In this document: positions 1-64,000 of the stretch, in pieces
Layout: each line of letters starts with the position of its first letter
Position numbering within the stretch: position 1 is the first letter of the stretch
Assembly (NCBI GenBank): GCA_947476925.1
Contig: CANJSF010000010.1
Location: 1-64,000, forward strand
Length of the DNA stretch: 64,000 bases
DNA from: Rhodospirillaceae bacterium
GTDB taxonomy: Bacteria > Pseudomonadota > Alphaproteobacteria > Rhodospirillales > Rhodospirillaceae
Direction: 5' to 3'
Notes under the pieces: model-generated
What the model saw: only the letters and a program-made list of their open reading frames with translations
What the model was told of the DNA's origin: nothing
Databases searched by the model: none
Translations under genes and position numbers: made by a program

Positions 1-86
1 GACGCTTGCGAATATGAAACCCCGCGTTCCTTGATTAACTTGACAGCCTCTAACTTAAACTCCCGCGTAAACTTCCGTCGTTCCAT
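1..86 (-). CDS. IS3-family transposase OrfA, N-terminal fragment (runs off window)
   Basis: Reading leftwards from an ATG at 86, the first 28 codons give a protein starting MERRKFTREFKLEAVKLI, followed by KERGVSYSQAS. This is the typical N-terminal helix-turn-helix of IS3-family OrfA (HTH_Tnp_1), which binds the element's ends and, with OrfB by frameshifting, forms the transposase. A very good Shine-Dalgarno (GGAGGTGG) lies just upstream of the ATG. The gene continues beyond the left edge, so intactness cannot be judged. Confidence 0.75.
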   Translation of the reverse strand, partial: MERRKFTREFKLEAVKLIKERGVSYSQA

Positions 87-136
87 AATCCACCTCCGGT
101 TCCATGTTGACACCTAACTCCGTGTCTTTGAAACCA
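1..136 (-). mobile_element. Edge of an IS3-family insertion sequence
   Basis: The first ~136 bases look like the upstream end of an IS3-family element reading leftwards out of the window. They contain the start of an OrfA-type transposase with a strong ribosome binding site, preceded by a short non-coding stretch. The exact boundary is not visible because the other terminal repeat is outside the window. A TGG-starting end near 134-136 (minus strand) is plausible but inferred. The element abuts a methyltransferase frame that lacks its normal 5' part. Confidence 0.6.
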
Positions 137-791
137 GCAGCAGCTCAGTGTGCTTGAGGTCGGGGCCGGTGAAGGCAGTGTGCTCAAACACCTGCATGAG
201 GTCGGTTTCGGCGAGGAGTTCCACGCTCTGGAAATCTCGCGCTCTGGGATTGAAGCCCTGAAGTCGCGTGGTATCCCAGCCTTGAGGCAGGTGGGCTGGT
301 TCAATGGTTACGAAATTCCCTACGAAGACGATTCCTTTGATGCCGTCATTTTGTGCCATGTGCTGGAGCATGTGGAGTACGAGCGCGTACTTTTGCGCGA
401 ACTGCGCCGCGTGGCACCACGGCACCTGATCGAAGTGCCGCTCGATTATCGGCCCGGCGTCGATAAGAACTACGCCCACTGCCTGAGCTACGGGCATATC
501 AATGTCTACTCGCCCACGCTTCTGCGTTTTCTTCTGCGGTCGGAAGGTTTCGCCATTGAGCAAGAGCTGCTGACGATCGTGCACGAAGAGGTCATGGAAT
601 ACATCGAGTTCATCAACGAGAAGAAGGAGCGCACGCCTGCAGCAGTGGCGGCGTTCCAACGGCGAATGTCGGAGCGGAGCCTCAAGTTCTATACCGCGCC
701 TTCGCAGGACCATGCCGAATTGATGGCCAACGCCCTCACGCTGCTCACTGGTCGCGATACTGACGGGCTGAAGGTGTTCAAGAAGAGCTAG
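132..791 (+). pseudogene. SAM-dependent methyltransferase, 5' truncated at the IS junction
   Basis: The frame opens after a stop at 129-131 and begins almost directly with SAM-binding motif I (LEVGAGEGSVL). Later motifs are present, including an acidic strand end and DAVILCHVLEHV, as in class I (Methyltransf_11-like) enzymes. Relatives normally have some 30-50 residues before motif I, and those are missing here exactly where the IS3-family end lies, so I read this as a gene cut by the insertion. A GTG at 150 could still start a 213-residue product, but no good ribosome binding site precedes it. Substrate unknown; neighbouring glycan genes suggest a sugar or polysaccharide role. The 3' end overlaps the convergent glycosyltransferase by 4 bases. 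Confidence 0.6.
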
Positions 792-2074
792 AACCCGCGT
801 TTGCGCCCGGCGTCCTCGATCAACCGTTCATAAAGGGCGACGTAGCTTCGCGCTTGGACCTGCGGCGAGTGAAATTGCTCGACCCGCGCGCGTGCGCGCA
901 CGCCGCAGGCCTTGAGCCGGTCACGGTCGGCAAAAGCTGTCATGAAGGCGAGGCAAAGGGCTGGGACATTTCCAGCCGAAGCGAGGAATCCAGTCTCCCC
1001 TTCCTTCACCATGTCGGGGATGCCGCCCACGTCGAAACCAACCACGGGCGTTCCGCAACTCATGGACTCGAGCATGGTATTGGGCAGATTGTCCTGACGT
1101 GACGGGACTGCGGTGACGTCGGCGGCACTGTAAAGGGCCGCGACTGTTGCGTCGTCGCCGATGTAATTCACCATCGCGACCCGCACGGGCGCGTCGATCG
1201 TGATCTCGTTCTTGTCGCCGACGCCGATCAGGAGAATGTCGCGAGCATCCGGTATGCGCGCCAGCGCCTGCACTAGCTCGCGGAATCCTTTGCGAGCCAA
1301 CCCGACTTGATGAGACATGAACAGCACAATGCGAGCGTCCTGCGGCAGGCCAAGCGACGCCCGCGCCGCTGCCTGGTCCGCCGGTTTAAAAAGGTCGGTC
1401 TCGATGCTGTTGGGGATGCAAGTTCCGTCGTATTTGCCGAATAGCGCGCTGGAGCGCGCAACGCTCACGAGCCAATTGCTTGGCGCAACGATATGGAGGC
1501 GATGGGCTGGCCATTGCCCGAAGATGCCAGCCTTGGTGTCGAAGATACGGGCTGTGAGATCTTCTTGTTCCGTCGAACCGAGCAAGGGGCAGGCGCCGCA
1601 GCGCGTGCGGAAACGGCCACACTCCTGGTCGAAATGGCAGCCCCCGGTGAAAGGGTTCATGTCGTGAAGTGTCCAGACCACCGGGCAATCGGTGCGGTCG
1701 GGCGTAAAAAAGAGGCGGTTGTCGACGAAGCCCGCTACCCAATGCAGGTTGATGACATCAGCGCGCGGCCTTTGGATGTAGAAGTTCTCGTCGCCGTCAA
1801 CGCGTTCGTGGCTGAACTGCTCGATGTCCGGGCTGCGGGTCGCCTTGTAGGCGTCGTAGGCGGCGTCCAATTCCGTCTTGCAGGCTGTGCGGTGCGCGAC
1901 GGCCGCCGGTGAAGGATCCGGAATAAATTTGCGCACAGTATCGTCGCGTGTGCGCTTGTCTCGAACAAAATAGGTGCTGTCAGCGCCGATGGAGAGCAGC
2001 CCGCGGTGCAAGCGATATGCTGCTCGCGCGGCGCCGCCCTGAATATCCAGCGTGTTGACTTGGACTATGCGCAT
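788..2074 (-). CDS. Glycosyltransferase family 4 (GT-B fold)
   Basis: A 428-residue cytoplasmic glycosyltransferase that would transfer a sugar from a nucleotide-sugar donor to a growing glycan. It starts MRIVQVNTLDIQGGAARAAY, the GT4 N-terminal acceptor-domain signature. The C-terminal half carries the donor-site region (AVPSRQDNLPNTMLESMSCG, then TPVVGFDVGGIPDMV) with the family's E-x7-E type motif. I chose the ATG at 2074 because the family begins there; a longer frame starts at 2152 but lies inside the upstream gene. This ATG overlaps the upstream glycosyltransferase stop (TAG at 2065-2067), so the two are translationally coupled. Donor and acceptor cannot be told. Confidence 0.85.
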   Translation of the reverse strand: MRIVQVNTLDIQGGAARAAYRLHRGLLSIGADSTYFVRDKRTRDDTVRKFIPDPSPAAVAHRTACKTELDAAYDAYKATRSPDIEQFSHERVDGDENFYIQRPRADVINLHWVAGFVDNRLFFTPDRTDCPVVWTLHDMNPFTGGCHFDQECGRFRTRCGACPLLGSTEQEDLTARIFDTKAGIFGQWPAHRLHIVAPSNWLVSVARSSALFGKYDGTCIPNSIETDLFKPADQAAARASLGLPQDARIVLFMSHQVGLARKGFRELVQALARIPDARDILLIGVGDKNEITIDAPVRVAMVNYIGDDATVAALYSAADVTAVPSRQDNLPNTMLESMSCGTPVVGFDVGGIPDMVKEGETGFLASAGNVPALCLAFMTAFADRDRLKACGVRARARVEQFHSPQVQARSYVALYERLIEDAGRKRGF

Positions 2075-3159
2075 TGCTGTTCTCGTAACGCGTCGCGCAT
2101 GATGCTGGCGAACCATCCCGCGCGCACGCTGTGGGCATGTTCCCGCATGCATCGTTGCTGACCACGGCGCGCGATGTCGTCGGCCCGTTCGGGCATCGTG
2201 AGATAGTAGCTGATCTTAGCGGCAAGTTCCTGCGGTGTGCGGAACGTCTCGATCTCCTCTCCCGGCTCGAAGAATGACGCGAGTTCGGGATGGTGTGTGG
2301 TGAGGAGGAACGCGCCTGCGCCAGTGGCTTCGATCAGGCGCATGTTCGGCGGCTGGCCGTCGAAGGCGTCGACGTCGATATTGACCAGAATTCGGCCGTT
2401 GCGGATTGTCCTCAGCATTTCGAGGCCCCAGCGAGCGCCGTTATTCATGGATTGAGCAAGCGGCGACAACGGCTGCGCCCGTGCGGTAAAGAGGCCGAGC
2501 GAGAAACCCGGTGTCTCCTGGCTCATCGCTGCGATCATGTCGATCAGCTGGATGCGGCGTAGATGCTGCGGCGTGACGGAACCGGAGATCACGACATCGT
2601 ATTTCATTTCGCGCGGCTCGCGCAGTACCGGCGACGAGTCTGGGAAACCGGGATGAAAGCGTTCGACGCGCTTGGCACCCTTGGTCTTGGCTTCCACGAA
2701 CATGCGGTCGAAACTGGTGAGGATCAGGTCATAAGCTGATAGGTCGCTCGTCGCGGGCAATGGAAACCCACGCCAACCAGCGACCACCGGTGGGCGCTTT
2801 TCGACAGCGTTAAAGAACCCCGTGTGAAAGGTGACCACGTCATTCGTATAAAAGACGTCGGGCGCGAAGTCATGAATCTGGCGGAGCGTCGTGTAGGCGA
2901 CATCGACCTTCTCGCCGACCGGGTAGCCGTGCTCGCGCAACCAGGCGCGCTGAGAGTATGGATTGTTGGAGATCACGTTCAAGGTCTCGAACCCATGGGC
3001 GGTCAGTACCCGGGTCCAGATATGCGTGCCGGAGAACTCGTCATCTAATAGGGCGTTCATTTGAGCGTCGTAGGGTGCATCCTGGAGATGCGGGCGCGCG
3101 GCATAGAAGTCCGCGAGGTAGTCCGGATAGAAGGTGTTGACCTGGAGGAAGCGTGGCAC
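2065..3159 (-). CDS. Glycosyltransferase (GT-B, Glyco_trans_1_2 / CgeB-like)
   Basis: About 364 residues. The start is taken at GTG 3159, giving MPRFLQVNTFYPDYL, the usual beginning of this group; AAAGGA lies about nine bases upstream. An alternative TTG at 3222 would add 21 unlikely residues. The C-terminal third (NMRLIEATGAGAFLLTTHHP, then ELASFFEPGEEIETF) matches the donor-binding half of Glyco_trans_1_2 proteins such as CgeB. It probably adds a sugar to a surface or flagellar glycan. It overlaps the downstream GT4 gene by 10 bases and is divergent from the FkbM gene at 3290, sharing an AT-rich 130-bp spacer that probably holds both promoters. Confidence 0.75.
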   Translation of the reverse strand: MPRFLQVNTFYPDYLADFYAARPHLQDAPYDAQMNALLDDEFSGTHIWTRVLTAHGFETLNVISNNPYSQRAWLREHGYPVGEKVDVAYTTLRQIHDFAPDVFYTNDVVTFHTGFFNAVEKRPPVVAGWRGFPLPATSDLSAYDLILTSFDRMFVEAKTKGAKRVERFHPGFPDSSPVLREPREMKYDVVISGSVTPQHLRRIQLIDMIAAMSQETPGFSLGLFTARAQPLSPLAQSMNNGARWGLEMLRTIRNGRILVNIDVDAFDGQPPNMRLIEATGAGAFLLTTHHPELASFFEPGEEIETFRTPQELAAKISYYLTMPERADDIARRGQQRCMREHAHSVRAGWFASIMRDALREQQCA

Positions 3160-3289
3160 GAGGCTTAATCCTTTGGCTTCGCGGCGAGCGGTGCGCACGT
3201 GCTGGGCATGACTATCTTCCAATCATATATAATTAACCAAAAGTATCTAAACACTTAAACCGCCTTACTTTCCGTCTTCCGAATGCCTC

Positions 3290-4072
3290 ATGCTAAGCAC
3301 CCAGCTCCTTGAGATCGCAGCCCAGTTGTCGCCGAGCGTTGCCGCGTGGCCCCGCCGCAAGCCGGGGCTGTTCATGGTCGGTGGGAAGGTCATGCGCTAT
3401 GCCGACCTTCACAGCTTCTACTGGCAGATCAAGCAAATCTTCGGCGATCGGCTTTACAATTTCCGCTGCCGCCACGAAGCGCCAGTTATCATCGACTGCG
3501 GCGCGCACACGGGCATGGCCACTCTTTATTTTAAGGAGTGCTATCCCAAAGCACAGATCACGGCCTTCGAGGCGGACGCGGATATCGCCGACATGTGCCG
3601 CGCTAACCTGTCGGCCCACGGTGCTGGGGATGTGGAGGTCAAGACCGCCGCAGTCTGGATCCACGATGACGGCGTTACATTCGCGCACAGCAACGACGAT
3701 GCTGGGCATGTCGTCGAAGCCGCACCTGGAATCAAGACGCCGTCGGTGCGGTTGCAACCTCTTCTCGACCGGCGCATTGACCTTCTGAAGTTAGACGTTG
3801 AGGGAGCGGAGTTTCCCGTCATCGAGGATTGCGGCGACCGACTTGCCCAGGTCGATCATATCATCGTCGAGGTGCATGCCCTTGGCCCGGAGCAGGCCGC
3901 CATCGGCAAAATGCTCGCTCGGCTTGAGGCGCTCGGCTTCCGCTACGTCATTACCGATCTGAAACAGGCGACCTGGATGCAGGCGGAAACCCCGCCCCCG
4001 TTCGGACCCTTCCGGACCGAGAAGTTCATTATGACGGTCTACGCTTGGCACCGCCGAATCTATTCATCGTAA
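3290..4072 (+). CDS. FkbM family methyltransferase
   Basis: A 260-residue SAM-dependent methyltransferase. Motif I is PVIIDCGAHTGMATLYF (about residues 65-80), followed by an acidic ITAFEAD strand and the FkbM hallmark DLLKLDVEGAEFPVIE near residues 164-180. FkbM enzymes O-methylate sugars, polyketides or glycan termini; with glycosyltransferases on both sides a glycan substrate is most likely. It is first of a two-gene + strand unit, with the next gene starting 17 bases downstream. Confidence 0.85.
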   Translation: MLSTQLLEIAAQLSPSVAAWPRRKPGLFMVGGKVMRYADLHSFYWQIKQIFGDRLYNFRCRHEAPVIIDCGAHTGMATLYFKECYPKAQITAFEADADIADMCRANLSAHGAGDVEVKTAAVWIHDDGVTFAHSNDDAGHVVEAAPGIKTPSVRLQPLLDRRIDLLKLDVEGAEFPVIEDCGDRLAQVDHIIVEVHALGPEQAAIGKMLARLEALGFRYVITDLKQATWMQAETPPPFGPFRTEKFIMTVYAWHRRIYSS

Positions 4073-4089
4073 CGACATCTGGGACCGCG

Positions 4090-5097
4090 ATGACTGCGAC
4101 ACCGCAAATCCTCGACCTCTCCGATCGCACAAACGGTGTCAACGTCCGGATGGACGCGGAAACGGGCGAGATGACATTGAAGTATGCGCCCCCGCACGAG
4201 CCGTTCTCGTTTACCGCGACTTTGCAGACCGACCCGGCAGCGTTGAAGACTGTTTGCGCGGGCGGCGCCATGCTGGAGGCGGCGCGCCCTGCGGCCATGA
4301 CCAAGCGACTTCAGCAAATTCCGGCGCGCGCTGTGTGGCCCGCCAATGCGGTGGGTCAACGTATCCGACTATTCTTGGAATGGCTGGTCACGTCCAAAGA
4401 AAACACGAATTACACATACGATCTAACGCCACTCAACCTCACGTACTTGGCGTCAACCATTAGCGTCGTCACAGCACGCCCTACTGCGGAGATCGAGAGC
4501 TATTTAACAGAACCCACCGCAGATTCGGAACTCACGCAACACTACACAGACTCGATATCGGCGCTGAGGCCGGACTTAGCTGCAGTCGCCGACCCCATCG
4601 CCCGATGGTCGCGCCGCGTCGGTTGGTACGCGTTGGTGCGCGCCGTGAAGCCGCGCGTAGTCGTAGAAACGGGTGTCGACAAAGGGCACGGCGCACTCTT
4701 GCTGTGCGCTGCGCTGCGCCGTAACGCTGCGGAGGGCCATCAGGGACGTTATATTGGCACGGATATAAACCCGGCGGCGGGGTACTTGATGAGGCCGCCC
4801 TACAACGATCATGGACGCATTATGATCGGAGATTCGATTGAGTCTCTGCGCACTCTGAAAGAACCCATCGATATCTTCATCAACGATAGCGATCACAGTG
4901 CCGACTACGAACACGCCGAATATCAAACCATCGCGCCGCTGCTTCGTACGGGCAGCGTCGTTATCGGCGACAATGCCCATGTGACCGATAAACTCGCGCG
5001 TTTCGCTGCCGAAACCGGGCGGCGCTTTTTGTATTTCTCCGAAGCCCCGCGCGAGCATTGGTATGCCGGTGCTGGGATCGGATTTGCCTTCACATAG
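4090..5097 (+). CDS. Class I SAM-dependent methyltransferase (Methyltransf_24-like)
   Basis: About 335 residues. The start ATG at 4090 is chosen because it follows the fkbM stop by 17 bases; the open frame reaches back to 4045 inside fkbM. The first ~150 residues are not recognised. The second half is a methyltransferase: VVVETGVDKGHGALLL (motif I region), YIGTDINP, then IDIFINDSDHSADYEHAEY, the acidic Asp/His motif typical of Methyltransf_24 and cephalosporin-hydroxylase-like enzymes. Probably a sugar or glycan methyltransferase by context. Converges on the second FkbM gene with a 25-base gap and no clear terminator. Confidence 0.7.
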   Translation: MTATPQILDLSDRTNGVNVRMDAETGEMTLKYAPPHEPFSFTATLQTDPAALKTVCAGGAMLEAARPAAMTKRLQQIPARAVWPANAVGQRIRLFLEWLVTSKENTNYTYDLTPLNLTYLASTISVVTARPTAEIESYLTEPTADSELTQHYTDSISALRPDLAAVADPIARWSRRVGWYALVRAVKPRVVVETGVDKGHGALLLCAALRRNAAEGHQGRYIGTDINPAAGYLMRPPYNDHGRIMIGDSIESLRTLKEPIDIFINDSDHSADYEHAEYQTIAPLLRTGSVVIGDNAHVTDKLARFAAETGRRFLYFSEAPREHWYAGAGIGFAFT

Positions 5098-5122
5098 TCA
5101 AGGCGGGTGCTCTCGTCATCGC

Positions 5123-5866
5123 CTATTTGTAGCGATTGTACTGCACTTCGGGCCGAGATGCCGGCACGAGAAAAAAATCGATCTGCCAGAAGCAGGAATC
5201 GTGCTCGCGGAACAGCGGTTCGCCGATGTCCACACAACGGAAGCCAAGCTCTTCCAGAAGGGTCAACATCGCCGGGAAACGAATCTCCTGCGCGCCGTAG
5301 TTATAGGCTTCAATCACGATCAGGTTGGTTTGTTTCAAGGTTTCCAGGGCGCCCTTAATGATCTCGCGCTCAAAGCCATGGGTATCGAATTTCACCAGAT
5401 AGGGCCCCTTGAGATTCTTTTCGGTGCACTGGGAGTCCACTGTCACCTGAGGTACGCGAGTTGCGCCAGGCGTATCGGCCACAGCACCAGCGCCACCATA
5501 TGGATCAGATTCAGAGAAGAGAAAGTACCCTTCGCCTTTCGCTGGTCCAGCGCAGGCGATTTCGTAGGAATATCCCGGCGTTTTGGTGAGCGTGAACAAC
5601 TCGCGCTCCCAATAATGATTGGCTTCAATCATGTGGGCGTGTGCGTTCGGCCACACCGTGCGCGCCATGGCCGACCAGGCACCCTTCGCCGCGCCTAGAT
5701 CGATGATAGTGCCAATGTCGAGCTTTCGGCCCGCGATCCGCGCCAAGGCATTGCGATGTGACAACACGGCTTTGCTGAAAATGGTAGGATTGGCCTCGGC
5801 GAGCTCTTTCGCACTTTCGGTGGCCGACCACACGAGGCGTTCGGCGACGGAGTTCGGAATTTTCAT
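5123..5866 (-). CDS. FkbM family methyltransferase
   Basis: A 247-residue SAM-dependent methyltransferase. It has the FkbM pattern: TIIDLGAAKGAWSAMA (motif I, about residues 53-68), an acidic MIEAN strand, and YLVKFDTHGFEREIIKGA near residues 155-172, where the classic D-V-E-G is replaced by D-T-H-G. That variant occurs in part of the family. It lies 19 bases after the GT2 gene on the same strand and is probably cotranscribed with it, again suggesting methylation of a glycan. Confidence 0.8.
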   Translation of the reverse strand: MKIPNSVAERLVWSATESAKELAEANPTIFSKAVLSHRNALARIAGRKLDIGTIIDLGAAKGAWSAMARTVWPNAHAHMIEANHYWERELFTLTKTPGYSYEIACAGPAKGEGYFLFSESDPYGGAGAVADTPGATRVPQVTVDSQCTEKNLKGPYLVKFDTHGFEREIIKGALETLKQTNLIVIEAYNYGAQEIRFPAMLTLLEELGFRCVDIGEPLFREHDSCFWQIDFFLVPASRPEVQYNRYK

Positions 5867-5885
5867 TGTGGATGTCCGTTCAGAT

Positions 5886-6785
5886 TCAATAAATCGCGCG
5901 GCGTTGAATCGCCGACTTTAAGTCGCCCTTCGGCAACACATAGAAAGGTCGCTCGATCAAACCCCAGCGGCTATTGCTGTCTTCGGGCAGAACCTTCTCA
6001 ACAAGAAATCCGTTGTACTGAGCGGCTTCGGTGCTCGCTGAGCGTGGCGTGTACTTCAGTCGCGTGCGGGCTTCGGCCAATGCGCTTGCGCACTCGCCGA
6101 CGTATTGCTCGCGCTTGCCGCGGCTGAGTTGACTTCCGCTGTGCACGCGAAAGGCCCCGAGTGGCGTATCGACCGCCACCAACGGTGCTTCAGCCATAAA
6201 GGCTGTCCACAAAGCGAAATCACCGGCCAACGCGCGGCTGGTGAGCGCTTGTGCGCCGACTTTCTCCCACAACGAGCGGCGGAAAAAGGTCGACTCCTGC
6301 TGGATGAAGTCGGTGGAATAGACGCCTCCGTCTCCGCCGAAGCCGAAATAGACGCCATCGAAGAATGCCTGCTGTGAATAGCCTGGCACTTTGCGGAAAT
6401 ACATGACGTCGCCCGCCGCATCGATGGCTGTTTGCGTGAGCGTTGTAAGCCACTGAATTTCAGGGATGTCGCGGAAGATTCGGCTGACCGTGTCGATGGC
6501 CCACGGGAACAGTGTGTCATCGCTATTGAGCCAGCCCAGCACCTCGCCGCCACTGCGTGCGAAGCCCTTGGTGATCGCGTCATACATGCCATTGTCGGGT
6601 TCAGAGACCCATTCATCGATTAGCGTGTCGTGCGCTTTGAGAATATTGAGCGTATCGTCGGTGGAGCCGCCGTCGATGACGACGTAACGCAAATCAAAAT
6701 CACCGGTCTGAGCGGCCACAGATTGCAGCGTTGCCGCCAAGGTCGAGGCGCGATTGAAACTAGGCGTGACGAGAGCGACCTGCAT
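5886..6785 (-). CDS. Glycosyltransferase family 2
   Basis: A 299-residue GT-A fold glycosyltransferase. It starts MQVALVTPSFNRASTLAATL, followed by YVVIDGGSTDDTLNIL (nucleotide-sugar binding) and the metal-binding region GEVLGWLNSDDTLFPWA. A QQESTFFRRSLWEKVG segment later is typical of GT2 enzymes related to WcaA or PgaC. ATG 6785 is chosen because family alignments begin there; the open frame extends to 6821. First gene of a two-gene minus-strand unit with the FkbM methyltransferase. Donor and acceptor unknown. Confidence 0.85.
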   Translation of the reverse strand: MQVALVTPSFNRASTLAATLQSVAAQTGDFDLRYVVIDGGSTDDTLNILKAHDTLIDEWVSEPDNGMYDAITKGFARSGGEVLGWLNSDDTLFPWAIDTVSRIFRDIPEIQWLTTLTQTAIDAAGDVMYFRKVPGYSQQAFFDGVYFGFGGDGGVYSTDFIQQESTFFRRSLWEKVGAQALTSRALAGDFALWTAFMAEAPLVAVDTPLGAFRVHSGSQLSRGKREQYVGECASALAEARTRLKYTPRSASTEAAQYNGFLVEKVLPEDSNSRWGLIERPFYVLPKGDLKSAIQRRAIY

Positions 6786-6863
6786 GGGGGCGCATGTTAA
6801 ACCAGCGCGCGCCAGCCGCAAGGCCGACGTCGCGCTGGGAGTAATTCCTGTGCGGAAATGCGA

Positions 6864-7343
6864 TTAGCCGATAGAACAGGTGGCTTCCGCCCCGGTCAGT
6901 TCGTATTTGCCTTCATCGACATTTACAGTCTCGGCGATGCCGTTGTTGACGATCATCGAGAAGCGTTTGCCACGATGACCAAGCCCAAACTTCGAACCAT
7001 CGAGTTCTAAGCCTAGAGCCTTGGTGTAATCGCCATTGCCATCGGCCAGCATTTTGATTTTGTCGCCCACGCCACGATCTTTGCCCCAGGCGTCCATCAC
7101 GAACACATCGTTCACAGCCATGCAGGCGATAGTGTCAAAGCCTTTAGCTTTCACTTGATCGTAGTTTTTCAGGTAGCTGGGCAGGTGCTGGTTCGAGCAG
7201 GTCGGCGTGAAAGCGCCCGGCACAGAAAACAGCACTACCTTCTTACCTTTGAACAATTCGTCGGTGGAAATTTCGGCAGGCCCGCTTGCCGTCATCACGC
7301 GGAACTTGCCTTCGGGCATTTTGTCGCCAGATTTGATAGCCAT
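6864..7343 (-). CDS. Peroxiredoxin, Prx5 type
   Basis: A 159-residue thiol peroxidase that reduces hydrogen peroxide and alkyl hydroperoxides in the cytoplasm. The family motif PGAFTPTCSNQHLPSYL carries the peroxidatic Cys at residue 49, with the Thr and Pro of the active site present. Length and the N-terminus MAIKSGDKMPEGKF match the Prx5/AhpE2 group that uses glutaredoxin or glutathione. It sits alone on the minus strand between the glycan island and hspQ, with its own short upstream region. Confidence 0.92.
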   Translation of the reverse strand: MAIKSGDKMPEGKFRVMTASGPAEISTDELFKGKKVVLFSVPGAFTPTCSNQHLPSYLKNYDQVKAKGFDTIACMAVNDVFVMDAWGKDRGVGDKIKMLADGNGDYTKALGLELDGSKFGLGHRGKRFSMIVNNGIAETVNVDEGKYELTGAEATCSIG

Positions 7344-7470
7344 TGTGATCCCCTTGATCTTTTCTGAACTGTTGATTCCGAACCCTCGCGATGTCGCATG
7401 GGCGTACGTCTAAACTAAGGAGTTATGCCGAGGAATCCAAACGGGAATTGAGAAGGCGCAACAATCGCTG

Positions 7471-7800
7471 TTAATTCGCGTTGCGCCGGTTGAGAACGTA
7501 ATGATCGCCTTTGAAGTCGCCAAAATGACTGGGGACTTCAGGGTGGCCAATGGGTTCGCCAGAATCGTCGACCAGCAGGTTTTGCTGTGAAACATATGCC
7601 ACGTAGTGGGTGTTCGCGTTCTCCGCCAGCAAATGGTAAAATGGCTGGTCTTTGCGCGGGCGAACCTCTTCGGGGATCGACATCCACCACTCTTCGGTGT
7701 TGTTGAACTCAGGGTCGACGTCAAACACCACGCCCCGAAATGGGAAAAGGCGGTGTTTCACAACTTGGCCCAGCTTAAATTTGGCTTCCAGCGACTTCAT
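7471..7800 (-). CDS. hspQ: Heat shock protein HspQ (YccV / hemimethylated-DNA-binding domain)
   Basis: A 109-residue protein matching HspQ. It starts MKSLEAKFKLGQVVKHRLFP, then FRGVVFDVDPEFNNTEEWW, and later QPFYHLLAENANTHYVAYVS, which together are the family core. In enterobacteria HspQ is a specificity-enhancing factor for Lon protease. The start is set at ATG 7800; the open frame continues to 7890 but the added 30 residues are not part of the family. It is monocistronic, between a peroxiredoxin gene and a transporter gene. Confidence 0.88.
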   Translation of the reverse strand: MKSLEAKFKLGQVVKHRLFPFRGVVFDVDPEFNNTEEWWMSIPEEVRPRKDQPFYHLLAENANTHYVAYVSQQNLLVDDSGEPIGHPEVPSHFGDFKGDHYVLNRRNAN

Positions 7801-7937
7801 GGCCTCAAACTTCAAACAGGAGTAACCCGGCCTATCAGATGGCTCGTCGACTAAAGATAGGAACCGCAATGCGGCTCGTCCAGAGGGCATCTAAGCCATT
7901 GAAATAAATTAGATATTTTCGGGACTTAGGCGAAGGT

Positions 7938-9284
7938 TCAGGGTTTAGCTTGCTGGTCCAGGAGGGCCATCTCGGCGCGGTAATGTTTCAAGCCGCGTGT
8001 CAGAAGCACAAAAACTGGCACCGCTATCATAATGGCGACGCCCGATAGTCCGTACTTTAAGGCTATTTCATCGCCAAAGAGGCGGTCAGTGATTAGCCCC
8101 ACCAGCGGCGGCCCGATGAACAGCCCAGCAAAGTTGATAATAACCCAGTAAACGGCGACGGCTTGGCCGCGGACTTGATTGGGTGCAAGCAGAGTCGTGG
8201 CAGTGGCGCCGCAGGCCGAGGCCATGGCTCCGCCAAAAGTAGAAAGCGAAAGCATGGCGATGGCGAGCCAGGGCGTGGGCATCAGCGGATAGATGATCGA
8301 GAAGGGGATAAGAATCATGTTGGCGATTAACACCGCGCGCATGGGCCCTCCCTTATCACCAGATTTCGTGAAACGGTCGGCCAGCCAGCCGCCAAAATTT
8401 GCCCCACCAGGGCCAAAAATCAGGAACATGATTCCCAGCGTCAAGCCAATGTCGGCCATGCCCCACCCCCACGTGCGGCGGAATAATTCGGCATTAAAGA
8501 ACTGAGCATAACCAATCACAGTCATGGCCGTTTGGCCAAACCACAAACAGCCAAAAGCGTTGCGATGCTCCCAATAGTATTTCAAGGCATCCAGCAGCGA
8601 GGGTTGTGTGGTGGTTGATCGGTCCAAGGCAATGCGGTCGCGACGGTGGGGTTCTTTGACAGTCAGCATGAGCAACGACAAAATCAGGCCTGGAATTGCA
8701 ACGAAGAGGAACGTCGCGCGCCAGCCGTCAATGGTTCCAAACACGGGCAGCGTCACTTCTGGTGTTTTCATAACCTGAGCGACAATCCAACCACCCAAGA
8801 TCGAACCAATCGCGGTACCAAGCGATATGCCGCTCATGTAAAGGCTGACTGCGCGGCCGCGCTTCTCTTTGGGGAAGTAATCGTTGATCAGCGACAGAGC
8901 GCTGGGGGTGAGCGTGGCCTCGCCAACACCAAGGCCGATACGCGCCGCAAACAACTGTGAAAAGCTTTTTGCAAAAGCAGATACCGCCGTCATCACCGAC
9001 CATAGGGCAATTCCCCAACCAATCAGGAGGCGGCGGCTCATGCGGTCAGCAAGCCATCCCAATGGAATTCCGAGCGTGATGTAAAAAATCGCAAACGCTG
9101 GGCCGAGCAGCAGGCCGATTTGCGTGTCGCTCAGTTCAAATGAAGCTTTGATGGGGCCAATGAGGTAACTGAGAATTTGTCGGTCGAGCCATGAGACAAT
9201 ATAAGCCAACAAAAGCAAAACAACGACGTACCAAGCGTACGTCGGGTTGGGATACGGCGGCTCTGTTGTTGGTTCAGATGTCAT
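7938..9284 (-). CDS. MFS transporter, spinster-like (third of three tandem paralogues)
   Basis: A 448-residue inner-membrane transporter with about twelve predicted membrane segments. The MFS loop motif between segments 2 and 3 reads GWLADRMSRR, and AARIGLGVGEATLTPSALSL is the spinster-group signature in segment 4-5. It starts PYPNPTYAWYVVVLLLLAYI after a short cytoplasmic tail, almost the same opening as its two upstream neighbours. It lies 15 bases after the second paralogue, so the three form one operon. Substrate unknown; spinster-like MFS proteins move lipophilic or organic-acid compounds. Confidence 0.88.
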   Translation of the reverse strand: MTSEPTTEPPYPNPTYAWYVVVLLLLAYIVSWLDRQILSYLIGPIKASFELSDTQIGLLLGPAFAIFYITLGIPLGWLADRMSRRLLIGWGIALWSVMTAVSAFAKSFSQLFAARIGLGVGEATLTPSALSLINDYFPKEKRGRAVSLYMSGISLGTAIGSILGGWIVAQVMKTPEVTLPVFGTIDGWRATFLFVAIPGLILSLLMLTVKEPHRRDRIALDRSTTTQPSLLDALKYYWEHRNAFGCLWFGQTAMTVIGYAQFFNAELFRRTWGWGMADIGLTLGIMFLIFGPGGANFGGWLADRFTKSGDKGGPMRAVLIANMILIPFSIIYPLMPTPWLAIAMLSLSTFGGAMASACGATATTLLAPNQVRGQAVAVYWVIINFAGLFIGPPLVGLITDRLFGDEIALKYGLSGVAIMIAVPVFVLLTRGLKHYRAEMALLDQQAKP

Positions 9285-9299
9285 GGTGCGACGGTTGAA

Positions 9300-10670
9300 T
9301 TATTTGCCGGTGCCCAACCAAGCTTCAGCCTCTTCCACAGCTGCGCGGTAGAGTTTGAGGTTGTAGCTTAAAACCAAAATGGCGATAACGCTGGCAACGC
9401 CACATGTTAATGCAAGGGAATAGCGCAGCATTAACTCATCTTTGAAAACGAAATCTGTCACAATCGCAACCGCACTCGGGCCAACGGTGAGGCCTAACAA
9501 GCTGATGACGAAATAGTAAAGCGCTGTGACTTGACCTCGCATTTGGTTCGGGCAAATGAACATCAATGATGCGGCGCCTGTGGCCGTGACCCACGCTCCG
9601 CCAATTGAACCGAATACAAGCACGCCAAGGGCGATCTCTGGTGTCGGCATCAATGGCACCAGCACATAGGGTGCAGCCATCAGGCATACAACGCCTATCA
9701 GGTTCGAACGCATATGGCCGTCTTTGCGGCCATTTTTATAGAACCAATCCGCCAGCCACCCACCGAAGTTGACGCCAATGGGGACAGTAAAGATCATGAT
9801 CATGCCATACGCAAAGCTGATCTGGCCAATGCTCCAGCCCCAGGTGCGAATGAAGGTGGTGGGCAGCCACGAGAAGTAGGCATAGCCAAGGATCGTGACA
9901 ACCGACATGCCAATGAAGTGACTGGCAAACATTTTCCAGCGATGCTTAAGAAATTTTACCACTTCGCTGACGGGAATTTCGTCTGTCTGACCCTGTGCGG
10001 TTTGAATTTTCATTTTGCCGCGACGCAGCGGCTCTTTGACCGTCAGCATCAGCAAGGCGACCGCAATGCCAGGCAGGCCCACGACCAAGAACACTGTTTG
10101 CCACGCATATAGCTCGCCAATGATTGGCAAAGTGAACGGTGGGGCTTGCGAAACAAATTGAACCACTTGGCCACCCAGAATCATGGCCACAGCTGCACCT
10201 AAGCCGACGCCGGAATTGTAAAAACTAATAGCTTGGCCACGTTTGTCTTTGGGGAAGTAATCGCTGATCAGTGATAACGCACTTGGAGCAAGCGTTGCCT
10301 CGCCGACGCCCACGCCGATCCGCGCGAGAAACAAGGTCCAGTAACTGTGGGCCAAGCCGCACATGGCAGTCATTAAACACCAAAGGGCAATACCCCAACC
10401 AATGATGCCCCGCCGGCTGGCGCGGTCGGCTAGCCGCCCTATCGGCAATCCCAAGATGGTGTAGAAAATGGCGAACGCCAGGCCGAGCAGCAAGCTCATG
10501 GACGTATCAGAAATGCCGAGGTCGCGCTTAATGGGCTGAACCATCAGCGCCATAATTTGTCGATCTAGGAACGACAAAATATAAGCGAACGTTAAAATGA
10601 CGACGACATACCAAGCGTAGGCGTTTGACGGATAGGGTGGTTCTTGGTTTTGGTCGCTGGGCTGCGTCAT
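9300..10670 (-). CDS. MFS transporter, spinster-like (second of three tandem paralogues)
   Basis: A 456-residue membrane transporter with the same architecture as its neighbours: NAYAWYVVVILTFAYILSFL opening, IGRLADRASRRG loop, ARIGVGVGEATLAPSALSLI, and a central cytoplasmic loop followed by a second six-helix bundle with an NFGGWLADWF repeat of the loop motif. Fifteen bases separate it from each flanking paralogue. Sequence divergence between the copies suggests old duplication and possibly different substrates rather than a recent amplification. Confidence 0.88.
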   Translation of the reverse strand: MTQPSDQNQEPPYPSNAYAWYVVVILTFAYILSFLDRQIMALMVQPIKRDLGISDTSMSLLLGLAFAIFYTILGLPIGRLADRASRRGIIGWGIALWCLMTAMCGLAHSYWTLFLARIGVGVGEATLAPSALSLISDYFPKDKRGQAISFYNSGVGLGAAVAMILGGQVVQFVSQAPPFTLPIIGELYAWQTVFLVVGLPGIAVALLMLTVKEPLRRGKMKIQTAQGQTDEIPVSEVVKFLKHRWKMFASHFIGMSVVTILGYAYFSWLPTTFIRTWGWSIGQISFAYGMIMIFTVPIGVNFGGWLADWFYKNGRKDGHMRSNLIGVVCLMAAPYVLVPLMPTPEIALGVLVFGSIGGAWVTATGAASLMFICPNQMRGQVTALYYFVISLLGLTVGPSAVAIVTDFVFKDELMLRYSLALTCGVASVIAILVLSYNLKLYRAAVEEAEAWLGTGK

Positions 10671-10685
10671 GGTGATGCCTGTGAA

Positions 10686-12047
10686 TTATGCGATTGGCGC
10701 GATCATGCGCTCAGTTTCTTCGACGCTCGAACGATAATGTTTCAAATTGTAGACAAGCACCCACGACACCAAAACACCAGCTATAGCTGAAACGATTGTC
10801 AACGATAGGCCCACAGAGGCCGGGTTAGCAAAGACCTTATCAGTGATGAGTGCAACCGAGAGTGGCCCAAGGCCAAGTCCCAATCCACTAATCACAAACC
10901 AATACACTGCTGTGATTTGTCCGCGCATTTGGTTGGGCGCGATCATCATGAGCGCGGTGGGACCTGCGGCTGTCGGCATGCCTGAACCGACCGCGTGTAA
11001 AATCATCAAGGACATGGCGACGCTGGCATCAGGAATCAGTGGCACGGCGATGGCGGCTGGAATGAGAAGCAATGTGCCGATAAGGGCGGCGCGCATATGC
11101 CCATCCTTGAAGCCGCTTTTGTAGAGGTGATCACCGACTAAGCCGCCTAGCGTGACACCCACCGGCCCACCAATTCCAAGAACCAGACCATACCAAAAGC
11201 TAATGTCCCCAATGGTCCATCCGTGCGTGCGAATGAAAACCGAGGGCAGCCAAAATACATAGGCATTGCCGATGATGGTCATGACTGACAGCCCGAGGAA
11301 GTGAGAGCCATAAGTGCGCCATCGTGCCGTCAGGTACGCAACCACATCTTTGAGGGGCAGCGCATCAGTTGATTGCCCTGCGACGCGGTCACGCCGTGGC
11401 GGCTCTTTGACCGTCATCATCAAGGCGGCAGCAACTAGTCCCGGCGCGCCAATGGCAAGAAACACAGCCTGCCAAGCAAAAATATCGCCTACTAGGGGCA
11501 GATGATAGGTGCCGCCTTTTGAAACTGTTTCGATAACCTTGCCGCCCAGAATCATGGCGCTACCTGCGCCAAGGCCCAGGCCCCACGCGTAAACGCTGTA
11601 GGCCAATCCACGTTTGCCACGTGGAAAGTAATCGCCCAGCAAAGAACTGGCGCACGGTTGTAACGTCGCTTCGCCGACGCCGACGCCGATACGAGCCGCA
11701 AAAAGCGAGCCAAAGTTTTTTGCAAATCCACACGCCGCTGTCATGACGCTCCAAACTGCGATGCCGACCGCGACAATCGTGCGGCGATTGGCTCGATCCG
11801 CCAGGCGTCCAAGGGGAATGCCGAGAAGCGTGTAAAAGACGGCAAATGCGAGCCCGAGCACAAGGCTCATTTGGGTATCACTGATCCCAAGGTCGCGTTT
11901 GATCGGCTCGACCATCAACGTCAGGATGAAGCGATCGAGATAGGCAAAAACATAAGCCACCATTAAAATGATGACGACATACCAAGCATAGGTTGGGCTT
12001 GGATAGGGTGGCTCGGCGGTTGTCTCGCGAGTGAATGGCTCAGGCAT
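10686..12047 (-). CDS. MFS transporter, spinster-like (first of three tandem paralogues)
   Basis: A 453-residue membrane transporter. ATG 12047 is chosen because it gives MPEPFTRETTAEPPYPSPTY, matching the N-termini of the two downstream paralogues; the open frame reaches 12236 but the extra 63 residues are not membrane-protein-like. Motifs: GRLADRANRRT, ARIGVGVGEATLQPCASSLL. It leads the three-gene operon and is divergent from the sensor kinase at 12163, with 115 bases between the two starts. That spacing makes transcriptional control linked to the kinase conceivable, but this is inference. Confidence 0.88.
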   Translation of the reverse strand: MPEPFTRETTAEPPYPSPTYAWYVVIILMVAYVFAYLDRFILTLMVEPIKRDLGISDTQMSLVLGLAFAVFYTLLGIPLGRLADRANRRTIVAVGIAVWSVMTAACGFAKNFGSLFAARIGVGVGEATLQPCASSLLGDYFPRGKRGLAYSVYAWGLGLGAGSAMILGGKVIETVSKGGTYHLPLVGDIFAWQAVFLAIGAPGLVAAALMMTVKEPPRRDRVAGQSTDALPLKDVVAYLTARWRTYGSHFLGLSVMTIIGNAYVFWLPSVFIRTHGWTIGDISFWYGLVLGIGGPVGVTLGGLVGDHLYKSGFKDGHMRAALIGTLLLIPAAIAVPLIPDASVAMSLMILHAVGSGMPTAAGPTALMMIAPNQMRGQITAVYWFVISGLGLGLGPLSVALITDKVFANPASVGLSLTIVSAIAGVLVSWVLVYNLKHYRSSVEETERMIAPIA

Positions 12048-12162
12048 TACTGTCTCCCCCAGGAGCCACTCTAACCCGCATCGCGGCTGACTTGAAAGGC
12101 GAAGGATTCCGGTTTGTCGATTTAAGAAACAAGCTACGATGTGCTCTGAGGAGTTCTGCCCT

Positions 12163-14286
12163 ATGCCGGGAAAAGAGTTTGATCGAAAAATTAACTTTAG
12201 CCGCCGCGTTGCTCTTCTCGGCGCACTTGCGATCATTTTCCTGTTCTCGATTGTAACTGTTTATTTGATCTTGAATCGACAATCGACCATTGCGGGGGCA
12301 GACCAAGCGGCACGTCAACTGGCAAGAACACTTGAGGCCGGAGTCTCCGCGACCATCCAGTCGGCAGAAGTGGTTTTGGATTTTGCTGAGGCCGAGGTCA
12401 TTGAACGGGAAGCGCTAGGCGTCTTATCGACAGTAGACCTCTCAACCAAATTTGCTGAGGTCGCTCAATCCTGGTCGTTCATTCATTCAGTGTCATTTAT
12501 TAACGCGCGTGGGATTTTGCAGCATGCTGCCGTGAGGGATGCTGAGCGTGTGATGCGCGCGGCGGAATCGCTAAACAAGATCGATCTAAGGGCTCAAGAG
12601 TCATTCTCGATCCACTTAGGGGCAAAACAGGGTGAGGATAAGTTATTCCTGAGCGAGGTTCGGGAGGGATATGCAACGGGTACGCCAATCCTTGTCATCT
12701 CGAAGGGCGTCTGGGCGCGCGATGGACGACTGCTCGGGGTCGCTGTTGTTGCCATCCGGCAAGACGCGCTCGCGTCTTTGATACAAACAGCGATGCCCAT
12801 TACGGATGGCGCAATCAGCCTGTTCCGGATCGATGGAACACTACTCTGGGCGACGCCAGGTGTTGAGCTCAAGGTTGGTCATGCCTACAAACAGTCACGT
12901 ATGTTTCGTATTGCGGTTCATGAGGCAGCCGAGGGTTCGTACGAGGCCCCGGCGATGGAGGACGGTTTCGCGCGTCTTTTGGCATATCGCGTTGCGCCTC
13001 GGTACCCGCTCGTGCTTGTCGTAAGCACGCCATTATCGGAGATTCTTGGTGGCTGGCGGCAATCGGCTTTGGCGTTTAGTGCCGCAAGTATTCTCAGCAC
13101 ACTGGTGATTGCCGCCCTGACCGTATCCTTAGCGCGCCGGCTACGCGCCATGCGCGCCGCACAAATTGCGTTGCGCGAAAGTGAGGCACGCCTGCGTGAC
13201 ATGCTCGAATGCTCTAGCGACTATATGTGGGAGACCGACGCCAATGAACGTGTGGTGTCGCTTGTCGGCGCTGGTGCGCAAAACTATCCATCCCATCTTG
13301 GCAGTCACGGCACTGACGTCGCATTCTCGACAAATGAGCCGAGCGATATACAGGTATTGCTAGAGCACTTGAAGGCCCGCAAGGCATATCGCAATCTCAC
13401 GATACCCGTTAAAGGTCGCAATGGTGAACGTCGTTGGGTGCGCAATAGCGCGAATCCAAAGTTCGACGAGAATGGAGAATTTCAGGGGTATCGGGGTGTC
13501 GGAACAGACATCACTGAAGTTCGCAAACAGCGCGATATCATCGAGTCACAGCGCAAGACCGAAGCTCTGGGTAGATTTGCAAGTGGCCTTGCCCATGAGA
13601 TCAATAATTTGTTGCAACCGATTCTAATATATTCGGGTTTTGGCGTTTCAGATCAGGCGCAGGACGAGCGCGCCGTTTATTTCTCTAAAATTCGTCGTGC
13701 AGCCGAAAACGCATCAAATATTGTAAGGAACGCACTTTCATTCACGCGCCACGCGCCGCCGCGAACTGAAGCGACCGAGTTGTCAGGGCAGGTCAATGAT
13801 ACTCTTGAACTCCTTGCGGCCCGAATTCCCAGCGGCATCAATTTAATCATCGATCAAAGTTCACTTGGACATTGGGTCGATGTTGATCGAACGGGCTTAA
13901 CGCGGGCATTGACAAATTTACTGACCAACGCCGTTGAAGCCATGACTGTGCCGCCAAATTCGGGCGGCGAGATTAGAATATTTGCGCGTGAAATAACTTT
14001 GCCCGGATCGGCCGAAGGGCGCGTTGATGTCAAGCCAGGTCGTTACATCTGTCTCATCGTTGCCGACAATGGGCCGGGCGTACCGCCTGACATCTTGAAG
14101 AGTATTTTTGATCCGTTTTTTACAACCAAATCACAGGGGCAAGGAACGGGCCTTGGGCTCTCGGTCGTTGCGTCGTTGGTCAAAAGTTGGAGCGGCGCCG
14201 TGACGGTTTCGAGTATACCTAACGCCTGTACCGAATTTCGATTGTATTTGCCGGTCGCCGAGCGACGGCTTCAAGCGGCTCAATAA
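12163..14286 (+). CDS. Membrane sensor histidine kinase (Cache-like sensor, PAS, HATPase)
   Basis: A 707-residue kinase. A membrane segment lies near residues 13-36, followed by a periplasmic sensor of ~260 residues resembling dCache/PDC domains, a second membrane segment near 300-322, a PAS domain near 340-455 ending in [12 protein letters not shown], then the phosphoacceptor helix with [13 protein letters not shown] (His about residue 478) and an ATP-binding domain ([39 protein letters not shown]). The start ATG 12163 has GAGGAG upstream; another ATG at 12139 lacks one. No receiver gene is adjacent. Its H-box is nearly the same as that of the kinase at 22960. Divergent from the MFS operon. 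Confidence 0.88.
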
Positions 14287-14291
14287 ATCGG

Positions 14292-15422
14292 CTACCTGAC
14301 CGCGCCGGTAAAAAAATACTTGCCGCCGCTGCGCGTCGCATTTGGGTCGGGGTGATGCCGCTGAAAGTATTGGCTGGCCGCGTAGCCGCGAAACGTCTGC
14401 GCTTTGTCAAAGCCAGCTTCCGCGTACAAACTTTCAAGCGGCAACGCGTAAACAGTCAGCATGAAGGGCTCGTTGTTGCACGTTGCATCCCAATCACGGA
14501 GCGAGGCTTGGTAGGCGTCCATCTCGTCGAATTGTGGTGCATCGCAATGCAGCATAACGCCGCCGGGTGACAGTAACCGATGACACTCTCGAAAAATACG
14601 CGGCAGTGCCGCGCGTGATGTTTCGTGCAGGAGGATGCGCGAAACAACAAGATCGAATGAGGACTCCTCAAACGTGGTTGCCTCGGCATTCATCTGATGA
14701 AAGTGCGCGCCAACACCTAAAGCATTGGCTCGAGCATGGGCATAGCGCAAGCACGGTGCACTGCAATCAATGCCGTGAACCTCAGCCTCGGGGAATGCCG
14801 TGGCGAACGGCAAGGTATTATTGCCGATGGTGCAACCCAAATCGAGAATGCGCCGGGGCTTAAGCGCCGGGAAGCGCCGCTTGATCTCGGCCGCCAACGA
14901 GATTCCGGGGTCGTCGTTATTGGCCCCTTGACTGCCCATATTATGAACGGTGATCGTGCGATCGTATTCTGCGCCGGCAGCAACGTCGTCGGTTGTGCGC
15001 TCTGTGTGATAGCCGCCAGGTTTGCGATGAATGTCTTGGTCGGCCAAATAGTTTGGAATTTTGATGGTTGGATCGAGGGACAGTGAGCCTAGCGCGCCCG
15101 ATAAACTTTTGGCACGCGCAGCAAGGCTTTCGAGTTGGCGGTCGATGATCGCGCCGCTCACAGCATACATACGGTCTTGATTGTCGGTGCGCAGCCGATA
15201 CCACTGGCGGGTTTGGTCAAAGCGTCGCATCGCCTTGGCAATGACGCGTGGGCTTTCGTCGCTGGCTTTCAGGTGTGGCCTAACCCGGTCTTCATACAGG
15301 GTGCGCAATTGCGGCCGGAACCGAGATTCCAGCTTAACAGCTAGATTTTGGCAAAATCGTTCATGCGCCGCTTCATCGTGCGTTGGCGTTGGCATGGCTG
15401 CGTGAGGGCGCGAGTTCGTCAT
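14292..15422 (-). CDS. Class I SAM-dependent methyltransferase
   Basis: About 376 residues (ATG 15422; a later ATG nine codons in is also possible). The N-terminal ~170 residues are a largely helical domain not recognised. The methyltransferase half follows: RRILDLGCTIGNNTLPFATA (motif I), EVHGIDCSAPCLRYA (acidic strand), FDLVVSRILLHE, LLSPGGVMLHCDAPQ. This resembles the UbiE/Methyltransf_25 group. The substrate is unknown. It converges on the sensor kinase with only five bases between stops and has no partner genes. Confidence 0.75.
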   Translation of the reverse strand: MTNSRPHAAMPTPTHDEAAHERFCQNLAVKLESRFRPQLRTLYEDRVRPHLKASDESPRVIAKAMRRFDQTRQWYRLRTDNQDRMYAVSGAIIDRQLESLAARAKSLSGALGSLSLDPTIKIPNYLADQDIHRKPGGYHTERTTDDVAAGAEYDRTITVHNMGSQGANNDDPGISLAAEIKRRFPALKPRRILDLGCTIGNNTLPFATAFPEAEVHGIDCSAPCLRYAHARANALGVGAHFHQMNAEATTFEESSFDLVVSRILLHETSRAALPRIFRECHRLLSPGGVMLHCDAPQFDEMDAYQASLRDWDATCNNEPFMLTVYALPLESLYAEAGFDKAQTFRGYAASQYFQRHHPDPNATRSGGKYFFTGAVR

Positions 15423-15575
15423 GGGCGCTATTGTGCCGTAACCTTGGCCATCATGGCAAATGGTGTCCGTGTTTAAGGCCCGGTTGGCGAGCATCTTTCC
15501 CTACCCCATTGTGACCCCGTTACGCCTGGCCTAACGTGTTAGAATTGCAGTTGGTGGGATTCGGGGGAGGCAATC

Positions 15576-16961
15576 ATGTTGCAGAGCATCAAAAAATTCT
15601 TCCAGGTTAATGAGGCTGAAGAGGCGGCATCGGACGACAATCCCTTAGCGCCCACACGCCCTGAACATAAGCAGCCGGCCGGGCCCATGCTGGCGTTGGC
15701 CTTTGGGTGGGGCTTTCTGATTACGGGGTTGCTCACGGGCGGCAGCATGGCCGCTGGCGTGCCGTTCTGGCCCGACCTGATCGAAGCCGCCTTTTGGGGG
15801 AACATGATTAACTTCGCCGTTGGCGCAGCGGTTGGCTACATGGGCTACAAAACGGCTTGCAATTCTGGGCTGCTGTATCGCTTCGCCTATGGCCGTATTG
15901 GCGTGTATTTGCCAGTTATCTTTCTCGCCATTCTCACGACGGGTTGGCAGGGTATTGTTGTCGGCGCATTTGGATTTGCGTGGGTTCAGGGCGTTGTTGT
16001 CGGTATCTTTGGTCAAACTCAATACGCGGGTGCGGCAGGTTTTAGCAGCCCATGGTTTTATATTTTTTCATTGTTTGCGGGCATTTTATACACAGTCACT
16101 ACATACAACGGCGTAAAGGGCATTCAAAAGATTAGCGTACCTTCTGTTGTGATTCTGGTGATCGTTGGAATCTACGCAGCTTATCTCAGTATCGGCCAGG
16201 TCGGTGGTTTTGACGCCTTCTTGGCAAAATCTGTCAGTGATGCGGCCAAAGCGCCAATCTCCATGGTAACGGCAATCAACCTCGTCATCGGATCTTGGAT
16301 TGTTGGCGCTGTGGTGATGCCCGAGTATACGCGCTTTGCAAAATCGGCATGGGTCGCAATTGCCATTCCCTTTGTCGTGCTGATTATTTCGCAATTTTTC
16401 TTGCAAATAATCGGTGCCATGGGTGCCACCGCTTCAGGCTCTGCCGATTTTACAGATTATATGAGTATTGCGAAACAAGGCCTGGTCGTTGGCGGGATAG
16501 GCCTGATTGGCATGAGTTTAGCTTTGTGGACGACAGGCGACGCGAATCTTTATTTGCCGGTGGTTCAGACAGCTTCAACTTTTCATCTTCGCACGAAAGC
16601 TATGGTGCTGTTATGGGGCACTCTCGGAACAATCTTCGGCTTGGGCATTTATCAAAGTTTTTTTGATTGGATCAATATTATTGCCAATCTTGTGCCGCCT
16701 TTGGTCGGCCCTTTGATCGTTGACTACTACCTTGTGCATCGCGCGAATTATCGGACCGAGGATTTAGGCCGTCTGCATGTTTGGAACCCGGCGGCCATGC
16801 TGGCGTATATCGCCGGTGCTGTAAGCACATTCTACAACCCCGAATGGCTGGTCCCGGCACTTTATGGTTTGATCGTCTCAATGATTGCGTATGCTGTTCT
16901 CTATTTCGCTGCGGCGCTGATTGGCGTGAAGGTTGGTTACAGCAAAGTGCAGCGCGCTTAA
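15576..16961 (+). CDS. Cytosine/purine permease family transporter (NCS1, CodB-like)
   Basis: A 461-residue inner-membrane transporter with about twelve membrane segments. The opening GPMLALAFGWGFLITGLLTG, then GSMAAGVPFWPDLIEAAFWGN, the VMPEYTRFAKSAW segment and the C-terminal PPLVGPLIVDYYLVHR fit the nucleobase:cation symporter-1 family closest to CodB. It probably imports a nucleobase-like or other small heterocyclic compound by cation symport. It starts a three-gene unit: the next gene begins 11 bases after its stop and encodes an exported nitrilase-fold protein. Confidence 0.82.
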   Translation: MLQSIKKFFQVNEAEEAASDDNPLAPTRPEHKQPAGPMLALAFGWGFLITGLLTGGSMAAGVPFWPDLIEAAFWGNMINFAVGAAVGYMGYKTACNSGLLYRFAYGRIGVYLPVIFLAILTTGWQGIVVGAFGFAWVQGVVVGIFGQTQYAGAAGFSSPWFYIFSLFAGILYTVTTYNGVKGIQKISVPSVVILVIVGIYAAYLSIGQVGGFDAFLAKSVSDAAKAPISMVTAINLVIGSWIVGAVVMPEYTRFAKSAWVAIAIPFVVLIISQFFLQIIGAMGATASGSADFTDYMSIAKQGLVVGGIGLIGMSLALWTTGDANLYLPVVQTASTFHLRTKAMVLLWGTLGTIFGLGIYQSFFDWINIIANLVPPLVGPLIVDYYLVHRANYRTEDLGRLHVWNPAAMLAYIAGAVSTFYNPEWLVPALYGLIVSMIAYAVLYFAAALIGVKVGYSKVQRA

Positions 16962-16972
16962 CGGAGCAACCC

Positions 16973-17977
16973 GTGGATCAGTCACCGCTAGCGCCTTCAG
17001 ATATTCAACGTCGACGGCTCTTGCAGGTCGCTGGGTTAGGTATAGCTGTTGCATCGATTGGCCAGCCTGCTTTGGCTTCCGCGTCTGTGCAGCACGTAGC
17101 GTCAGTTGCACTTGATCGCGATGTTGTTCGTGTCGCTGCCGTGCAATCCCACCCTGTGGCAGATATCGCTGCTAACCTGGAATCCCTGCTTGGCGCGATT
17201 GATCGCATGCAAACCCAGGCGAGTAAAAAAGACCTGATTGTCTTTCATGCGGCAGCGCTGCACAGCATCGCACCTCGCGACCTTGCTGATGCAAAGAAAG
17301 CGGCAATACGCATGAATGACCCAATCGTGACCGCGATTGGTTTTAAAGCGATGCAGCATCGCGTTTATATATCGTTCTCGGCTTACACAACCGATGTTGC
17401 TTGGCCCGATGCGATTATTCCGCGCCAGTTCTTGATCGGGCCCGATGGCAAAATCGCGCTTGCCGCCTGGCAGGCCACTCATGATGAGACGAGGCCGTTC
17501 CTGGCTAGTGTAGAGCGCATGCTGGAGCGTTATGTCGAATTGTATGGTCGTGATGCGGTTCTGCCTGTGGTGCGGACGAACATCGGCAATATCGCGCTGG
17601 CATCGGCCCAAGGCGCACCCGAGATCTATCGTGCGTTGGCGTTGAAGGATGCCGAGATCATAATTCGGGCAGAGAACGCTGCGCCCGCGCGGTGGGATGT
17701 ACAAGCCTCTGCCGCCTACAATAGCTGTTTTACAATTGCTGCGGCATCGGCTGTGGCACTCCACGCAGCGCACAATGAAGACGTGTCGACCTTTCATGGG
17801 GGTGGATCTGTAGTCGTTGGGCCGAGTGGCGAGACGCTGGCTGAAGCGGGCTCGCAGTGGGAGCAAACCATTGCGGCCAACTTGCCCATTGCCCATGCGC
17901 GCGCCAAACGCAGCACTCTCCAAACTCATTCGGCAATGATCCTGCCGATTTATGCCCGGCACTTAACACTTGCCTAA
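16973..17977 (+). CDS. Tat-exported nitrilase-fold protein lacking the catalytic triad
   Basis: A 334-residue protein starting at GTG 16973 (GGAG upstream). It has a twin-arginine type signal (RRRLLQVAGLGIAVA) and then a carbon-nitrogen hydrolase fold: DVVRVAAVQSHPVADIAANL, later GAPEIYRALALKDAEIIIRA and GGGSVVVGPSGETLAEAG, which align with AmiE-type amidases. The family's catalytic Glu (PE motif) is replaced by HA (about residues 92-93), the Lys region (YRK in AmiE) reads AWQATHDE, and the nucleophile Cys position is Ala (about residue 210, in IALASAQ). It is therefore probably not a classical amidase or nitrilase; a binding protein or a changed chemistry is possible. Downstream of the permease and 16 bases upstream of another exported hydrolase-fold protein. 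Confidence 0.72.
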   Translation: MDQSPLAPSDIQRRRLLQVAGLGIAVASIGQPALASASVQHVASVALDRDVVRVAAVQSHPVADIAANLESLLGAIDRMQTQASKKDLIVFHAAALHSIAPRDLADAKKAAIRMNDPIVTAIGFKAMQHRVYISFSAYTTDVAWPDAIIPRQFLIGPDGKIALAAWQATHDETRPFLASVERMLERYVELYGRDAVLPVVRTNIGNIALASAQGAPEIYRALALKDAEIIIRAENAAPARWDVQASAAYNSCFTIAAASAVALHAAHNEDVSTFHGGGSVVVGPSGETLAEAGSQWEQTIAANLPIAHARAKRSTLQTHSAMILPIYARHLTLA

Positions 17978-17993
17978 AATTGAGGGGGCTCCC

Positions 17994-18935
17994 ATGACGA
18001 TTTACTCACGCCGCACCACATTGGGCGTGGCCGCTGCTTTTGGGATGATGCGCGCGCGATCAACCTTTGCGCAGGAAAAAGGGGGTAGTGCATCGCATGC
18101 GCCGCCGCCGCTAAAAGGCTTGGTGCGCAAAGGCTATGCCACAACGCCGAATGGACAAATTCACTACCGCATCGTCAGTCCTGCCAAGGATACGGGGAAA
18201 ACACCGATTGTGTTTTTTCATCCCAATCCGTTCTCAAGCTTTTACTTCGTCTACATGCTGGAGGAGATGGGCCAAGACCGCGTCGCCATAGCGTTTGATA
18301 CACCTGGCTATGGCGAGTCCGACAAACCAAAAGCGCCACTCTCAATGGAGCAGCTTACCAAAGGCATGGTAGCCGCTATCGAAAGTTTAGGTTTTGGCGA
18401 GAAAGGCAAAGGTAAGGTCGACGTCTCGGGCTATCACACCGGTGCATATATCGCGACCGAGATTGCGGCTGCGCGGCCCGACCTCGTCCGCCGTGCTGTG
18501 CTGGTTGGCGTGCCGTTCTGGGAAGGCGAGGAGCTTGAAAAGCAACGCAAGCTATTGCTGGTTGACAGGCCTCTCACTGAAGAGCCTGAGCACGTTCTAA
18601 AGGAATGGAAAGACTGGGTGACCAACCGCAACCCCAATATTCCTTTGCGGCGCGCCTATGATGTGTTTGTGGAATCGTTGCGTTCGGGTAGCGACATTTG
18701 GTGGGCTTATAACGCCGTGCTGAATTATGATGCGCGCGCTCGCTTCCAATCGATCTCGCAGCCGGTATTGCTGCTCAATACAGCCGGTGGCCTGGCGCAG
18801 TTCACACGTAATATTTTGCCGCTACTCAAAAAGGGTAAGATTGTCGAAGTGCCAGAATTGACAAACGGTATTTGGGACGTGGGTGCCGACGTGTTGGGCC
18901 GGTATATGCGCGACTACCTCGATAAACCGGCCTAA
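17994..18935 (+). CDS. Exported alpha/beta hydrolase-fold protein with His at the nucleophile elbow
   Basis: A 313-residue protein. ATG 17994 is chosen for the GAGGGGG just upstream. The N-terminus (YSRRTTLGVAAAFG) looks like a Tat or related signal. The alpha/beta hydrolase core is clear: PIVFFHPNPFSS, VAIAFDTPGYGESDKP, then the elbow VSGYHTGAYIATEIAA, where the usual G-x-S-x-G serine is His148. The C-terminal catalytic His is not obvious either (VPELTNGIWDVGAD). A G-x-H-T-G clade may exist in this superfamily, so a true hydrolase function is doubtful rather than excluded. Last gene of the permease unit. Confidence 0.72.
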   Translation: MTIYSRRTTLGVAAAFGMMRARSTFAQEKGGSASHAPPPLKGLVRKGYATTPNGQIHYRIVSPAKDTGKTPIVFFHPNPFSSFYFVYMLEEMGQDRVAIAFDTPGYGESDKPKAPLSMEQLTKGMVAAIESLGFGEKGKGKVDVSGYHTGAYIATEIAAARPDLVRRAVLVGVPFWEGEELEKQRKLLLVDRPLTEEPEHVLKEWKDWVTNRNPNIPLRRAYDVFVESLRSGSDIWWAYNAVLNYDARARFQSISQPVLLLNTAGGLAQFTRNILPLLKKGKIVEVPELTNGIWDVGADVLGRYMRDYLDKPA

Positions 18936-19062
18936 AGCGGCGCCTCGCGGGCGTCGCAACTCGACATAACCACCGACAAAGGCAAAACTGACACTTATCG
19001 CTCCAAGGTGAAGGTTTCCTGCACGGACGAAGGCAAGTAACGAAGCTTTGTTGATGGCGCGA

Positions 19063-19788
19063 CTACGTCATCGCGTAGGGCTTAGGTTGTGTCTGTTGTG
19101 TCACCAGTGGCAAAGTTGTGCCGTCAGGGTCGAAGAATTTGCAAGTGTCTTCGGGCCGTAGACTCGTGACAACCTGATAGAGCATGGCTGCACTTTGGTC
19201 AGGTGTGAGCGCGCCCTTGTTGCCGTTGTTCTTGGTTTGAACCCATCCAGGATGGCACGCGGCCGCAATGACACCTTTGTCTTTCAAAGCAATGCCGACT
19301 TGGAACATCACTTGGCTGACGGCTGACTTCGTGGCGCGGTAGCCGACATGTCCGTAATTGGGCTTCGATCCCATGCGGCTGGAGATGGTCATCATCACTT
19401 TGCGTTTGGAGGCGATTACGTGTGGCGCAAATGCCTCGCACATACGCATCGGGCCTTTGGTATTGATGGCAAAGTGCTTATCCCACATCTCGTAGTCGGT
19501 CTGGCCAAAGACCAAATCACCCGTGACGGTCAGGCCCGCAACATTAAATAGAATATCGATCGGCTGATCCTTGAGGGCTGCCGCAACCGATGAAATGTTT
19601 TTGGCATCCGTAATATCAAGTTCGAAGATGCGAACGCGGCCCTGGCTCTGTTCGGCAAAATCGTTGAACGCTGGAGTCCGGTCCTGCGGGAGACAGGTGG
19701 CAAAAACCTGCCAGCCTTCTTTAAAAAACTTTTGTGTAAGCGCAAAGCCAACATGCCCGGCAGCGCCAGTGATCAGAATACTTTCCAT
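19063..19788 (-). CDS. Short-chain dehydrogenase/reductase
   Basis: A 241-residue NAD(P)-dependent oxidoreductase. It shows the cofactor glycine motif TGAAGHVGFAL at the N-terminus, NVAG in place of NNAG, a catalytic Ser region (MMTISSRMGS) and the catalytic YRATK. The C-terminus is divergent. Its ATG overlaps the stop of the upstream VOC gene (TAATG at 19786-19790), so the two are translationally coupled. It converges on the hydrolase unit. Substrate unknown. Confidence 0.85.
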   Translation of the reverse strand: MESILITGAAGHVGFALTQKFFKEGWQVFATCLPQDRTPAFNDFAEQSQGRVRIFELDITDAKNISSVAAALKDQPIDILFNVAGLTVTGDLVFGQTDYEMWDKHFAINTKGPMRMCEAFAPHVIASKRKVMMTISSRMGSKPNYGHVGYRATKSAVSQVMFQVGIALKDKGVIAAACHPGWVQTKNNGNKGALTPDQSAAMLYQVVTSLRPEDTCKFFDPDGTTLPLVTQQTQPKPYAMT

Positions 19789-21164
19789 TAATTCAGCACT
19801 CCCGCAGCTTTCCAGGTGTAAATGCCATCAGTGCGACCATCGACAGTGAAAGACTGCGTGGTGTCACCAGCCAAACGATAGTGATGAACACATAATTCGC
19901 GATTACTGCGCAGCCTTTTCCAGGCCGTGCACACAGCGTTACCTTTGATCGTCCACGTGCCTTCTTCGTCAAGGCCGCCTTCATCCCACTTTACGCGGGC
20001 TGTACCATCTTTACGCCACAACACATTGCCCGTTAGCTTGTTGTTAAAGCGTGTCCAGGTGGCGTAACGGCCTTGAGCCGTAAAGTCTTTGAGCTCGGCT
20101 TCGCTCATGGGCTCAGCCCCCGGTTGGAATAGCTCTAGCCACATGCCCGAGCCAGGCGACCGAACTGCCAGTGCCTTTACCGCACCATATGGCGCTAAGC
20201 GCACAACTTGCATATCACTGGGCATATCGCCCTTCGCCGCGACAATCCGTTCACGCACCGCTTTCACATCTTTTACTGGCACACGAACAGTCATGATGCC
20301 CAAATTGGGCGGATTTGCGCGGTTGGTGAAATCATAGCCAGTGGCGTTACTGAACTGCCTGGCGCCAAGAGATTCTTCATGGTTGTCGCGAAACTTGACG
20401 TTAGCTTGCCAGCTGTCGGTAAAACCGACCGCATTGTGCGGCAGCCCGTAAACATTTGGGCCGACGGGCTTATCATCTTTGACTTCGCGCACGCCGCCTA
20501 ACGAGCCGAAGCCCAGGACATTCGTATAGAAGTCGTTCCAAGCTTTGATGTCAGTAACTATTTGATAGCCAACTTCGATGTGGCTAGCGACTTCGAATTC
20601 AGGCCAGCCCGTCATCGGCCGCGAAATGCGTTGTTGGAACGACATCATAACGTCGTCAGGGCCCAGCATCATCATAGTTTTGCCGCGCACATTATTGGCG
20701 CGCTCGTATGTCGCCGGCAGATTGTTGGCGGTCCATCCGTACTTGCGTAGTGCAACTTCAGCCGAATCAAGGTCGCGAACAAAAACATTGAAATTTAACA
20801 TGCCGCCCGTATCCCACCAGCGTCCGCCTGGCCGGATGAGTTCCTTTTTGTCGGCTTTGATCTCGACCAACCGAATAAAGCCGTATTTGGACTCAGCGTT
20901 TCCCACCAACACTTGATCAACGAGTGTTTCGGTGTCTAGACCCCAAAGGCGCGTCACGGAAGCATCGGCCTTACCCTGGTCAAAAATCTTCCATTTCATG
21001 ACATCGATAAACGTCGGCAATGTACGTTTCATATCTGAAACGCTGATCACGAACTCTTGGATGTGATTGCCTTGTGACAAATCGATGGAAAACGCAGATT
21101 TGTCCTGCGCAGTGGCCGCTGTTGTCGCGATAAGCGCCGCAGCAAATACTATCTGTTTGATCAT
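19788..21164 (-). CDS. Secreted VOC (glyoxalase/dioxygenase-fold) protein with extra C-terminal domain
   Basis: About 458 residues. The start is set at ATG 21164, with GGAG six bases upstream; an ATG four codons earlier is possible. A signal peptide ends near TAATAQ. Two VOC-like modules follow: HIQEFVISVSDMKRTLPTFI at about residues 35-55, and HIEVGYQIVTDIKAWNDFYT with LGIMTVRVPVKDV further on. The last ~100 residues (WKRLRSNRELCVHHYRL and surroundings) form a small separate domain, perhaps like DUF995. VOC proteins bind metals and act on vicinal oxygen compounds, but I see no assured metal triad. Operon with the SDR; divergent from the glycerate kinase. Confidence 0.72.
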   Translation of the reverse strand: MIKQIVFAAALIATTAATAQDKSAFSIDLSQGNHIQEFVISVSDMKRTLPTFIDVMKWKIFDQGKADASVTRLWGLDTETLVDQVLVGNAESKYGFIRLVEIKADKKELIRPGGRWWDTGGMLNFNVFVRDLDSAEVALRKYGWTANNLPATYERANNVRGKTMMMLGPDDVMMSFQQRISRPMTGWPEFEVASHIEVGYQIVTDIKAWNDFYTNVLGFGSLGGVREVKDDKPVGPNVYGLPHNAVGFTDSWQANVKFRDNHEESLGARQFSNATGYDFTNRANPPNLGIMTVRVPVKDVKAVRERIVAAKGDMPSDMQVVRLAPYGAVKALAVRSPGSGMWLELFQPGAEPMSEAELKDFTAQGRYATWTRFNNKLTGNVLWRKDGTARVKWDEGGLDEEGTWTIKGNAVCTAWKRLRSNRELCVHHYRLAGDTTQSFTVDGRTDGIYTWKAAGVLN

Positions 21165-21327
21165 TGGGTTCTCCATGTCGCTAGCTTGGAGTATTGATCC
21201 TCTTCAGGCAAAGCAAAAGGGACTGCGTGTGGGTCGATCTTATGGCTGACGCCTTCGATAGAATTTTGATAGTCTTGCTTTTCCTGTGCCGGTTCGATCA
21301 TGGCACAAATGACATAAGTTGTTATAA

Positions 21328-22581
21328 GTGCTGACCGATCCCAAGTCATTTCTGCTGAAACTATTTCGGCACTCAATAGCCGCCGTCGATCCTCGCCAAT
21401 CGCTCCGGGGGCATCTGCCGCCGTGCCCAACAGGTCGTATGATCGTGATCGGTGCGGGTAAGGCTTCGGCAGCTATGGCGCAAGCTGTTGAGTCTTATTA
21501 TGGCAATGGGCTTGAGGGCCTGGTCGTAACCCGCGATGGTTATGCTTGCCCGACGCAATCGATAGAAGTTATTGAAGCCGCACATCCTGTGCCCGACCAC
21601 AGAAGTGTCCGCGCTGCCGATCGTATTTTGTCGCTCGCCTCGTCGGCCACCCAAAATGACCTTGTTCTATGTTTGTGGTCTGGGGGGGCGTCTGCTTTGA
21701 TGGTCGCGCCTGTCGCAGGTTTGTCATTCGACGAGAAGCAGCGCATCAATTCGGAATTGCTCGCGAGTGGTGCGACAATTGCCGAGATCAACAGCGTGCG
21801 TAAGCATCTCTCGGCTGTGAAGGGCGGGCGGTTAGGACTCGCCTGCGGCTCAGCTCAGGTTGTTTCGTTGATTGTTTCAGATGTAGTTGGCGATGACCCC
21901 AGTGTGATTGCCTCTGGGCCCACGGTTGCGGATCCAACCACATGTGCCGACGCACTCGCTGTTTTGCGGCGATATCAGATTCCGATCAGCGCTGAAGTAG
22001 ATAAAAGCCTGAATCAAGGCCTGTGGGAGTCACCGAAGGCACTTGGAGGGGACGTTAGGAATACTATTGTTGCCCGTCCGCGCGACTGTTTTCGTGCAGC
22101 TGCAAATTTTGCTGCAGCTGAGAATCTGGCCTTTCTCGATCTTGGCGATCACTTTGATGGTTTAGTCGACAACGTCGCCGCCGACCATGCGGCTCGCATA
22201 CGCGATGTTCTCGATGGCCGGTGTAGCATTAAGCCTCCTTGCGTGATTGTGTCCGGGGGTGAGGCCGTCGTTCGAGTCACAGGGCGCGGGTGCGGTGGTC
22301 CAAATACAGAATTTTGCCTCGCTTTAGCGCAACAGTTGCAAGGAGCCAGTAGAGTTTATGCTTTGGCGTGTGACAGTGACGGTACGGACGGTAAAGGCTC
22401 CCATGCTGGGGCATTTATAGGGCCAGACACTTTGGTAAAAGCGAGACAGTTGGGTCTTGATGCTGCAATCTCGCGCGCAAACAACGATACCGCGACCTAT
22501 TTTGAGGCCATGGGTGATTTAATAGTCACGGGCCCGACATATACGAACGTCAACGACTTTCGCGCCATGCTGATCATTTAG
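21328..22581 (+). CDS. Glycerate 2-kinase, MOFRL/GckA-TtuD family
   Basis: A 417-residue protein starting at GTG 21328, immediately after an in-frame stop. It has the DUF4147 N-terminal domain (MIVIGAGKASAAMAQAV, VLCLWSGGASALM, RKHLSAVKGGRLGLAC) and the C-terminal MOFRL domain (GRGCGGPNTEFCLALAQ, ACDSDGTDGKGSHAGAF). Family members phosphorylate glycerate to 2-phosphoglycerate; some were long called hydroxypyruvate reductase. It is divergent from the VOC-SDR operon, which suggests that the compound handled by that locus ends in glycerate or a similar C3 acid (inference). Confidence 0.85.
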   Translation: MLTDPKSFLLKLFRHSIAAVDPRQSLRGHLPPCPTGRMIVIGAGKASAAMAQAVESYYGNGLEGLVVTRDGYACPTQSIEVIEAAHPVPDHRSVRAADRILSLASSATQNDLVLCLWSGGASALMVAPVAGLSFDEKQRINSELLASGATIAEINSVRKHLSAVKGGRLGLACGSAQVVSLIVSDVVGDDPSVIASGPTVADPTTCADALAVLRRYQIPISAEVDKSLNQGLWESPKALGGDVRNTIVARPRDCFRAAANFAAAENLAFLDLGDHFDGLVDNVAADHAARIRDVLDGRCSIKPPCVIVSGGEAVVRVTGRGCGGPNTEFCLALAQQLQGASRVYALACDSDGTDGKGSHAGAFIGPDTLVKARQLGLDAAISRANNDTATYFEAMGDLIVTGPTYTNVNDFRAMLII

Positions 22582-22671
22582 CTAAACTGGCGCGGCCGAC
22601 GCCCCCATTAGAACAGCTTTGTTCAGGCGTGATTTAGGCTAGACTACTGTCTCTTCGCGTTGGGAATTCCG

Positions 22672-22935
22672 ATGAGTGAAAAAAAATCTGATATCATGAT
22701 TTCTCGAGCCGCAAATTCTTTGCGCAAGGCTGCAGCCTTAGATCGCGCGCGCCGCGCAGAGCTCGCAAGCATCGCTGACTAACTTGAGACAATGGTCTAC
22801 GAGGATGAGTTACGTCCACCTTTGCCTCAGACCGAAGATATGTCCAAACAAGATGGGACAACACAAGATGGAGTGTCGTTGTCGCGGGAGGCAAAAAAAA
22901 TGATGAAGCCGTTCAAAGTCCGCCTGGTGCGCTGA
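22672..22935 (+). pseudogene. Small gene interrupted by an in-frame TAA
   Basis: From ATG 22672 a 36-codon frame starting MSEKKSDIMISRAANSLRKA ends at TAA 22780-22782. The same frame continues without another stop for 50 codons (LETMVYEDELRPPLPQTEDM and on, ending KPFKVRLVR) to TGA 22933-22935. Composition and codon use look coding on both sides, so I read it as a ~87-residue soluble protein broken by one nonsense codon. The second part could also be expressed from an ATG at 22792. The family is not recognised. It lies 24 bases upstream of the PAS kinase and may belong to that operon. Confidence 0.45.
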
Positions 22936-22959
22936 CATTTATTTTTGTTACGGAATAGT

Positions 22960-24840
22960 ATGACATCCGATGGTTTGCATACCGATCTCAGCGGCGCAGA
23001 CCTCGCCCATGTTCGTGGGTTAATAGAGTCGATTCCGGCCAGCGCAGTCGTCATCGACAAGTCAGACCTCGTGGCCTTTGCGAATCGCAAAGCGCTTGGA
23101 CTTTTGTCTCAGCCGCTTCAATCAGTTCTGGGACAGCCGCTAGCTGGCGTATTTGGCGCCTTTTTGCGGCGCGTGCGGACTAAGGGCGGTCCCATCGAAC
23201 AAATTCAGTTTGAAATGTTTTATGGCACTGCATGGTATGTCCTTCAGATTTTCCATCTCTTAACCCCGGATGGATCTGCGCCAACTGAATATGTGGTCAT
23301 CACTGCCACAGATATAAGCGCGCGCAAGCGTCGCGAATTTGATTTCCTTGAGATTGCCGCCGGACTTGAGGAAGCAACGCGAATTGCGCAAATGGGCACT
23401 TTTAAAATTGTGTGGGGCCCCGGGCAATTCGAATGGTCACCCCATATGTACACTTTGCACGGCGTCAGCCCAGATAGCTATCGACCAGGCTTCGGGTCAT
23501 ATTCGTCGCTCGTTCATCCTGATGACCGTGACTACGTTACCCGTCGCGGCGAAGAACTCGCTCGCGGCGAGGCGAGCGCAAATGTCGAATATCGCATCGT
23601 CCGTCCGGATGGTGTGGTGCGCTGGGTGCGGCTGGATGGCCGTGTGTTGTTTGATTCAGACGGCGCGAGTTACGCAAGCTTTGGAACGTGTCAGGACATC
23701 ACAGAATCGAAGCGACGAGAAGAGGAGTTGCGTGAGCTGCTGAAACGTAACGCGATTTTATATGAAGCTTTAGAATCTTCTCCGAACGGGGTGGCTGTCT
23801 TAACCGCAGAAAGCGACGGCCTTGCGGTGCTGTATGTGAACGTCGCATTTGAGCGCCTCACGCAGCATAATAGCTTTTCATTGAATGCCGCTGGTTTGAG
23901 ATCGTTGATTCCCGAATCTGAGATCGATTCTTGGGGGCGAATCGCTCAGTCAATCGATCAATCAGTCGGCGGGGATTTCGAGGCGGTTTGTTTGCGCCGT
24001 GATGCAAGTTCATTCCCGGCGCGTATCGAAATTGCCCCCGTTCGTGATCACCCGGCGCAAGCAGCGAGCGCGTTTGTGGTTAACCTTCGCGACCTGACGG
24101 TTGAGAAGCAACGTGCAGAAATTTTCCTGAAATCACAAAAAATGGAAGCGCTGGGTCAACTGTCTGGCGGCGTCGCACATGAAATTAACAACTTGCTGCA
24201 GCCCGTAATCGCTTTGTCTGATCTAGGTGTGAGCGTCTTGGAGAATGATCCTCAAAAGGCGCGGCAGTATTTTGATGTCATTGGCAATAGTGGCCGCAAG
24301 GCTCGCGAGGTTGTTCGGCAGGTCCTGACATTCGCACGTCGCGACACGCCTCAACTGTCGTCTCTCAACATTGTGCCGCTGGTCGTTGACTCTGTCGATT
24401 TTGCGATTAAGGGCCTGCCGCCTCAAATTCGAGTGGAATCGAAAATTGAGATTGAGCACGCCATGGCCTTGATCAGCGCCACGCAAGTTTCGCAAGTTGT
24501 TTTGAATTTGCTCCGAAATGCGTCTGATGCAATGAGCGGAGTCGGTCAAATCGATGTCGCGCTGCAGCGTTACGTCGTCGAAAGCGATGCAGTGATCGGA
24601 GATCTTTCGGTTGGCTCATGGATTAAGCTGATCGTCCAAGATCACGGTTGCGGCATTGATTCGGTTACATTGTCACGTGTTTTCGAGCCATTCTTTACCA
24701 CAAAGCCCGTTGGCCGCGGGACTGGGTTGGGTCTTTCGGTAGTCTATTCTATTGTTGGGGGCTGGGGAGGGATCATCAAGCTCGAGAGCGAAGTTGATAA
24801 GGGAACGAGCGCAGTGATATACATTCCGGAACAAACATAA
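22960..24840 (+). CDS. Cytoplasmic multi-PAS sensor histidine kinase
   Basis: A 626-residue kinase with no membrane segment. Three PAS-type domains lie at about residues 15-125 (ending TATDISARKR), 135-250 (PAS_3-like, HPDDRDYV and VRWVRLDGRV) and 265-385. The phosphoacceptor helix has [14 protein letters not shown] (His about 407), followed by the ATP-binding domain ([39 protein letters not shown]). ATG 22960 is preferred over a TTG at 22945. It is followed after 28 bases by a single-domain receiver that is probably its partner. The H-box strongly resembles that of the kinase at 12163. Confidence 0.9.
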   Translation: MTSDGLHTDLSGADLAHVRGLIESIPASAVVIDKSDLVAFANRKALGLLSQPLQSVLGQPLAGVFGAFLRRVRTKGGPIEQIQFEMFYGTAWYVLQIFHLLTPDGSAPTEYVVITATDISARKRREFDFLEIAAGLEEATRIAQMGTFKIVWGPGQFEWSPHMYTLHGVSPDSYRPGFGSYSSLVHPDDRDYVTRRGEELARGEASANVEYRIVRPDGVVRWVRLDGRVLFDSDGASYASFGTCQDITESKRREEELRELLKRNAILYEALESSPNGVAVLTAESDGLAVLYVNVAFERLTQHNSFSLNAAGLRSLIPESEIDSWGRIAQSIDQSVGGDFEAVCLRRDASSFPARIEIAPVRDHPAQAASAFVVNLRDLTVEKQRAEIFLKSQKMEALGQLSGGVAHEINNLLQPVIALSDLGVSVLENDPQKARQYFDVIGNSGRKAREVVRQVLTFARRDTPQLSSLNIVPLVVDSVDFAIKGLPPQIRVESKIEIEHAMALISATQVSQVVLNLLRNASDAMSGVGQIDVALQRYVVESDAVIGDLSVGSWIKLIVQDHGCGIDSVTLSRVFEPFFTTKPVGRGTGLGLSVVYSIVGGWGGIIKLESEVDKGTSAVIYIPEQT

Positions 24841-24868
24841 GGCTGCCTTTTGCGGCTTGGGGACATTT

Positions 24869-25234
24869 ATGGCGCATATTCTTCTTGTCGAGGACTCGCC
24901 CGAGGTTAGTTTATCGGTACGGGAGATCTTGTCGGCTGCCGGGCATACGGTCGACGAGGCTGCGACCGGAAAGCAGGGACTTGAACGCCTCAAGGCCAGC
25001 AAGTTCGATGCGATCGTCTCGGACATTTGGATGCCCGAAATGGATGGCATTTCTTTTCTCAAAGAAGTCCGCGGCGCAGGAAATAAAATACCTATTGTCG
25101 TGATCTCGGGCGGAGCGCCCAATGCGCCACTATCTTATATCGCTCCATTAGCTTCGACGTTCGGCGCCAATGTCGTTTTGTATAAGCCATTCGAAAAAGA
25201 AGAACTGCTGGGCGCGCTGAAGTCAGTTCTATAA
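24869..25234 (+). CDS. Single-domain response regulator (receiver only)
   Basis: A 121-residue receiver domain starting MAHILLVEDSPEVSLSVREI. The acidic pair is at residues 8-9, the phosphoacceptor Asp at 52 (IVSDIWMPEMDG), and the conserved Lys is in YKPFEKEEL. There is no output domain, so it acts by protein contact or passes phosphate on. It directly follows the PAS kinase and is probably phosphorylated by it. Because the orphan kinase at 12163 shares the H-box, it could also be served by that one. ATG 24869 has GGGGA upstream. Confidence 0.9.
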   Translation: MAHILLVEDSPEVSLSVREILSAAGHTVDEAATGKQGLERLKASKFDAIVSDIWMPEMDGISFLKEVRGAGNKIPIVVISGGAPNAPLSYIAPLASTFGANVVLYKPFEKEELLGALKSVL

Positions 25235-25241
25235 AGTTCTG

Positions 25242-25685
25242 CTAGGGCTTCAGCAGCTCACGAAGAACTTTTTCCATGTTCACGGCCAACGACCAGCGTT
25301 CATCGTCTGACAGTGTTTCAAGCGCCCGACCTAATTCTTGCAAGGGGTCGCTTTTCAGCACTCCTAAGCCTTCGTCCGTAAGCACCAGCCGGTGAACACG
25401 TCGGTCTTGCTTGTCGGCAACGCGCCGCAAATGTCCTTTGCGCACAAGCGCCGCGACTGTTTGCGACGCTGTCCCTTTGGTCGTGCCTTGAAACTGGGCG
25501 AAGCCGGTCACAGTTTGGCGTTCAATGGTTGCTTCATCGAAATAGCGCAACGCTGCCCATTGGGCTGGATTAAGCCCCGGGGTGTAACCCAAATTATAGG
25601 CGGCCTTACCGACTTGTTCTATCAGTCTGGCGAGGCCGCGCGTCGATGGTTTTGTGTCTGTTCGCACGTCGTTAAACGACCCCAT
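25242..25685 (-). CDS. MarR family transcriptional regulator
   Basis: A 147-residue DNA-binding regulator with the MarR winged helix: NPAQWAALRYFDEA, TTKGTASQTVAALVRKGHL (recognition helix region) and DKQDRRVHRLVLTDEG, the wing. It probably acts as a dimeric repressor released by a small ligand. It converges on the receiver gene and is divergent from pyrD, with ~200 bases between them that should hold its own operator. Target not known. Confidence 0.88.
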   Translation of the reverse strand: MGSFNDVRTDTKPSTRGLARLIEQVGKAAYNLGYTPGLNPAQWAALRYFDEATIERQTVTGFAQFQGTTKGTASQTVAALVRKGHLRRVADKQDRRVHRLVLTDEGLGVLKSDPLQELGRALETLSDDERWSLAVNMEKVLRELLKP

Positions 25686-25884
25686 GTCCCTGTCGGCGTC
25701 GACTATAATGACTTCATTGGTCGATCAGAAGAGCTTAATTGAGATTATGGCGATAGGCCACAAAGCGAACTGCAAATTCAATCTCAGATTCAAAGATTAC
25801 CCCGATTCTCGCCTCTAGATTTGGATGCGGTCAGAGGTTACAGGTGTCCATGGCCCCTTCCAATTCTATTTAAGAACGCCTGCT

Positions 25885-26964
25885 ATGTCGCTCTATCGCC
25901 TAATATGGCCTCTACTGTCTGCTGTCGAACCGGAGAAGGCACATCGCGCTGCCATCTGGGCATTGAAATCGGGCCTGACGACTGTCCTGTATCCTCCATG
26001 CTCTATTGATCCGTCATTGCAAACCAACATTTGGGGCAAATCATTTGCCAATCCTGTCGGGCTTGCAGCTGGATTTGATAAGAACGCAGAAGTCCCACTT
26101 GAGGTTGCACGGCTGGGTTTCGGGTTTGTCGAGGTTGGCGGGGTCACGCCTTTACCGCAGCCTGGCAACGCTCGGCCGCGATTGTTTCGCCTGACGGCAG
26201 ATGGAGCCATTATCAACCGATTCGGGTTTAACAGCGACGGTCTCGACGCCGTCAAAGTACGCTTGGCGGCAGTGCGGGCGAAGCCGGCAACAACGATTAT
26301 TGGCGTCAATCTTGGCAAGAACAAAGACTCTCTAGATGCCATTGCCGACTATGTTACGGCCGTTCGAGCCTTGTCCGCGCTCGCCGATTTTTTAGTCATT
26401 AACATCTCATCACCCAACACGCCGGGCTTGCGAGCACTGCAAAGTGTCGATTCATTGGTAATGCTCACGCGAGCTGTCCGCGAAGCGCGTCGTGTCGTGG
26501 GCACAACAACGCCCTTATTATTTAAGATTGCGCCTGATCTCGAAATTGCAGATGTGACAGACATTTGTCGTGTGGCGGTCGCCGAGCAAATGGACGGCAT
26601 AGTTGTCAGCAATACGACCGTCTCTCGCCCCAGCACGTTGCGTTCCAGGCAATGCAGTGAAACGGGGGGGCTGAGTGGTGCGCCGCTGTTTGATCTCTCG
26701 ACTCAAATGTTGCGCGAGGTCTATGCACTCACCGAAGGCAAATTACCGCTGGTGGGGGTTGGCGGAATCTCGTCGGCCGAGCAAGCCTATGCGAAGATTC
26801 GCGCCGGTGCATCTTTGGTGCAACTCTACACGGCGTTGGTTTTTCGCGGTCCTGGCCTTGTGCGCGAAATCACGCAAGGGATAAGCGCTCTTCTCAAACG
26901 CGATGGATTTAACTCGGTGATGCAGGCAGTTGGTGCCGATCACCGCCAAACGGGTTCACATTAG
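25885..26964 (+). CDS. pyrD: Dihydroorotate dehydrogenase (quinone), class 2
   Basis: A 359-residue FMN enzyme that oxidises dihydroorotate to orotate in pyrimidine synthesis and passes electrons to the quinone pool. Class 2 is shown by the N-terminal membrane-associating helix (MSLYRLIWPLLSAVEPEKAH), NPVGLAAGFDKNAEVP, GFGFVEVGGVTPLPQPGN, INRFGFNSDGLDAV, VINISSPNTPGLRALQ and IVVSNTTVSRP. The catalytic Ser of class 2 is in ISSPNTPG. ATG 25885 chosen on family length; the open frame begins at 25825. The HAD gene starts five bases after the stop, so they are probably cotranscribed. Confidence 0.95.
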   Translation: MSLYRLIWPLLSAVEPEKAHRAAIWALKSGLTTVLYPPCSIDPSLQTNIWGKSFANPVGLAAGFDKNAEVPLEVARLGFGFVEVGGVTPLPQPGNARPRLFRLTADGAIINRFGFNSDGLDAVKVRLAAVRAKPATTIIGVNLGKNKDSLDAIADYVTAVRALSALADFLVINISSPNTPGLRALQSVDSLVMLTRAVREARRVVGTTTPLLFKIAPDLEIADVTDICRVAVAEQMDGIVVSNTTVSRPSTLRSRQCSETGGLSGAPLFDLSTQMLREVYALTEGKLPLVGVGGISSAEQAYAKIRAGASLVQLYTALVFRGPGLVREITQGISALLKRDGFNSVMQAVGADHRQTGSH

Positions 26965-26968
26965 TCCC

Positions 26969-27835
26969 ATGCGCCATCTGACATCTCTGCGCGAAATTGC
27001 CGATTCTTATGATGGTTTTATTCTCGATCTCTGGGGCCTCATCCATGATGGCGAGACGCCATACCCGCCAGCCAAAGCGACACTTCAGGCATTAAAAGCA
27101 GCCGGTCGCAAAACGCTGTTGCTGTCGAATGCGCCCCGCCGCGCCTATGCTCTGGTTGACGCCATGACCCGTATGGGTATCGAGCGGTCCTTATACGGCG
27201 AAGTCCTCTCATCGGGCGAGGCAACCCGTGATGCGCTGGTGTCACGCGATGATGCTTATTTCAAGTCTCTCGGCCGGCGGGTCTATCACCTAGGGCCCGA
27301 GCGCGATCGCAGCGTTTTTGACGATACAAACTTGGAAATCGTCGGCGAGGTGTCCAACGCAGAGTTCATTGTCAATACGGGCCCATCTGAACTGACTCAT
27401 CAGGTCGCGGAATATCAAGCACTCCTCGATGCCGGAATTGCCGCCAACTTACCGATGGTTTGTGCCAACCCCGACATCGTCGTATTACGCGCTGGAAATC
27501 CCGTGGTGTGTGCCGGCGCGATTGCCGCACGGTATTTGGCGATGGGGGGCCGTGTGGCCTATCGCGGAAAGCCCGACCCCGTCATTTACCGCCTGGCCGC
27601 GCGTATGCTGGGTGTTGCTGACGCGCGCCGTATCGTGGTGATTGGCGATGCACTTGAGACCGATGTCAAAGGGGCCAACGCTGCTGGCTTTGACTCAATT
27701 TGGTGTACAGGCGGCATTCACGCTGCGGAATTAGGCTGCGCCTATGGCATGGCGGCTGACCCCTTACGGGCAGAAGCAACGGCTAAGGCTTTTGGGCATC
27801 TCCCAACCGCAACCGTCCCAGGTTTCATTTACTAG
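26969..27835 (+). CDS. HAD-superfamily hydrolase, NagD-like (TIGR01459 type)
   Basis: A 288-residue phosphatase-like protein. HAD motif I is [17 protein letters not shown], in which the first Asp is kept and the second is replaced by Trp-Gly, as in the TIGR01459 subgroup. [11 protein letters not shown] is motif [17 protein letters not shown] carries the motif III Lys, and [19 protein letters not shown] is motif IV. The substrate of this subgroup is unknown. It overlaps nadK tail-to-tail by four bases. Starts five bases downstream of pyrD. Confidence 0.85.
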
Positions 27836-28608
27836 GCGTTCTCCGGCGAGAACTGTTCCATCAAAATGCGCTCGCCCAAATTCTGCTCTGGGTCGAACAA
27901 GAGGCGAATCTTTGTTTTGTGATCTTCTGAAACCGAAACTTGGATAACGTCGCGAACCTCGTCGCGGTCTGCAACGGCACTAACTGGGCGTTTTGAAGCT
28001 TCAAGCACATCAAACGTCACGGTCGCTGTATGCGGCAGAATTGCCCCGCGCCATCGCCGCGGCCGGAACGCGCTGATGGGCGTGAGCGCAAGAATATTCG
28101 AATCTAAAGGTAATACGGGACCATGAACCGACAAATTATAAGCTGTGCTGCCCGCGGTCGTGCACACCAACGCGCCGTCACAAACCAGTTCACTTAATCG
28201 TTCTCGGCCATCGACCGAAATGCGCAGCTTCGCAGCCTGGCGCGTTTGGCGCAGCATCGAGACCTCGTTGATGGCAAGGGCAACATGTTTTGAGCCGTCC
28301 GTGGTCACAGCTTCCATCTTTAGCGGGCGAAGGTCGACATCCTGCGCGGCTTCTAGTCGTTCGATTAAGTTGGCCTCATCGTAGCGATTCATCAAAAACC
28401 CAACCGTTCCACGGTGCATGCCAAAGACCGGCCGCGCGAATTTCATAGTGGTGTGAAGAACTTCGAGCATGAAGCCGTCGCCACCCAATGCCACGATGAC
28501 ATCTGCGGCTTCGGGAGTGTGCTGTCCGTACGTTGCGACCAAAGTGGTCAATGCCTCGCGTGCGGGTGGCGCGTCGGCTGCGATAAAGGCGATTCGGGAA
28601 AGGGTCAT
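27832..28608 (-). CDS. nadK: NAD kinase
   Basis: A 258-residue enzyme that phosphorylates NAD to NADP. The family's GGDG motif is in [18 protein letters not shown] (about residues 38-55), followed by [14 protein letters not shown] and, later, [20 protein letters not shown], the second conserved NAD-binding region. The length is that of the short alphaproteobacterial type. It converges on the HAD gene and lies 30 bases downstream of moaA, so a moaA-nadK transcript is possible. Confidence 0.93.
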
Positions 28609-28638
28609 GTTGGTGTCCAGATTATGGCGCAGTATCGG

Positions 28639-29628
28639 CTACCCGCCGGTCACACTCATGTGACGGCTGACGGCTGGCTTGTTGTTTCGCCGATCAATAA
28701 CAAAGTCATGCCCTTTAGGTTTGCGTGCAATCGCGTTGTGAATGGCCTCGATCAGCGGTGAATTGCTTTCGCTGGCCCTGAGGGGTGTTCGCAAGTCAGC
28801 GGCGTCATCTTGGCCGAGGCACATATAAAGCGTGCCTGTGCACGTGAGGCGCACCCGGTTACATGATTCACAGAAGTTATGGGTCATGGGCGTTATAAAG
28901 CCCACGCGCCCGCCCGTTTCGCTGCAACGCGTATAGCGTGCCGGGCCGCCGGTGTTATCGGTTATTGCCTCAAGCGTCCATCGGTGAGCGAGTCGGGCGC
29001 GAACGAGCGACAGCGGCAAATACTGATCGGTGCGGTCACCGGTGATATCGCCCATCGGCATGGTTTCAATGAACACCAGGTCGAAGCCTTCAGCCCCACA
29101 CCAAGCGACGAGATCATCGAATTCATCATCGTTCACGCCGCGCATTGCCACTGTATTGATTTTGACTTTCAGACCTGCCGCTTTCGCCGCGCGAATCCCA
29201 CCCATAACCTGCGCATGATCGCCCCAGCGGGTAATTGTCTTGAAACGGGCGGCGTCAAGTGAGTCGAGAGAGATGTTGACCCGCCTCACGCCGGCCAACC
29301 GCAGAGGCTTTGCAAACTTGGCTAATTGAGTTCCGTTTGTTGTGAGTGTTAATTCGTCAAGCGTGCCAGATTTCAAGTGTCGGCCAAGGCTTTCGAAAAG
29401 GCCCAAAACGTTTTTGCGAACCAAAGGCTCGCCACCTGTGATGCGCAATTTTTTGACGCCCAAGTCCACGAACGCCGAGCAAATCCGGTCAAGCTCTTCC
29501 AGGCTCAATAGATCGTTCTTGGGCAAAAACGTCATGTCTTCGGACATGCAATAGACGCAGCGCAAATCGCAACGGTCAGTCACCGATACGCGCAGGTAAT
29601 GAATGGCCCGGCCGAAAGGATCGATCAT
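28639..29628 (-). CDS. moaA: GTP 3',8-cyclase, molybdenum cofactor biosynthesis
   Basis: A 329-residue radical-SAM enzyme that converts GTP to 3',8-cyclo-GTP, the first step of molybdopterin synthesis. The N-terminal cluster motif CDLRCVYC binds the SAM iron-sulfur cluster. [14 protein letters not shown] and the C-terminal [20 protein letters not shown] (second cluster) are characteristic. The C-terminal double-glycine tail that penetrates the MoaC-linked active site is present (SVTGG). Other moa genes are not in the window. Confidence 0.95.
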
Positions 29629-29810
29629 CTGGGGTCCGAACGAACTAAACTAAAAAGAGAAATGCCCCGTCACGCGGGACCTCAACGACCAATATAAGGC
29701 TTGGGCTAATTATGCCAAGTAAGGCATTACTCGATGTACATCCGATTTGTACCTAGCCAGGGGCCTGATAGACTGGCAGACATTCCCAAACTTTCGAGAG
29801 CTGCCCCCAG

Positions 29811-30461
29811 ATGATTGATCCTTTGACCCTGACCCAGGCTCTCTGCACGCGATTGTGTCATGACTTGGCAGGTCCAATCGGTGCGGTATCAGCGGGTGTC
29901 GAACTGGTCGGAGGCGACCCATCCCAGGTCGACACTGAGATGCTGCAGTTGATCGCAAACAGCTCGACAGCGGCGGCACAAAAACTGAAATTCTTGCGGG
30001 TCGCACTGGGTACTCCAGCCTCGTCCTCCTCACTTGCAGATGTAAAAGCGACAATTGGCGGCTATCTTTCCTCGGTTGCCGGCCAATCTGGGGCCGCAAG
30101 TGTCACATGGCCACCAGATCGTGAGCTTGATTCTGTCTCGCAGCAAATTCCAGCAGCGGCCCCTCAAATTTTAGCCAACCTCGTGATCCTGGCTATTGAG
30201 GTGGTGCCAAGGCTACGAATGGTTGTAGTCGATGTGGCCGATGGTCATTTGTCGGTCGAAGCCCAGGGTGAAATCTCTGCCCGGCTCGACCCGCGGCGTG
30301 ATTTAATCGCGATTGCCGAAAACCCTGATTCAGCATCATTGACGCCTAAAACGGTTCAAGCGCTCTACACCCTCGGGTTGATTAGCCAACATTCGGGACG
30401 GCTCGTGGTCCGTGCCGTCGATAATGGCTGTCGTGTCAGTGCTATTTACGAACGCGCATAA
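29811..30461 (+). CDS. chpT: Histidine phosphotransferase ChpT
   Basis: A 216-residue dimeric phosphotransferase of the cell-cycle phosphorelay CckA-ChpT-CtrA/CpdR. The phosphoacceptor is His17 in LCHDLAGPIGAVSAGVELV, the ChpT signature; a degenerate Bergerat-fold domain that cannot bind ATP follows. ctrA, the end point of this relay, is also in the window (39028). Gene order chpT, receiver, cheR suggests a link of the relay with motility control. The 180-bp region upstream holds a short inverted repeat (GTACA, 7 bases, TGTAC) of unknown meaning. Confidence 0.88.
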   Translation: MIDPLTLTQALCTRLCHDLAGPIGAVSAGVELVGGDPSQVDTEMLQLIANSSTAAAQKLKFLRVALGTPASSSSLADVKATIGGYLSSVAGQSGAASVTWPPDRELDSVSQQIPAAAPQILANLVILAIEVVPRLRMVVVDVADGHLSVEAQGEISARLDPRRDLIAIAENPDSASLTPKTVQALYTLGLISQHSGRLVVRAVDNGCRVSAIYERA

Positions 30462-30546
30462 ATCTCGGGCTAGCGACAGGCGTGAGGATTGGTTAACTAT
30501 TCGCCCGTACGGATGACTGAGCCAACACATTGAGGATGGAGGATGC

Positions 30547-30915
30547 ATGAAGCGATGCTTGATCGTTGATGATTCGCGTATCATCCGCCGTGTTGCTTCG
30601 AAGATTTTTTTCGAACTGGGGTTTGAACCCGACGAAGTGGAAAACGGCCGAAAAGCATTAGAAGCAGTGCGTATCAATATGCCAGCGGTCGCTATGGTCG
30701 ATTGGGATATGCCCGTTCTTGATGGACTAGCCTTCATCGAGGAATTACGCAAACTACCCGGCGGCGACTCACCCATCGTGATTTTTTGTACGGCTGAGAA
30801 CGAGGTGCATCACATCGAGCGAGCACTTGCAGCTGGCGCAGACGAGTACATCATGAAGCCCTTTGACAGCGAAATCGTGCGCTCAAAGTTGACGATTCTC
30901 GGCGCGCTCGACTAG
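30547..30915 (+). CDS. Single-domain response regulator (CheY-like)
   Basis: A 122-residue receiver. It starts MKRCLIVDDSRIIRRVASKI; the phosphoacceptor is Asp52 in VDWDMPVLDG, and the Lys is in YIMKPFDSEI. A good Shine-Dalgarno (TGGAGG) precedes the ATG. It sits between chpT and cheR, with cheR starting nine bases downstream. This position is typical of alphaproteobacterial receivers that tune flagellar motility or chemotaxis adaptation rather than the main CheY. No output domain. Confidence 0.88.
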   Translation: MKRCLIVDDSRIIRRVASKIFFELGFEPDEVENGRKALEAVRINMPAVAMVDWDMPVLDGLAFIEELRKLPGGDSPIVIFCTAENEVHHIERALAAGADEYIMKPFDSEIVRSKLTILGALD

Positions 30916-30924
30916 GAGTTTCTG

Positions 30925-31773
30925 GTGCAGCCCGAAGATTTTGATTTTTTTGCACGCTTGTTGAAAGAACGCTCTGGCCTCGTTCTGACGAAGGACAAGG
31001 GCTATCTGGTCGAAAACCGGTTACAGCCGCTCGTACGCCAACGACGACTTCGCAGCATCACCGAACTTATCGGTGGCTTGCGCTCTGGTGATGACACGTT
31101 GGTCGAATCCGCAGTTGACGCCATGATGGCCAAAGACACAGGCTTTTTTCGCGACTAGAAGCCGTTCCAACATTTTCGCAATGTTGTTTTGCCCAATATT
31201 CGCGTTGCGCGAAAGGCCAAGCGAGCCTTTCGAGTTTTATGCGCAGGGGCCTCCACCGGCCAGGAAGCCTACTCAATTGCGATGATTCTGCACGAAGCAG
31301 AAGCCGACCTCCGGGGGTGGCAAGTCGAAGTGCTGGGCATTGATTTGTCACAAGCCGCAATCACAACAGCAATGCGCGCAGTTTACTCTCAGTTTGATGT
31401 CCAGCGCGGTTTGCCCATTCGAACTTTGCTAAAGAACTTCCAAAAAGAAGACGACAATTGGCGGTTGTCCGAAGTGATCCGCACGCGGGTGTCTTTTAAG
31501 GCCTGGAATTTGCTCGACGACCTGTTTCCATTGGGGCGATTTGACGTCGTGCTGTGCCGCAATGTGTTGCCGTACTTCGACATGCCGACAAAATTTGCGA
31601 CACTTCAAAAGCTTTCGCGCGTTATGGCCGACGATGCTGTTTTGTATGCGGGCGTTGAAGAACCACTGGCAGGTGTATCGTCAAATTTTCAGGCTATGGA
31701 TGATAATCTGGGAATCCACATTGTTCAGCGTCCTGATCTTGGCAAAATCAAATCGCTGGCCGCCGCAGGTTAA
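30925..31773 (+). pseudogene. cheR: Chemotaxis methyltransferase CheR with an internal amber codon
   Basis: Starting at GTG 30925, the N-terminal CheR domain (FFARLLKERSGLVLTKDKGY) runs to TAG at 31156-31158. The same frame continues directly with KPFQHFRNVVLPNIRVARKA and the full SAM-binding domain (RVLCAGASTGQEAYSIAM, FDVVLCRNVLPYFD), ending at 31773. In CheR the segment reads FFRD-x-KPF, so a single codon has become TAG, and there is no frameshift. CheR methylates chemoreceptor glutamates. The two pieces are 77 and up to 204 codons; neither alone would be expected to work. The reading could be a real nonsense mutation, a suppressed stop or a sequence error. Downstream of the receiver gene by nine bases. 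Confidence 0.8.
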
Positions 31774-32711
31774 ACGCTGGCCTGATTGTTCAACAGCATT
31801 CTCTTAAGTTCTGGCGCCATCCCGGGGGTTCGCAAGTGCTGGGCGACAACGTCGATCACAAGCACACCCATTCCATAGAAATCGTGGCTGCCGTATTCGG
31901 CTACTGGCACGGCAATGGAGTCAAGCAGTTGCGTTGCGTCGTCACGAGTCTGTATGCGGTAGCGAGTGGTCAAGGCTCCTAATAGGCCAGCCGCAGCGAC
32001 TGTTGCGCGAGAGGATCCATTCAGAACCGACAGTTCTGGGTCTTGGCGCAATTTTAACGTCGAGACCGACGGGGCTTTGACGGAATAGCGGACATAAGCA
32101 TTGCGATTTTTTTCGGCACGCAATTCGGCTTGTAATGCTGTCGTCGAAATTCCAATTGTCTTGTCATAACTGGCGGGGAATGGGGGTACAGCATTTTGCT
32201 GTGGCCCGTTTCCGGCCGATGTTAGGATGACTAGCCCTTGTTCATCTGCGGCGGCCACAGCAGAGGCGAGCTGTGGATTGTCATTGGCGACAAAAGTTTG
32301 TGCAATGATCTTCACGCCCTGGCGCGCGAACCAAGTATAGGCAAACGCCAGCTGATCAAAGTCGATGACCTGTTGACCCGTATTGGGATTTTCCAAGAAG
32401 GGGCTCGCGACATACAGTTCAAGCTTGTTTTCCGGTGCCGCCGCTTGGAACGCCGCAATCAGTTCGCCGACCATCACATCGCCATGGCCACGTGTGTGCT
32501 TCGCCGATTGATACCGGGCGGCTTTATAGTTCGATGCGTCAAAGGTGATGCTTCGAATCGTAACATGGTCAAAAGAGTTCAATGTCTCGCGGCGCAATGC
32601 AAAATCAATTAAGCCGATCTTGACTGTCGCTGCCCATACGGGGGCCCACGGTGCAAACAACGTGGTTAGTGCAAATGCACCTAGCCATTTTGAAGCGCAA
32701 AAAGTGTTCAT
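31770..32711 (-). CDS. Secreted subtilase-like (S8) serine protease, divergent
   Basis: A 313-residue protein with a signal peptide ending near PVWA (about residue 27). Four blocks line up with the subtilisin active site: Asp36 in IGLIDFAL, His76 in RGHGDVMVGEL, the oxyanion Asn168 in TSAGNG, and Ser234 in NGSSRATVAAAG. Surrounding residues differ much from normal subtilases (HGTHVAG and GTSMAAP patterns are weak), so activity is plausible but unproven. It acts outside the cytoplasm. It overlaps cheR tail-to-tail by four bases and has no partner gene. Confidence 0.65.
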   Translation of the reverse strand: MNTFCASKWLGAFALTTLFAPWAPVWAATVKIGLIDFALRRETLNSFDHVTIRSITFDASNYKAARYQSAKHTRGHGDVMVGELIAAFQAAAPENKLELYVASPFLENPNTGQQVIDFDQLAFAYTWFARQGVKIIAQTFVANDNPQLASAVAAADEQGLVILTSAGNGPQQNAVPPFPASYDKTIGISTTALQAELRAEKNRNAYVRYSVKAPSVSTLKLRQDPELSVLNGSSRATVAAAGLLGALTTRYRIQTRDDATQLLDSIAVPVAEYGSHDFYGMGVLVIDVVAQHLRTPGMAPELKRMLLNNQASV

Positions 32712-32832
32712 AATGGTCCCCCAAGACCAATGTCCGTAAACTTACGCAGAAAAAACAGCCAATGAAGTTTTTGAGAGAGAAAGTCACAGGACAATCAGCA
32801 CAAAGCGATCATACGATTGTAAATCAACGTCC

Positions 32833-33498
32833 TCATGCCGCACTAATCGCTGGCAGAATGCTGATCGGAATTGTCGCGACGAGCAAAGTAGCCATAACGA
32901 TATTGAAGGCGCGTTGCCGAGCTGGCGTTGACAGAGTTTGACGCAAGGCCGCACCCACCAGTACCCATAACCACGTGCATGGAATACTCACCAGCATGAA
33001 CGCAACGACCATTGATGCCACCAAAGCAGGCGACGGGGTCGTGGTGAGGGGCGTCATGGCCACGGCAGTCATCGCCATCATCAGTGCTTTGGGATTGAGA
33101 TATTGAAATCCCATGCCTTGCCAAAACGACCAGGGCTTGTCCGATGGTCGAGCTTCGGTCTTGGTGGCCGATGGTGCAGCGCGCAGCATGCTCACGGCAG
33201 TCCACAGCAGGGCGAGCGCCGCCAGAATTTGCAGAGCCTTGACCAAATCCGGGGCGGCAGCCGTCAAAGCCCCGATCCCGATTGCAGCTAGGCTCAGTAA
33301 AGTCACCATCCCCGCCCATATGCCTGCGGCATGGCCGAGGGTTCGCCTCGACCCGAACCGAGCGCCAGAGGACGCCAGCAGGATATTGTTGGGCCCGGGC
33401 GTAATGCTGCTGACAAAGGCAAACATGAGCAGACCCACCAGCCAGGAGGTATCGGAAAAAACGGGGACAAAGCTGATGAGGCTATCGGTTGTGGTCAT
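32833..33498 (-). CDS. LysE family amino-acid exporter
   Basis: A 221-residue membrane protein with about six membrane segments. The LysE/RhtB signature FVSSITPGPNNILLASSGAR follows the first segment, and QYLNPKALMMAMTAVAM is the second conserved block. Family members export amino acids or related compounds. ATG 33498 is chosen over 33531. It is divergent from a MocR-type regulator, sharing a 225-bp AT-rich spacer, which makes it a likely target of that regulator. Confidence 0.88.
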   Translation of the reverse strand: MTTTDSLISFVPVFSDTSWLVGLLMFAFVSSITPGPNNILLASSGARFGSRRTLGHAAGIWAGMVTLLSLAAIGIGALTAAAPDLVKALQILAALALLWTAVSMLRAAPSATKTEARPSDKPWSFWQGMGFQYLNPKALMMAMTAVAMTPLTTTPSPALVASMVVAFMLVSIPCTWLWVLVGAALRQTLSTPARQRAFNIVMATLLVATIPISILPAISAA

Positions 33499-33581
33499 GA
33501 CGCCGATCCTAAAGTGACTGGGAAGTATCAATTGTCCTATTCACGCTAAAAATGTATTGCGTCAATAAATATATTGAACTA

Positions 33582-33597
33582 AGACATATCAGACATA
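33582..33597. promoter_or_regulatory. Direct repeat in the lysE/mocR spacer, candidate MocR site
   Basis: AGACATA occurs twice, starting at 33582 and 33591 (nine-base period), in the AT-rich spacer between the divergent lysE-like and mocR-like genes. MocR regulators are known to bind direct repeats near their own promoters, so this is a reasonable operator candidate, but no second instance was found to support it. Confidence 0.3.
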
Positions 33598-33723
33598 ATT
33601 TCATACAGCTTTTTTAATTTATGCCGTGGTGCGTCCGTGAAACCATCCCAGATCTACAAGGCGTGGAATTGACGGATTTTTCAGGGGCACGCCATTGATT
33701 GGAATACGGGGACGGTTTGTCTT

Positions 33724-35109
33724 ATGACAATGTGGAAGCCTGATCTCACCCGCTATGGCGGTCACCCTGCTGAAGCCCTGGCTGAAGCGATTGCTGACGC
33801 CATTGCCTCGGGCGCGCTGCCACCTGGTACGCGCATGCCTACCCATCGTGATTTGGCCTACGACCTGGGGCTCGCTGTGGCCACCGTGTCTAAAGCCTAC
33901 AGCATCGTTGCGCGCCGTAATTTGGTCAGCGGCGAAGTGGGGCGTGGGACCTTTGTTGCATCAGGGCCCCGGTTGCCGGCCTTGGCTGATCACGAAGGAG
34001 AGACTGCCGGGGCGGTCGATTTGCGAATTTGCATGCCACCCTCGGTTGGGCAAGATGTGGTGTTGGCGGGGGCCATAGAGGATGTTTTGCGTGCGGGCGG
34101 TGCGCGCTCGATGTTGCGCTACCCAATGCCTGGGGGTTCACCGCAGCAACGTGGCGCTGCTGTGATATGGCTAGAACGTGTTTACGCTCGCACCAATCCA
34201 ACCGAGGTACTTTTAACCTCCGGCGCGCATCAAGCCATTGCCGTTGCTCTCGCTACTGTTGTTGGACCGGGCGGGACGTTGCTCTGTGATCCGCTGACAT
34301 ATGCGGGCACTGCGCAGATTGCGAATTTCATGGGTATTCATTTGCGCGCGGTAGATGTCGACGATCACGGCATGGTGCCCGCCTCCTTAGAGGAAGCGAT
34401 CGCCCGCCATGGCGCAAAGGCGGTGTTTTTAGTGCCGACGTTTCAAAATCCAATGGCGTTTACAATGCCGCAGCATCGCCGCGAGGAGATTGCCGAGGTG
34501 GCGACGCGACATGATATCGCAATCATTGAGGATGCAGTCTATGCCGATGTCCTCGATAGTCCACCTGCGGCTATAACTAATATTGCGCCCGAACGTACGA
34601 TCCTGATTTCAAGTTTGTCAAAATCGGTCTGTTCGGGTTTGCGCGTCGGATTTATTCGGCTGCCACCGGAACTGGTTTCCTTGGCTGAAAATCATTTGCA
34701 ATCGCTCGTGCTGGCTAACCCGCCGCTGATGGCCGATGTTGCCGCCAACTTGATCACAACCGGCCGCGCCGATGATCTGCGTCATAAAGTCGCTGCTGAA
34801 ATTGAAGCGCGATACCGCATCGCGCGTACGGCGTTGGGCAATATTCCATTTATTGGAAGCCCACAGTGCCCCCACATTTGGGTGCCGCTGCCCGACCAAA
34901 ATCGCATGAGCGAGATTGCGTCAGCCTTGGCGCGCCAAGGATATTGGGTGGCGGTGGGCCGCGACTTTGCCGTCGCGCGTGACCAATTCCCGGCGGGCCT
35001 TCGTATTGCATTAGGCCCCACACCACATCGGCATAAAATCGCCGAGCTTTGCCAAGCGCTGCGCCAATTGATCATGGCGCCTGTACCCTCGATCAGCGGC
35101 GTAATCTGA
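33724..35109 (+). CDS. MocR-family regulator (GntR HTH fused to aminotransferase domain)
   Basis: A 461-residue protein. An N-terminal GntR winged helix (residues ~10-80: PPGTRMPTHRDLAYDLGLAV, ATVSKAYSIV, GEVGRGTFVAS) is fused to a fold-type I PLP aminotransferase domain. The PLP lysine is in LISSLSKSVCSGLRVGFIR, and HQAIAVALATVVGPGG and EDAVYADV are also visible. Such proteins sense PLP-linked metabolites and control nearby genes. It is divergent from the LysE exporter and seven bases upstream of the halohydrin dehalogenase-like gene, both likely targets. Confidence 0.9.
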   Translation: MTMWKPDLTRYGGHPAEALAEAIADAIASGALPPGTRMPTHRDLAYDLGLAVATVSKAYSIVARRNLVSGEVGRGTFVASGPRLPALADHEGETAGAVDLRICMPPSVGQDVVLAGAIEDVLRAGGARSMLRYPMPGGSPQQRGAAVIWLERVYARTNPTEVLLTSGAHQAIAVALATVVGPGGTLLCDPLTYAGTAQIANFMGIHLRAVDVDDHGMVPASLEEAIARHGAKAVFLVPTFQNPMAFTMPQHRREEIAEVATRHDIAIIEDAVYADVLDSPPAAITNIAPERTILISSLSKSVCSGLRVGFIRLPPELVSLAENHLQSLVLANPPLMADVAANLITTGRADDLRHKVAAEIEARYRIARTALGNIPFIGSPQCPHIWVPLPDQNRMSEIASALARQGYWVAVGRDFAVARDQFPAGLRIALGPTPHRHKIAELCQALRQLIMAPVPSISGVI

Positions 35110-35116
35110 GAACGCC

Positions 35117-35848
35117 ATGACTAAAGGTTTAGTCGCCCTCGTCACCAATGCGACCCATTTTGTCGGGGTGGCGTCTGCCAAGGCCTTAGCCGCCGAAGGT
35201 GCCCGCGTCGTCTGTCATGATTTAAGTTTTTCTGACCCTGCCGCGGGTGCCGCGTTTAGCGTGGCCCATCCCGGCTTTGCGATCACCGCTCAGTGCGATC
35301 CCGATGCCGCGCTGGCTGACGTGGAAACACGCCTCGGCCCGCTCGATGTCTTGGTCAGCAATGATTTTTTTCCTGCCGTTCGCGCACCGATTGATGAAGC
35401 GAAAGTCGACGATCTGCGAGCAGGGATGGAGGCATTGTTTATCACGCCCTATCGCTTTGCTGCCGCCGCAGCAAAGCAGATGAAATTGCGTCGAAGCGGC
35501 AAGATCATATTTGTCACATCAGCCGCTCCGTTGGAAGGGTTGGCGAATTACACGATGTATGCCTGTGGGCGTGGGGCGACTAACGCATTGGTAATCTCAC
35601 TGGCACGTGAGTTGGCCGCATTTAATATTCAGGTCAATGCCGTTGCACCAAACTATGTAGCGAGCCCAAGCTATTTCCCGGCCGATTTGATTGCAAACCC
35701 TGACGCGCTCAAGCGCATGACCGACAAAATTCCGTTACGCAGGTTGGGCACACCAGAAGAAGTTGCCTCAGCCGTTTCATTCCTGGCTTCACCAGGAAGC
35801 AACTTTGTAACGGGTCATATTATGCCGGTTGCTGGCGGCTGGGCCTGA
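35117..35848 (+). CDS. Probable halohydrin dehalogenase (SDR-derived)
   Basis: A 243-residue protein of SDR fold. The SDR cofactor motif is absent; instead it has VTNATHFVGVASAKAL, resembling the halide-site N-terminus of HheC. The catalytic set is Ser135, Tyr148, Arg152 with spacing S-x12-Y-x3-R, where ordinary SDRs have Lys; this is the hallmark of halohydrin dehalogenases. CHDLSF, DVLVSNDFF, PIDEAKVDDLRAGMEAL and IIFVTSAAP all resemble HheC from memory. These enzymes turn vicinal haloalcohols into epoxides and halide, or open epoxides with anions. It is cotranscribed with the MocR regulator upstream. Native substrate unknown. Confidence 0.82.
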   Translation: MTKGLVALVTNATHFVGVASAKALAAEGARVVCHDLSFSDPAAGAAFSVAHPGFAITAQCDPDAALADVETRLGPLDVLVSNDFFPAVRAPIDEAKVDDLRAGMEALFITPYRFAAAAAKQMKLRRSGKIIFVTSAAPLEGLANYTMYACGRGATNALVISLARELAAFNIQVNAVAPNYVASPSYFPADLIANPDALKRMTDKIPLRRLGTPEEVASAVSFLASPGSNFVTGHIMPVAGGWA

Positions 35849-35860
35849 CGGTCCTGAAAT

Positions 35861-37327
35861 CTAACTATTCGCGCGAATAATTTTGGCTAGTTTGGCTGCT
35901 GCCGGAATAATCACTTGCGGTGGATAGCCGGTGAACCCAAGTATCAGCGCAGAACGTGTCGGCCCTGCAAGATAAAGGCGGCTGAGGGCACGTGTTATGA
36001 CGCCGCTTTCTCGCGCTATTTTTTCAATCCGGACGTCCGACATTTTAGATCGCAAATACGCCAATAAATGTAGACCCTGATCAGGCAGAACAATGTCGAC
36101 GAGATCGCCGGCTCTTTTCGTCAATTCAGCGGCTAGCACATCGCGTTGGCGTGTATACATCTGACGCATGCGCCGCAGGTGTGCCAGAAAATGCCCTTCT
36201 GCTAAAAATGTCGCCACGATTGGTTGGTGCAAGCTCGATGGTTGGCGGTCCATGAGATAACGCGACGATAAAAACGATTTGAGTAATGGGCGCGGAACGA
36301 TCACATAGCCGAGGCGCAAACCTGGAAACAGCACCTTGTTAAACGTGCCGACGTAAATAACGCGCTGAGCGGTATCAAGGCTTTGCAGTGAAGTAAGAGG
36401 CCGACCTGAATAGCGATACTCGCTGGCATAGTCGTCTTCGAAGATCCATGCGCCGGTCGATTTCGCCCACCTGATGAGGTCTAATCGTCGCGCCATTGAC
36501 AATACTGCTCCAGTTGGGAATTGGTGTGATGGCGTAACAAAGGCTAGCTTTGCTTTGGGCGCTAAACGCATACCTTGAGCCACATCCATACCGTGCGCAT
36601 CGACGGCAACGGCATGCACTGTCATGCGCGCGGCGCGTAATGCCTGCACCGTCATCGGATAAGCGGGGTTCTCGACCCACACACTGTCACCCTCCGTTAA
36701 GACCGTGCGGATTGTTAGGTCGATCGCTTGTTGTGTGCCTGAAGTGATCAGGATTTGATCGACGTCACAATTCACACCTCGTGCGGCGCGTACATAGCCA
36801 CAAACTGCTTCGCGCAATTCTATTGCGCCGCGAGGGTCGGTATATCCAAGGTGATAGGGGCTAAATGACCGAAAGGTTCGCTGCGTCAACTTTCGCCAAA
36901 CCTCAACTGTGCGGGCATCCACTAAGACGCGTCCGCCAGTGAAGGCACGCTCGTCACCCAAAGTTGGGTTCTCGGGAAAATCATCGTGCCTTTGGATTCT
37001 ATGGTGCGGTGAAGTTTGAACGATATCGTTGGGCAGGTCCGAAGCTATAAAAGTACCTGCGCCGACTTTGCCCGCCACTACTCCCTCGGCCAAAAGGTGG
37101 TTGTAGGCTGCTACGACCGATGCACGCGAGACGCCTAGCCGTACCGCCAGAGCTCTGGTCGATGGTAGTTTTGTGCCAGGTCGCAATTGTTGCGACAGCA
37201 CCGCGTTACGAATCTGACGCGCAATTTGCTCAAAAAGTGTGTTCGGGAACGCTCGATCAATCTGCCAATGAAAGAGTTCTGCCCAAGTGTGACGCGGGTT
37301 TGCCAAGTGGTCTGCTCTGTATCTCAC
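35861..37327 (-). CDS. MocR/PdxR-type regulator (GntR HTH plus aminotransferase domain)
   Basis: A 488-residue protein with GTG start and AAGGA upstream. GntR winged helix at about residues 28-95 (LRPGTKLPSTRALAVRLGVS, RASVVAAYNHLLAEG, GKVGAGTFIAS), then a PLP aminotransferase-like domain (ILITSGTQQAIDLTIRTVL, FEDDYASEYRYSGRP, PLP lysine in YVGTFNKVLFPGLRLGYVI). The PdxR subgroup controls vitamin B6 genes. Here the divergent neighbour is a PPOX-fold flavin protein, which is the probable target. An inverted repeat lies in the shared spacer. Confidence 0.88.
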   Translation of the reverse strand: MRYRADHLANPRHTWAELFHWQIDRAFPNTLFEQIARQIRNAVLSQQLRPGTKLPSTRALAVRLGVSRASVVAAYNHLLAEGVVAGKVGAGTFIASDLPNDIVQTSPHHRIQRHDDFPENPTLGDERAFTGGRVLVDARTVEVWRKLTQRTFRSFSPYHLGYTDPRGAIELREAVCGYVRAARGVNCDVDQILITSGTQQAIDLTIRTVLTEGDSVWVENPAYPMTVQALRAARMTVHAVAVDAHGMDVAQGMRLAPKAKLAFVTPSHQFPTGAVLSMARRLDLIRWAKSTGAWIFEDDYASEYRYSGRPLTSLQSLDTAQRVIYVGTFNKVLFPGLRLGYVIVPRPLLKSFLSSRYLMDRQPSSLHQPIVATFLAEGHFLAHLRRMRQMYTRQRDVLAAELTKRAGDLVDIVLPDQGLHLLAYLRSKMSDVRIEKIARESGVITRALSRLYLAGPTRSALILGFTGYPPQVIIPAAAKLAKIIRANS

Positions 37328-37330
37328 TAG

Positions 37331-37350
37331 TGGTCCTTTTCATCAGACCA
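37331..37350. promoter_or_regulatory. Inverted repeat in the MocR/PPOX spacer, candidate operator
   Basis: TGGTC and GACCA are separated by ten bases within the 70-bp spacer between the two divergent genes, and overlap the ribosome binding region of the minus-strand regulator. Position and symmetry suit a binding site for the regulator itself. Evidence is only the symmetry. Confidence 0.3.
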
Positions 37351-37397
37351 TTGATAACTGTAAAGCAGCGGCAAATCTGGCGCAACTTGAGGTTCGC

Positions 37398-38114
37398 ATG
37401 CCCGACGATTTCCCGATCACAGAGCGCACGCGACTGCGGCGGAGGCCTCAGCGTGGGGCTTACGATCGCGCGAGCGTGTTTGCCATTCTCGATGCAGGAT
37501 TGATGTGTCACGTCGGCTACGTCGTCGATGGCAAGCCGGTTGTCACACCCACGGCCTACTGGCGACATGGCGATGACCTTTACTGGCATGGCTCAGCGGC
37601 TAGCCGAATGTTGAATTCAATTGATGGCGCCGAAGTTTGCATGACAGTAAGCCATCTTGATGGCCTCGTAGTTGCGCGCTCGGCGTTTCACCAAAGTGTC
37701 CAATATCGCTCTGTCATGGTCTTCGGTCAGGCGAAGTTGCTTGCTGATCATGCCGAGAAACGCCTCGCGATGCGTATGTTCATTGAGCGCCTTTATCCCG
37801 GACGTTCAGAAGAAATAAGGGAATCCTCTGACAAGGAACTCGCTTCGATTTCGGTCACTAAGCTAAACATGACGGAGGTATCAGCTAAATTGAAGGACTC
37901 TGGAGTTGTTGACGATGAAGAGGATTATGCCATGCAGGTTTGGGCTGGGGTGATCCCAGTTCGTGCTGTGCTTGGCAAAGCGATTCCCGATCACCGGCTT
38001 TTGGTCTCCCCAGAACTTCCAGCCAACCTTACAGACTTTGCCGAGGACGTAAGACTTGATGATGTTCTGGGTGGGCACGCGGCACACAGGGAAAGCACAG
38101 GTTGCCAGTTGTAA
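37398..38114 (+). CDS. Pyridoxamine 5'-phosphate oxidase-fold flavoprotein (NimA-like)
   Basis: A 238-residue protein with the split-barrel flavin-binding fold: ILDAGLMCHVGYVVDGKPVV, TAYWRHGDDLYWHGSAASRM, VCMTVSHLDGLVVARSAFHQ, SVQYRSVMVFGQAKLL. This matches the subgroup often annotated as pyridoxamine 5'-phosphate oxidase family or nitroimidazole-resistance-like. It probably binds FMN and reduces or oxidises an unknown small molecule. Divergent from a PdxR-type regulator, an arrangement common for this family. Confidence 0.82.
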   Translation: MPDDFPITERTRLRRRPQRGAYDRASVFAILDAGLMCHVGYVVDGKPVVTPTAYWRHGDDLYWHGSAASRMLNSIDGAEVCMTVSHLDGLVVARSAFHQSVQYRSVMVFGQAKLLADHAEKRLAMRMFIERLYPGRSEEIRESSDKELASISVTKLNMTEVSAKLKDSGVVDDEEDYAMQVWAGVIPVRAVLGKAIPDHRLLVSPELPANLTDFAEDVRLDDVLGGHAAHRESTGCQL

Positions 38115-38145
38115 CTCCAGTCGGCTGTTATCGGGCATAAAGGCA

Positions 38146-38298
38146 ATGTCGAAATTCAAAAATCGACAAAAGACAGCGCTGCCGCCATCGAACGAATTGG
38201 CAAATCAAGCCAGTGTGTTACGGTCAGAAGTCTCAAAATTCCTGGCCTCAATACGGGCGGCATATGACTTTCACGATCTCGTGAAGCCTTGGGTTTGA
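38146..38298 (+). pseudogene. Remnant of a chemoreceptor C-terminal tail
   Basis: A 50-codon frame from ATG 38146 (AAAGG upstream) contains SNELANQASVLRSEVSKFLA followed by SIRAA. This closely resembles the extreme C-terminus of methyl-accepting chemotaxis proteins, just after the signalling hairpin. The rest of the receptor is absent, as the sequence upstream is the PPOX gene. It is either a decayed receptor end or a tiny protein born from one. Interest increases with the broken cheR 7 kb away. Confidence 0.45.
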
Positions 38299-38368
38299 GA
38301 TATAGTCTAGGCTGTGCTGCTCGCGGGGGATATCTCGCGCGGCTCATTAACTCTCAAGGAGTATACTC

Positions 38369-38953
38369 GTGAAACGATTCTTGGTCGGTGCGCTACTCGC
38401 AAGCGCCATTGCTGTTCCTGCTTATGCCGCTCTTAAAATGGGTGACAAGGCTCCTGACTTTTCGGCCAAGGCGTCGTTGGCCGGCAAAGAATTTTCATTT
38501 TCGTTGAAGGAAGCTCTGAAAAAGGGACCCGCGGTCGTCTACTTCTACCCGTCGGCGTACACGCAAGGATGCAATATCCAGGCGCATACTTTTGCTGAGG
38601 AAAAAGAAAAATTTGATGCGGCCGGAGCAACGATTATTGGCGTCTCGCAAGATAGCATTGCCCGTTTGAATCTGTTCTCGGCAGACCCTGAATATTGCGC
38701 AGGCAAGTTCCCCGTTGCGTCAGATGTAGATGGTTCAATTGCCAAATCGTATGACTTGACGATGCGCGAAGGCAAACCCGGCATGAAGGATTCAAAAGGC
38801 AACGATATCGATCATGCCTTTACTGAACGCACGACTTTCGTCATTTCGAAGGACAATAAAATTATCGCGACTTTGTCTTCGGCCGACGACAAAATCACCC
38901 CAGCCGATCACGTGGAAAAATCTCTGGCGATTGTTCAGGGTCTGAAAAAATAA
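38369..38953 (+). CDS. Exported peroxiredoxin (AhpC/TSA, Bcp-like)
   Basis: A 194-residue thiol peroxidase with a signal peptide (MKRFLVGALLASAIAVPAYA), hence acting in the periplasm, unlike most Bcp-type enzymes. The peroxidatic motif is YPSAYTQGCNIQAHTF with Cys68; a possible resolving Cys is at 110 (DPEYCAGKF). GTG start at 38369 with AAGGAG just upstream. A strong hairpin terminator follows 24 bases after the stop. Monocistronic. Confidence 0.88.
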   Translation: MKRFLVGALLASAIAVPAYAALKMGDKAPDFSAKASLAGKEFSFSLKEALKKGPAVVYFYPSAYTQGCNIQAHTFAEEKEKFDAAGATIIGVSQDSIARLNLFSADPEYCAGKFPVASDVDGSIAKSYDLTMREGKPGMKDSKGNDIDHAFTERTTFVISKDNKIIATLSSADDKITPADHVEKSLAIVQGLKK

Positions 38954-38976
38954 AGCGCCACTGATATCTTGAAATG

Positions 38977-39008
38977 AAAAAAGCCGGAGAGTTATCTCCG
39001 GCTTTTTT
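38977..39008. terminator. Bidirectional intrinsic terminator between the peroxiredoxin and ctrA
   Basis: The perfect stem AAAAAAGCCGGAGA / TCTCCGGCTTTTTT with a GTTA loop has A-runs on one side and T-runs on the other. It can stop transcription from the peroxiredoxin gene (+) and from ctrA (-), which converge here. Confidence 0.9.
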
Positions 39009-39027
39009 AATGTATTGCATTCGCGCG

Positions 39028-39756
39028 TTACGCGTTGACGGCTTTCTTTTTGGCGCTAGGCGCCGGGGCAACTTCTTCAGACTGCGGGTCGCGCAGCACA
39101 TAGCCGCGTCCCCATACGGTTTCGATATAGTTCTCGCCTGCGGTCGCTGTCGTTAACTTCTTGCGTAGCTTGCAGATGAACACATCGATGATTTTCAACT
39201 CCGGTTCATCCATGCCGCCATATAGGTGGTTGAGGAACTGTTCCTTTGTGAGGGTCGTGCCCTTACGCAAAGCGAGCAACTCAAGAATGCCGTACTCTTT
39301 GCCAGTCAGGTGCAATGGCGCACCTTCGACTTCAGCCACGCGCGCTTCCAGGTTCACCGTAAGTTTGCCGACATGTACTTGTGGCTGCGCATGCCCTTTG
39401 GATCGGCGCACAATGGCCTGCACCCGTGCGACCAGTTCATCGCGATTGAAGGGCTTGGTGAGATAATCGTCGGCACCTAGGCCAAAGCCTTGCACTTTTT
39501 TGTCGGGCTGAGTCAGCCCAGAAAGGATAAGGACCGGCGTGGTAATTTTTGCATTCCGAAGTTGTCGGATCACATCCATGCCGTCCATGTCTGGCAGCAT
39601 GAGGTCTAGAATTATAAGGTCGTATTCATAAACCTTACCAAGGTCGAGACCGTCCTCGCCCAGGTCAGTGGCGTCCACGACCCATTCCTCTTTTTTCAAC
39701 ATTGCCGTGATGGCTTGGGCTGTGGACTGATCGTCCTCAACCAATAGGATGCGCAT
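39028..39756 (-). CDS. ctrA: Cell-cycle response regulator CtrA
   Basis: A 242-residue OmpR-family regulator. The receiver has Asp51 ([13 protein letters not shown]), the same position as in Caulobacter, and [15 protein letters not shown]. The C-terminal winged helix ([36 protein letters not shown]) is almost the CtrA consensus. CtrA~P controls flagellar, chemotaxis and, in some orders, division and replication genes through TTAA-N7-TTAA sites, and receives phosphate from ChpT (29811). ATG 39756 chosen; the tail is Ala/Pro/Lys rich and lacks the Caulobacter-type AA degradation end (it ends KKKAVNA). Divergent from fliI-fliJ. Confidence 0.95.
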
Positions 39757-39996
39757 GATCTTGTGCCCCGTTAAAGACCGCCCCACTAAATAGTGTCCAA
39801 AAGGTTAACACAGCGACACGCAAATTCCTAATATTTCCTGGCAATGCAGCGCAAATGGGGGCTAAGGCCCCGTCCTGCCAGCATATTTTTGGTCTTGCTT
39901 TACCCCATATTAAGCTGAACCGGCGACCTTTAGCCTTCCGCGACCATTGGTTTAGGGTTGCCAAAGGCCCAGCCGCCAAACCTTAGGGACGAAGCG

Positions 39997-41445
39997 TTGA
40001 CCGTTAACATTTCAGGAATCTTGAACGAACTGGACCGCATGGCCACGCACCATGTGTACGGTAGCGTTGCGGGCGTGCAGGGGCTGTTGATCGAAGTCGC
40101 CGGCGTGCAGAATAACTTATCCGTCGGGGATCGTTGCAATATCCATACTCGCGATCAACGCGTAGTGGTTTGCGAGGTCGTTGGCTTCCGCGAAGGCCGT
40201 GCGTTGGTCATGCCTTATGGCCCGCTAGAAGGCATCGGCATTGGCTGCCGCGCCGATATCGCCGAAGCCGCGCCAGCCGTGTTCCCAGATGAAACATGGC
40301 TGGGCCGCGTCGTGAATGCCATGGGCAAGCCGATTGACGACTTGGGTTTACTGGGCTCGGGCGCCGAAGCCTATCCGATTAAAAATATGCCGCCGCCTGC
40401 CCACACTCGTAAACGGGTTGGCGGCAAAATTGATCTTGGTGTGCGCGCCATGAACACCTTCACCACGTGCTGTCATGGCCAGCGTATGGGCATTTTTGCG
40501 GGCTCTGGCGTCGGCAAATCGACGATCTTGGCCATGATGGCGCGTTATACATCAGCCGATGTGATTGTGGTTGGCTTGGTGGGCGAGCGTGGCCGCGAAG
40601 CACGCGAGTTTATCGAGGACGATCTGGGCCCTGAGGGATTGGCGCGCAGTGTTGTTGTTGTGTCGACATCTGATGAGCCGCCGCTCATGCGTCGCCAGGC
40701 GGCATACGTGACCATGGCGGTGGCCGAATATTTTCGCGATCAAGGCAAGAACGTGCTGTGCCTGATGGATAGCGTCACGCGTTTTGCCATGGCTCAGCGT
40801 GAAATTAGTTTGTCGGCCGGTGAACCGCCCGCGAGCAAGGGGTATACGCCCACAGTGTTTGCCGAATTGCCCAAATTGTTGGAACGCGCAGGCCCTGGCC
40901 CTCGCAAGAAGGGTAACATCACGGGTCTTTTTACCGTGCTGGTGGAGGGAGACGATCACAACGAACCAATTTCAGATGCCGTGCGCGGTATTCTGGACGG
41001 TCACGTGGTTTTAGATCGCGCCATCGCTGAGCGGGGTCGATATCCAGCGCTTAACGTACTGCGCTCAATATCGCGAACGATGCCGGGCTGCAATTCGGAC
41101 GATCAAAACACGCTGGTCTATCGCGCCCGGAAGATGATCTCGACATATGAAGACATGGCCGAATTGATCCGCCTTGGCGCTTATCGACGTGGTTCAAACC
41201 CCGAAGTCGATGAGGCGATGTATTACTACCCGCGCATCGAAGAGTTCATGCGCCAGAACAAAGGCGATCATACCGATCTTGATGGCTGCTACGCTTTGCT
41301 CGCCGAGGTGCTGAAACCACAGCCCATTCAAATTGCCGAGCCGGCTCTAACCAAGTCGGGCGCGCAAGCCCAACAACAGCGCTCACCGGCGATGCCAACG
41401 ATGCGCTCTGGTGGCGTAAAGCCGCAAACCATTACAGCGCGATAA
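39997..41445 (+). CDS. fliI: Flagellar export ATPase FliI
   Basis: A 482-residue ATPase that energises the flagellar type III export gate with FliH and FliJ. Walker A is [16 protein letters not shown], and [20 protein letters not shown] with [20 protein letters not shown] is the family signature. The start is taken at TTG 39997 with AGGGA seven bases upstream, giving [12 protein letters not shown]; the frame extends to 39958 without a ribosome site. fliJ follows by 11 bases. Confidence 0.95.
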
Positions 41446-41456
41446 GCACATAAACC

Positions 41457-41894
41457 ATGGCGCCAAAAGGCCTTCATACCCTCATTCGTGTCCGTAAGTG
41501 GGAAGTCGACGAAAAGCAGCGTGCGGTTGGCCAACTGCTGCGTGACGAGGAAAAAATCCTGGAATTTCAAACCGCGCTTGATCGCGAGCTAGACGAAGAA
41601 AAAGCTCTGGTGAGCCAAGCGCCAGCGAATGCGCGAATGACATTCGAACCTTATGTGCGCCACTGGCGTCAGCGCCGAAATAACTTGGAAGCGGCGCTGC
41701 AATTGATACGTCGCAAAATCGAAGAGGCACGCGAGGAACTGGCCGAGGCTTACCGCCGCCTCAAGACTTTTGAGATAACGCAAGATCAACGTGATACGGC
41801 CGAAGAGAAGGAAGAAAATCGGCTGGAGCAAATCTCGCTCGACGAAATGGGCGTTGAACTGCATCGACGCCGGGTCAACAGCCACGTTATTTAG
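41457..41894 (+). CDS. fliJ: Flagellar export chaperone FliJ
   Basis: A 145-residue, highly charged, nearly all-helical protein predicted as a coiled coil ([40 protein letters not shown]). FliJ links the FliI hexamer to FlhA and helps recycle export chaperones. Sequence conservation of FliJ is low, so position directly after fliI is part of the evidence. Overlaps the convergent J-domain gene by four bases. Confidence 0.88.
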
Positions 41895-43162
41895 ATTGGA
41901 TCTGGCACCTCGGTTTGCTCTTGCGGTACCGTCTTCTCGCTGCCAAACGTCGTAAGCGCATTAAGGGCGTCGACATCAACATCGGGCGTTAGCCCCTTAG
42001 CTTCGACAAAGCCGGTGGTTTCATCGCTCAGCAGGATTCGCACCCACCGCCCGCCTGGGTCTTGCTCGGTCACGAGAACGACTGTGCCTTTTTTCAGTAA
42101 GGTTGAGACCCGATAGGCTTCGCCAGGCCCCGTCTTGAGGGCAAGGGCCTCCACTCTTACGCCATAAATGCGTCCTGAACGGACTTCCGGCATTGGGGCC
42201 ACAGCAATTGGCGCAATCGCTGGTGTCGACTGTGGAATAAATGATTTGGCGTAGTCCACTAGCGACATCGGTGCAGTCATTGTCGCCGTCATGCTCAACG
42301 CAAGAACCAAAACGCCAAGGGGGGCCAATTGCAAAAACGGAGCCCAGCCGGGTTCGGCCCATCGGTCTTTGATGTCGCGGGCGGGAAATGAACTGAGCGA
42401 AAGTAATAGGCTATCAACTTCACGCCTAAGGGCGGCGTTCGTTGCGAATTGTAATGCTTGCTCGGCGCAAGCGCGCGCCAATTGCATGTCACCGCGCGCC
42501 CGAAAGGCGCGTGATTGACGGATCAGCAGTCGCGCATTGCGCTCGGGTGGTTTGCGTCCACCGCGCACGTTGTTTAATAGCGCCTTCACAGTTTCTCGCG
42601 GACCATTAGGCCACGACCACCACCCCGCCAGCCACGTGACCATCGAGGCTTTTATAGCGGCTCTATCACCGCATGTGCGGCAGTAGACGGCTGCAAGTCC
42701 GCGTCGATGAAGCTTGTTAACGCGTCCCCAGACCATATCAAAAACGACGTACCTGGGTTGGGCGGTTATCTTGCCGCAGGCGCACGTGGCAGGCTGCTCG
42801 CCAATGTTTGGCTTGGCGGGGTCAGTCGCTGAGCGCGCGTTTTTCTCTTCACGTTGCGGTTCACGCTTGGGCGTCTCTGGCTTAGGTGAAGGCTTGGCTT
42901 CTGACTTTACGTTGTCACCACCACCGCCACTCACGGTTCGCCAACCCCTGTCATATGCTGCGCGCTTCAGCGGGTCGCTGAGTGTCTCGTAGGCTGAGTG
43001 CACGCGATGAAATTGTTTGGCTGCTATGGGCGAGGGGTTGTGGTCGGGGTGTAGCCGCTTCGCCTTGGCGCGAAACGCAGATTTAATCTCATCGGTCGTG
43101 GCGTCTTCACCGACACCCAACGTGATGTAATAGCCCTTAGGATCTTTGGCCGCGCTATTCAC
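41891..43162 (-). CDS. J-domain protein with a membrane segment and SH3 domain
   Basis: About 423 residues from GTG 43162 (TTG 43189 is an alternative). The N-terminus is a J domain (about residues 8-75) with the HPD motif in [11 protein letters not shown], so it should stimulate a DnaK-type ATPase. A charged linker follows, then a Cys-containing region ([14 protein letters not shown]) that may bind zinc. A membrane segment ([19 protein letters not shown]) comes next, and a C-terminal bacterial SH3 domain ([20 protein letters not shown]). SH3 domains of this sort often bind peptidoglycan or peptides outside the membrane. Function unknown; convergent with fliJ. Confidence 0.75.
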
Positions 43163-43328
43163 GCTGCGTCGCCCTGCTGCTCGCCACAAACCTCAAACTT
43201 AGCTTTTTTGCTCGTAATGAATCGTTAACGTCGCAGCAAGCGCTGGCAGAAAATGACTGTTCTTTGTCATTGCGGCCATAAGTCAGATTGGCCAGTTTGG
43301 GCAACACATTCCCAGCCGAAAGCCACCC

Positions 43329-44447
43329 ATGACCCGCACACGTCCCAACATTGCCATCGCACGCCGCGAGGAAGACAAGGTTAAAGCCTTCTTGGCCAAA
43401 GGTCCGCATGTTGTCAGTGTCCTGATTTATCCAGGAGCCAGTGCATACGACGTCGCGGCCGCTGCTGAAGTTTTCTCAACCGCCAATGGCCAGTTGCGCC
43501 GCGAGCGCGGCGTCAATAGGGATGCTTACGCAGTTGAGGTGATTGCTCCTGGGCCAGGTGCGATCGCTCTGGAGATGGGCTTGAAGGTCGTGCCCGATCG
43601 CACGATTTTGTCCGGGGATCGACACATTGATACCTTGTTCCTCTCCGGGGGCTGTTGGGAACCCATTGAGGCAACACTTGCGGACCGCGAGCTCATTGCC
43701 TGGATCAAACGTACGGCAACCAAGTCGACACGGATTGCATCCATGTGTACCGGAGCATTTTTGCTAGCTGAGACGGGTCTTGCCATAAAAAACGTCACAA
43801 CACATTGGGCCCAATGCGAGCGACTGCGTCAAAAGTACCCGCATCTGCAGGTCAGCGCCGACAACATCTACATCAAAGACGGCAATGTTTATTCTTCTGC
43901 GGGCGGTACAGCGGCCATGGATCTTGCGCTCAGCATGGTTGAGGAAGATTTGGGGCGCAAGCTCGCGATGAACGTCGCGCGGCGCTTGGTGATGTTCCTA
44001 AAGCGACCCGGCGGTCAATCGCAGTTTTCAACGGCGCTGCTCGCACAAACTGCGTCAAGCGATGCCTTGGCGGACTTGCCGGAATGGATAGCTGATAACT
44101 TAGCGGAAGACCTTTCTGTAGAAGCTCTTGCCAAAAAAGCTGCCATGAGCCCGCGTAATTTTGCGCGTGTCTTCAGCGCTGAAACCGGCCTTACACCGGC
44201 CAAGTATGTCGAACGTGCGAGGCTCGAGCGAGCCAGGCAGCTGATTGAGGATACGGCGTTGCCATTGCTAAGTGTGGCTAGTCGCGCCGGGTTTGAGTCC
44301 GACCAACAATTACGGCGTACATTTGTGCGTTGGTTGGGTGTTACCCCTGCCGACTATGTGGCGCGCTTCCGTCCCGATGAGCGTTCTGCCCTCACTGGGC
44401 ATAGTTTGCCACGCCTGCACGAAGTGTCGCAGCCTTGGCTGCCGTAA
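43329..44447 (+). CDS. GlxA-type AraC regulator with DJ-1/PfpI domain
   Basis: A 372-residue regulator. The N-terminal ~200 residues are a DJ-1/PfpI-like domain (VVSVLIYPGASAYDVAAAAE, IASMCTGAFLLAETGL with the Cys of the nucleophile elbow), and the C-terminal ~100 a double helix-turn-helix AraC domain (SVEALAKKAAMSPRNFARVF, GFESDQQLRRTFVRWLGVTP). The GlxA group controls amine, choline or methylamine-type metabolism in various bacteria; the ligand here is unknown. It stands alone between flagellar clusters. Confidence 0.88.
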   Translation: MTRTRPNIAIARREEDKVKAFLAKGPHVVSVLIYPGASAYDVAAAAEVFSTANGQLRRERGVNRDAYAVEVIAPGPGAIALEMGLKVVPDRTILSGDRHIDTLFLSGGCWEPIEATLADRELIAWIKRTATKSTRIASMCTGAFLLAETGLAIKNVTTHWAQCERLRQKYPHLQVSADNIYIKDGNVYSSAGGTAAMDLALSMVEEDLGRKLAMNVARRLVMFLKRPGGQSQFSTALLAQTASSDALADLPEWIADNLAEDLSVEALAKKAAMSPRNFARVFSAETGLTPAKYVERARLERARQLIEDTALPLLSVASRAGFESDQQLRRTFVRWLGVTPADYVARFRPDERSALTGHSLPRLHEVSQPWLP

Positions 44448-44453
44448 GCGCCT

Positions 44454-46391
44454 TTAAGCCCACACGCCGCCACGGTCTTGCAGGAAGGTTTTGCTATTGG
44501 CGGGGTCGGCGAATTTCTTAACCACTTGGAATGAAAGGGCGCCTTTCAGTCCCATCGCAGCATTGCTGTTGGCAAACAAGCCCGACAAGTCACGTCGGAT
44601 ATCCTCGGGCAGGGCGTCTTTCGTGCGCACCATCATGTCAAAGGCCCGTGTGCTTTTGACGAACATGCCATCGAGTTGCAATTCACCTAACCGCGAGAGT
44701 TCGAGATTGACTAAGAACCGCGTTCCCTTGCCTTTGCCACCTTTCTTATTATTGCTTTCGCCATCCTCTTCGCCGGTGTCTTCGCGGCGTGTCACAAGAT
44801 TAACGCGCTCGATCTTGCCCTCAAGATTCCATGGCATCGGCGTGGTTCGCCATTCGCCCTGAACGTCACTGGCCCGCGCGGCCATTTCGCGTACCTCGCC
44901 CGAGATCTGCGAGGCCAATTGCGCGCCACGGGGTCCGGCGCGTTCCAAGCCCCGCAACGCAGGGTCGCCTGGCCATTGTCGTGCGTCACCGGTACGCATC
45001 GCCTGCATAAAGGCCATGATTGCGACAGCGGTTCGCACACCGCCGTCGGGGATTGCCGCAACTAATTGTGTGGCAGATATCGGGTCTGTGCGTTGCAATA
45101 GCTGTACAGCTTCCGACAGTGTGCCCCAACCAATATTGGGATTGCTCAGTGGCAGATTTGGCAAGGGCGGGGCTGGCGGATTAATTTGACCATCTGCTCG
45201 CGGAGGCGCCGCTGCGATAACTTCGAACGTGACCGTTGAGCCCAGGGGCAGATTCGCGCGCACATTCAACTGTACATCGCCAACAGGTGTTTGCACGACA
45301 GCGGCTCCATTGGCAGAAATGCTCGATACTTGCCCTGTTATCTTTGCGAGCGCCGGGATTGATTCGACCTTTTGCGGCGGAGTTGGTGGGATTGCACCAA
45401 GGCCTGGAGCATTGGATAATTTTAAGCCCTGGGTTTCGGGCTGCGGAATAGCAACGACGCTTCCTGTCGTTGGCGATTGGAGGCCCGTTGTAACTGAGAG
45501 CTGGTGAGGTATCGCGCTTTGGCCTGGCGCGGTTACGACGCCGGCGATTTTAGGCGCAGTTGATTCGGCGGCAGGGTTGGGGGCTGTCGATAAGGCTGTC
45601 GGTGCTGCTGGTGATTTCTGCGGGGCTCCGACAGAAGCCACGCCGGCAGGGGCAACGCCAAGCCCCGGCGCAGCCGGTTGAAGTGTGAGTTGCGCCTGTG
45701 TTTGAACTTGCGGCCCTGTCGTGGCGACGGCCACCGGTTTTACGGCAAATAATGAAGGAGCCGCACTTGGTAGCGTTGGGGCTGTTTGGACGCTGACAAC
45801 GCGAATACCTAGGTCCGAGCCGGGCAGGAAATTATTCAGGCTGGTCGCGGGCGCATTTTGCGGCAAGCTTGGTGCATTCAAAACATAGGCCGACAGCGGT
45901 TGCACAGAGGTCAGCGGGGCTGGCCCGGCAGGAGTCCAAGCTTGTCCAACAGCTAGTGTAGTTTGTCGCTGTGCTGTCGCGGCCTGGCTCAATTTGTCGA
46001 CTACAGCGGTATCGGGTGCTGGACTGGCGGTTTCGCGTGCGGCCTGGGCAACTGCTTGCTTGGCAGGCACATCATCAATGGTCACAACGCGCGCGGTGAT
46101 TTGATTTCCTGCGTTACGCAACACCTCGAGCGCAACACGCGCGCCCTCGTCGAGCGGCACAGCCGTGCGAACTGCAATATCCCCCGCCGATGTGCGTAGA
46201 ATCAAAGTTTGGCGCGCATCGTCGTTGTCGCCTGTTTGTGGCTGAGCGGCGACAACGACCGTTTCAATCGTTGTGCCTAGCGGCAGCTTGAGAAGCTCCG
46301 GTGGCGGCTGAGGCACTACAACAACCGGGCCTGCAGCGGCCGCAACCACAGCCGGAAGATTCGGTGCTGTGGTGGGCGGAATTGTGGTCAT
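44454..46391 (-). CDS. FliK-like flagellar hook-length-control-type protein
   Basis: A 645-residue protein, last in the flhA-flhF-flhG transcript and 14 bases after flhG. The N-terminal ~400 residues are low in complexity, rich in Pro, Ala, Thr and Gln. The C-terminal ~120 residues (FLVNLELSRLGELQLDGMFV, then KGALSFQVVKKFADP) resemble the LG-type core of the FliK C-terminal domain, though weakly. A more typical FliK lies at 62592, so this would be a second FliK-like protein. Long disordered N-terminus and export-type composition support a ruler or export-switch role, but this is inference. Confidence 0.55.
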   Translation of the reverse strand: MTTIPPTTAPNLPAVVAAAAGPVVVVPQPPPELLKLPLGTTIETVVVAAQPQTGDNDDARQTLILRTSAGDIAVRTAVPLDEGARVALEVLRNAGNQITARVVTIDDVPAKQAVAQAARETASPAPDTAVVDKLSQAATAQRQTTLAVGQAWTPAGPAPLTSVQPLSAYVLNAPSLPQNAPATSLNNFLPGSDLGIRVVSVQTAPTLPSAAPSLFAVKPVAVATTGPQVQTQAQLTLQPAAPGLGVAPAGVASVGAPQKSPAAPTALSTAPNPAAESTAPKIAGVVTAPGQSAIPHQLSVTTGLQSPTTGSVVAIPQPETQGLKLSNAPGLGAIPPTPPQKVESIPALAKITGQVSSISANGAAVVQTPVGDVQLNVRANLPLGSTVTFEVIAAAPPRADGQINPPAPPLPNLPLSNPNIGWGTLSEAVQLLQRTDPISATQLVAAIPDGGVRTAVAIMAFMQAMRTGDARQWPGDPALRGLERAGPRGAQLASQISGEVREMAARASDVQGEWRTTPMPWNLEGKIERVNLVTRREDTGEEDGESNNKKGGKGKGTRFLVNLELSRLGELQLDGMFVKSTRAFDMMVRTKDALPEDIRRDLSGLFANSNAAMGLKGALSFQVVKKFADPANSKTFLQDRGGVWA

Positions 46392-46405
46392 GGCAGCGTT
46401 GTGTT

Positions 46406-47221
46406 TTAACCAGCCAGCAAACGATCAGCGATGGCGTCGACATCGACGGCGGCTTCCGAACTGGGTGAGCGCACGAGAATGGGAGTTTGATGTCGAATAC
46501 TCTCGCGAACGCGGGCGTCGCGGCGCACGATGCCTGCGAGCGGCGGAGAGATTTTAAGAAAACCGTTACAGGCCTTAAAAAGCGTTTGGTAAATTCGCTC
46601 GCCCTCCCGGGTCGAATTGGCAGCATTGACAACAATACGAATGTCAGACGCGCCGCGTTCCATTGCGCTCAGTTTGATGAACGCGTACGCATCCGTCAGC
46701 GATGTCGGCTCGTCAGACGTGACGATGATGATCGTGTCGGCAGCTTTGGCGAGTTGGCGCACGGATTTTTCGACGCCTGCACCAAGATCGATGATCACGC
46801 GGTCGTACCGCCCGGCCATGATCGCCAAATCTTCGCCCAAAATTTGAAGTCGTGACAATGGAATATTGGCTAGGCTGCCTGAGCCCGAACGTCCGGCGAT
46901 GACATCAAAGCCGCCAGCCTCGTAGCGCACGGCGGCCTGGTTAAGCGCAACCTTACCCGCGATGACGGCACCAAGGTCGTACTTCGGCATCAGGCCCAAC
47001 TGAATATCGACGTTTGCTAAACCGAGATCGCCATCAAACAGGAGCGTGCGTTGTCCACGCTTAGCCAATGCACAACTTAGCGTGACGGAGAGAAATGTTT
47101 TGCCGACGCCACCTTTGCCTGACGCGACGGCAATTATGCGTCCTCGACGCGCCGAAACGGCGGGCCGACCCGCAAGGCGAGGTTGCTGCGACGGTGGAAG
47201 GGTTTGATCCGGCGGACTCAT
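46406..47221 (-). CDS. flhG: Flagellar number regulator FlhG/FleN (MinD-like ATPase)
   Basis: A 271-residue ParA/MinD-type ATPase. The deviant Walker A is IAVASGKGGVGKTFLSVTLS, followed by LLFDGDLGLANVDIQLGL and RVIIDLGAGVEKSVRQLAKA. FlhG limits the number or sets the site of flagella with FlhF, and in polar flagellates also restrains the sigma-54 activator. Its ATG overlaps the flhF stop by four bases (ATGA-type coupling). Called FleN in pseudomonads. Confidence 0.9.
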   Translation of the reverse strand: MSPPDQTLPPSQQPRLAGRPAVSARRGRIIAVASGKGGVGKTFLSVTLSCALAKRGQRTLLFDGDLGLANVDIQLGLMPKYDLGAVIAGKVALNQAAVRYEAGGFDVIAGRSGSGSLANIPLSRLQILGEDLAIMAGRYDRVIIDLGAGVEKSVRQLAKAADTIIIVTSDEPTSLTDAYAFIKLSAMERGASDIRIVVNAANSTREGERIYQTLFKACNGFLKISPPLAGIVRRDARVRESIRHQTPILVRSPSSEAAVDVDAIADRLLAG

Positions 47222-48249
47222 CTCTGGTTAACCTCGGTACGAATACTGGTAGTTCGAAGGGCGGTTTCAACGGCTTCTTCGGACTGCGGCTGAAGCTCTT
47301 CTTCTGGTGGCAGGATCAAACGCGCCATCGACACTGGATTGACAGCGCAAAGGCCAGTTGCCACGTGCGGATTCAGACTAACTTCGCTGAACATCAACTG
47401 ACCCGCATCCGCAGCAGCGAGGATCGCGCCCAGGCGGCGCGTCATGTCTAGGCGAGTAGCTAACAAACGCGTCGCGCCACTGGTGCCAAATGCTTCGCCG
47501 ATATCTGCTGCTTCCGAAGCGTCGCCGCCTGCAGCCAGAACTAAAATAGGCTCAAGGTCGGCGCTGGCAACGAGTGTTTTCAAATACTCCATATCGTGGT
47601 GACTGAACGGGTTTAAGCCTGGGCTGTCGATGAACACGAGATCATATTTCTGCATCATTTCATTGACGGCCGGGCCCAATCCGTCGGGTCCGCGCACCTG
47701 TCGCAATTCCAACTCTAAAATGCCGGTGAACGCCGACAGTTGTTCAACTGCACCTGCGCGGATGGTGTCTGCCGTAATCACGCCCACGGGCCGCCCTGAG
47801 AGGCGGGCACGTGCGGCTAGTTTTGCGGTGGTTATCGTTTTGCCCGAACCGGGGGGGCCGACCAGCATGAATGGGCGAGGGGACTTGCGTTCGGGCAGCG
47901 GCGCGAAATCAAAATGATCTTCAAGCGCCGCAGCACAAGCCATGGTTGGGGTCCCCACTTCAACGGCAGTGGCCGCTGTCACCAGTTTCTCGGTCAGACG
48001 CGCAGGCGTGCCGTGATACTCCAACGCCTCTTTCACACGCTCGCCAAAAGCCGAAGTGTTGCGGCCTGAGAGGGCGCGGCGGATGTCGTCATCGGTATCG
48101 GAGCTGTCTTCAAGTGCGGCAGTAATGCGCACGCCCTGTCCGTCCGAGGCGCGTTGGGTCGAGACGATTATCGCGTCATCTCCCAACTCCTCGCGCACCA
48201 AACTCATGGCCTCGGCCATGGTCGCTGCGTTGTAAGACTTTAGGCGCAT
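47218..48249 (-). CDS. flhF: Flagellar biosynthesis GTPase FlhF
   Basis: A 343-residue SRP-type GTPase that places the flagellum at the cell pole. The start MRLKSYNAATMAEAMSLVRE at ATG 48249 is the family's. P-loop: LVGPPGSGKTITTAKLAARA; GVITADTIRAGAVEQL is the G2-like block and DLVFIDSPGLNPF the G3 block, in which the usual DTAG Thr is Ser. Downstream of flhA by 100 bases, coupled to flhG. Confidence 0.92.
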   Translation of the reverse strand: MRLKSYNAATMAEAMSLVREELGDDAIIVSTQRASDGQGVRITAALEDSSDTDDDIRRALSGRNTSAFGERVKEALEYHGTPARLTEKLVTAATAVEVGTPTMACAAALEDHFDFAPLPERKSPRPFMLVGPPGSGKTITTAKLAARARLSGRPVGVITADTIRAGAVEQLSAFTGILELELRQVRGPDGLGPAVNEMMQKYDLVFIDSPGLNPFSHHDMEYLKTLVASADLEPILVLAAGGDASEAADIGEAFGTSGATRLLATRLDMTRRLGAILAAADAGQLMFSEVSLNPHVATGLCAVNPVSMARLILPPEEELQPQSEEAVETALRTTSIRTEVNQR

Positions 48250-48349
48250 GCTACGTCCCACCAAGCGAAGCGAACATCGCCCCGCCACTCTCCGACTCTA
48301 GTGCTGCCGTCCGGTGCCCGCAATTGCGGTAAAACCAGGAAGGCGGCCT

Positions 48350-50527
48350 TTAAATCTGCCCCACCGTGCGAATTTTCGCTTTCGGATGGATTTCGTTCTG
48401 CGACATCACCACTGTCATAGGCCGGAAGCGGTCGATGATCGAACGCACATAAGGCCGTACAGTTGGAGAGGTCAGAAGAATAGGCGTCTCGCCTTGCATG
48501 GCGAAACGTTCGAAGTTCTGGCGCACGGCCGAGATAAATTCCTGTAAGCGCGATGGTGCCATGGCCAACTGGCGATCTTCGCCTTGCCCGGTGAGCGATT
48601 CCGAGAACTCTTGTTCCCATTCCGGTGACAAGGTGACGATAGGTATAATCCCCGAATCGTCGACGCTCTTGTCGGAGAGTTGGCGCGACAGGCGCGCGCG
48701 TACGTGCTCGGAAATCAGCAACACGTTGCGGGTGATCGCACAAGCTTCCGACACGCCTTCCAGAATTGTTGGCAGATCGCGGATCGAAATACGCTCTGAC
48801 AACAAGTTTTGCAGAACGCGCTGAATGCCTGCCACAGTAATTTGGCTGGGTACCATTTCCGCCATAAGTTTTTGATGTTCTTTGTCCAACTCATCGAGCA
48901 GCTTTTGTGTTTCGGCGTACGACAGTAGTTCGGACATGTTGTCGCGCACAACTTCGGTGAGGTGTGTTGTGATGACCGTCGGCGGGTCCACAACCGTATA
49001 GCCTCGGAACAGTGCTTCTTCGCGGTTTGCAGGGTCGATCCACAAGGCCGGCAAACCGAAAGTCGGCTCGCGGGTTCGTTCGCCCGGTAGTGAAATTTCT
49101 TCGCCGCGCGGATCCATAACCAGCAACATATTGGGGCGCAAATCGCCCCGGCCGGCTTCGACTTCTTTGATGAAGACGGCATACGAATTGGCAGGCAATT
49201 GCATATTGTCTTGGATGCGCACCGCGGGCATGACAAAGCCCATATCGGTCGCCAATGCTCGGCGCAGCGATTTGATTTGATCGGTCAATCGACGATTGTC
49301 GTTATTAATCAGCGACAGCAAACCGTAACCCAACTCCAGCCGAACCTGATCCATTTTCATTGCTTGAGAGATCGGCTCTTCCTGAACCGGCACTTCCTGC
49401 TTGGCCTTCATTGAGGCCATTTCTTTTTCTTTGTTTTGCTTGGAGTCAGCCGTCCAGGTTGAATAAGCGGCGGCACCACCGGTCAGAACGGCGAGCAAAA
49501 GGAATGGGAAAACCGGAGTGCCGGGCAAGATAGCCATGGCCACAGCCAGAAGCGAGCTCATGCCCAATGCTTTTGGGTATTGGGTGAACTGGCCTGAGAT
49601 GGCTTTGTCGGTGGATTCCGTCAAACCGCCCTTGGAAACCATCAAACCTGCTGCGGTCGAGACGATGAGCGCAGGGATCTGGCTGATCAATCCGTCGCCG
49701 ACGGTCAGCCGCGTATAGGTGTTGGCGGCGGCGGTGAAGGTTAAGTCTTCCTGCACCATGCCAATGATCATGCCGCCGATGACGTTGATAAAGGTGATGA
49801 TGATGCCTGCAATGGCATCGCCGCGCACAAACTTTGATGCACCGTCCATGGCGCCGAAGAAATCGGCTTCCTTCTGCATGTCTTCACGGCGACGACGTGC
49901 TTCTTTTTCATCGATCATGCCCGCAGACAAGTCAGCGTCAATGGCCATCTGTTTGCCTGGCATTGCGTCCAACGTGAAGCGCGCTGTCACTTCGGCGATA
50001 CGCGTTGAACCTTTGGTGATGACCATGAAGTTCACCAACGTCAAAATCGCAAAAACGATGACGCCGATGACGAAATTGCTGCCCATGATGAAGCCACCAA
50101 AGGCTTCAATCACTTTACCTGCGGCCGCCGTGCCTTTGTGCCCGTCGCTCAGGATCAGGCGGGTCGAAGCCAAGTTGAGCGCCAAGCGCAACAGAGTTGC
50201 AATCAGCAGGACAACGGGAAACGAGTTAAATTCAAGCGCGCGTTTGATGAAAACAACGGTCATCAAAATCAAAACTGACAATACGAGTGACATCGCCAAT
50301 GAAATATCAAGCAGCCATGGCGGCAGTGGCATAATCAGAACGACGAGGATCAGCACGATCCCCAGTGCAAAGCCAAGGTCGCCGCGCTTTAGGGAATCGC
50401 CGAGGCGGCCCATCACAGCGTCAAACGGCAGACCCATACCGCTACCAGTGGAGGCCGGTGCGCCAGTTTGAGTTAAGGCCTGATTAGACGCAGAAGCAGT
50501 TGTCACTTCGGTGGCTGGGTCGGCCAT
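48350..50527 (-). CDS. flhA: Flagellar type III export gate protein FlhA
   Basis: A 725-residue membrane protein of the export gate. It has about eight membrane segments in the first half, including FALGIVLILVVLIMPLPPWL and the FHIPEP region (VFIKRALEFNSFPVVLLIAT, LRLALNLASTRLILSDGH, GGFIMGSNFVIGVIVF). A cytoplasmic ring-forming domain follows from about residue 360. AAAGGA precedes the ATG by five bases. A sigma-54 type promoter lies 36-50 bases upstream of the start. First gene of flhA-flhF-flhG-fliK-like. Confidence 0.96.
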   Translation of the reverse strand: MADPATEVTTASASNQALTQTGAPASTGSGMGLPFDAVMGRLGDSLKRGDLGFALGIVLILVVLIMPLPPWLLDISLAMSLVLSVLILMTVVFIKRALEFNSFPVVLLIATLLRLALNLASTRLILSDGHKGTAAAGKVIEAFGGFIMGSNFVIGVIVFAILTLVNFMVITKGSTRIAEVTARFTLDAMPGKQMAIDADLSAGMIDEKEARRRREDMQKEADFFGAMDGASKFVRGDAIAGIIITFINVIGGMIIGMVQEDLTFTAAANTYTRLTVGDGLISQIPALIVSTAAGLMVSKGGLTESTDKAISGQFTQYPKALGMSSLLAVAMAILPGTPVFPFLLLAVLTGGAAAYSTWTADSKQNKEKEMASMKAKQEVPVQEEPISQAMKMDQVRLELGYGLLSLINNDNRRLTDQIKSLRRALATDMGFVMPAVRIQDNMQLPANSYAVFIKEVEAGRGDLRPNMLLVMDPRGEEISLPGERTREPTFGLPALWIDPANREEALFRGYTVVDPPTVITTHLTEVVRDNMSELLSYAETQKLLDELDKEHQKLMAEMVPSQITVAGIQRVLQNLLSERISIRDLPTILEGVSEACAITRNVLLISEHVRARLSRQLSDKSVDDSGIIPIVTLSPEWEQEFSESLTGQGEDRQLAMAPSRLQEFISAVRQNFERFAMQGETPILLTSPTVRPYVRSIIDRFRPMTVVMSQNEIHPKAKIRTVGQI

Positions 50528-50562
50528 GGTCGTCCTTTAAATCAAAATGCCATTGGCGCGGC

Positions 50563-50577
50563 GCAAATGACGCGCCA
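50563..50577 (-). promoter_or_regulatory. Sigma-54 promoter of flhA
   Basis: Reading leftwards, TGGCGCGTCATTTGC matches the consensus TGGCACG-N4-TTGC at ten of the eleven specified bases (A to G at one), with exact spacing of the -24 GG and -12 GC. Transcription would begin near 50551, about 24 bases before the flhA ATG. A FlbD-type activator gene follows 0.6 kb upstream. Seen in sequence; use by the cell is inferred. Confidence 0.8.
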
Positions 50578-50638
50578 GCACAAACAGCTTTTTCCAGGCT
50601 CAGATTGGCCCCAGGGCGGTTAACAAGTGGTTGAGATG

Positions 50639-50651
50639 GGCAAAATTTGCC
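50639..50651. promoter_or_regulatory. Palindrome upstream of flhA, candidate FlbD enhancer site
   Basis: GGCAAA-A-TTTGCC is a perfect 6-1-6 palindrome centred about 94 bases upstream of the predicted flhA transcription start, where activators of sigma-54 promoters bind. It resembles in kind the ftr elements of Caulobacter that FlbD uses; I cannot verify the exact consensus here. A near-copy occurs upstream of fliF. Confidence 0.5.
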
Positions 50652-50752
50652 GGGCGCTGGGTGATTCAGCGAATGCGGATAAAGTATAAATTTATCAATA
50701 GGTTAGCGTATTTTTATAAATTGACTGTTGCCGCTGGGGAACACATGCGGAC

Positions 50753-51111
50753 TTAACTGACTTGAAGTCCTAACTTGGGAGTAAATCCGTTAACTCTCGC
50801 ATGTCGCAAAAGCATAACGCATTTTCGGCAAGATATGCTGCGCTGTCGCTTTCGCTGACCTAGGCCAAGCATCTCATTCCTGCTGTCCCGCGCGGTTTGC
50901 ACCCCGGCATGGGAATCCTCAATGACCACGAACGATTCTGCTGATGTCCGCATTTGCGATGCGGCACGAATGAAGACATCGGAGAATGGCTATCCGATTA
51001 AATGATGGCCCATCGCGTCTCGGCAATAAATCTACTGAGAACGCGGTTGCTGAGTCTTTCGGAGTCCACCAGAACGCCATCACAGTCGAAAATAACAAGC
51101 TGCGAAGACAT
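50753..51111 (-). pseudogene. HAD-superfamily hydrolase with an internal deletion
   Basis: The minus strand from ATG 51111 encodes an intact HAD motif I (MSSQLVIFDCDGVLVDSERL) and stops at 50998. Just after, another frame gives SDVFIRAASQMRTSAESFVV followed by IEDSHAGVQTARDSRNEMLG, the motif IV region of the same phosphatase group (beta-PGM/YcjU-like). The ~100-140 residues normally between the two ends are missing and the frame is broken. So this is a gene remnant, not a working phosphatase. It fills the space between flhA's promoter and flbD. Confidence 0.7.
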
Positions 51112-51122
51112 CAAACCGTTAC

Positions 51123-52442
51123 TCAGGCCGTTTCCCCTGCTCCGGGCGGAGGAACGGGTACACCTTCATGCACATAAGCATTGAGTTTATTGCGCAGGGT
51201 GCGAATTGAGATACCTAAAATCCGGGCGGCGTGAGTGCGGTTGCCCAACGTGTGTTTCAGCGTATCGATAATCAAGTCGCGCTCGACGTCGGCGACCGTT
51301 CGGCCAACCATATTGCCGCCAGTCGTTCCGCTTTCCGCTCCTTCTTGACCCGATGGCGCAATGTCGGCAGCGGTAATCTCGTTGCCGTTTGCCAACAATA
51401 CAGCGCGATGCAACGTGTTCTCCAATTCACGCACGTTACCTGGCCAACGCTGAGCTTTCAGCGCGGCGATGGCATCGGCCGAAACCAGGCGCGCGGCGAC
51501 GCCATTCTCAGCGGCGCACTTTTCGGCGAAATGTTTGGCTAGCGCCTCAATATCCAATGGTCGCTCGCGCAGTGGCGGCATGACCAGCTTCACAACGTTA
51601 AGTCGGAAATACAGATCTTCCCGGAAAAGGCCTTTTTTTACGGTCTCTTCCATGTTGCGGTTCGACGTGGCGATAATGCGGGTATCAACCTTCACTGCGG
51701 CATTTGAGCCGACACGAACAATTTCACGTTCTTGGATGGCACGCAGAAGTTTGGATTGGAGTTTGAGATCCATTTCCGACACTTCGTCTAACAGAAGTGT
51801 GCCGCCGTTTGCTTCTTCGAATTTGCCGATGCGTCGCGCAATTGCGCCGGTAAAAGCGCCTTTCTCGTGACCAAATAATTCTGATTCGAGTAACTCGCCC
51901 GGGATGGCGGCGCAATTGACGGGCACGAACGGTTTGTCTTTGCGCGGGCTGTTGCGATGCAAGTAACGTGCAATGAGTTCTTTGCCAGTGCCCGATTCAC
52001 CTGTGACTAAAATCGAAGCCTGACTGCCTGCAACTCGCTTGGCCATTTGTACCACGCGATCCATCACGGGATCGCGGAAGATCATCGTATCGTTTTCCGC
52101 CGTTACTGCTTCCAGCACTGCGGCAATCATCTCGGCGTTAGGCGGCAGCGGTAGATATTCTTTAGCGCCGGCTTTGATTGCGGCCACCGCCGCGCGTGAG
52201 TCGGTGTCGATACCGCAAGCAATCACCGGCGCATTTAAGCGTTCGGTGGTCATCGAGTTGACGAGGTCGGCAATATCAAGGCCGACGTCGATCATCACCA
52301 GGTCCACGCCCTGGCCGCTGCGAATGATCTCAAGGCCCTGTGAAATAGAGTCAGCTTGCAGAACTTTTGCGCCGCGCTGCATGGCGATGCGGCTGGCGGC
52401 ACCGATTTGGCCCTGGAGGTTACCGATAATCAGAAGTCGCAT
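51123..52442 (-). CDS. flbD: Sigma-54-dependent flagellar regulator FlbD
   Basis: A 439-residue activator. The N-terminal ~115 residues are a reduced receiver-like domain (VDLVMIDVGLDIADLV); the central AAA+ domain has Walker A ILVTGESGTGKELIARYL and an intact sigma-54-contacting GAFTGA loop (GHEKGAFTGAIARR), plus GGTLLLDEVSEMD (Walker B). The C-terminus is a Fis-type helix-turn-helix (GNRTHAARILGISIRTLRNK). In Caulobacter FlbD, with its partner FliX, turns on late flagellar sigma-54 genes; fliX is not in this window. Last of the fliF-fliH-fliN-motA-flbD row. Confidence 0.92.
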   Translation of the reverse strand: MRLLIIGNLQGQIGAASRIAMQRGAKVLQADSISQGLEIIRSGQGVDLVMIDVGLDIADLVNSMTTERLNAPVIACGIDTDSRAAVAAIKAGAKEYLPLPPNAEMIAAVLEAVTAENDTMIFRDPVMDRVVQMAKRVAGSQASILVTGESGTGKELIARYLHRNSPRKDKPFVPVNCAAIPGELLESELFGHEKGAFTGAIARRIGKFEEANGGTLLLDEVSEMDLKLQSKLLRAIQEREIVRVGSNAAVKVDTRIIATSNRNMEETVKKGLFREDLYFRLNVVKLVMPPLRERPLDIEALAKHFAEKCAAENGVAARLVSADAIAALKAQRWPGNVRELENTLHRAVLLANGNEITAADIAPSGQEGAESGTTGGNMVGRTVADVERDLIIDTLKHTLGNRTHAARILGISIRTLRNKLNAYVHEGVPVPPPGAGETA

Positions 52443-52559
52443 CGCCGCCGAAATCCCTTTGCCATACTACGTTTTAAGGCCGAACCTGGCTTGTGGAGCC
52501 GCTATGGCGCACTGTTATCGGGTTTACCGGACCGTCCGTCAACGCTGAACGGAGCAGTT

Positions 52560-53390
52560 TTAGGCCCCGGCCGCCTGATCGACGTACTGGACCTTACAAT
52601 CGGCTGGCAACATGCTGTTGAGCACGATTTCAAGGCGCCGAACGTTATCCTTCCTGGCGATGCTCAGGATCCCAGTCATGAATAACTGTTGGACGAGGGT
52701 TTCCTCGGCCGCATTGCGCTCGAGCTTCGTCGCCAGGGGATTCAGCACCATATTAGCCAAAACCGCACCGTAAAATGTCGTCAGCAAGGCAACAGCCATA
52801 GCGGGGCCGATGACTTTAGGGTCACCCAAGTTGCCAAGCATCTGGACAAGGCCGATCAGCGTGCCAATGAGGCCCATGGCGGGCGCAATTTCGGCCGCGC
52901 GCCGCAAAACTGAAACGGCGCGCATTTGCCGCTCGTTTGACGCGTTGATATCCTCACGCAGGATATCGCCGATGTCTTTTTCGCTGATGCCGTCGATGAG
53001 GAGCTTAAGGCCCCTATGCAAGAAGGCTTCACGCGCGAAGCGGGCGAGGGGCGCGCCTTGTAGTTTTAAGACACCATTGCGCCGCACAACATCGGCCAAC
53101 TCCAGCATGGTATAGGCAGCGTCTTGAAAATCGCGCTCGCGGCTGACGACCGTTTCCCGCAGGGTGCCTAAGGTTCTAGTAATATCCGTAAGACTAAAAC
53201 AGACCGTTGTAACGGCAACCGTCCCGCCTAAAACAATCAGAACGGCGGGCAAATCGAAGAACGCGCTGGCGCGCCCACCGACCGTAACCGCCGCCACAAT
53301 AAATAATGCAGCGCCGGCGAGGCCAAAAACCGTGGCGCTGTCGAACTTGTTGCGGCGCACACTCGCCGTAATCTCGATATTCTCGGCCAT
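52560..53390 (-). CDS. motA: Flagellar motor stator protein MotA (MotA/PomA type)
   Basis: A 276-residue inner-membrane protein. The first two membrane segments (VFGLAGAALFIVAAVTVGGR, FFDLPAVLIVLGGTVAVTT), a cytoplasmic loop with conserved charges, and the later pair (AAEIAPAMGLIGTLIGLVQM, AMAVALLTTFYGAVLANMVL) match the MotA/TolQ/ExbB family of the PomA type. It would form the proton or sodium channel of the stator with a MotB that is not seen here. It starts three bases after the fliN stop. Confidence 0.85.
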   Translation of the reverse strand: MAENIEITASVRRNKFDSATVFGLAGAALFIVAAVTVGGRASAFFDLPAVLIVLGGTVAVTTVCFSLTDITRTLGTLRETVVSRERDFQDAAYTMLELADVVRRNGVLKLQGAPLARFAREAFLHRGLKLLIDGISEKDIGDILREDINASNERQMRAVSVLRRAAEIAPAMGLIGTLIGLVQMLGNLGDPKVIGPAMAVALLTTFYGAVLANMVLNPLATKLERNAAEETLVQQLFMTGILSIARKDNVRRLEIVLNSMLPADCKVQYVDQAAGA

Positions 53391-53393
53391 CCG

Positions 53394-53786
53394 CTACTTG
53401 TTCTGTGTCTTGATAATTTCGGTCATGGTAATGCCCAGGCGGTCATCAACCACCACGACTTCGCCGCGCGCGACCAATCGGTCGTTCACATAAATATCGA
53501 TGGCTTCACCGACTTTGCGATCAAGCTCAACAACAGCGCCTCGGCCAAGTTTCAGCAGTTCGTGAACCTGCATCGAGGATTTGCCCAACACCGCAGATAC
53601 GCGCACCGGAATATCGTAGACGGCCTCAAGATCTTGGGCCGAGCGCGGTTTATCAGGAATGTCGGTTGGCGGATCATCCCACGAATCATCACGGTCACTG
53701 TCTTTTTTGGCCGTGCTGTCGGTCAGCTCGTTCAAAGACAAGCCTTCGACATTCTTTTTCTTATCGTCGCTCGGATCGTTTGCCAT
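53394..53786 (-). CDS. fliN: Flagellar motor switch protein FliN
   Basis: A 130-residue protein of the switch C-ring. The charged N-terminal ~50 residues are variable; the C-terminal ~75 form the SpoA domain (VYDIPVRVSAVLGKSSMQVH, GRGAVVELDRKVGEAIDIYV, GEVVVVDDRLGITMTEII). It controls rotation direction together with FliM and FliG, which are not present in the window. Located between fliH and motA. Confidence 0.93.
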   Translation of the reverse strand: MANDPSDDKKKNVEGLSLNELTDSTAKKDSDRDDSWDDPPTDIPDKPRSAQDLEAVYDIPVRVSAVLGKSSMQVHELLKLGRGAVVELDRKVGEAIDIYVNDRLVARGEVVVVDDRLGITMTEIIKTQNK

Positions 53787-53871
53787 CTCTTTTTGCCGCT
53801 CGGCTTTTGTCTCGCCGTGACGGTCCCCAGTCTTTGTTCCTTAGGAAGCGCGTTTACGCCACTGTCTCGGT

Positions 53872-54666
53872 CTATTCTTCACTTTTTGCTTGTGTCTCGT
53901 CGTCCGCAGAGCCTTGCCCGTCAAATGTTCCCACGCCTTCGGCCATCGCGCGTTCGATCTCAGCCCAGATGCGCGCTTCGCTGCGCTCAGCCCCACCGCC
54001 AGTCCATTCCAGGCGGCAATCACCGGGCTGAAGTTCATAGTCGGCAATCACGGTAAAGCCGCCCAAAAAACCCGCGCGCGTAAATACTTCTGCCAATTTG
54101 GCTTGAATATCCTCAACGATCATCGCGTGTGTGCGGATAACAAGCTTCGGCTCACCAATGACAAGCGGAAGGATTTTTTTCACAAAATCCGTCACGTTCT
54201 CTTGGGCAAACTGGTGAGCTGTTTCGGGAATGGTTTTGCGGGCGACCGCAAATAACAGCCGAATTGCTGTTTCACCTAAGGTTAGGTTTGCTGCCTGTTG
54301 TTGTTCGTCAAGCTTCGTCAAGCCTTGCGCAATTAAGTTGATGGCGTCTGCCACGTAATGGCTGCGTGCAGTTTCAGCTTCTTCAAGTGCTGTCGTATGA
54401 CCCGAGACGTAACCTTCCTCGCGCGCGGCATCAAGCTGCGACTGCGTGAACATCGGCTCCGGTGCGGCGGGGGCCTCCTCGACGACAGGCGTTGCGACTT
54501 GGTGCTTAGCAGCCTCTGCGGCTGCTTTGGCAGCGGCGATTTCCGCAGCTCGACGATCTGCTTCTATCTCAGCCTTGCGCTTCTCGCCAGGCAAATAGAG
54601 TTTGCGCGGGTCGTCGAATGACCGTTCAAAGAGAAACCGTTTTGTTGATGAGCGCTGTGCTGACAT
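53872..54666 (-). CDS. fliH: Flagellar export regulator FliH
   Basis: A 264-residue protein. It has an Ala-Glu-Lys rich helical N-terminal half (EIEADRRAAEIAAAKAAAEA) and a C-terminal domain (NLTLGETAIRLLFAVARKTI, LRTHAM-like region, PGDCRLEWTGGGAER) typical of FliH/NolV. FliH binds FliI and holds the ATPase back until docking. Position between fliF and fliN supports the call. Confidence 0.85.
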   Translation of the reverse strand: MSAQRSSTKRFLFERSFDDPRKLYLPGEKRKAEIEADRRAAEIAAAKAAAEAAKHQVATPVVEEAPAAPEPMFTQSQLDAAREEGYVSGHTTALEEAETARSHYVADAINLIAQGLTKLDEQQQAANLTLGETAIRLLFAVARKTIPETAHQFAQENVTDFVKKILPLVIGEPKLVIRTHAMIVEDIQAKLAEVFTRAGFLGGFTVIADYELQPGDCRLEWTGGGAERSEARIWAEIERAMAEGVGTFDGQGSADDETQAKSEE

Positions 54667-54763
54667 TTCTTTTCGTACGGTCTGGCAGGTTCGTTGCTCA
54701 AACTCGGCAACAAGTATAACTCAAACTTACGCAATACCCCATGGCTTGATCATCGCGCTGGCT

Positions 54764-56398
54764 TTAGCTTTCTTGATAAAGCCAGGTGCGAACAATCGCC
54801 AAAGCTTCCTCGGGGTGCTTGTCGACGATGTCGTTGATCTTACGCACAGACGAGGCTTTCACGCGGCCTTCGACCTTGTCGATATCGATCAATTCGTCGA
54901 GGTCGTCCTCCTCCTCACCCGCCCCAGGCACGGGCATCGGGACGCCCCCTGGGCCCGTCAATTGCGCCATACCGCCTTCGGTCGACATCAACTGGTCCTC
55001 GCCCGCAGGCATGGACTCAAAGGCTTTGCTGACCAAGGGCCGCACGACCAGCACGATCACGAGTACCGCCACAAAGGCGACGCCCAGACCTTCGGCCATA
55101 CGCATGACTTCTTCTTTATTGAAGCCCAGCAAATTGAATTCTTCAGCGCCATTGGCCAAATCTTCAAAGCCGGTGAAGGGCATATTGATGACTTCGACTT
55201 GGTCGCCACGATTGGCATCAAAGCCAATTGATGAGCGAACCAATGATTCAATTTTGTCCACCGTCTCTTGTGGCAAAGGCGCGTAGGTTTTTTTCCCGGC
55301 TTCATCGGTGGTGTATGTGCCGTCGACGAGCACAGCCACCGACAAGCGCTTCAGCCAGCCTTGATCGCGCACTTTGTTGGTCGTGGTCTTCGAAATTTCG
55401 AAGTTAGTGGTTTCTTCCGTGCGGTTTTCGCTGGTTTGCGACTTCGGTCCACCTTGACTGTTCAGCTTGGCGTCAGGCAGGTTTTGCGAAACTGAAACGT
55501 TATCCTGGTCAGATTCCAAAGATGAATTGTTTTCGGTCACCGTCACTGTAGACCGCGGGACTTGCTGGTCGGGATTATAAGTTTCTTCGTTTGTAACGAT
55601 TTTATCGAATTCCATCTCGGCGCGTACTTCAGCGCGAACCTTGCCTGGACCAAGCGAACTTTCAACCAGCGCAATAATGGACGACGAGAGTTTGCGTTCG
55701 AGTTTGTTGCGGGTCTCGTCCTGTTGGGCGACAACCATTTGATCGTCGTTTTGAAATGATCGCGACAGCAATGTACCGCGCTCGTCGACGATCGAAATGT
55801 TCGTCGGGCGCAGTTTGGGCACAGCCGCAGCAATGAGGTGCTGGATCGCCGAGACTTGGTTTTCGGCCAGGCGGCCGTTTTTCATCTTGATATAAACCGA
55901 TGCCGTCGGCTCTTGCATTTCGCGGCTGAACATCTCGCGTTGCGGCATTACTAAGTGCACACGCGCGTTTTGCACGCCTTCAATGGCCTTCACGGTGCGC
56001 GACAGTTCGCCTTCAAGTGCCCGCACGAGATTAATGTTTTGAACGAAATTGGTTGTTCCCAACGCGTCCATCGTATCAAACAGTTCGTAGCCAACTGAAC
56101 CGCCAGAGGGCAGGCCTTGTTCGGCCATTTGCAATCGGATTTTCGTAACCTGATCGGCGGCCACCATAATTTGAGTGCCGTTGTCGCCCGCACGAAACGG
56201 GATGCCGGTTTTTTCTAACTGCTGCACGATCTCGCGTGAATCGGTCGCTGAAAGCTGGCCATACAAAAGTTCCATCGGAGGCGCCGAGAACCGCGTGGCA
56301 AAGAAAATTATAAATGCAATCAGGCCGAACGCGACGCCGCCCATGGCAGCAAGTTTCGCCGGTCCTAAGTTGCGTAGTTGTTGCATAAACGGATTCAA
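54764..56398 (-). CDS. fliF: Flagellar MS-ring protein FliF
   Basis: A 544-residue membrane protein forming the MS-ring. Segment one is AAMGGVAFGLIAFIIFFATR; ring-building motifs follow (AEQGLPSGGSVGYELFDTMD, FVQNINLVRALEGELSRTVK, VQNARVHLVMPQREMFSREM); the second segment is FVAVLVIVLVVRPLVSKAF. The start is set to TTG 56398 with GAGAGGG seven bases upstream; the open frame begins at 56455. fliG, usually next, is absent here: fliH follows. Confidence 0.93.
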   Translation of the reverse strand: MNPFMQQLRNLGPAKLAAMGGVAFGLIAFIIFFATRFSAPPMELLYGQLSATDSREIVQQLEKTGIPFRAGDNGTQIMVAADQVTKIRLQMAEQGLPSGGSVGYELFDTMDALGTTNFVQNINLVRALEGELSRTVKAIEGVQNARVHLVMPQREMFSREMQEPTASVYIKMKNGRLAENQVSAIQHLIAAAVPKLRPTNISIVDERGTLLSRSFQNDDQMVVAQQDETRNKLERKLSSSIIALVESSLGPGKVRAEVRAEMEFDKIVTNEETYNPDQQVPRSTVTVTENNSSLESDQDNVSVSQNLPDAKLNSQGGPKSQTSENRTEETTNFEISKTTTNKVRDQGWLKRLSVAVLVDGTYTTDEAGKKTYAPLPQETVDKIESLVRSSIGFDANRGDQVEVINMPFTGFEDLANGAEEFNLLGFNKEEVMRMAEGLGVAFVAVLVIVLVVRPLVSKAFESMPAGEDQLMSTEGGMAQLTGPGGVPMPVPGAGEEEDDLDELIDIDKVEGRVKASSVRKINDIVDKHPEEALAIVRTWLYQES

Positions 56399-56535
56399 GG
56401 TCGGCCCTCTCTTTTGTCCGTCCGGGATCACTCGCGGGGTCGGTCGCCCCCGCACCAGGAAACACTCCTGATCCGGCGTTTTTCAGGTCTTGGGGTACAC
56501 GCTATGTCTGGCAGGTGAAAAAGCCGTTAAGACCC

Positions 56536-56548
56536 GGCAAAAATTGCC
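56536..56548. promoter_or_regulatory. Palindrome upstream of fliF, similar to the flhA site
   Basis: GGCAAAAATTGCC (5-3-5 palindrome) lies about 138-150 bases upstream of the fliF start. It differs from the flhA palindrome at one position out of 13. A clear sigma-54 box was not found between it and fliF, so its use as an FlbD site is uncertain; it lies inside the region before nrtR and could serve that gene instead. Confidence 0.35.
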
Positions 56549-56592
56549 CCATTGACCGCGGTAGCCGGAGCGGCGTTGAATCAAACCGATTG

Positions 56593-57642
56593 ATGACTAC
56601 GTTCCAAAGCCGAGAAATGCCAAAAAGCTCGAAAGAACAATCTGATAGCCAGCAGCGCGAGCTTTCAATCGAGCTCAGCGCGGCGCTCGTTGCGGTGAGT
56701 GATGAAGCTCCTAAGATACTGCTCGTCCGCGACCAGGGTGGCGATTCTGCAACACATAGCCAGTTTGGTTTACCGTGCGGTCCCTTCGATCCCATCGGGC
56801 ATCGCACCCTTGAAGAAGGTTTGCGTACCTGGGTGCGCGAGCAGTCGGGAATCCAACTCGGCTATACTGAGCAGCTTTATACGTTCGGGGATCGGTTTCG
56901 CGACCCGCAAGAGCGCATAGGAGGGCCGCGCCCCGTATCGGTGGGTTACCTTGCTTTAGTGCGTCAGACCGACCTTATCAGCCCTGATAATGCCGATTGG
57001 AGCGATTGGTACCGTCATTTCCCTTGGGAAGACTGGCGGTTAGGCGCGCCCGCGATCGTAAGTCAGGTCATTGCGTCGGGCTTGAAGGCGTGGGTCGAGT
57101 CTGGCGAGACGCGCATCGATAAGCAGCGCCGCCGCGAGCGGGTCGATATGACCTTCGGCCTTGGCGGGGCAACTTGGGATAACGAGCGTGTCCTCGAGCG
57201 GTACGAGTTGCTTTACGAAGCGGGCCTAATTGCAGAAACCGTCACCGATGGACGTGCGCGTAACGATCGCTCTTTACTGCAAGCTCATACACTTATGGGT
57301 GCTGCTCTCATTAAGGACCACCGGCGCATTATGGCCACCGCTATGGGCCGGCTGAGGGGCAAAATTAAATACCGCCCCGTCATATTTGAACTGATGCCGC
57401 CGAATTTTACGCTTTACCAATTGCAGCGCGCAGTCGAGGCGCTTGCCGGAGTTCGATTGCACAAACAGAACTTTCGCCGTTTGGTCGCCAACGAGGGCTT
57501 AGTTGAAGCGACCGGGCAAATCGCTAGCCAAACAGGAGGACGACCCGCCGAGTTCTTTCGGTTCCGACGCGACGTGGTACGGGAACGACCGGTCTCGGGG
57601 GTGCGCTTGCCGATCCGTCCCAGAGTTCCAGGGCGCAACTAA
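56593..57642 (+). CDS. nrtR: NrtR-type Nudix regulator of NAD biosynthesis
   Basis: About 349 residues (ATG 56593; GTG 56515 and ATG 56617 are alternatives). The N-terminal half is a Nudix domain (LSAALVAVSDEAPKILLVRD) whose catalytic Nudix box is degenerate (EEGLRTWVREQSGIQ lacks the REUXEE pattern), as in NrtR regulators that only sense ADP-ribose. The C-terminal winged helix (NFTLYQLQRAVEALAGVRLH, KQNFRRLVANEGLVEATGQI, TGGRPAEFFRFRRD) is characteristic. It stands 256 bases upstream of nadA-nadC, which it should repress. Confidence 0.88.
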   Translation: MTTFQSREMPKSSKEQSDSQQRELSIELSAALVAVSDEAPKILLVRDQGGDSATHSQFGLPCGPFDPIGHRTLEEGLRTWVREQSGIQLGYTEQLYTFGDRFRDPQERIGGPRPVSVGYLALVRQTDLISPDNADWSDWYRHFPWEDWRLGAPAIVSQVIASGLKAWVESGETRIDKQRRRERVDMTFGLGGATWDNERVLERYELLYEAGLIAETVTDGRARNDRSLLQAHTLMGAALIKDHRRIMATAMGRLRGKIKYRPVIFELMPPNFTLYQLQRAVEALAGVRLHKQNFRRLVANEGLVEATGQIASQTGGRPAEFFRFRRDVVRERPVSGVRLPIRPRVPGRN

Positions 57643-57730
57643 CCGCCAACGGTGCATGACCAGGCACTAGATTTTGTATGCCGGCGACGCCAACAATTGT
57701 CCATAAAGGGTAAAATAATAATATCTATCA

Positions 57731-57794
57731 ATTACTTAGGTAATATTAGGTGCCGCTACCACTTGTGCTTGACTTGAGCATTAGGGTAACCTAA
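57731..57794. promoter_or_regulatory. Paired palindromes in front of nadA, candidate NrtR operators
   Basis: Two perfect 5-4-5 palindromes, ATTAC-TTAG-GTAAT (57731-57744) and TTAGG-GTAA-CCTAA (57781-57794), share the core TTAGG(G)TAA. A possible -35 (TTGACT, 57769-57774) lies between them, so the second would cover the -10 region. NrtR binds palindromes at the promoters it represses, so this is the expected place. The exact binding sequence is not known to me. Confidence 0.5.
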
Positions 57795-57803
57795 CTTTCA
57801 CAA

Positions 57804-57822
57804 ACCACGCCGACAGCGTGGT
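57804..57822 (+). other. Stable hairpin in the nadA leader region
   Basis: ACCACGC-CGACA-GCGTGGT is a perfect 7-bp stem with a five-base loop, located ~78 bases upstream of the nadA ATG. No T-run follows, so it is not a terminator as such. It could be an RNA leader hairpin or another protein-binding dyad. Confidence 0.4.
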
Positions 57823-57837
57823 ATTTGTGGGCCCCCC

Positions 57838-57858
57838 TTATGCTCAATATTAGCATAA
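57838..57858. promoter_or_regulatory. Inverted repeat just upstream of nadA
   Basis: TTATGCT-CAATATT-AGCATAA is a perfect 7-bp inverted repeat with a seven-base spacer, 40 bases before the nadA start. It could be a third operator or a leader stem. No match to a riboswitch known to me was recognised. Confidence 0.4.
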
Positions 57859-57898
57859 CATAAACGTGGGGTGGATGTTTTGATGGAAAGGACTGGCC

Positions 57899-58930
57899 AT
57901 GAACGTGGTCAACCGTAGCCGACCCGATTTGCGTTTCACCTCGGATGTCGAGAGCAAGACGGCGCATTTGTACGCAAAAGTGAAAAACGTCATTCCCGAA
58001 GTGGAATGGCCGGTGTTCGCGCCATTGATCGACCGCATCAATACACTGAAGAAGCAAAAGAACGCGGTGATTTTGGGTCATAATTACATGACCCCCGAAA
58101 TTTTCCATTGTGTGGCAGATATGACGGGCGATTCGCTTGCTCTCGCTCGCAGTGCAACGAAAACAACGGCCGACATCATTGTCATGGCTGGAGTGCATTT
58201 TATGGCCGAGACGGCCAAGCTCCTAAATCCATCCAAAAAAGTGCTGATCCCGGACACTCAAGCGGGTTGCACTTTGGCTGAATCGGTCACGGCGGCTGAT
58301 GTGCGCAAACTGAAAGCTCAATATCCAGGCGTTCCGGTTGTGACATACGTGAATACATCGGCCGATGTAAAAGCAGAATCCGATATTTGCTGCACGTCGG
58401 GCAACGCCGTGGAAATCGTCAATGGATTGGGCGTGCCTCGCGTAATCATGCTGCCCGATGAATTTCTGGCCTTGAACACAGCCAAGCTGGTGAAGCCCGA
58501 AGTGATTACCTGGAAGGGTCGTTGCGTTGTTCATGAGCAATTCAGTCCGACCGATATCATGAACATGCGCGAAACCAATCCCGGCGTCGTCGTGCTCGCG
58601 CATCCTGAGTGCTCACCCGAGGTGATTGCGGTTTCTGATTATGCTGGCTCGACAGCAGGGATGATTGACTATGTTGCCAAACATCGGCCGCCCAAAGTTG
58701 TTCTCGTGACCGAGTGCTCCATGAGCGACAACGTGGCCGCTGATTTCCCCGATCTTGAATTTGTGAAGCCCTGCAATCTTTGCCCCTTCATGAAGAAGAT
58801 CGAGTTGTCGAATATTTTGGCGGCGCTAGAGAATGAGCAAACTGAAGTGCACATCGACCCCGCCATTGCCGGACGTGCGCGCATTTCGGTTGAGCGTATG
58901 CTGAACGGTTGGGCGCCAGGCCAAGCTTAG
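57899..58930 (+). CDS. nadA: Quinolinate synthase
   Basis: A 343-residue iron-sulfur enzyme that condenses iminoaspartate with dihydroxyacetone phosphate to quinolinate. The three cluster cysteines are visible in [20 protein letters not shown] and [12 protein letters not shown]. Substrate-binding motifs include [20 protein letters not shown] and HPECSPEV. An AAAGGA site precedes the ATG. nadC follows after seven bases. nadB, the usual iminoaspartate source, is not in this operon. Confidence 0.96.
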
Positions 58931-58937
58931 GCCCCCC

Positions 58938-59783
58938 GTGCTGGCACCCATCCCACGCCACATCATCGACGAGGCTGTTCGCCGCGCATTGGCCGAAGAC
59001 CTGGGCGATGCGGGCGATATAACGACGGCTGCAACGGTGCCCATCCACGCGCAGGCCAAAGCGGTTATCGCTGCTCGTAAACCGGGTGTGATCGCTGGTA
59101 TTGATGTCGCCTGCGCGACTTTTGCCGCTGTGGATGAAAGCATCATCACGCGCATCCAATTTCCTGATGGCGCCAGGGTAAAGGCCGGCGATGTCGTCGC
59201 TGAACTCGAAGGGCCGGCTCGTGGCATCCTGACAGCCGAACGCGTAGCCCTTAATTTTCTTGGTCATCTATCAGGCGTCGCTACTGCGACGGCTGAAATC
59301 GCTGGCGTGATCTCCCACACCAAAACTAGGTTGTGCTGTACGCGAAAAACCACGCCCGGACTGCGCGCTCTCGAAAAATATGCGGTGCGTTGTGGCGGCG
59401 GCCTCAATCATCGCTTCGGGCTTTATGATGCCGTACTGATCAAAGACAACCACATAGCGGCTTCTGGCGGGGTGGCGCGCGCCGTGATGGCTGCGCGCCA
59501 ACATGCTGGTCACATGGTCAAAATTGAAGTCGAGGTTGATACGTTGACGCAGCTTGAAGAAGCACTGAACGCCGGTGCTCATGTGCTGCTACTCGACAAC
59601 ATGTCTCCTGGGCAATTGAAAGAAGCAGTGAAGATCGTTGCAGGGCGAGCTGTGACTGAAGCATCAGGCTCGATTACCAAAGCCAGCGCAGTTGCAATTG
59701 CCGAGAGTGGCGTAGACTTAATGTCAGTGGGATGGATCACCCATTCAGCGCCGTGTCTTGATCTGGGGCTTGATTTTAAGTAA
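58938..59783 (+). CDS. nadC: Nicotinate-nucleotide pyrophosphorylase (carboxylating)
   Basis: A 281-residue phosphoribosyltransferase that converts quinolinate and PRPP to nicotinate mononucleotide. Motifs: [82 protein letters not shown] start at 58938, seven bases after nadA. A strong terminator ends the operon 22 bases downstream. Confidence 0.96.
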
Positions 59784-59804
59784 GCGCCCAGAGAACACAA
59801 ATTC

Positions 59805-59840
59805 AAAACCCCGGCTCGACGAGCCGGGGTTTTGTTTTTT
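59805..59840 (+). terminator. Intrinsic terminator after nadC
   Basis: AAAACCCCGGCTC and GAGCCGGGGTTTT pair over 13 bases around a GAC loop, followed by GTTTTTT. It also has A-residues on the other side, so it can serve flgE, which converges from the right. Confidence 0.92.
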
Positions 59841-59866
59841 ATCGATCCTCTATTTATTCTTTAGGC

Positions 59867-61738
59867 TTAGCGTTTAATACGCAGCAATTCATCAAGCATT
59901 TCGTCGGCGGTTGTAATGACTTTGGCCGAAGACGAATACGCGCGCTGTGTGGTGATCATGCGGGTGAACTCTTCTCCCAAGTCGACGGTTGAGCTTTCAA
60001 GCGAAGCCGCATTAATCGCGCCTGCGCCAGCATCCCCAGCCTCACGCAATGTTGGATTGCCTGAGAAGTCAGTCGCGATCCAAGTATTGCCCGACAATGA
60101 ACTCAAGCCGTTGGGATTGGTAAATGTCGCAACCGGGATCATGAACACGGGGCGCGTCACGCCGTTATCGAATAACGCCGTCACAACGCCGTCATTTCCG
60201 ACCGAGACACCAGCAAAGTTACCGAACTTCGCGCCGTTCTGTTGCAGGTAGTTCAGCTGGAAATTACCAGACAGCTGCGTCAGTCCATCGGGCGTGTTGT
60301 AATTGCCGAAGAACACTTGGATCGGCGGGCTTTTCGTGTTGCGGTTGACCATGTTCTCTGCGCCGTTCGCCCAGACCAATTCAACAGTATGTTGAGGGGC
60401 GGGGGCTTGGCTGGACGTACGATTAAAGAACTCATTCGGAGTTCCATTCCCTGCGAATTCGATCGATGGAGAATTCAGTCCGGGCGCGCCTGTGGCGGCT
60501 AATGCCCGGGAATACCAGCCATAGGTCGCATCCAAGGCAGGCACGGTAAAGGTCTGCGGCAACCCGGTTGTAGGGTCAAAGGTGCCGCTTTGGATAATGA
60601 GCTGTTTTGGCACAGTTGCTGAATCAGTCGCTGTGGCGCTAAACGTCATTGCAGTCGCGTCGGAACCCTGATCGAACGTAATCCCGTTTTCACCTGCGAT
60701 GCGGCGTGCCCAGTTTCCCGGCGGGCTCGGTGCAGCGCCAAACGCAGTGACCATGTTGTTATTGATGGTCGTGGCTAACTGATCAAGGATTTGGCTCAGT
60801 GTTCGGCCGGTCGTATCGACTTGTGCCACGCCGTCGTCAGCACCGACTCCGATATTGATAGTGCTTGCAGCTCCGCCTGGCGCGATCGTGATCGTGCCTG
60901 TCATCGGCGCGGTAAACTGGTCATTGAAATCGATACGGCCAGAAGCAAAGTGAACTTCACGATTCTGTGTGTACATGGTTGCAACAGCAGATTGTGACGG
61001 TTGCTCCAGGTTTGCCCGCCAGGAATTCGCCGCTGTTTTGGTAAATCCATAGGTTAAGTTGTGTGGATTACCCAAGCTATCAAACATCAAGGCGTTGACT
61101 CGCTCTTGCGAATTGACCGTTGCTTCGGCGGGCAAGTTCGCGCCAACCGACAGCGTCGTCGTGGGCGAAGCCGTGCCGCCAATTGTTTGCAAATTCAAAG
61201 GGCGCAGATTGGTGTTATCGATGACGTTGTCGTTGATTAAAACGCGGTCGCCTTGACTGTTGACATACGCCTTCATGAAGACATCTTTGCCAACTGTTAC
61301 TTTATTGGCGGTGGCGGTGCCGTCAAAGAAGCTCAGGGGCCAGCCTTGCATGTAGGCGCCGCCGACGTTCTGCAGGAACCCTTCTTTATCGACTTTGAAT
61401 GAACCCGCGCGCGTGAATGTATAAAGATTGCCCGAGGCTGGATCTGGTGCCTCATTGGCCACAAAGAAACCTGCGCCCGAAATTGCTAAGTCTGTAGCCG
61501 AAGTCGTGGCTTGCAGCAGGCCTTGTAAATCGATCGCCTGTTTAGGCGCTGATTGAACACCGCCAGGAGAATATTGCGTCTGTGAGACTTGCGTCGTGAT
61601 CAGCGTCTTGAAATTCACCTTCGTGCCCTTATAGCCGATGGTGTTTACGTTGGTCACGTTATCGGAGATGGCGCCCATGGCGCTGGACTGCGATTGCAGC
61701 CCCGACACGCCAGAAAATAATGCACCGAACAACGACAT
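59867..61738 (-). CDS. flgE: Flagellar hook protein FlgE
   Basis: A 623-residue secreted structural protein of the hook. The N-terminal rod/hook domain (GALFSGVSGLQSQSSAMGAI, SDNVTNVNTIGYKGTKVNF) and C-terminal domain (LESSTVDLGEEFTRMITTQR, AYSSSAKVITTADEMLDELL) are typical; the variable middle (about residues 190-470) is longer than in most hook proteins of ~400 residues. AGGAGA lies seven bases upstream of the ATG. Downstream of flgD by 146 bases, which hold a small hairpin but no clear promoter. Confidence 0.95.
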   Translation of the reverse strand: MSLFGALFSGVSGLQSQSSAMGAISDNVTNVNTIGYKGTKVNFKTLITTQVSQTQYSPGGVQSAPKQAIDLQGLLQATTSATDLAISGAGFFVANEAPDPASGNLYTFTRAGSFKVDKEGFLQNVGGAYMQGWPLSFFDGTATANKVTVGKDVFMKAYVNSQGDRVLINDNVIDNTNLRPLNLQTIGGTASPTTTLSVGANLPAEATVNSQERVNALMFDSLGNPHNLTYGFTKTAANSWRANLEQPSQSAVATMYTQNREVHFASGRIDFNDQFTAPMTGTITIAPGGAASTINIGVGADDGVAQVDTTGRTLSQILDQLATTINNNMVTAFGAAPSPPGNWARRIAGENGITFDQGSDATAMTFSATATDSATVPKQLIIQSGTFDPTTGLPQTFTVPALDATYGWYSRALAATGAPGLNSPSIEFAGNGTPNEFFNRTSSQAPAPQHTVELVWANGAENMVNRNTKSPPIQVFFGNYNTPDGLTQLSGNFQLNYLQQNGAKFGNFAGVSVGNDGVVTALFDNGVTRPVFMIPVATFTNPNGLSSLSGNTWIATDFSGNPTLREAGDAGAGAINAASLESSTVDLGEEFTRMITTQRAYSSSAKVITTADEMLDELLRIKR

Positions 61739-61884
61739 CTTTCGTCTCCTTTAGGTCTCCGCAACCAGATCGCTTTCGCTTCTTAATCTGGCTTCGCCTT
61801 AGACGACTCCACTTTTGAGAGTGGCGCGGTTGGGGTTAATTTCTCGCTAACGTTTCAGCTAAATTTCAGTTCTCTGATCGCACT

Positions 61885-62559
61885 TTAAGCTGTGATCGAC
61901 AGGATTTTATCAACAGGCACGCCCAGCTTATCCATCACGACTAAAGTTTGGCCGTCCTTGGTTGTCACGCCCGTAACTTTTCCAAACGCCGTCGTATACG
62001 TATCGATCGGCTTGTCATCCTTCGACAGCGCCGTAACCTGCATTTGGTAGGTGCCATCAGGGAGTTGTTGACCGCTCGATGACTTACCGTCCCAGTTAAA
62101 CTCATGAACTCCCTTAGACTTTTCACCAACCGACGAGTAAACCAGTTCGCCACTCGAGTTGCGGACGACGATAGCTACACTTTGCGCATCACTGCTTACG
62201 CCGTAGGCTGCTTTCATCTTGCCACCCTGCAGCGGCACGTTCGGGCTGTTTGCTTCGATTGTCTTGCCGATATAATTCACAGAGTTGGTCACAATGTTCT
62301 GCTGAGACAAGCCAATCAAACTTGTCAGGCTTTCGTTCGAGTTGATCTGTTGTTCGACCTGCGCGAACTGAACCAACTGATTGGTAAATTCGGTCGAATC
62401 CATCGGAGACAGAGGGTCCTGGTTCTTTAATTGCGAGGTCAGCAGCGTTAGGAACGAATTCAGATCCTTCGCGAGCTTGTTGCGTGATGCGCCAGCCTTT
62501 GTTGCGGTCTGGCTGGTATCAGTCGGGGCAATTGCTGCTGCTGCTGCGGAAGTGGCCAT
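61885..62559 (-). CDS. flgD: Flagellar hook capping protein FlgD
   Basis: A 224-residue export-dependent scaffold for hook assembly. The N-terminal signature is LNSFLTLLTSQLKNQDPLSP, followed by MDSTEFTNQLVQFAQVEQQI. The C-terminal part has the FlgD Ig-like and tudor-like domains (GVHEFNWDGKSSSGQQLPDG, TYQMQVTALSKDD, FGKVTGV). It lies 32 bases after fliK and upstream of flgE, the usual hook operon order. Confidence 0.94.
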   Translation of the reverse strand: MATSAAAAAIAPTDTSQTATKAGASRNKLAKDLNSFLTLLTSQLKNQDPLSPMDSTEFTNQLVQFAQVEQQINSNESLTSLIGLSQQNIVTNSVNYIGKTIEANSPNVPLQGGKMKAAYGVSSDAQSVAIVVRNSSGELVYSSVGEKSKGVHEFNWDGKSSSGQQLPDGTYQMQVTALSKDDKPIDTYTTAFGKVTGVTTKDGQTLVVMDKLGVPVDKILSITA

Positions 62560-62591
62560 GGCTTTCTATCTTTCTTTTTATGCCGCTTTGT

Positions 62592-64000
62592 TCAGGCGTA
62601 GGTGTCGACGCCGCCGCGCATGAGCGCGGCGCGTTCGTAATCGAACGCCGCATCGTTTTCATTGTCGGCAAGGATGGGTTCGTTAGCGGCGACGCCGGGT
62701 TGGCCGGCTGGGCCGCGATGCTCGTGCTGAGCATCCAGGCGATCATTGTCTTGACTGCGCAGATTGAACTCCAGGTCGCCTGCGTCGGCGTTCAGACCAG
62801 CATCTTGAAGGGCGCGTTCAAGCCCACGGGCTTCGCGTTGAAGGAGTTCGAGCGTCGCGGGCTTGTCAGCCGTTACAGTTGCGCGGACCTGTCCGTCGTC
62901 AGTCATTTCAAGTTTGATGTCAATTCGACCGAGTTCTTCGGGGCGCAGTTGAATCGTGAGGCGGTCCATCCCAGCCTTGGCGGCACGCGTGATGTTGACC
63001 TTAATTTGGTCGATCACTTGTTGAGACTGGGTGGGCGCTGGGCGCTCTGCGGAAGCTGTTTGTGTTGTGGCAGAGTTTCCATTCGTTTGGTTCAACGCGT
63101 TGGCAAAGCTAGTCGATTGATTCTGTGAACTGTTCGAGTTGGTTGCCGGCTGCGTGGGGGCATCAGGGGCACGTACCTGCGCCATTTCACTGCGCGGCAT
63201 TCCGTTGCCAGCATTTTGTTGCGAGCCCAGATTCGATTGAGGAGTTGAAGCGCCAGCGATTGCGCCGACTTGTGGCGAGGGCATGTCCAAATTTGGAGTC
63301 CCTGGCTGCCCTTGCCCTTGATTTGCAGCTGTTGCCGCACTGCGAGCCGCATCGCCGTTATAACCGACATAACGGTTGAAAGGACTCCACTCAAAAGGCA
63401 CATCGGCAAGCTTTGTTCCGTTCACCGCAACCTGGATGCGAATTTTATTGTCGTCGCCAAAGACTTTGGAGAGCTCGGCTGATTGGCGGGCTGCTTCTGG
63501 CGTTTGCGTTTCGAGAGGTGACTTAACCTCCTCAACATTATTGACCGCTGCTTGTGCCAGCGGCGTTGCCTCAGTGGCTGCTTTGGCGGTCGCGCTGGCT
63601 TGTTGGGCAAGAGGATGAAAGGCACTAGCAATCTGTTTGAACAGATCGGCAACCACACCTGTATCAAGGTCTTGTAAATCAGTTGCTCCCGCGTTCTTCA
63701 GGTTTGCTGCTAATGCGGGATCCACGCCCACGTTTTGTGTTGCGAGGTTCTGCAAGGAATTGTCGGCGGACAGTGAAGCCGCGGCCTGGCCAAATGCGCT
63801 TTCAAGTGCAGAGGCAAGATTGGCATCTTGCGACGCAGCGGCCAGCAATGACTTAAGATCGAATGTTCCCATGTCTTGCAAGCTACCGTTGGGTTGCTCG
63901 ACAAAAATTTGAAATTGGATGGCCACTGCTTGAAGCGCTTCGAGCCCGATTGCCGACGATTTCTCAGTTGGGCTTGTCTCGGACGAAGTCTTTACACCCT
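62592..64000 (-). CDS. fliK: Flagellar hook-length control protein FliK (start beyond window)
   Basis: The C-terminal domain (DRLTIQLRPEELGRIDIKLE, MTDDGQVRATVTADKPATLE, REARGLERALQDAGLNADAG) is the Flg_hook core that switches export from hook to filament substrates. The Gln/Ala/Asn-rich N-terminal region acts as ruler. A GTG at 63926 could start a 444-residue product, but the frame is open all the way to the window edge (GVKTSSETSPTEKSSAIGLE upstream of it), so the real start probably lies outside. Followed by flgD after 32 bases. Confidence 0.88.
   Translation of the reverse strand, partial: GVKTSSETSPTEKSSAIGLEALQAVAIQFQIFVEQPNGSLQDMGTFDLKSLLAAASQDANLASALESAFGQAAASLSADNSLQNLATQNVGVDPALAANLKNAGATDLQDLDTGVVADLFKQIASAFHPLAQQASATAKAATEATPLAQAAVNNVEEVKSPLETQTPEAARQSAELSKVFGDDNKIRIQVAVNGTKLADVPFEWSPFNRYVGYNGDAARSAATAANQGQGQPGTPNLDMPSPQVGAIAGASTPQSNLGSQQNAGNGMPRSEMAQVRAPDAPTQPATNSNSSQNQSTSFANALNQTNGNSATTQTASAERPAPTQSQQVIDQIKVNITRAAKAGMDRLTIQLRPEELGRIDIKLEMTDDGQVRATVTADKPATLELLQREARGLERALQDAGLNADAGDLEFNLRSQDNDRLDAQHEHRGPAGQPGVAANEPILADNENDAAFDYERAALMRGGVDTYA

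Follow-up and report, generated by a model that had tools for sequence, protein, structure and literature searches.

Halohydrin dehalogenases (HHDHs) are enzymes that remove chlorine or bromine by epoxide formation. They are prized in biocatalysis; little is known of their native roles, to which the neighbouring genes usually serve as the clue. Two motifs, T-x4-F/Y-x-G and S-x12-Y-x3-R, define the HHDHs and set them apart from short-chain dehydrogenases (SDRs) (PMC4989007, PMC11976700), and HHDH activity was confirmed for a selection of 19 motif-picked enzymes once these had been expressed (PMC4989007). An expected catabolic operon is found on a Microbacterium plasmid (NZ_CP089591.1), on which an A-type HHDH gene adjoins genes for an epoxide hydrolase and a glycerol kinase. 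The window analysed here, a 64,000-nucleotide stretch from a Rhodospirillaceae bacterium, carries a predicted HHDH gene at position 35117; nothing similar to the epoxide hydrolase and glycerol kinase arrangement lies near it, and it stands between two genes for MocR-type regulators (Table 1). An earlier note on this DNA had read the gene as an HHDH controlled by the first of these regulators; the three open reading frames that it described lie where it had placed them.

Table 1. Coordinates of the features discussed (window positions, except where a locus is named).
Feature	Position	Strand	Basis or remark
LysE/RhtB-type exporter, divergent partner of MocR1	32833..33531	-	LysE domain; conserved in congeners without HHDH
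LysE-MocR1 intergenic region, candidate MocR1 operator	33532..33731		three TGTCYTAK boxes: 33533 (+), 33579-33586 (-), 33718 (+)
MocR-type regulator 1 (MocR1), 461 residues, GntR HTH + aminotransferase I/II fold	33724..35109	+	domain search; orthologs in three congeners
HHDH-MocR2-PNPOx segment, without counterpart at the site in congeners; takes the place of ppa, from MocR1 to ahpC	35103..38370		synteny
Halohydrin dehalogenase (HHDH), 243 aa	35117..35848	+	motifs T-x4-F-x-G and S-x12-Y-x3-R
MocR-type regulator 2 (MocR2)	35861..37327	-	PdxR model 421 bits, above cut-off
Pyridoxamine 5'-phosphate oxidase-like (PNPOx), Pyridox_ox_2, divergent from MocR2	37398..38114	+	pair conserved in order
AhpC/TSA peroxiredoxin-like gene (ahpC)	38369..38953	+	domain + synteny; syntenic right flank in congeners
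DehI-like genes of the nearest relatives	L052:7074-7862; L053:7097-7891		overlap HHDH stop by 4 nt

The protein looks genuine: in each sequence test that was applied it gave the result expected of an HHDH. The nucleophile and halide-pocket motif T-x4-F-x-G reads TNATHFVG, and the catalytic motif S-x12-Y-x3-R is present as SAAPLEGLANYTMYACGR, which bears out the catalytic set and halide-site N-terminus that the earlier note had recognized. When solved structures were searched with phmmer, the top match was 6A41, labelled 'dehalogenase' or 'Dehalogenation enzyme' in the PDB (E = 2.4e-64), followed by HheC of Agrobacterium radiobacter AD1 (1PWX, 4.8e-44) and the HheA entries, with generic SDRs far weaker; a profile built from six relatives left the ranking of HHDHs before SDRs unchanged. 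Identity reaches 44% with 6A41 (over 241 residues), 39% with HheC and 37% with HheA. The AlphaFold model, which is fit for ranking folds but not for judging active-site geometry since it was built from 6 sequences and has a mean pLDDT of 75, likewise had 6A41, HheC and HheA as better matches than any SDR, with HheD2 (7B73) lower. That the protein could instead be an NAD(P)-dependent short-chain dehydrogenase with no dehalogenase function is suggested by Pfam, which assigns it to adh_short_C2, a general SDR family, and by matches to NCBIfam SDR models, every one of which falls under its curated cut-off. The catalytic Lys of SDRs is however an Arg here, and the earlier note had tied this alternative to placement among NAD(P)-binding SDRs with an intact Rossmann glycine motif: the glycine-rich cofactor motif (T-G/A-x3-G/A-x-G, or TGxxx[AG]xG) is lost and replaced by TNATHFVG, and the HHDHs of this branch rank above all SDRs in both sequence and fold searches. 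On motifs and rank order, we therefore reject the dehydrogenase reading as extremely improbable. The HHDH assignment is favoured because both diagnostic motifs, the sequence, the predicted fold and the tree agree.

Among the known enzymes, 6A41 is the closest: it carries the same motifs and is the top match by sequence and by fold, although it comes from another bacterial family; in the tree it adjoins a sequence from a genome of the window's own class (G381), and no functional data for it were found in a literature search. The Ser-Tyr-Arg triad, the T-x4-F-x-G loop and the PN(Y/F) loop of HheC and HheA (1ZMO, 4Z9F) all align with the window's protein, whose PNY tripeptide falls on the PNY of HheC. 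In contrast, the loop that follows PNY is shorter than in HheC and the C-terminal extension of HheC is absent (243 vs 254 residues). HheD2 and the HheG-type enzymes share the HHDH family and the SDR fold with the protein, but it appears to be neither D- nor G-type, given that it is only 28% identical to HheD2 in the fold search and that the HheG-type chain 8HQP scores amid generic SDRs; this comparison was made against A, C, D and G references. In the tree, the protein joins four sequences (L052, L053, L055 and L054), all from its own bacterial family, within a 13-member clade of that family, and groups with 6A41 and alphaproteobacterial sequences, while the deep forks that lead to HheC and HheA are too poorly separated for an A to G subtype to be assigned. 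Sequence comparison thus places it in an alphaproteobacterial HHDH group whose near neighbours are 6A41 and the branch of HheC and HheA. If it works as HheC does, Tyr148 would take the proton from the hydroxyl group of a vicinal haloalcohol, with Ser135 and Arg152 assisting; the alkoxide would then displace the halide into a pocket that the T-x4-F-x-G loop and the PNY tripeptide line, and the epoxide would be released, NAD(P) playing no part. Both this reaction and its reverse with small anions, established for HheC, are proposed for this protein, whose activity and substrate are predictions at this stage.

The first regulator could be taken as a clue to function. MocR1 carries GntR and aminotransferase I/II domains, its divergent neighbour carries a LysE domain, and the earlier description of a PLP-binding MocR regulator facing a LysE exporter is thus accurate. 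A GntR HTH fused to a type I aminotransferase domain is present in MocR1 and MocR2 both, and the two resemble the EhuR, PdxR, PdxW and PdxQ groups, being divergent from a transporter (MocR1) or from a pyridoxamine oxidase (MocR2). The best NCBIfam model for MocR1 is EhuR, the ectoine MocR, but an EhuR identity was rejected because the score (383.2 bits) is under the curated cut-off of 480. Regulators of the MocR type commonly act on a divergent gene and repress their own expression, and their targets include LysE/YggA transporters and pyridoxamine oxidases (PMC5320631). The other genomes of the genus indicate that the regulator did not come with the dehalogenase. MocR1 orthologs (78-80% identity) are present in three of these four genomes (G007, G008 and G009), in each case divergent from the same LysE gene, while none of the four carries an HHDH. 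The order MoaA, HPT, response regulator, CheR, S8-type protein, LysE, MocR1 is common to the window, G007 and G008, and the shorter G009 contig has S8, LysE and MocR1 in order. Judged from this comparison, the MocR1-LysE pair predates the HHDH gene at the site. The adjacency is moreover not conserved, since a MocR gene adjoins the HHDH in 0 of 46 other HHDH loci. The usual clue therefore misleads at this locus: because MocR1 stood first and with a LysE partner of its own, it says little about the purpose of the HHDH.

MocR1 may nevertheless affect HHDH expression. The HHDH reading frame begins 7 nt past MocR1 on the same strand, and the 64 kb holds three copies of the pattern TGTCYTAK, all of them within the LysE-MocR1 intergenic region. 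This total is what chance alone would give in the window (2.74), so that the notable property is position and not number, and because the pattern was picked after the region had been inspected, the clustering is suggestive only. The outer boxes stand at corresponding places, as the 7-mer TGTCYTA, in all four congeneric genomes including that of the window, an exact middle box is confined to the window and G009, and the third box runs into the MocR1 start codon; no box lies near the HHDH start. A scan of the + strand from 33400 to 35848 flagged no promoter-like or terminator-like site, which is weak evidence because MocR1's own promoter likewise went unflagged. As the 7-nt gap has no room for a promoter and none was flagged, the HHDH gene probably forms the distal end of the MocR1 transcript, which would start at an autoregulated MocR1 promoter. 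Control by MocR1, as claimed in the earlier note, may thus be true in an indirect form, through co-transcription. The stronger form, in which MocR1 is a dedicated HHDH regulator that senses an amine or amino-acid derivative made or used in the HHDH pathway while LysE exports the product, can draw on the shared strand, on the close spacing with no flagged site in between and on the conserved operator-like boxes at the MocR1 start, which imply an autoregulation that the HHDH would share. It is at odds with the MocR1-LysE pairs that stand alone in three congeners and with the absence of an adjacent MocR gene from the 46 other loci, and the text of the MocR regulon survey names no dehalogenase (PMC5320631); we consider it unlikely. 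That the HHDH has been placed under an amine-sensing, autoregulated MocR promoter to form a new circuit, one that couples haloalcohol or epoxide chemistry to amine export by LysE, appears more improbable still. The tight spacing is also what selection for co-expression would produce, and it would count against an incidental adjacency.

The segment that carries the HHDH seems to be what is new at this site. DNA homology to the congeners ends at position 35102 and restarts at 38370, at the ahpC start. In G008 and G009 MocR1 is followed by ppa (inorganic pyrophosphatase, named from sequence) and then by ahpC, while G007 has an unrelated gene after MocR1, which argues that the site is variable. 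No direct repeats of note were found at the segment borders, and the GC content of the HHDH gene (55.5% vs 55.0% for the window) is in no way unusual and gives no compositional sign of a foreign origin. MocR2 and the PNPOx gene are also absent from the congeners, which favours gain of the segment over loss by the congeners; on the other hand, the HHDH tree follows the bacterial family, so that the gene may have been in the lineage for long and have disappeared from the congeners. The second regulator has a partner of its own: in 12 of 19 loci across the order, a MocR2 homolog and a PNPOx homolog are no more than 1.5 kb apart (one by a partial match, and with loci ending at 1.5 kb), of which set only one locus, in G146, has an HHDH beside PNPOx. 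Taken together, we propose that the HHDH gene was acquired at, or moved to, a position flanked by the resident LysE-MocR1 divergon and ahpC, where it replaced ppa, and came to stand next to a second, independent divergon, MocR2-PNPOx. The adjacency to two MocR genes would then be incidental, since one divergon was resident and the other is independent, and a true HHDH that reached its place by gain or relocation, with both MocR genes incidental to its function, is an explanation that we hold with good confidence. The suggestion in the earlier note that the regulator points to an amino-acid or amine-related native role accordingly loses its ground, given that MocR1-LysE occupies the same site without HHDH in three congeners and that MocR2 has its PNPOx partner. 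Two further observations concern this segment. In G146 (L056/L186) the HHDH gene is convergent with a PNPOx gene whose product is 53-54% identical to that of the window, the sole other HHDH-PNPOx neighbourhood seen, and because the two genes are directly adjacent a weak but real link between them is possible. A soluble pyrophosphatase seems to have been replaced by the HHDH segment (window 35103-38370 vs L172 and L171), and a search of the whole genome to which the window belongs (G000) did not find ppa, which may have been lost into an assembly gap since the assembly consists of 81 contigs.

Beyond the genus, a search under strict thresholds found HHDH homologs in 13 of the 73 family genomes, in 22 of the 317 from the order and in 42 of the 385 sampled from the class, counts that rest on E-value and not on a motif check of each homolog. 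HHDH-like genes of this group are thus common in Alphaproteobacteria, roughly one in ten of the sampled genomes having one at this threshold, and the description of a rare enzyme class does not fit there. Motif 2 was found by pattern in 43 of the 47 loci with a recovered HHDH gene and motif 1 in 37 (the first 60 residues of the ORF calls were scanned, and several calls are N-terminally extended). The survey adds some 45 uncharacterised sequences of interest for biocatalysis. When close relatives were sought on plasmids, the only hit was of A-type, at 36.5%. When a conserved operon was sought in the 47 loci, no gene family recurred outside local clades, the most frequent neighbour family being found in 9 loci, all from related genera of one family. 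Given that no partner gene is conserved, a stand-alone function can be argued, for example the handling of epoxides or haloalcohols.

If the protein is a true HHDH with incidental MocR neighbours, two native roles can be considered, on which the immediate neighbours of the gene are uninformative. First, it could act with a DehI-like protein in breaking down halogenated compounds of natural origin, as its closest relatives might. In the two nearest (66% and 64% identity; G041 and G042), a DehI-related gene begins just ahead of the HHDH stop and overlaps it, and its product matches 2-haloacid dehalogenase chains in the PDB (E = 1.4e-12), which points weakly to halogen chemistry or halogenated carbon. 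The Pfam DehI match, however, is seen in only one of these two relatives and at 24.4 bits is under the cut-off of 28.9, neither a DehI match nor an EHN-type epoxide hydrolase was found in the window's genome, and no partner is conserved across the 47 loci; faint DehI-like matches also occur in congeners that have no HHDH. We regard this role as possible, in a tentative way. Second, the enzyme could work in reverse in vivo, opening epoxides with nitrite, cyanide, cyanate or halide, for example for detoxification. HHDHs take these small-anion nucleophiles in vitro (PMC4989007, PMC11976700), and both the lack of an EHN epoxide hydrolase in the genome and of a conserved catabolic partner at HHDH loci are consistent with such a role, but the neighbours of the gene give no hint of epoxide formation, and we find it rather doubtful.

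The survey also revealed variant copies and unusual neighbourhoods. Tandem HHDH-like genes occur in three genomes of one small-genome genus: L125 (G520:C1:36649-38136), L130 (G412:C6:94862-96333) and L128 (G609:C32:13782-15245). In each pair one copy carries S-x12-Y-x3-R, and in the other the Arg is replaced by Gln and motif 1 has no aromatic residue; such pairs may be formed of a catalytic subunit and a pseudoenzyme partner. In two further HHDH-like proteins, L137 (G138) and L134 (G463), the catalytic Tyr has given way to another residue (judged by position, Ala or Pro) and the Arg is kept; G138 also carries an intact HHDH, L060. The C-terminal part of the HHDH of L013, on a contig labelled as an Acidimicrobiaceae MAG, is near-identical to that of the Rhodospirillales MAG L011, and this contig is probably mis-binned. 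Finally, in four loci from two bacterial families (L104, L108, L119 and L127), the HHDH gene lies at most three genes away from a molybdopterin-binding MoeA/MobA-like gene, the gene names being given from sequence inspection.
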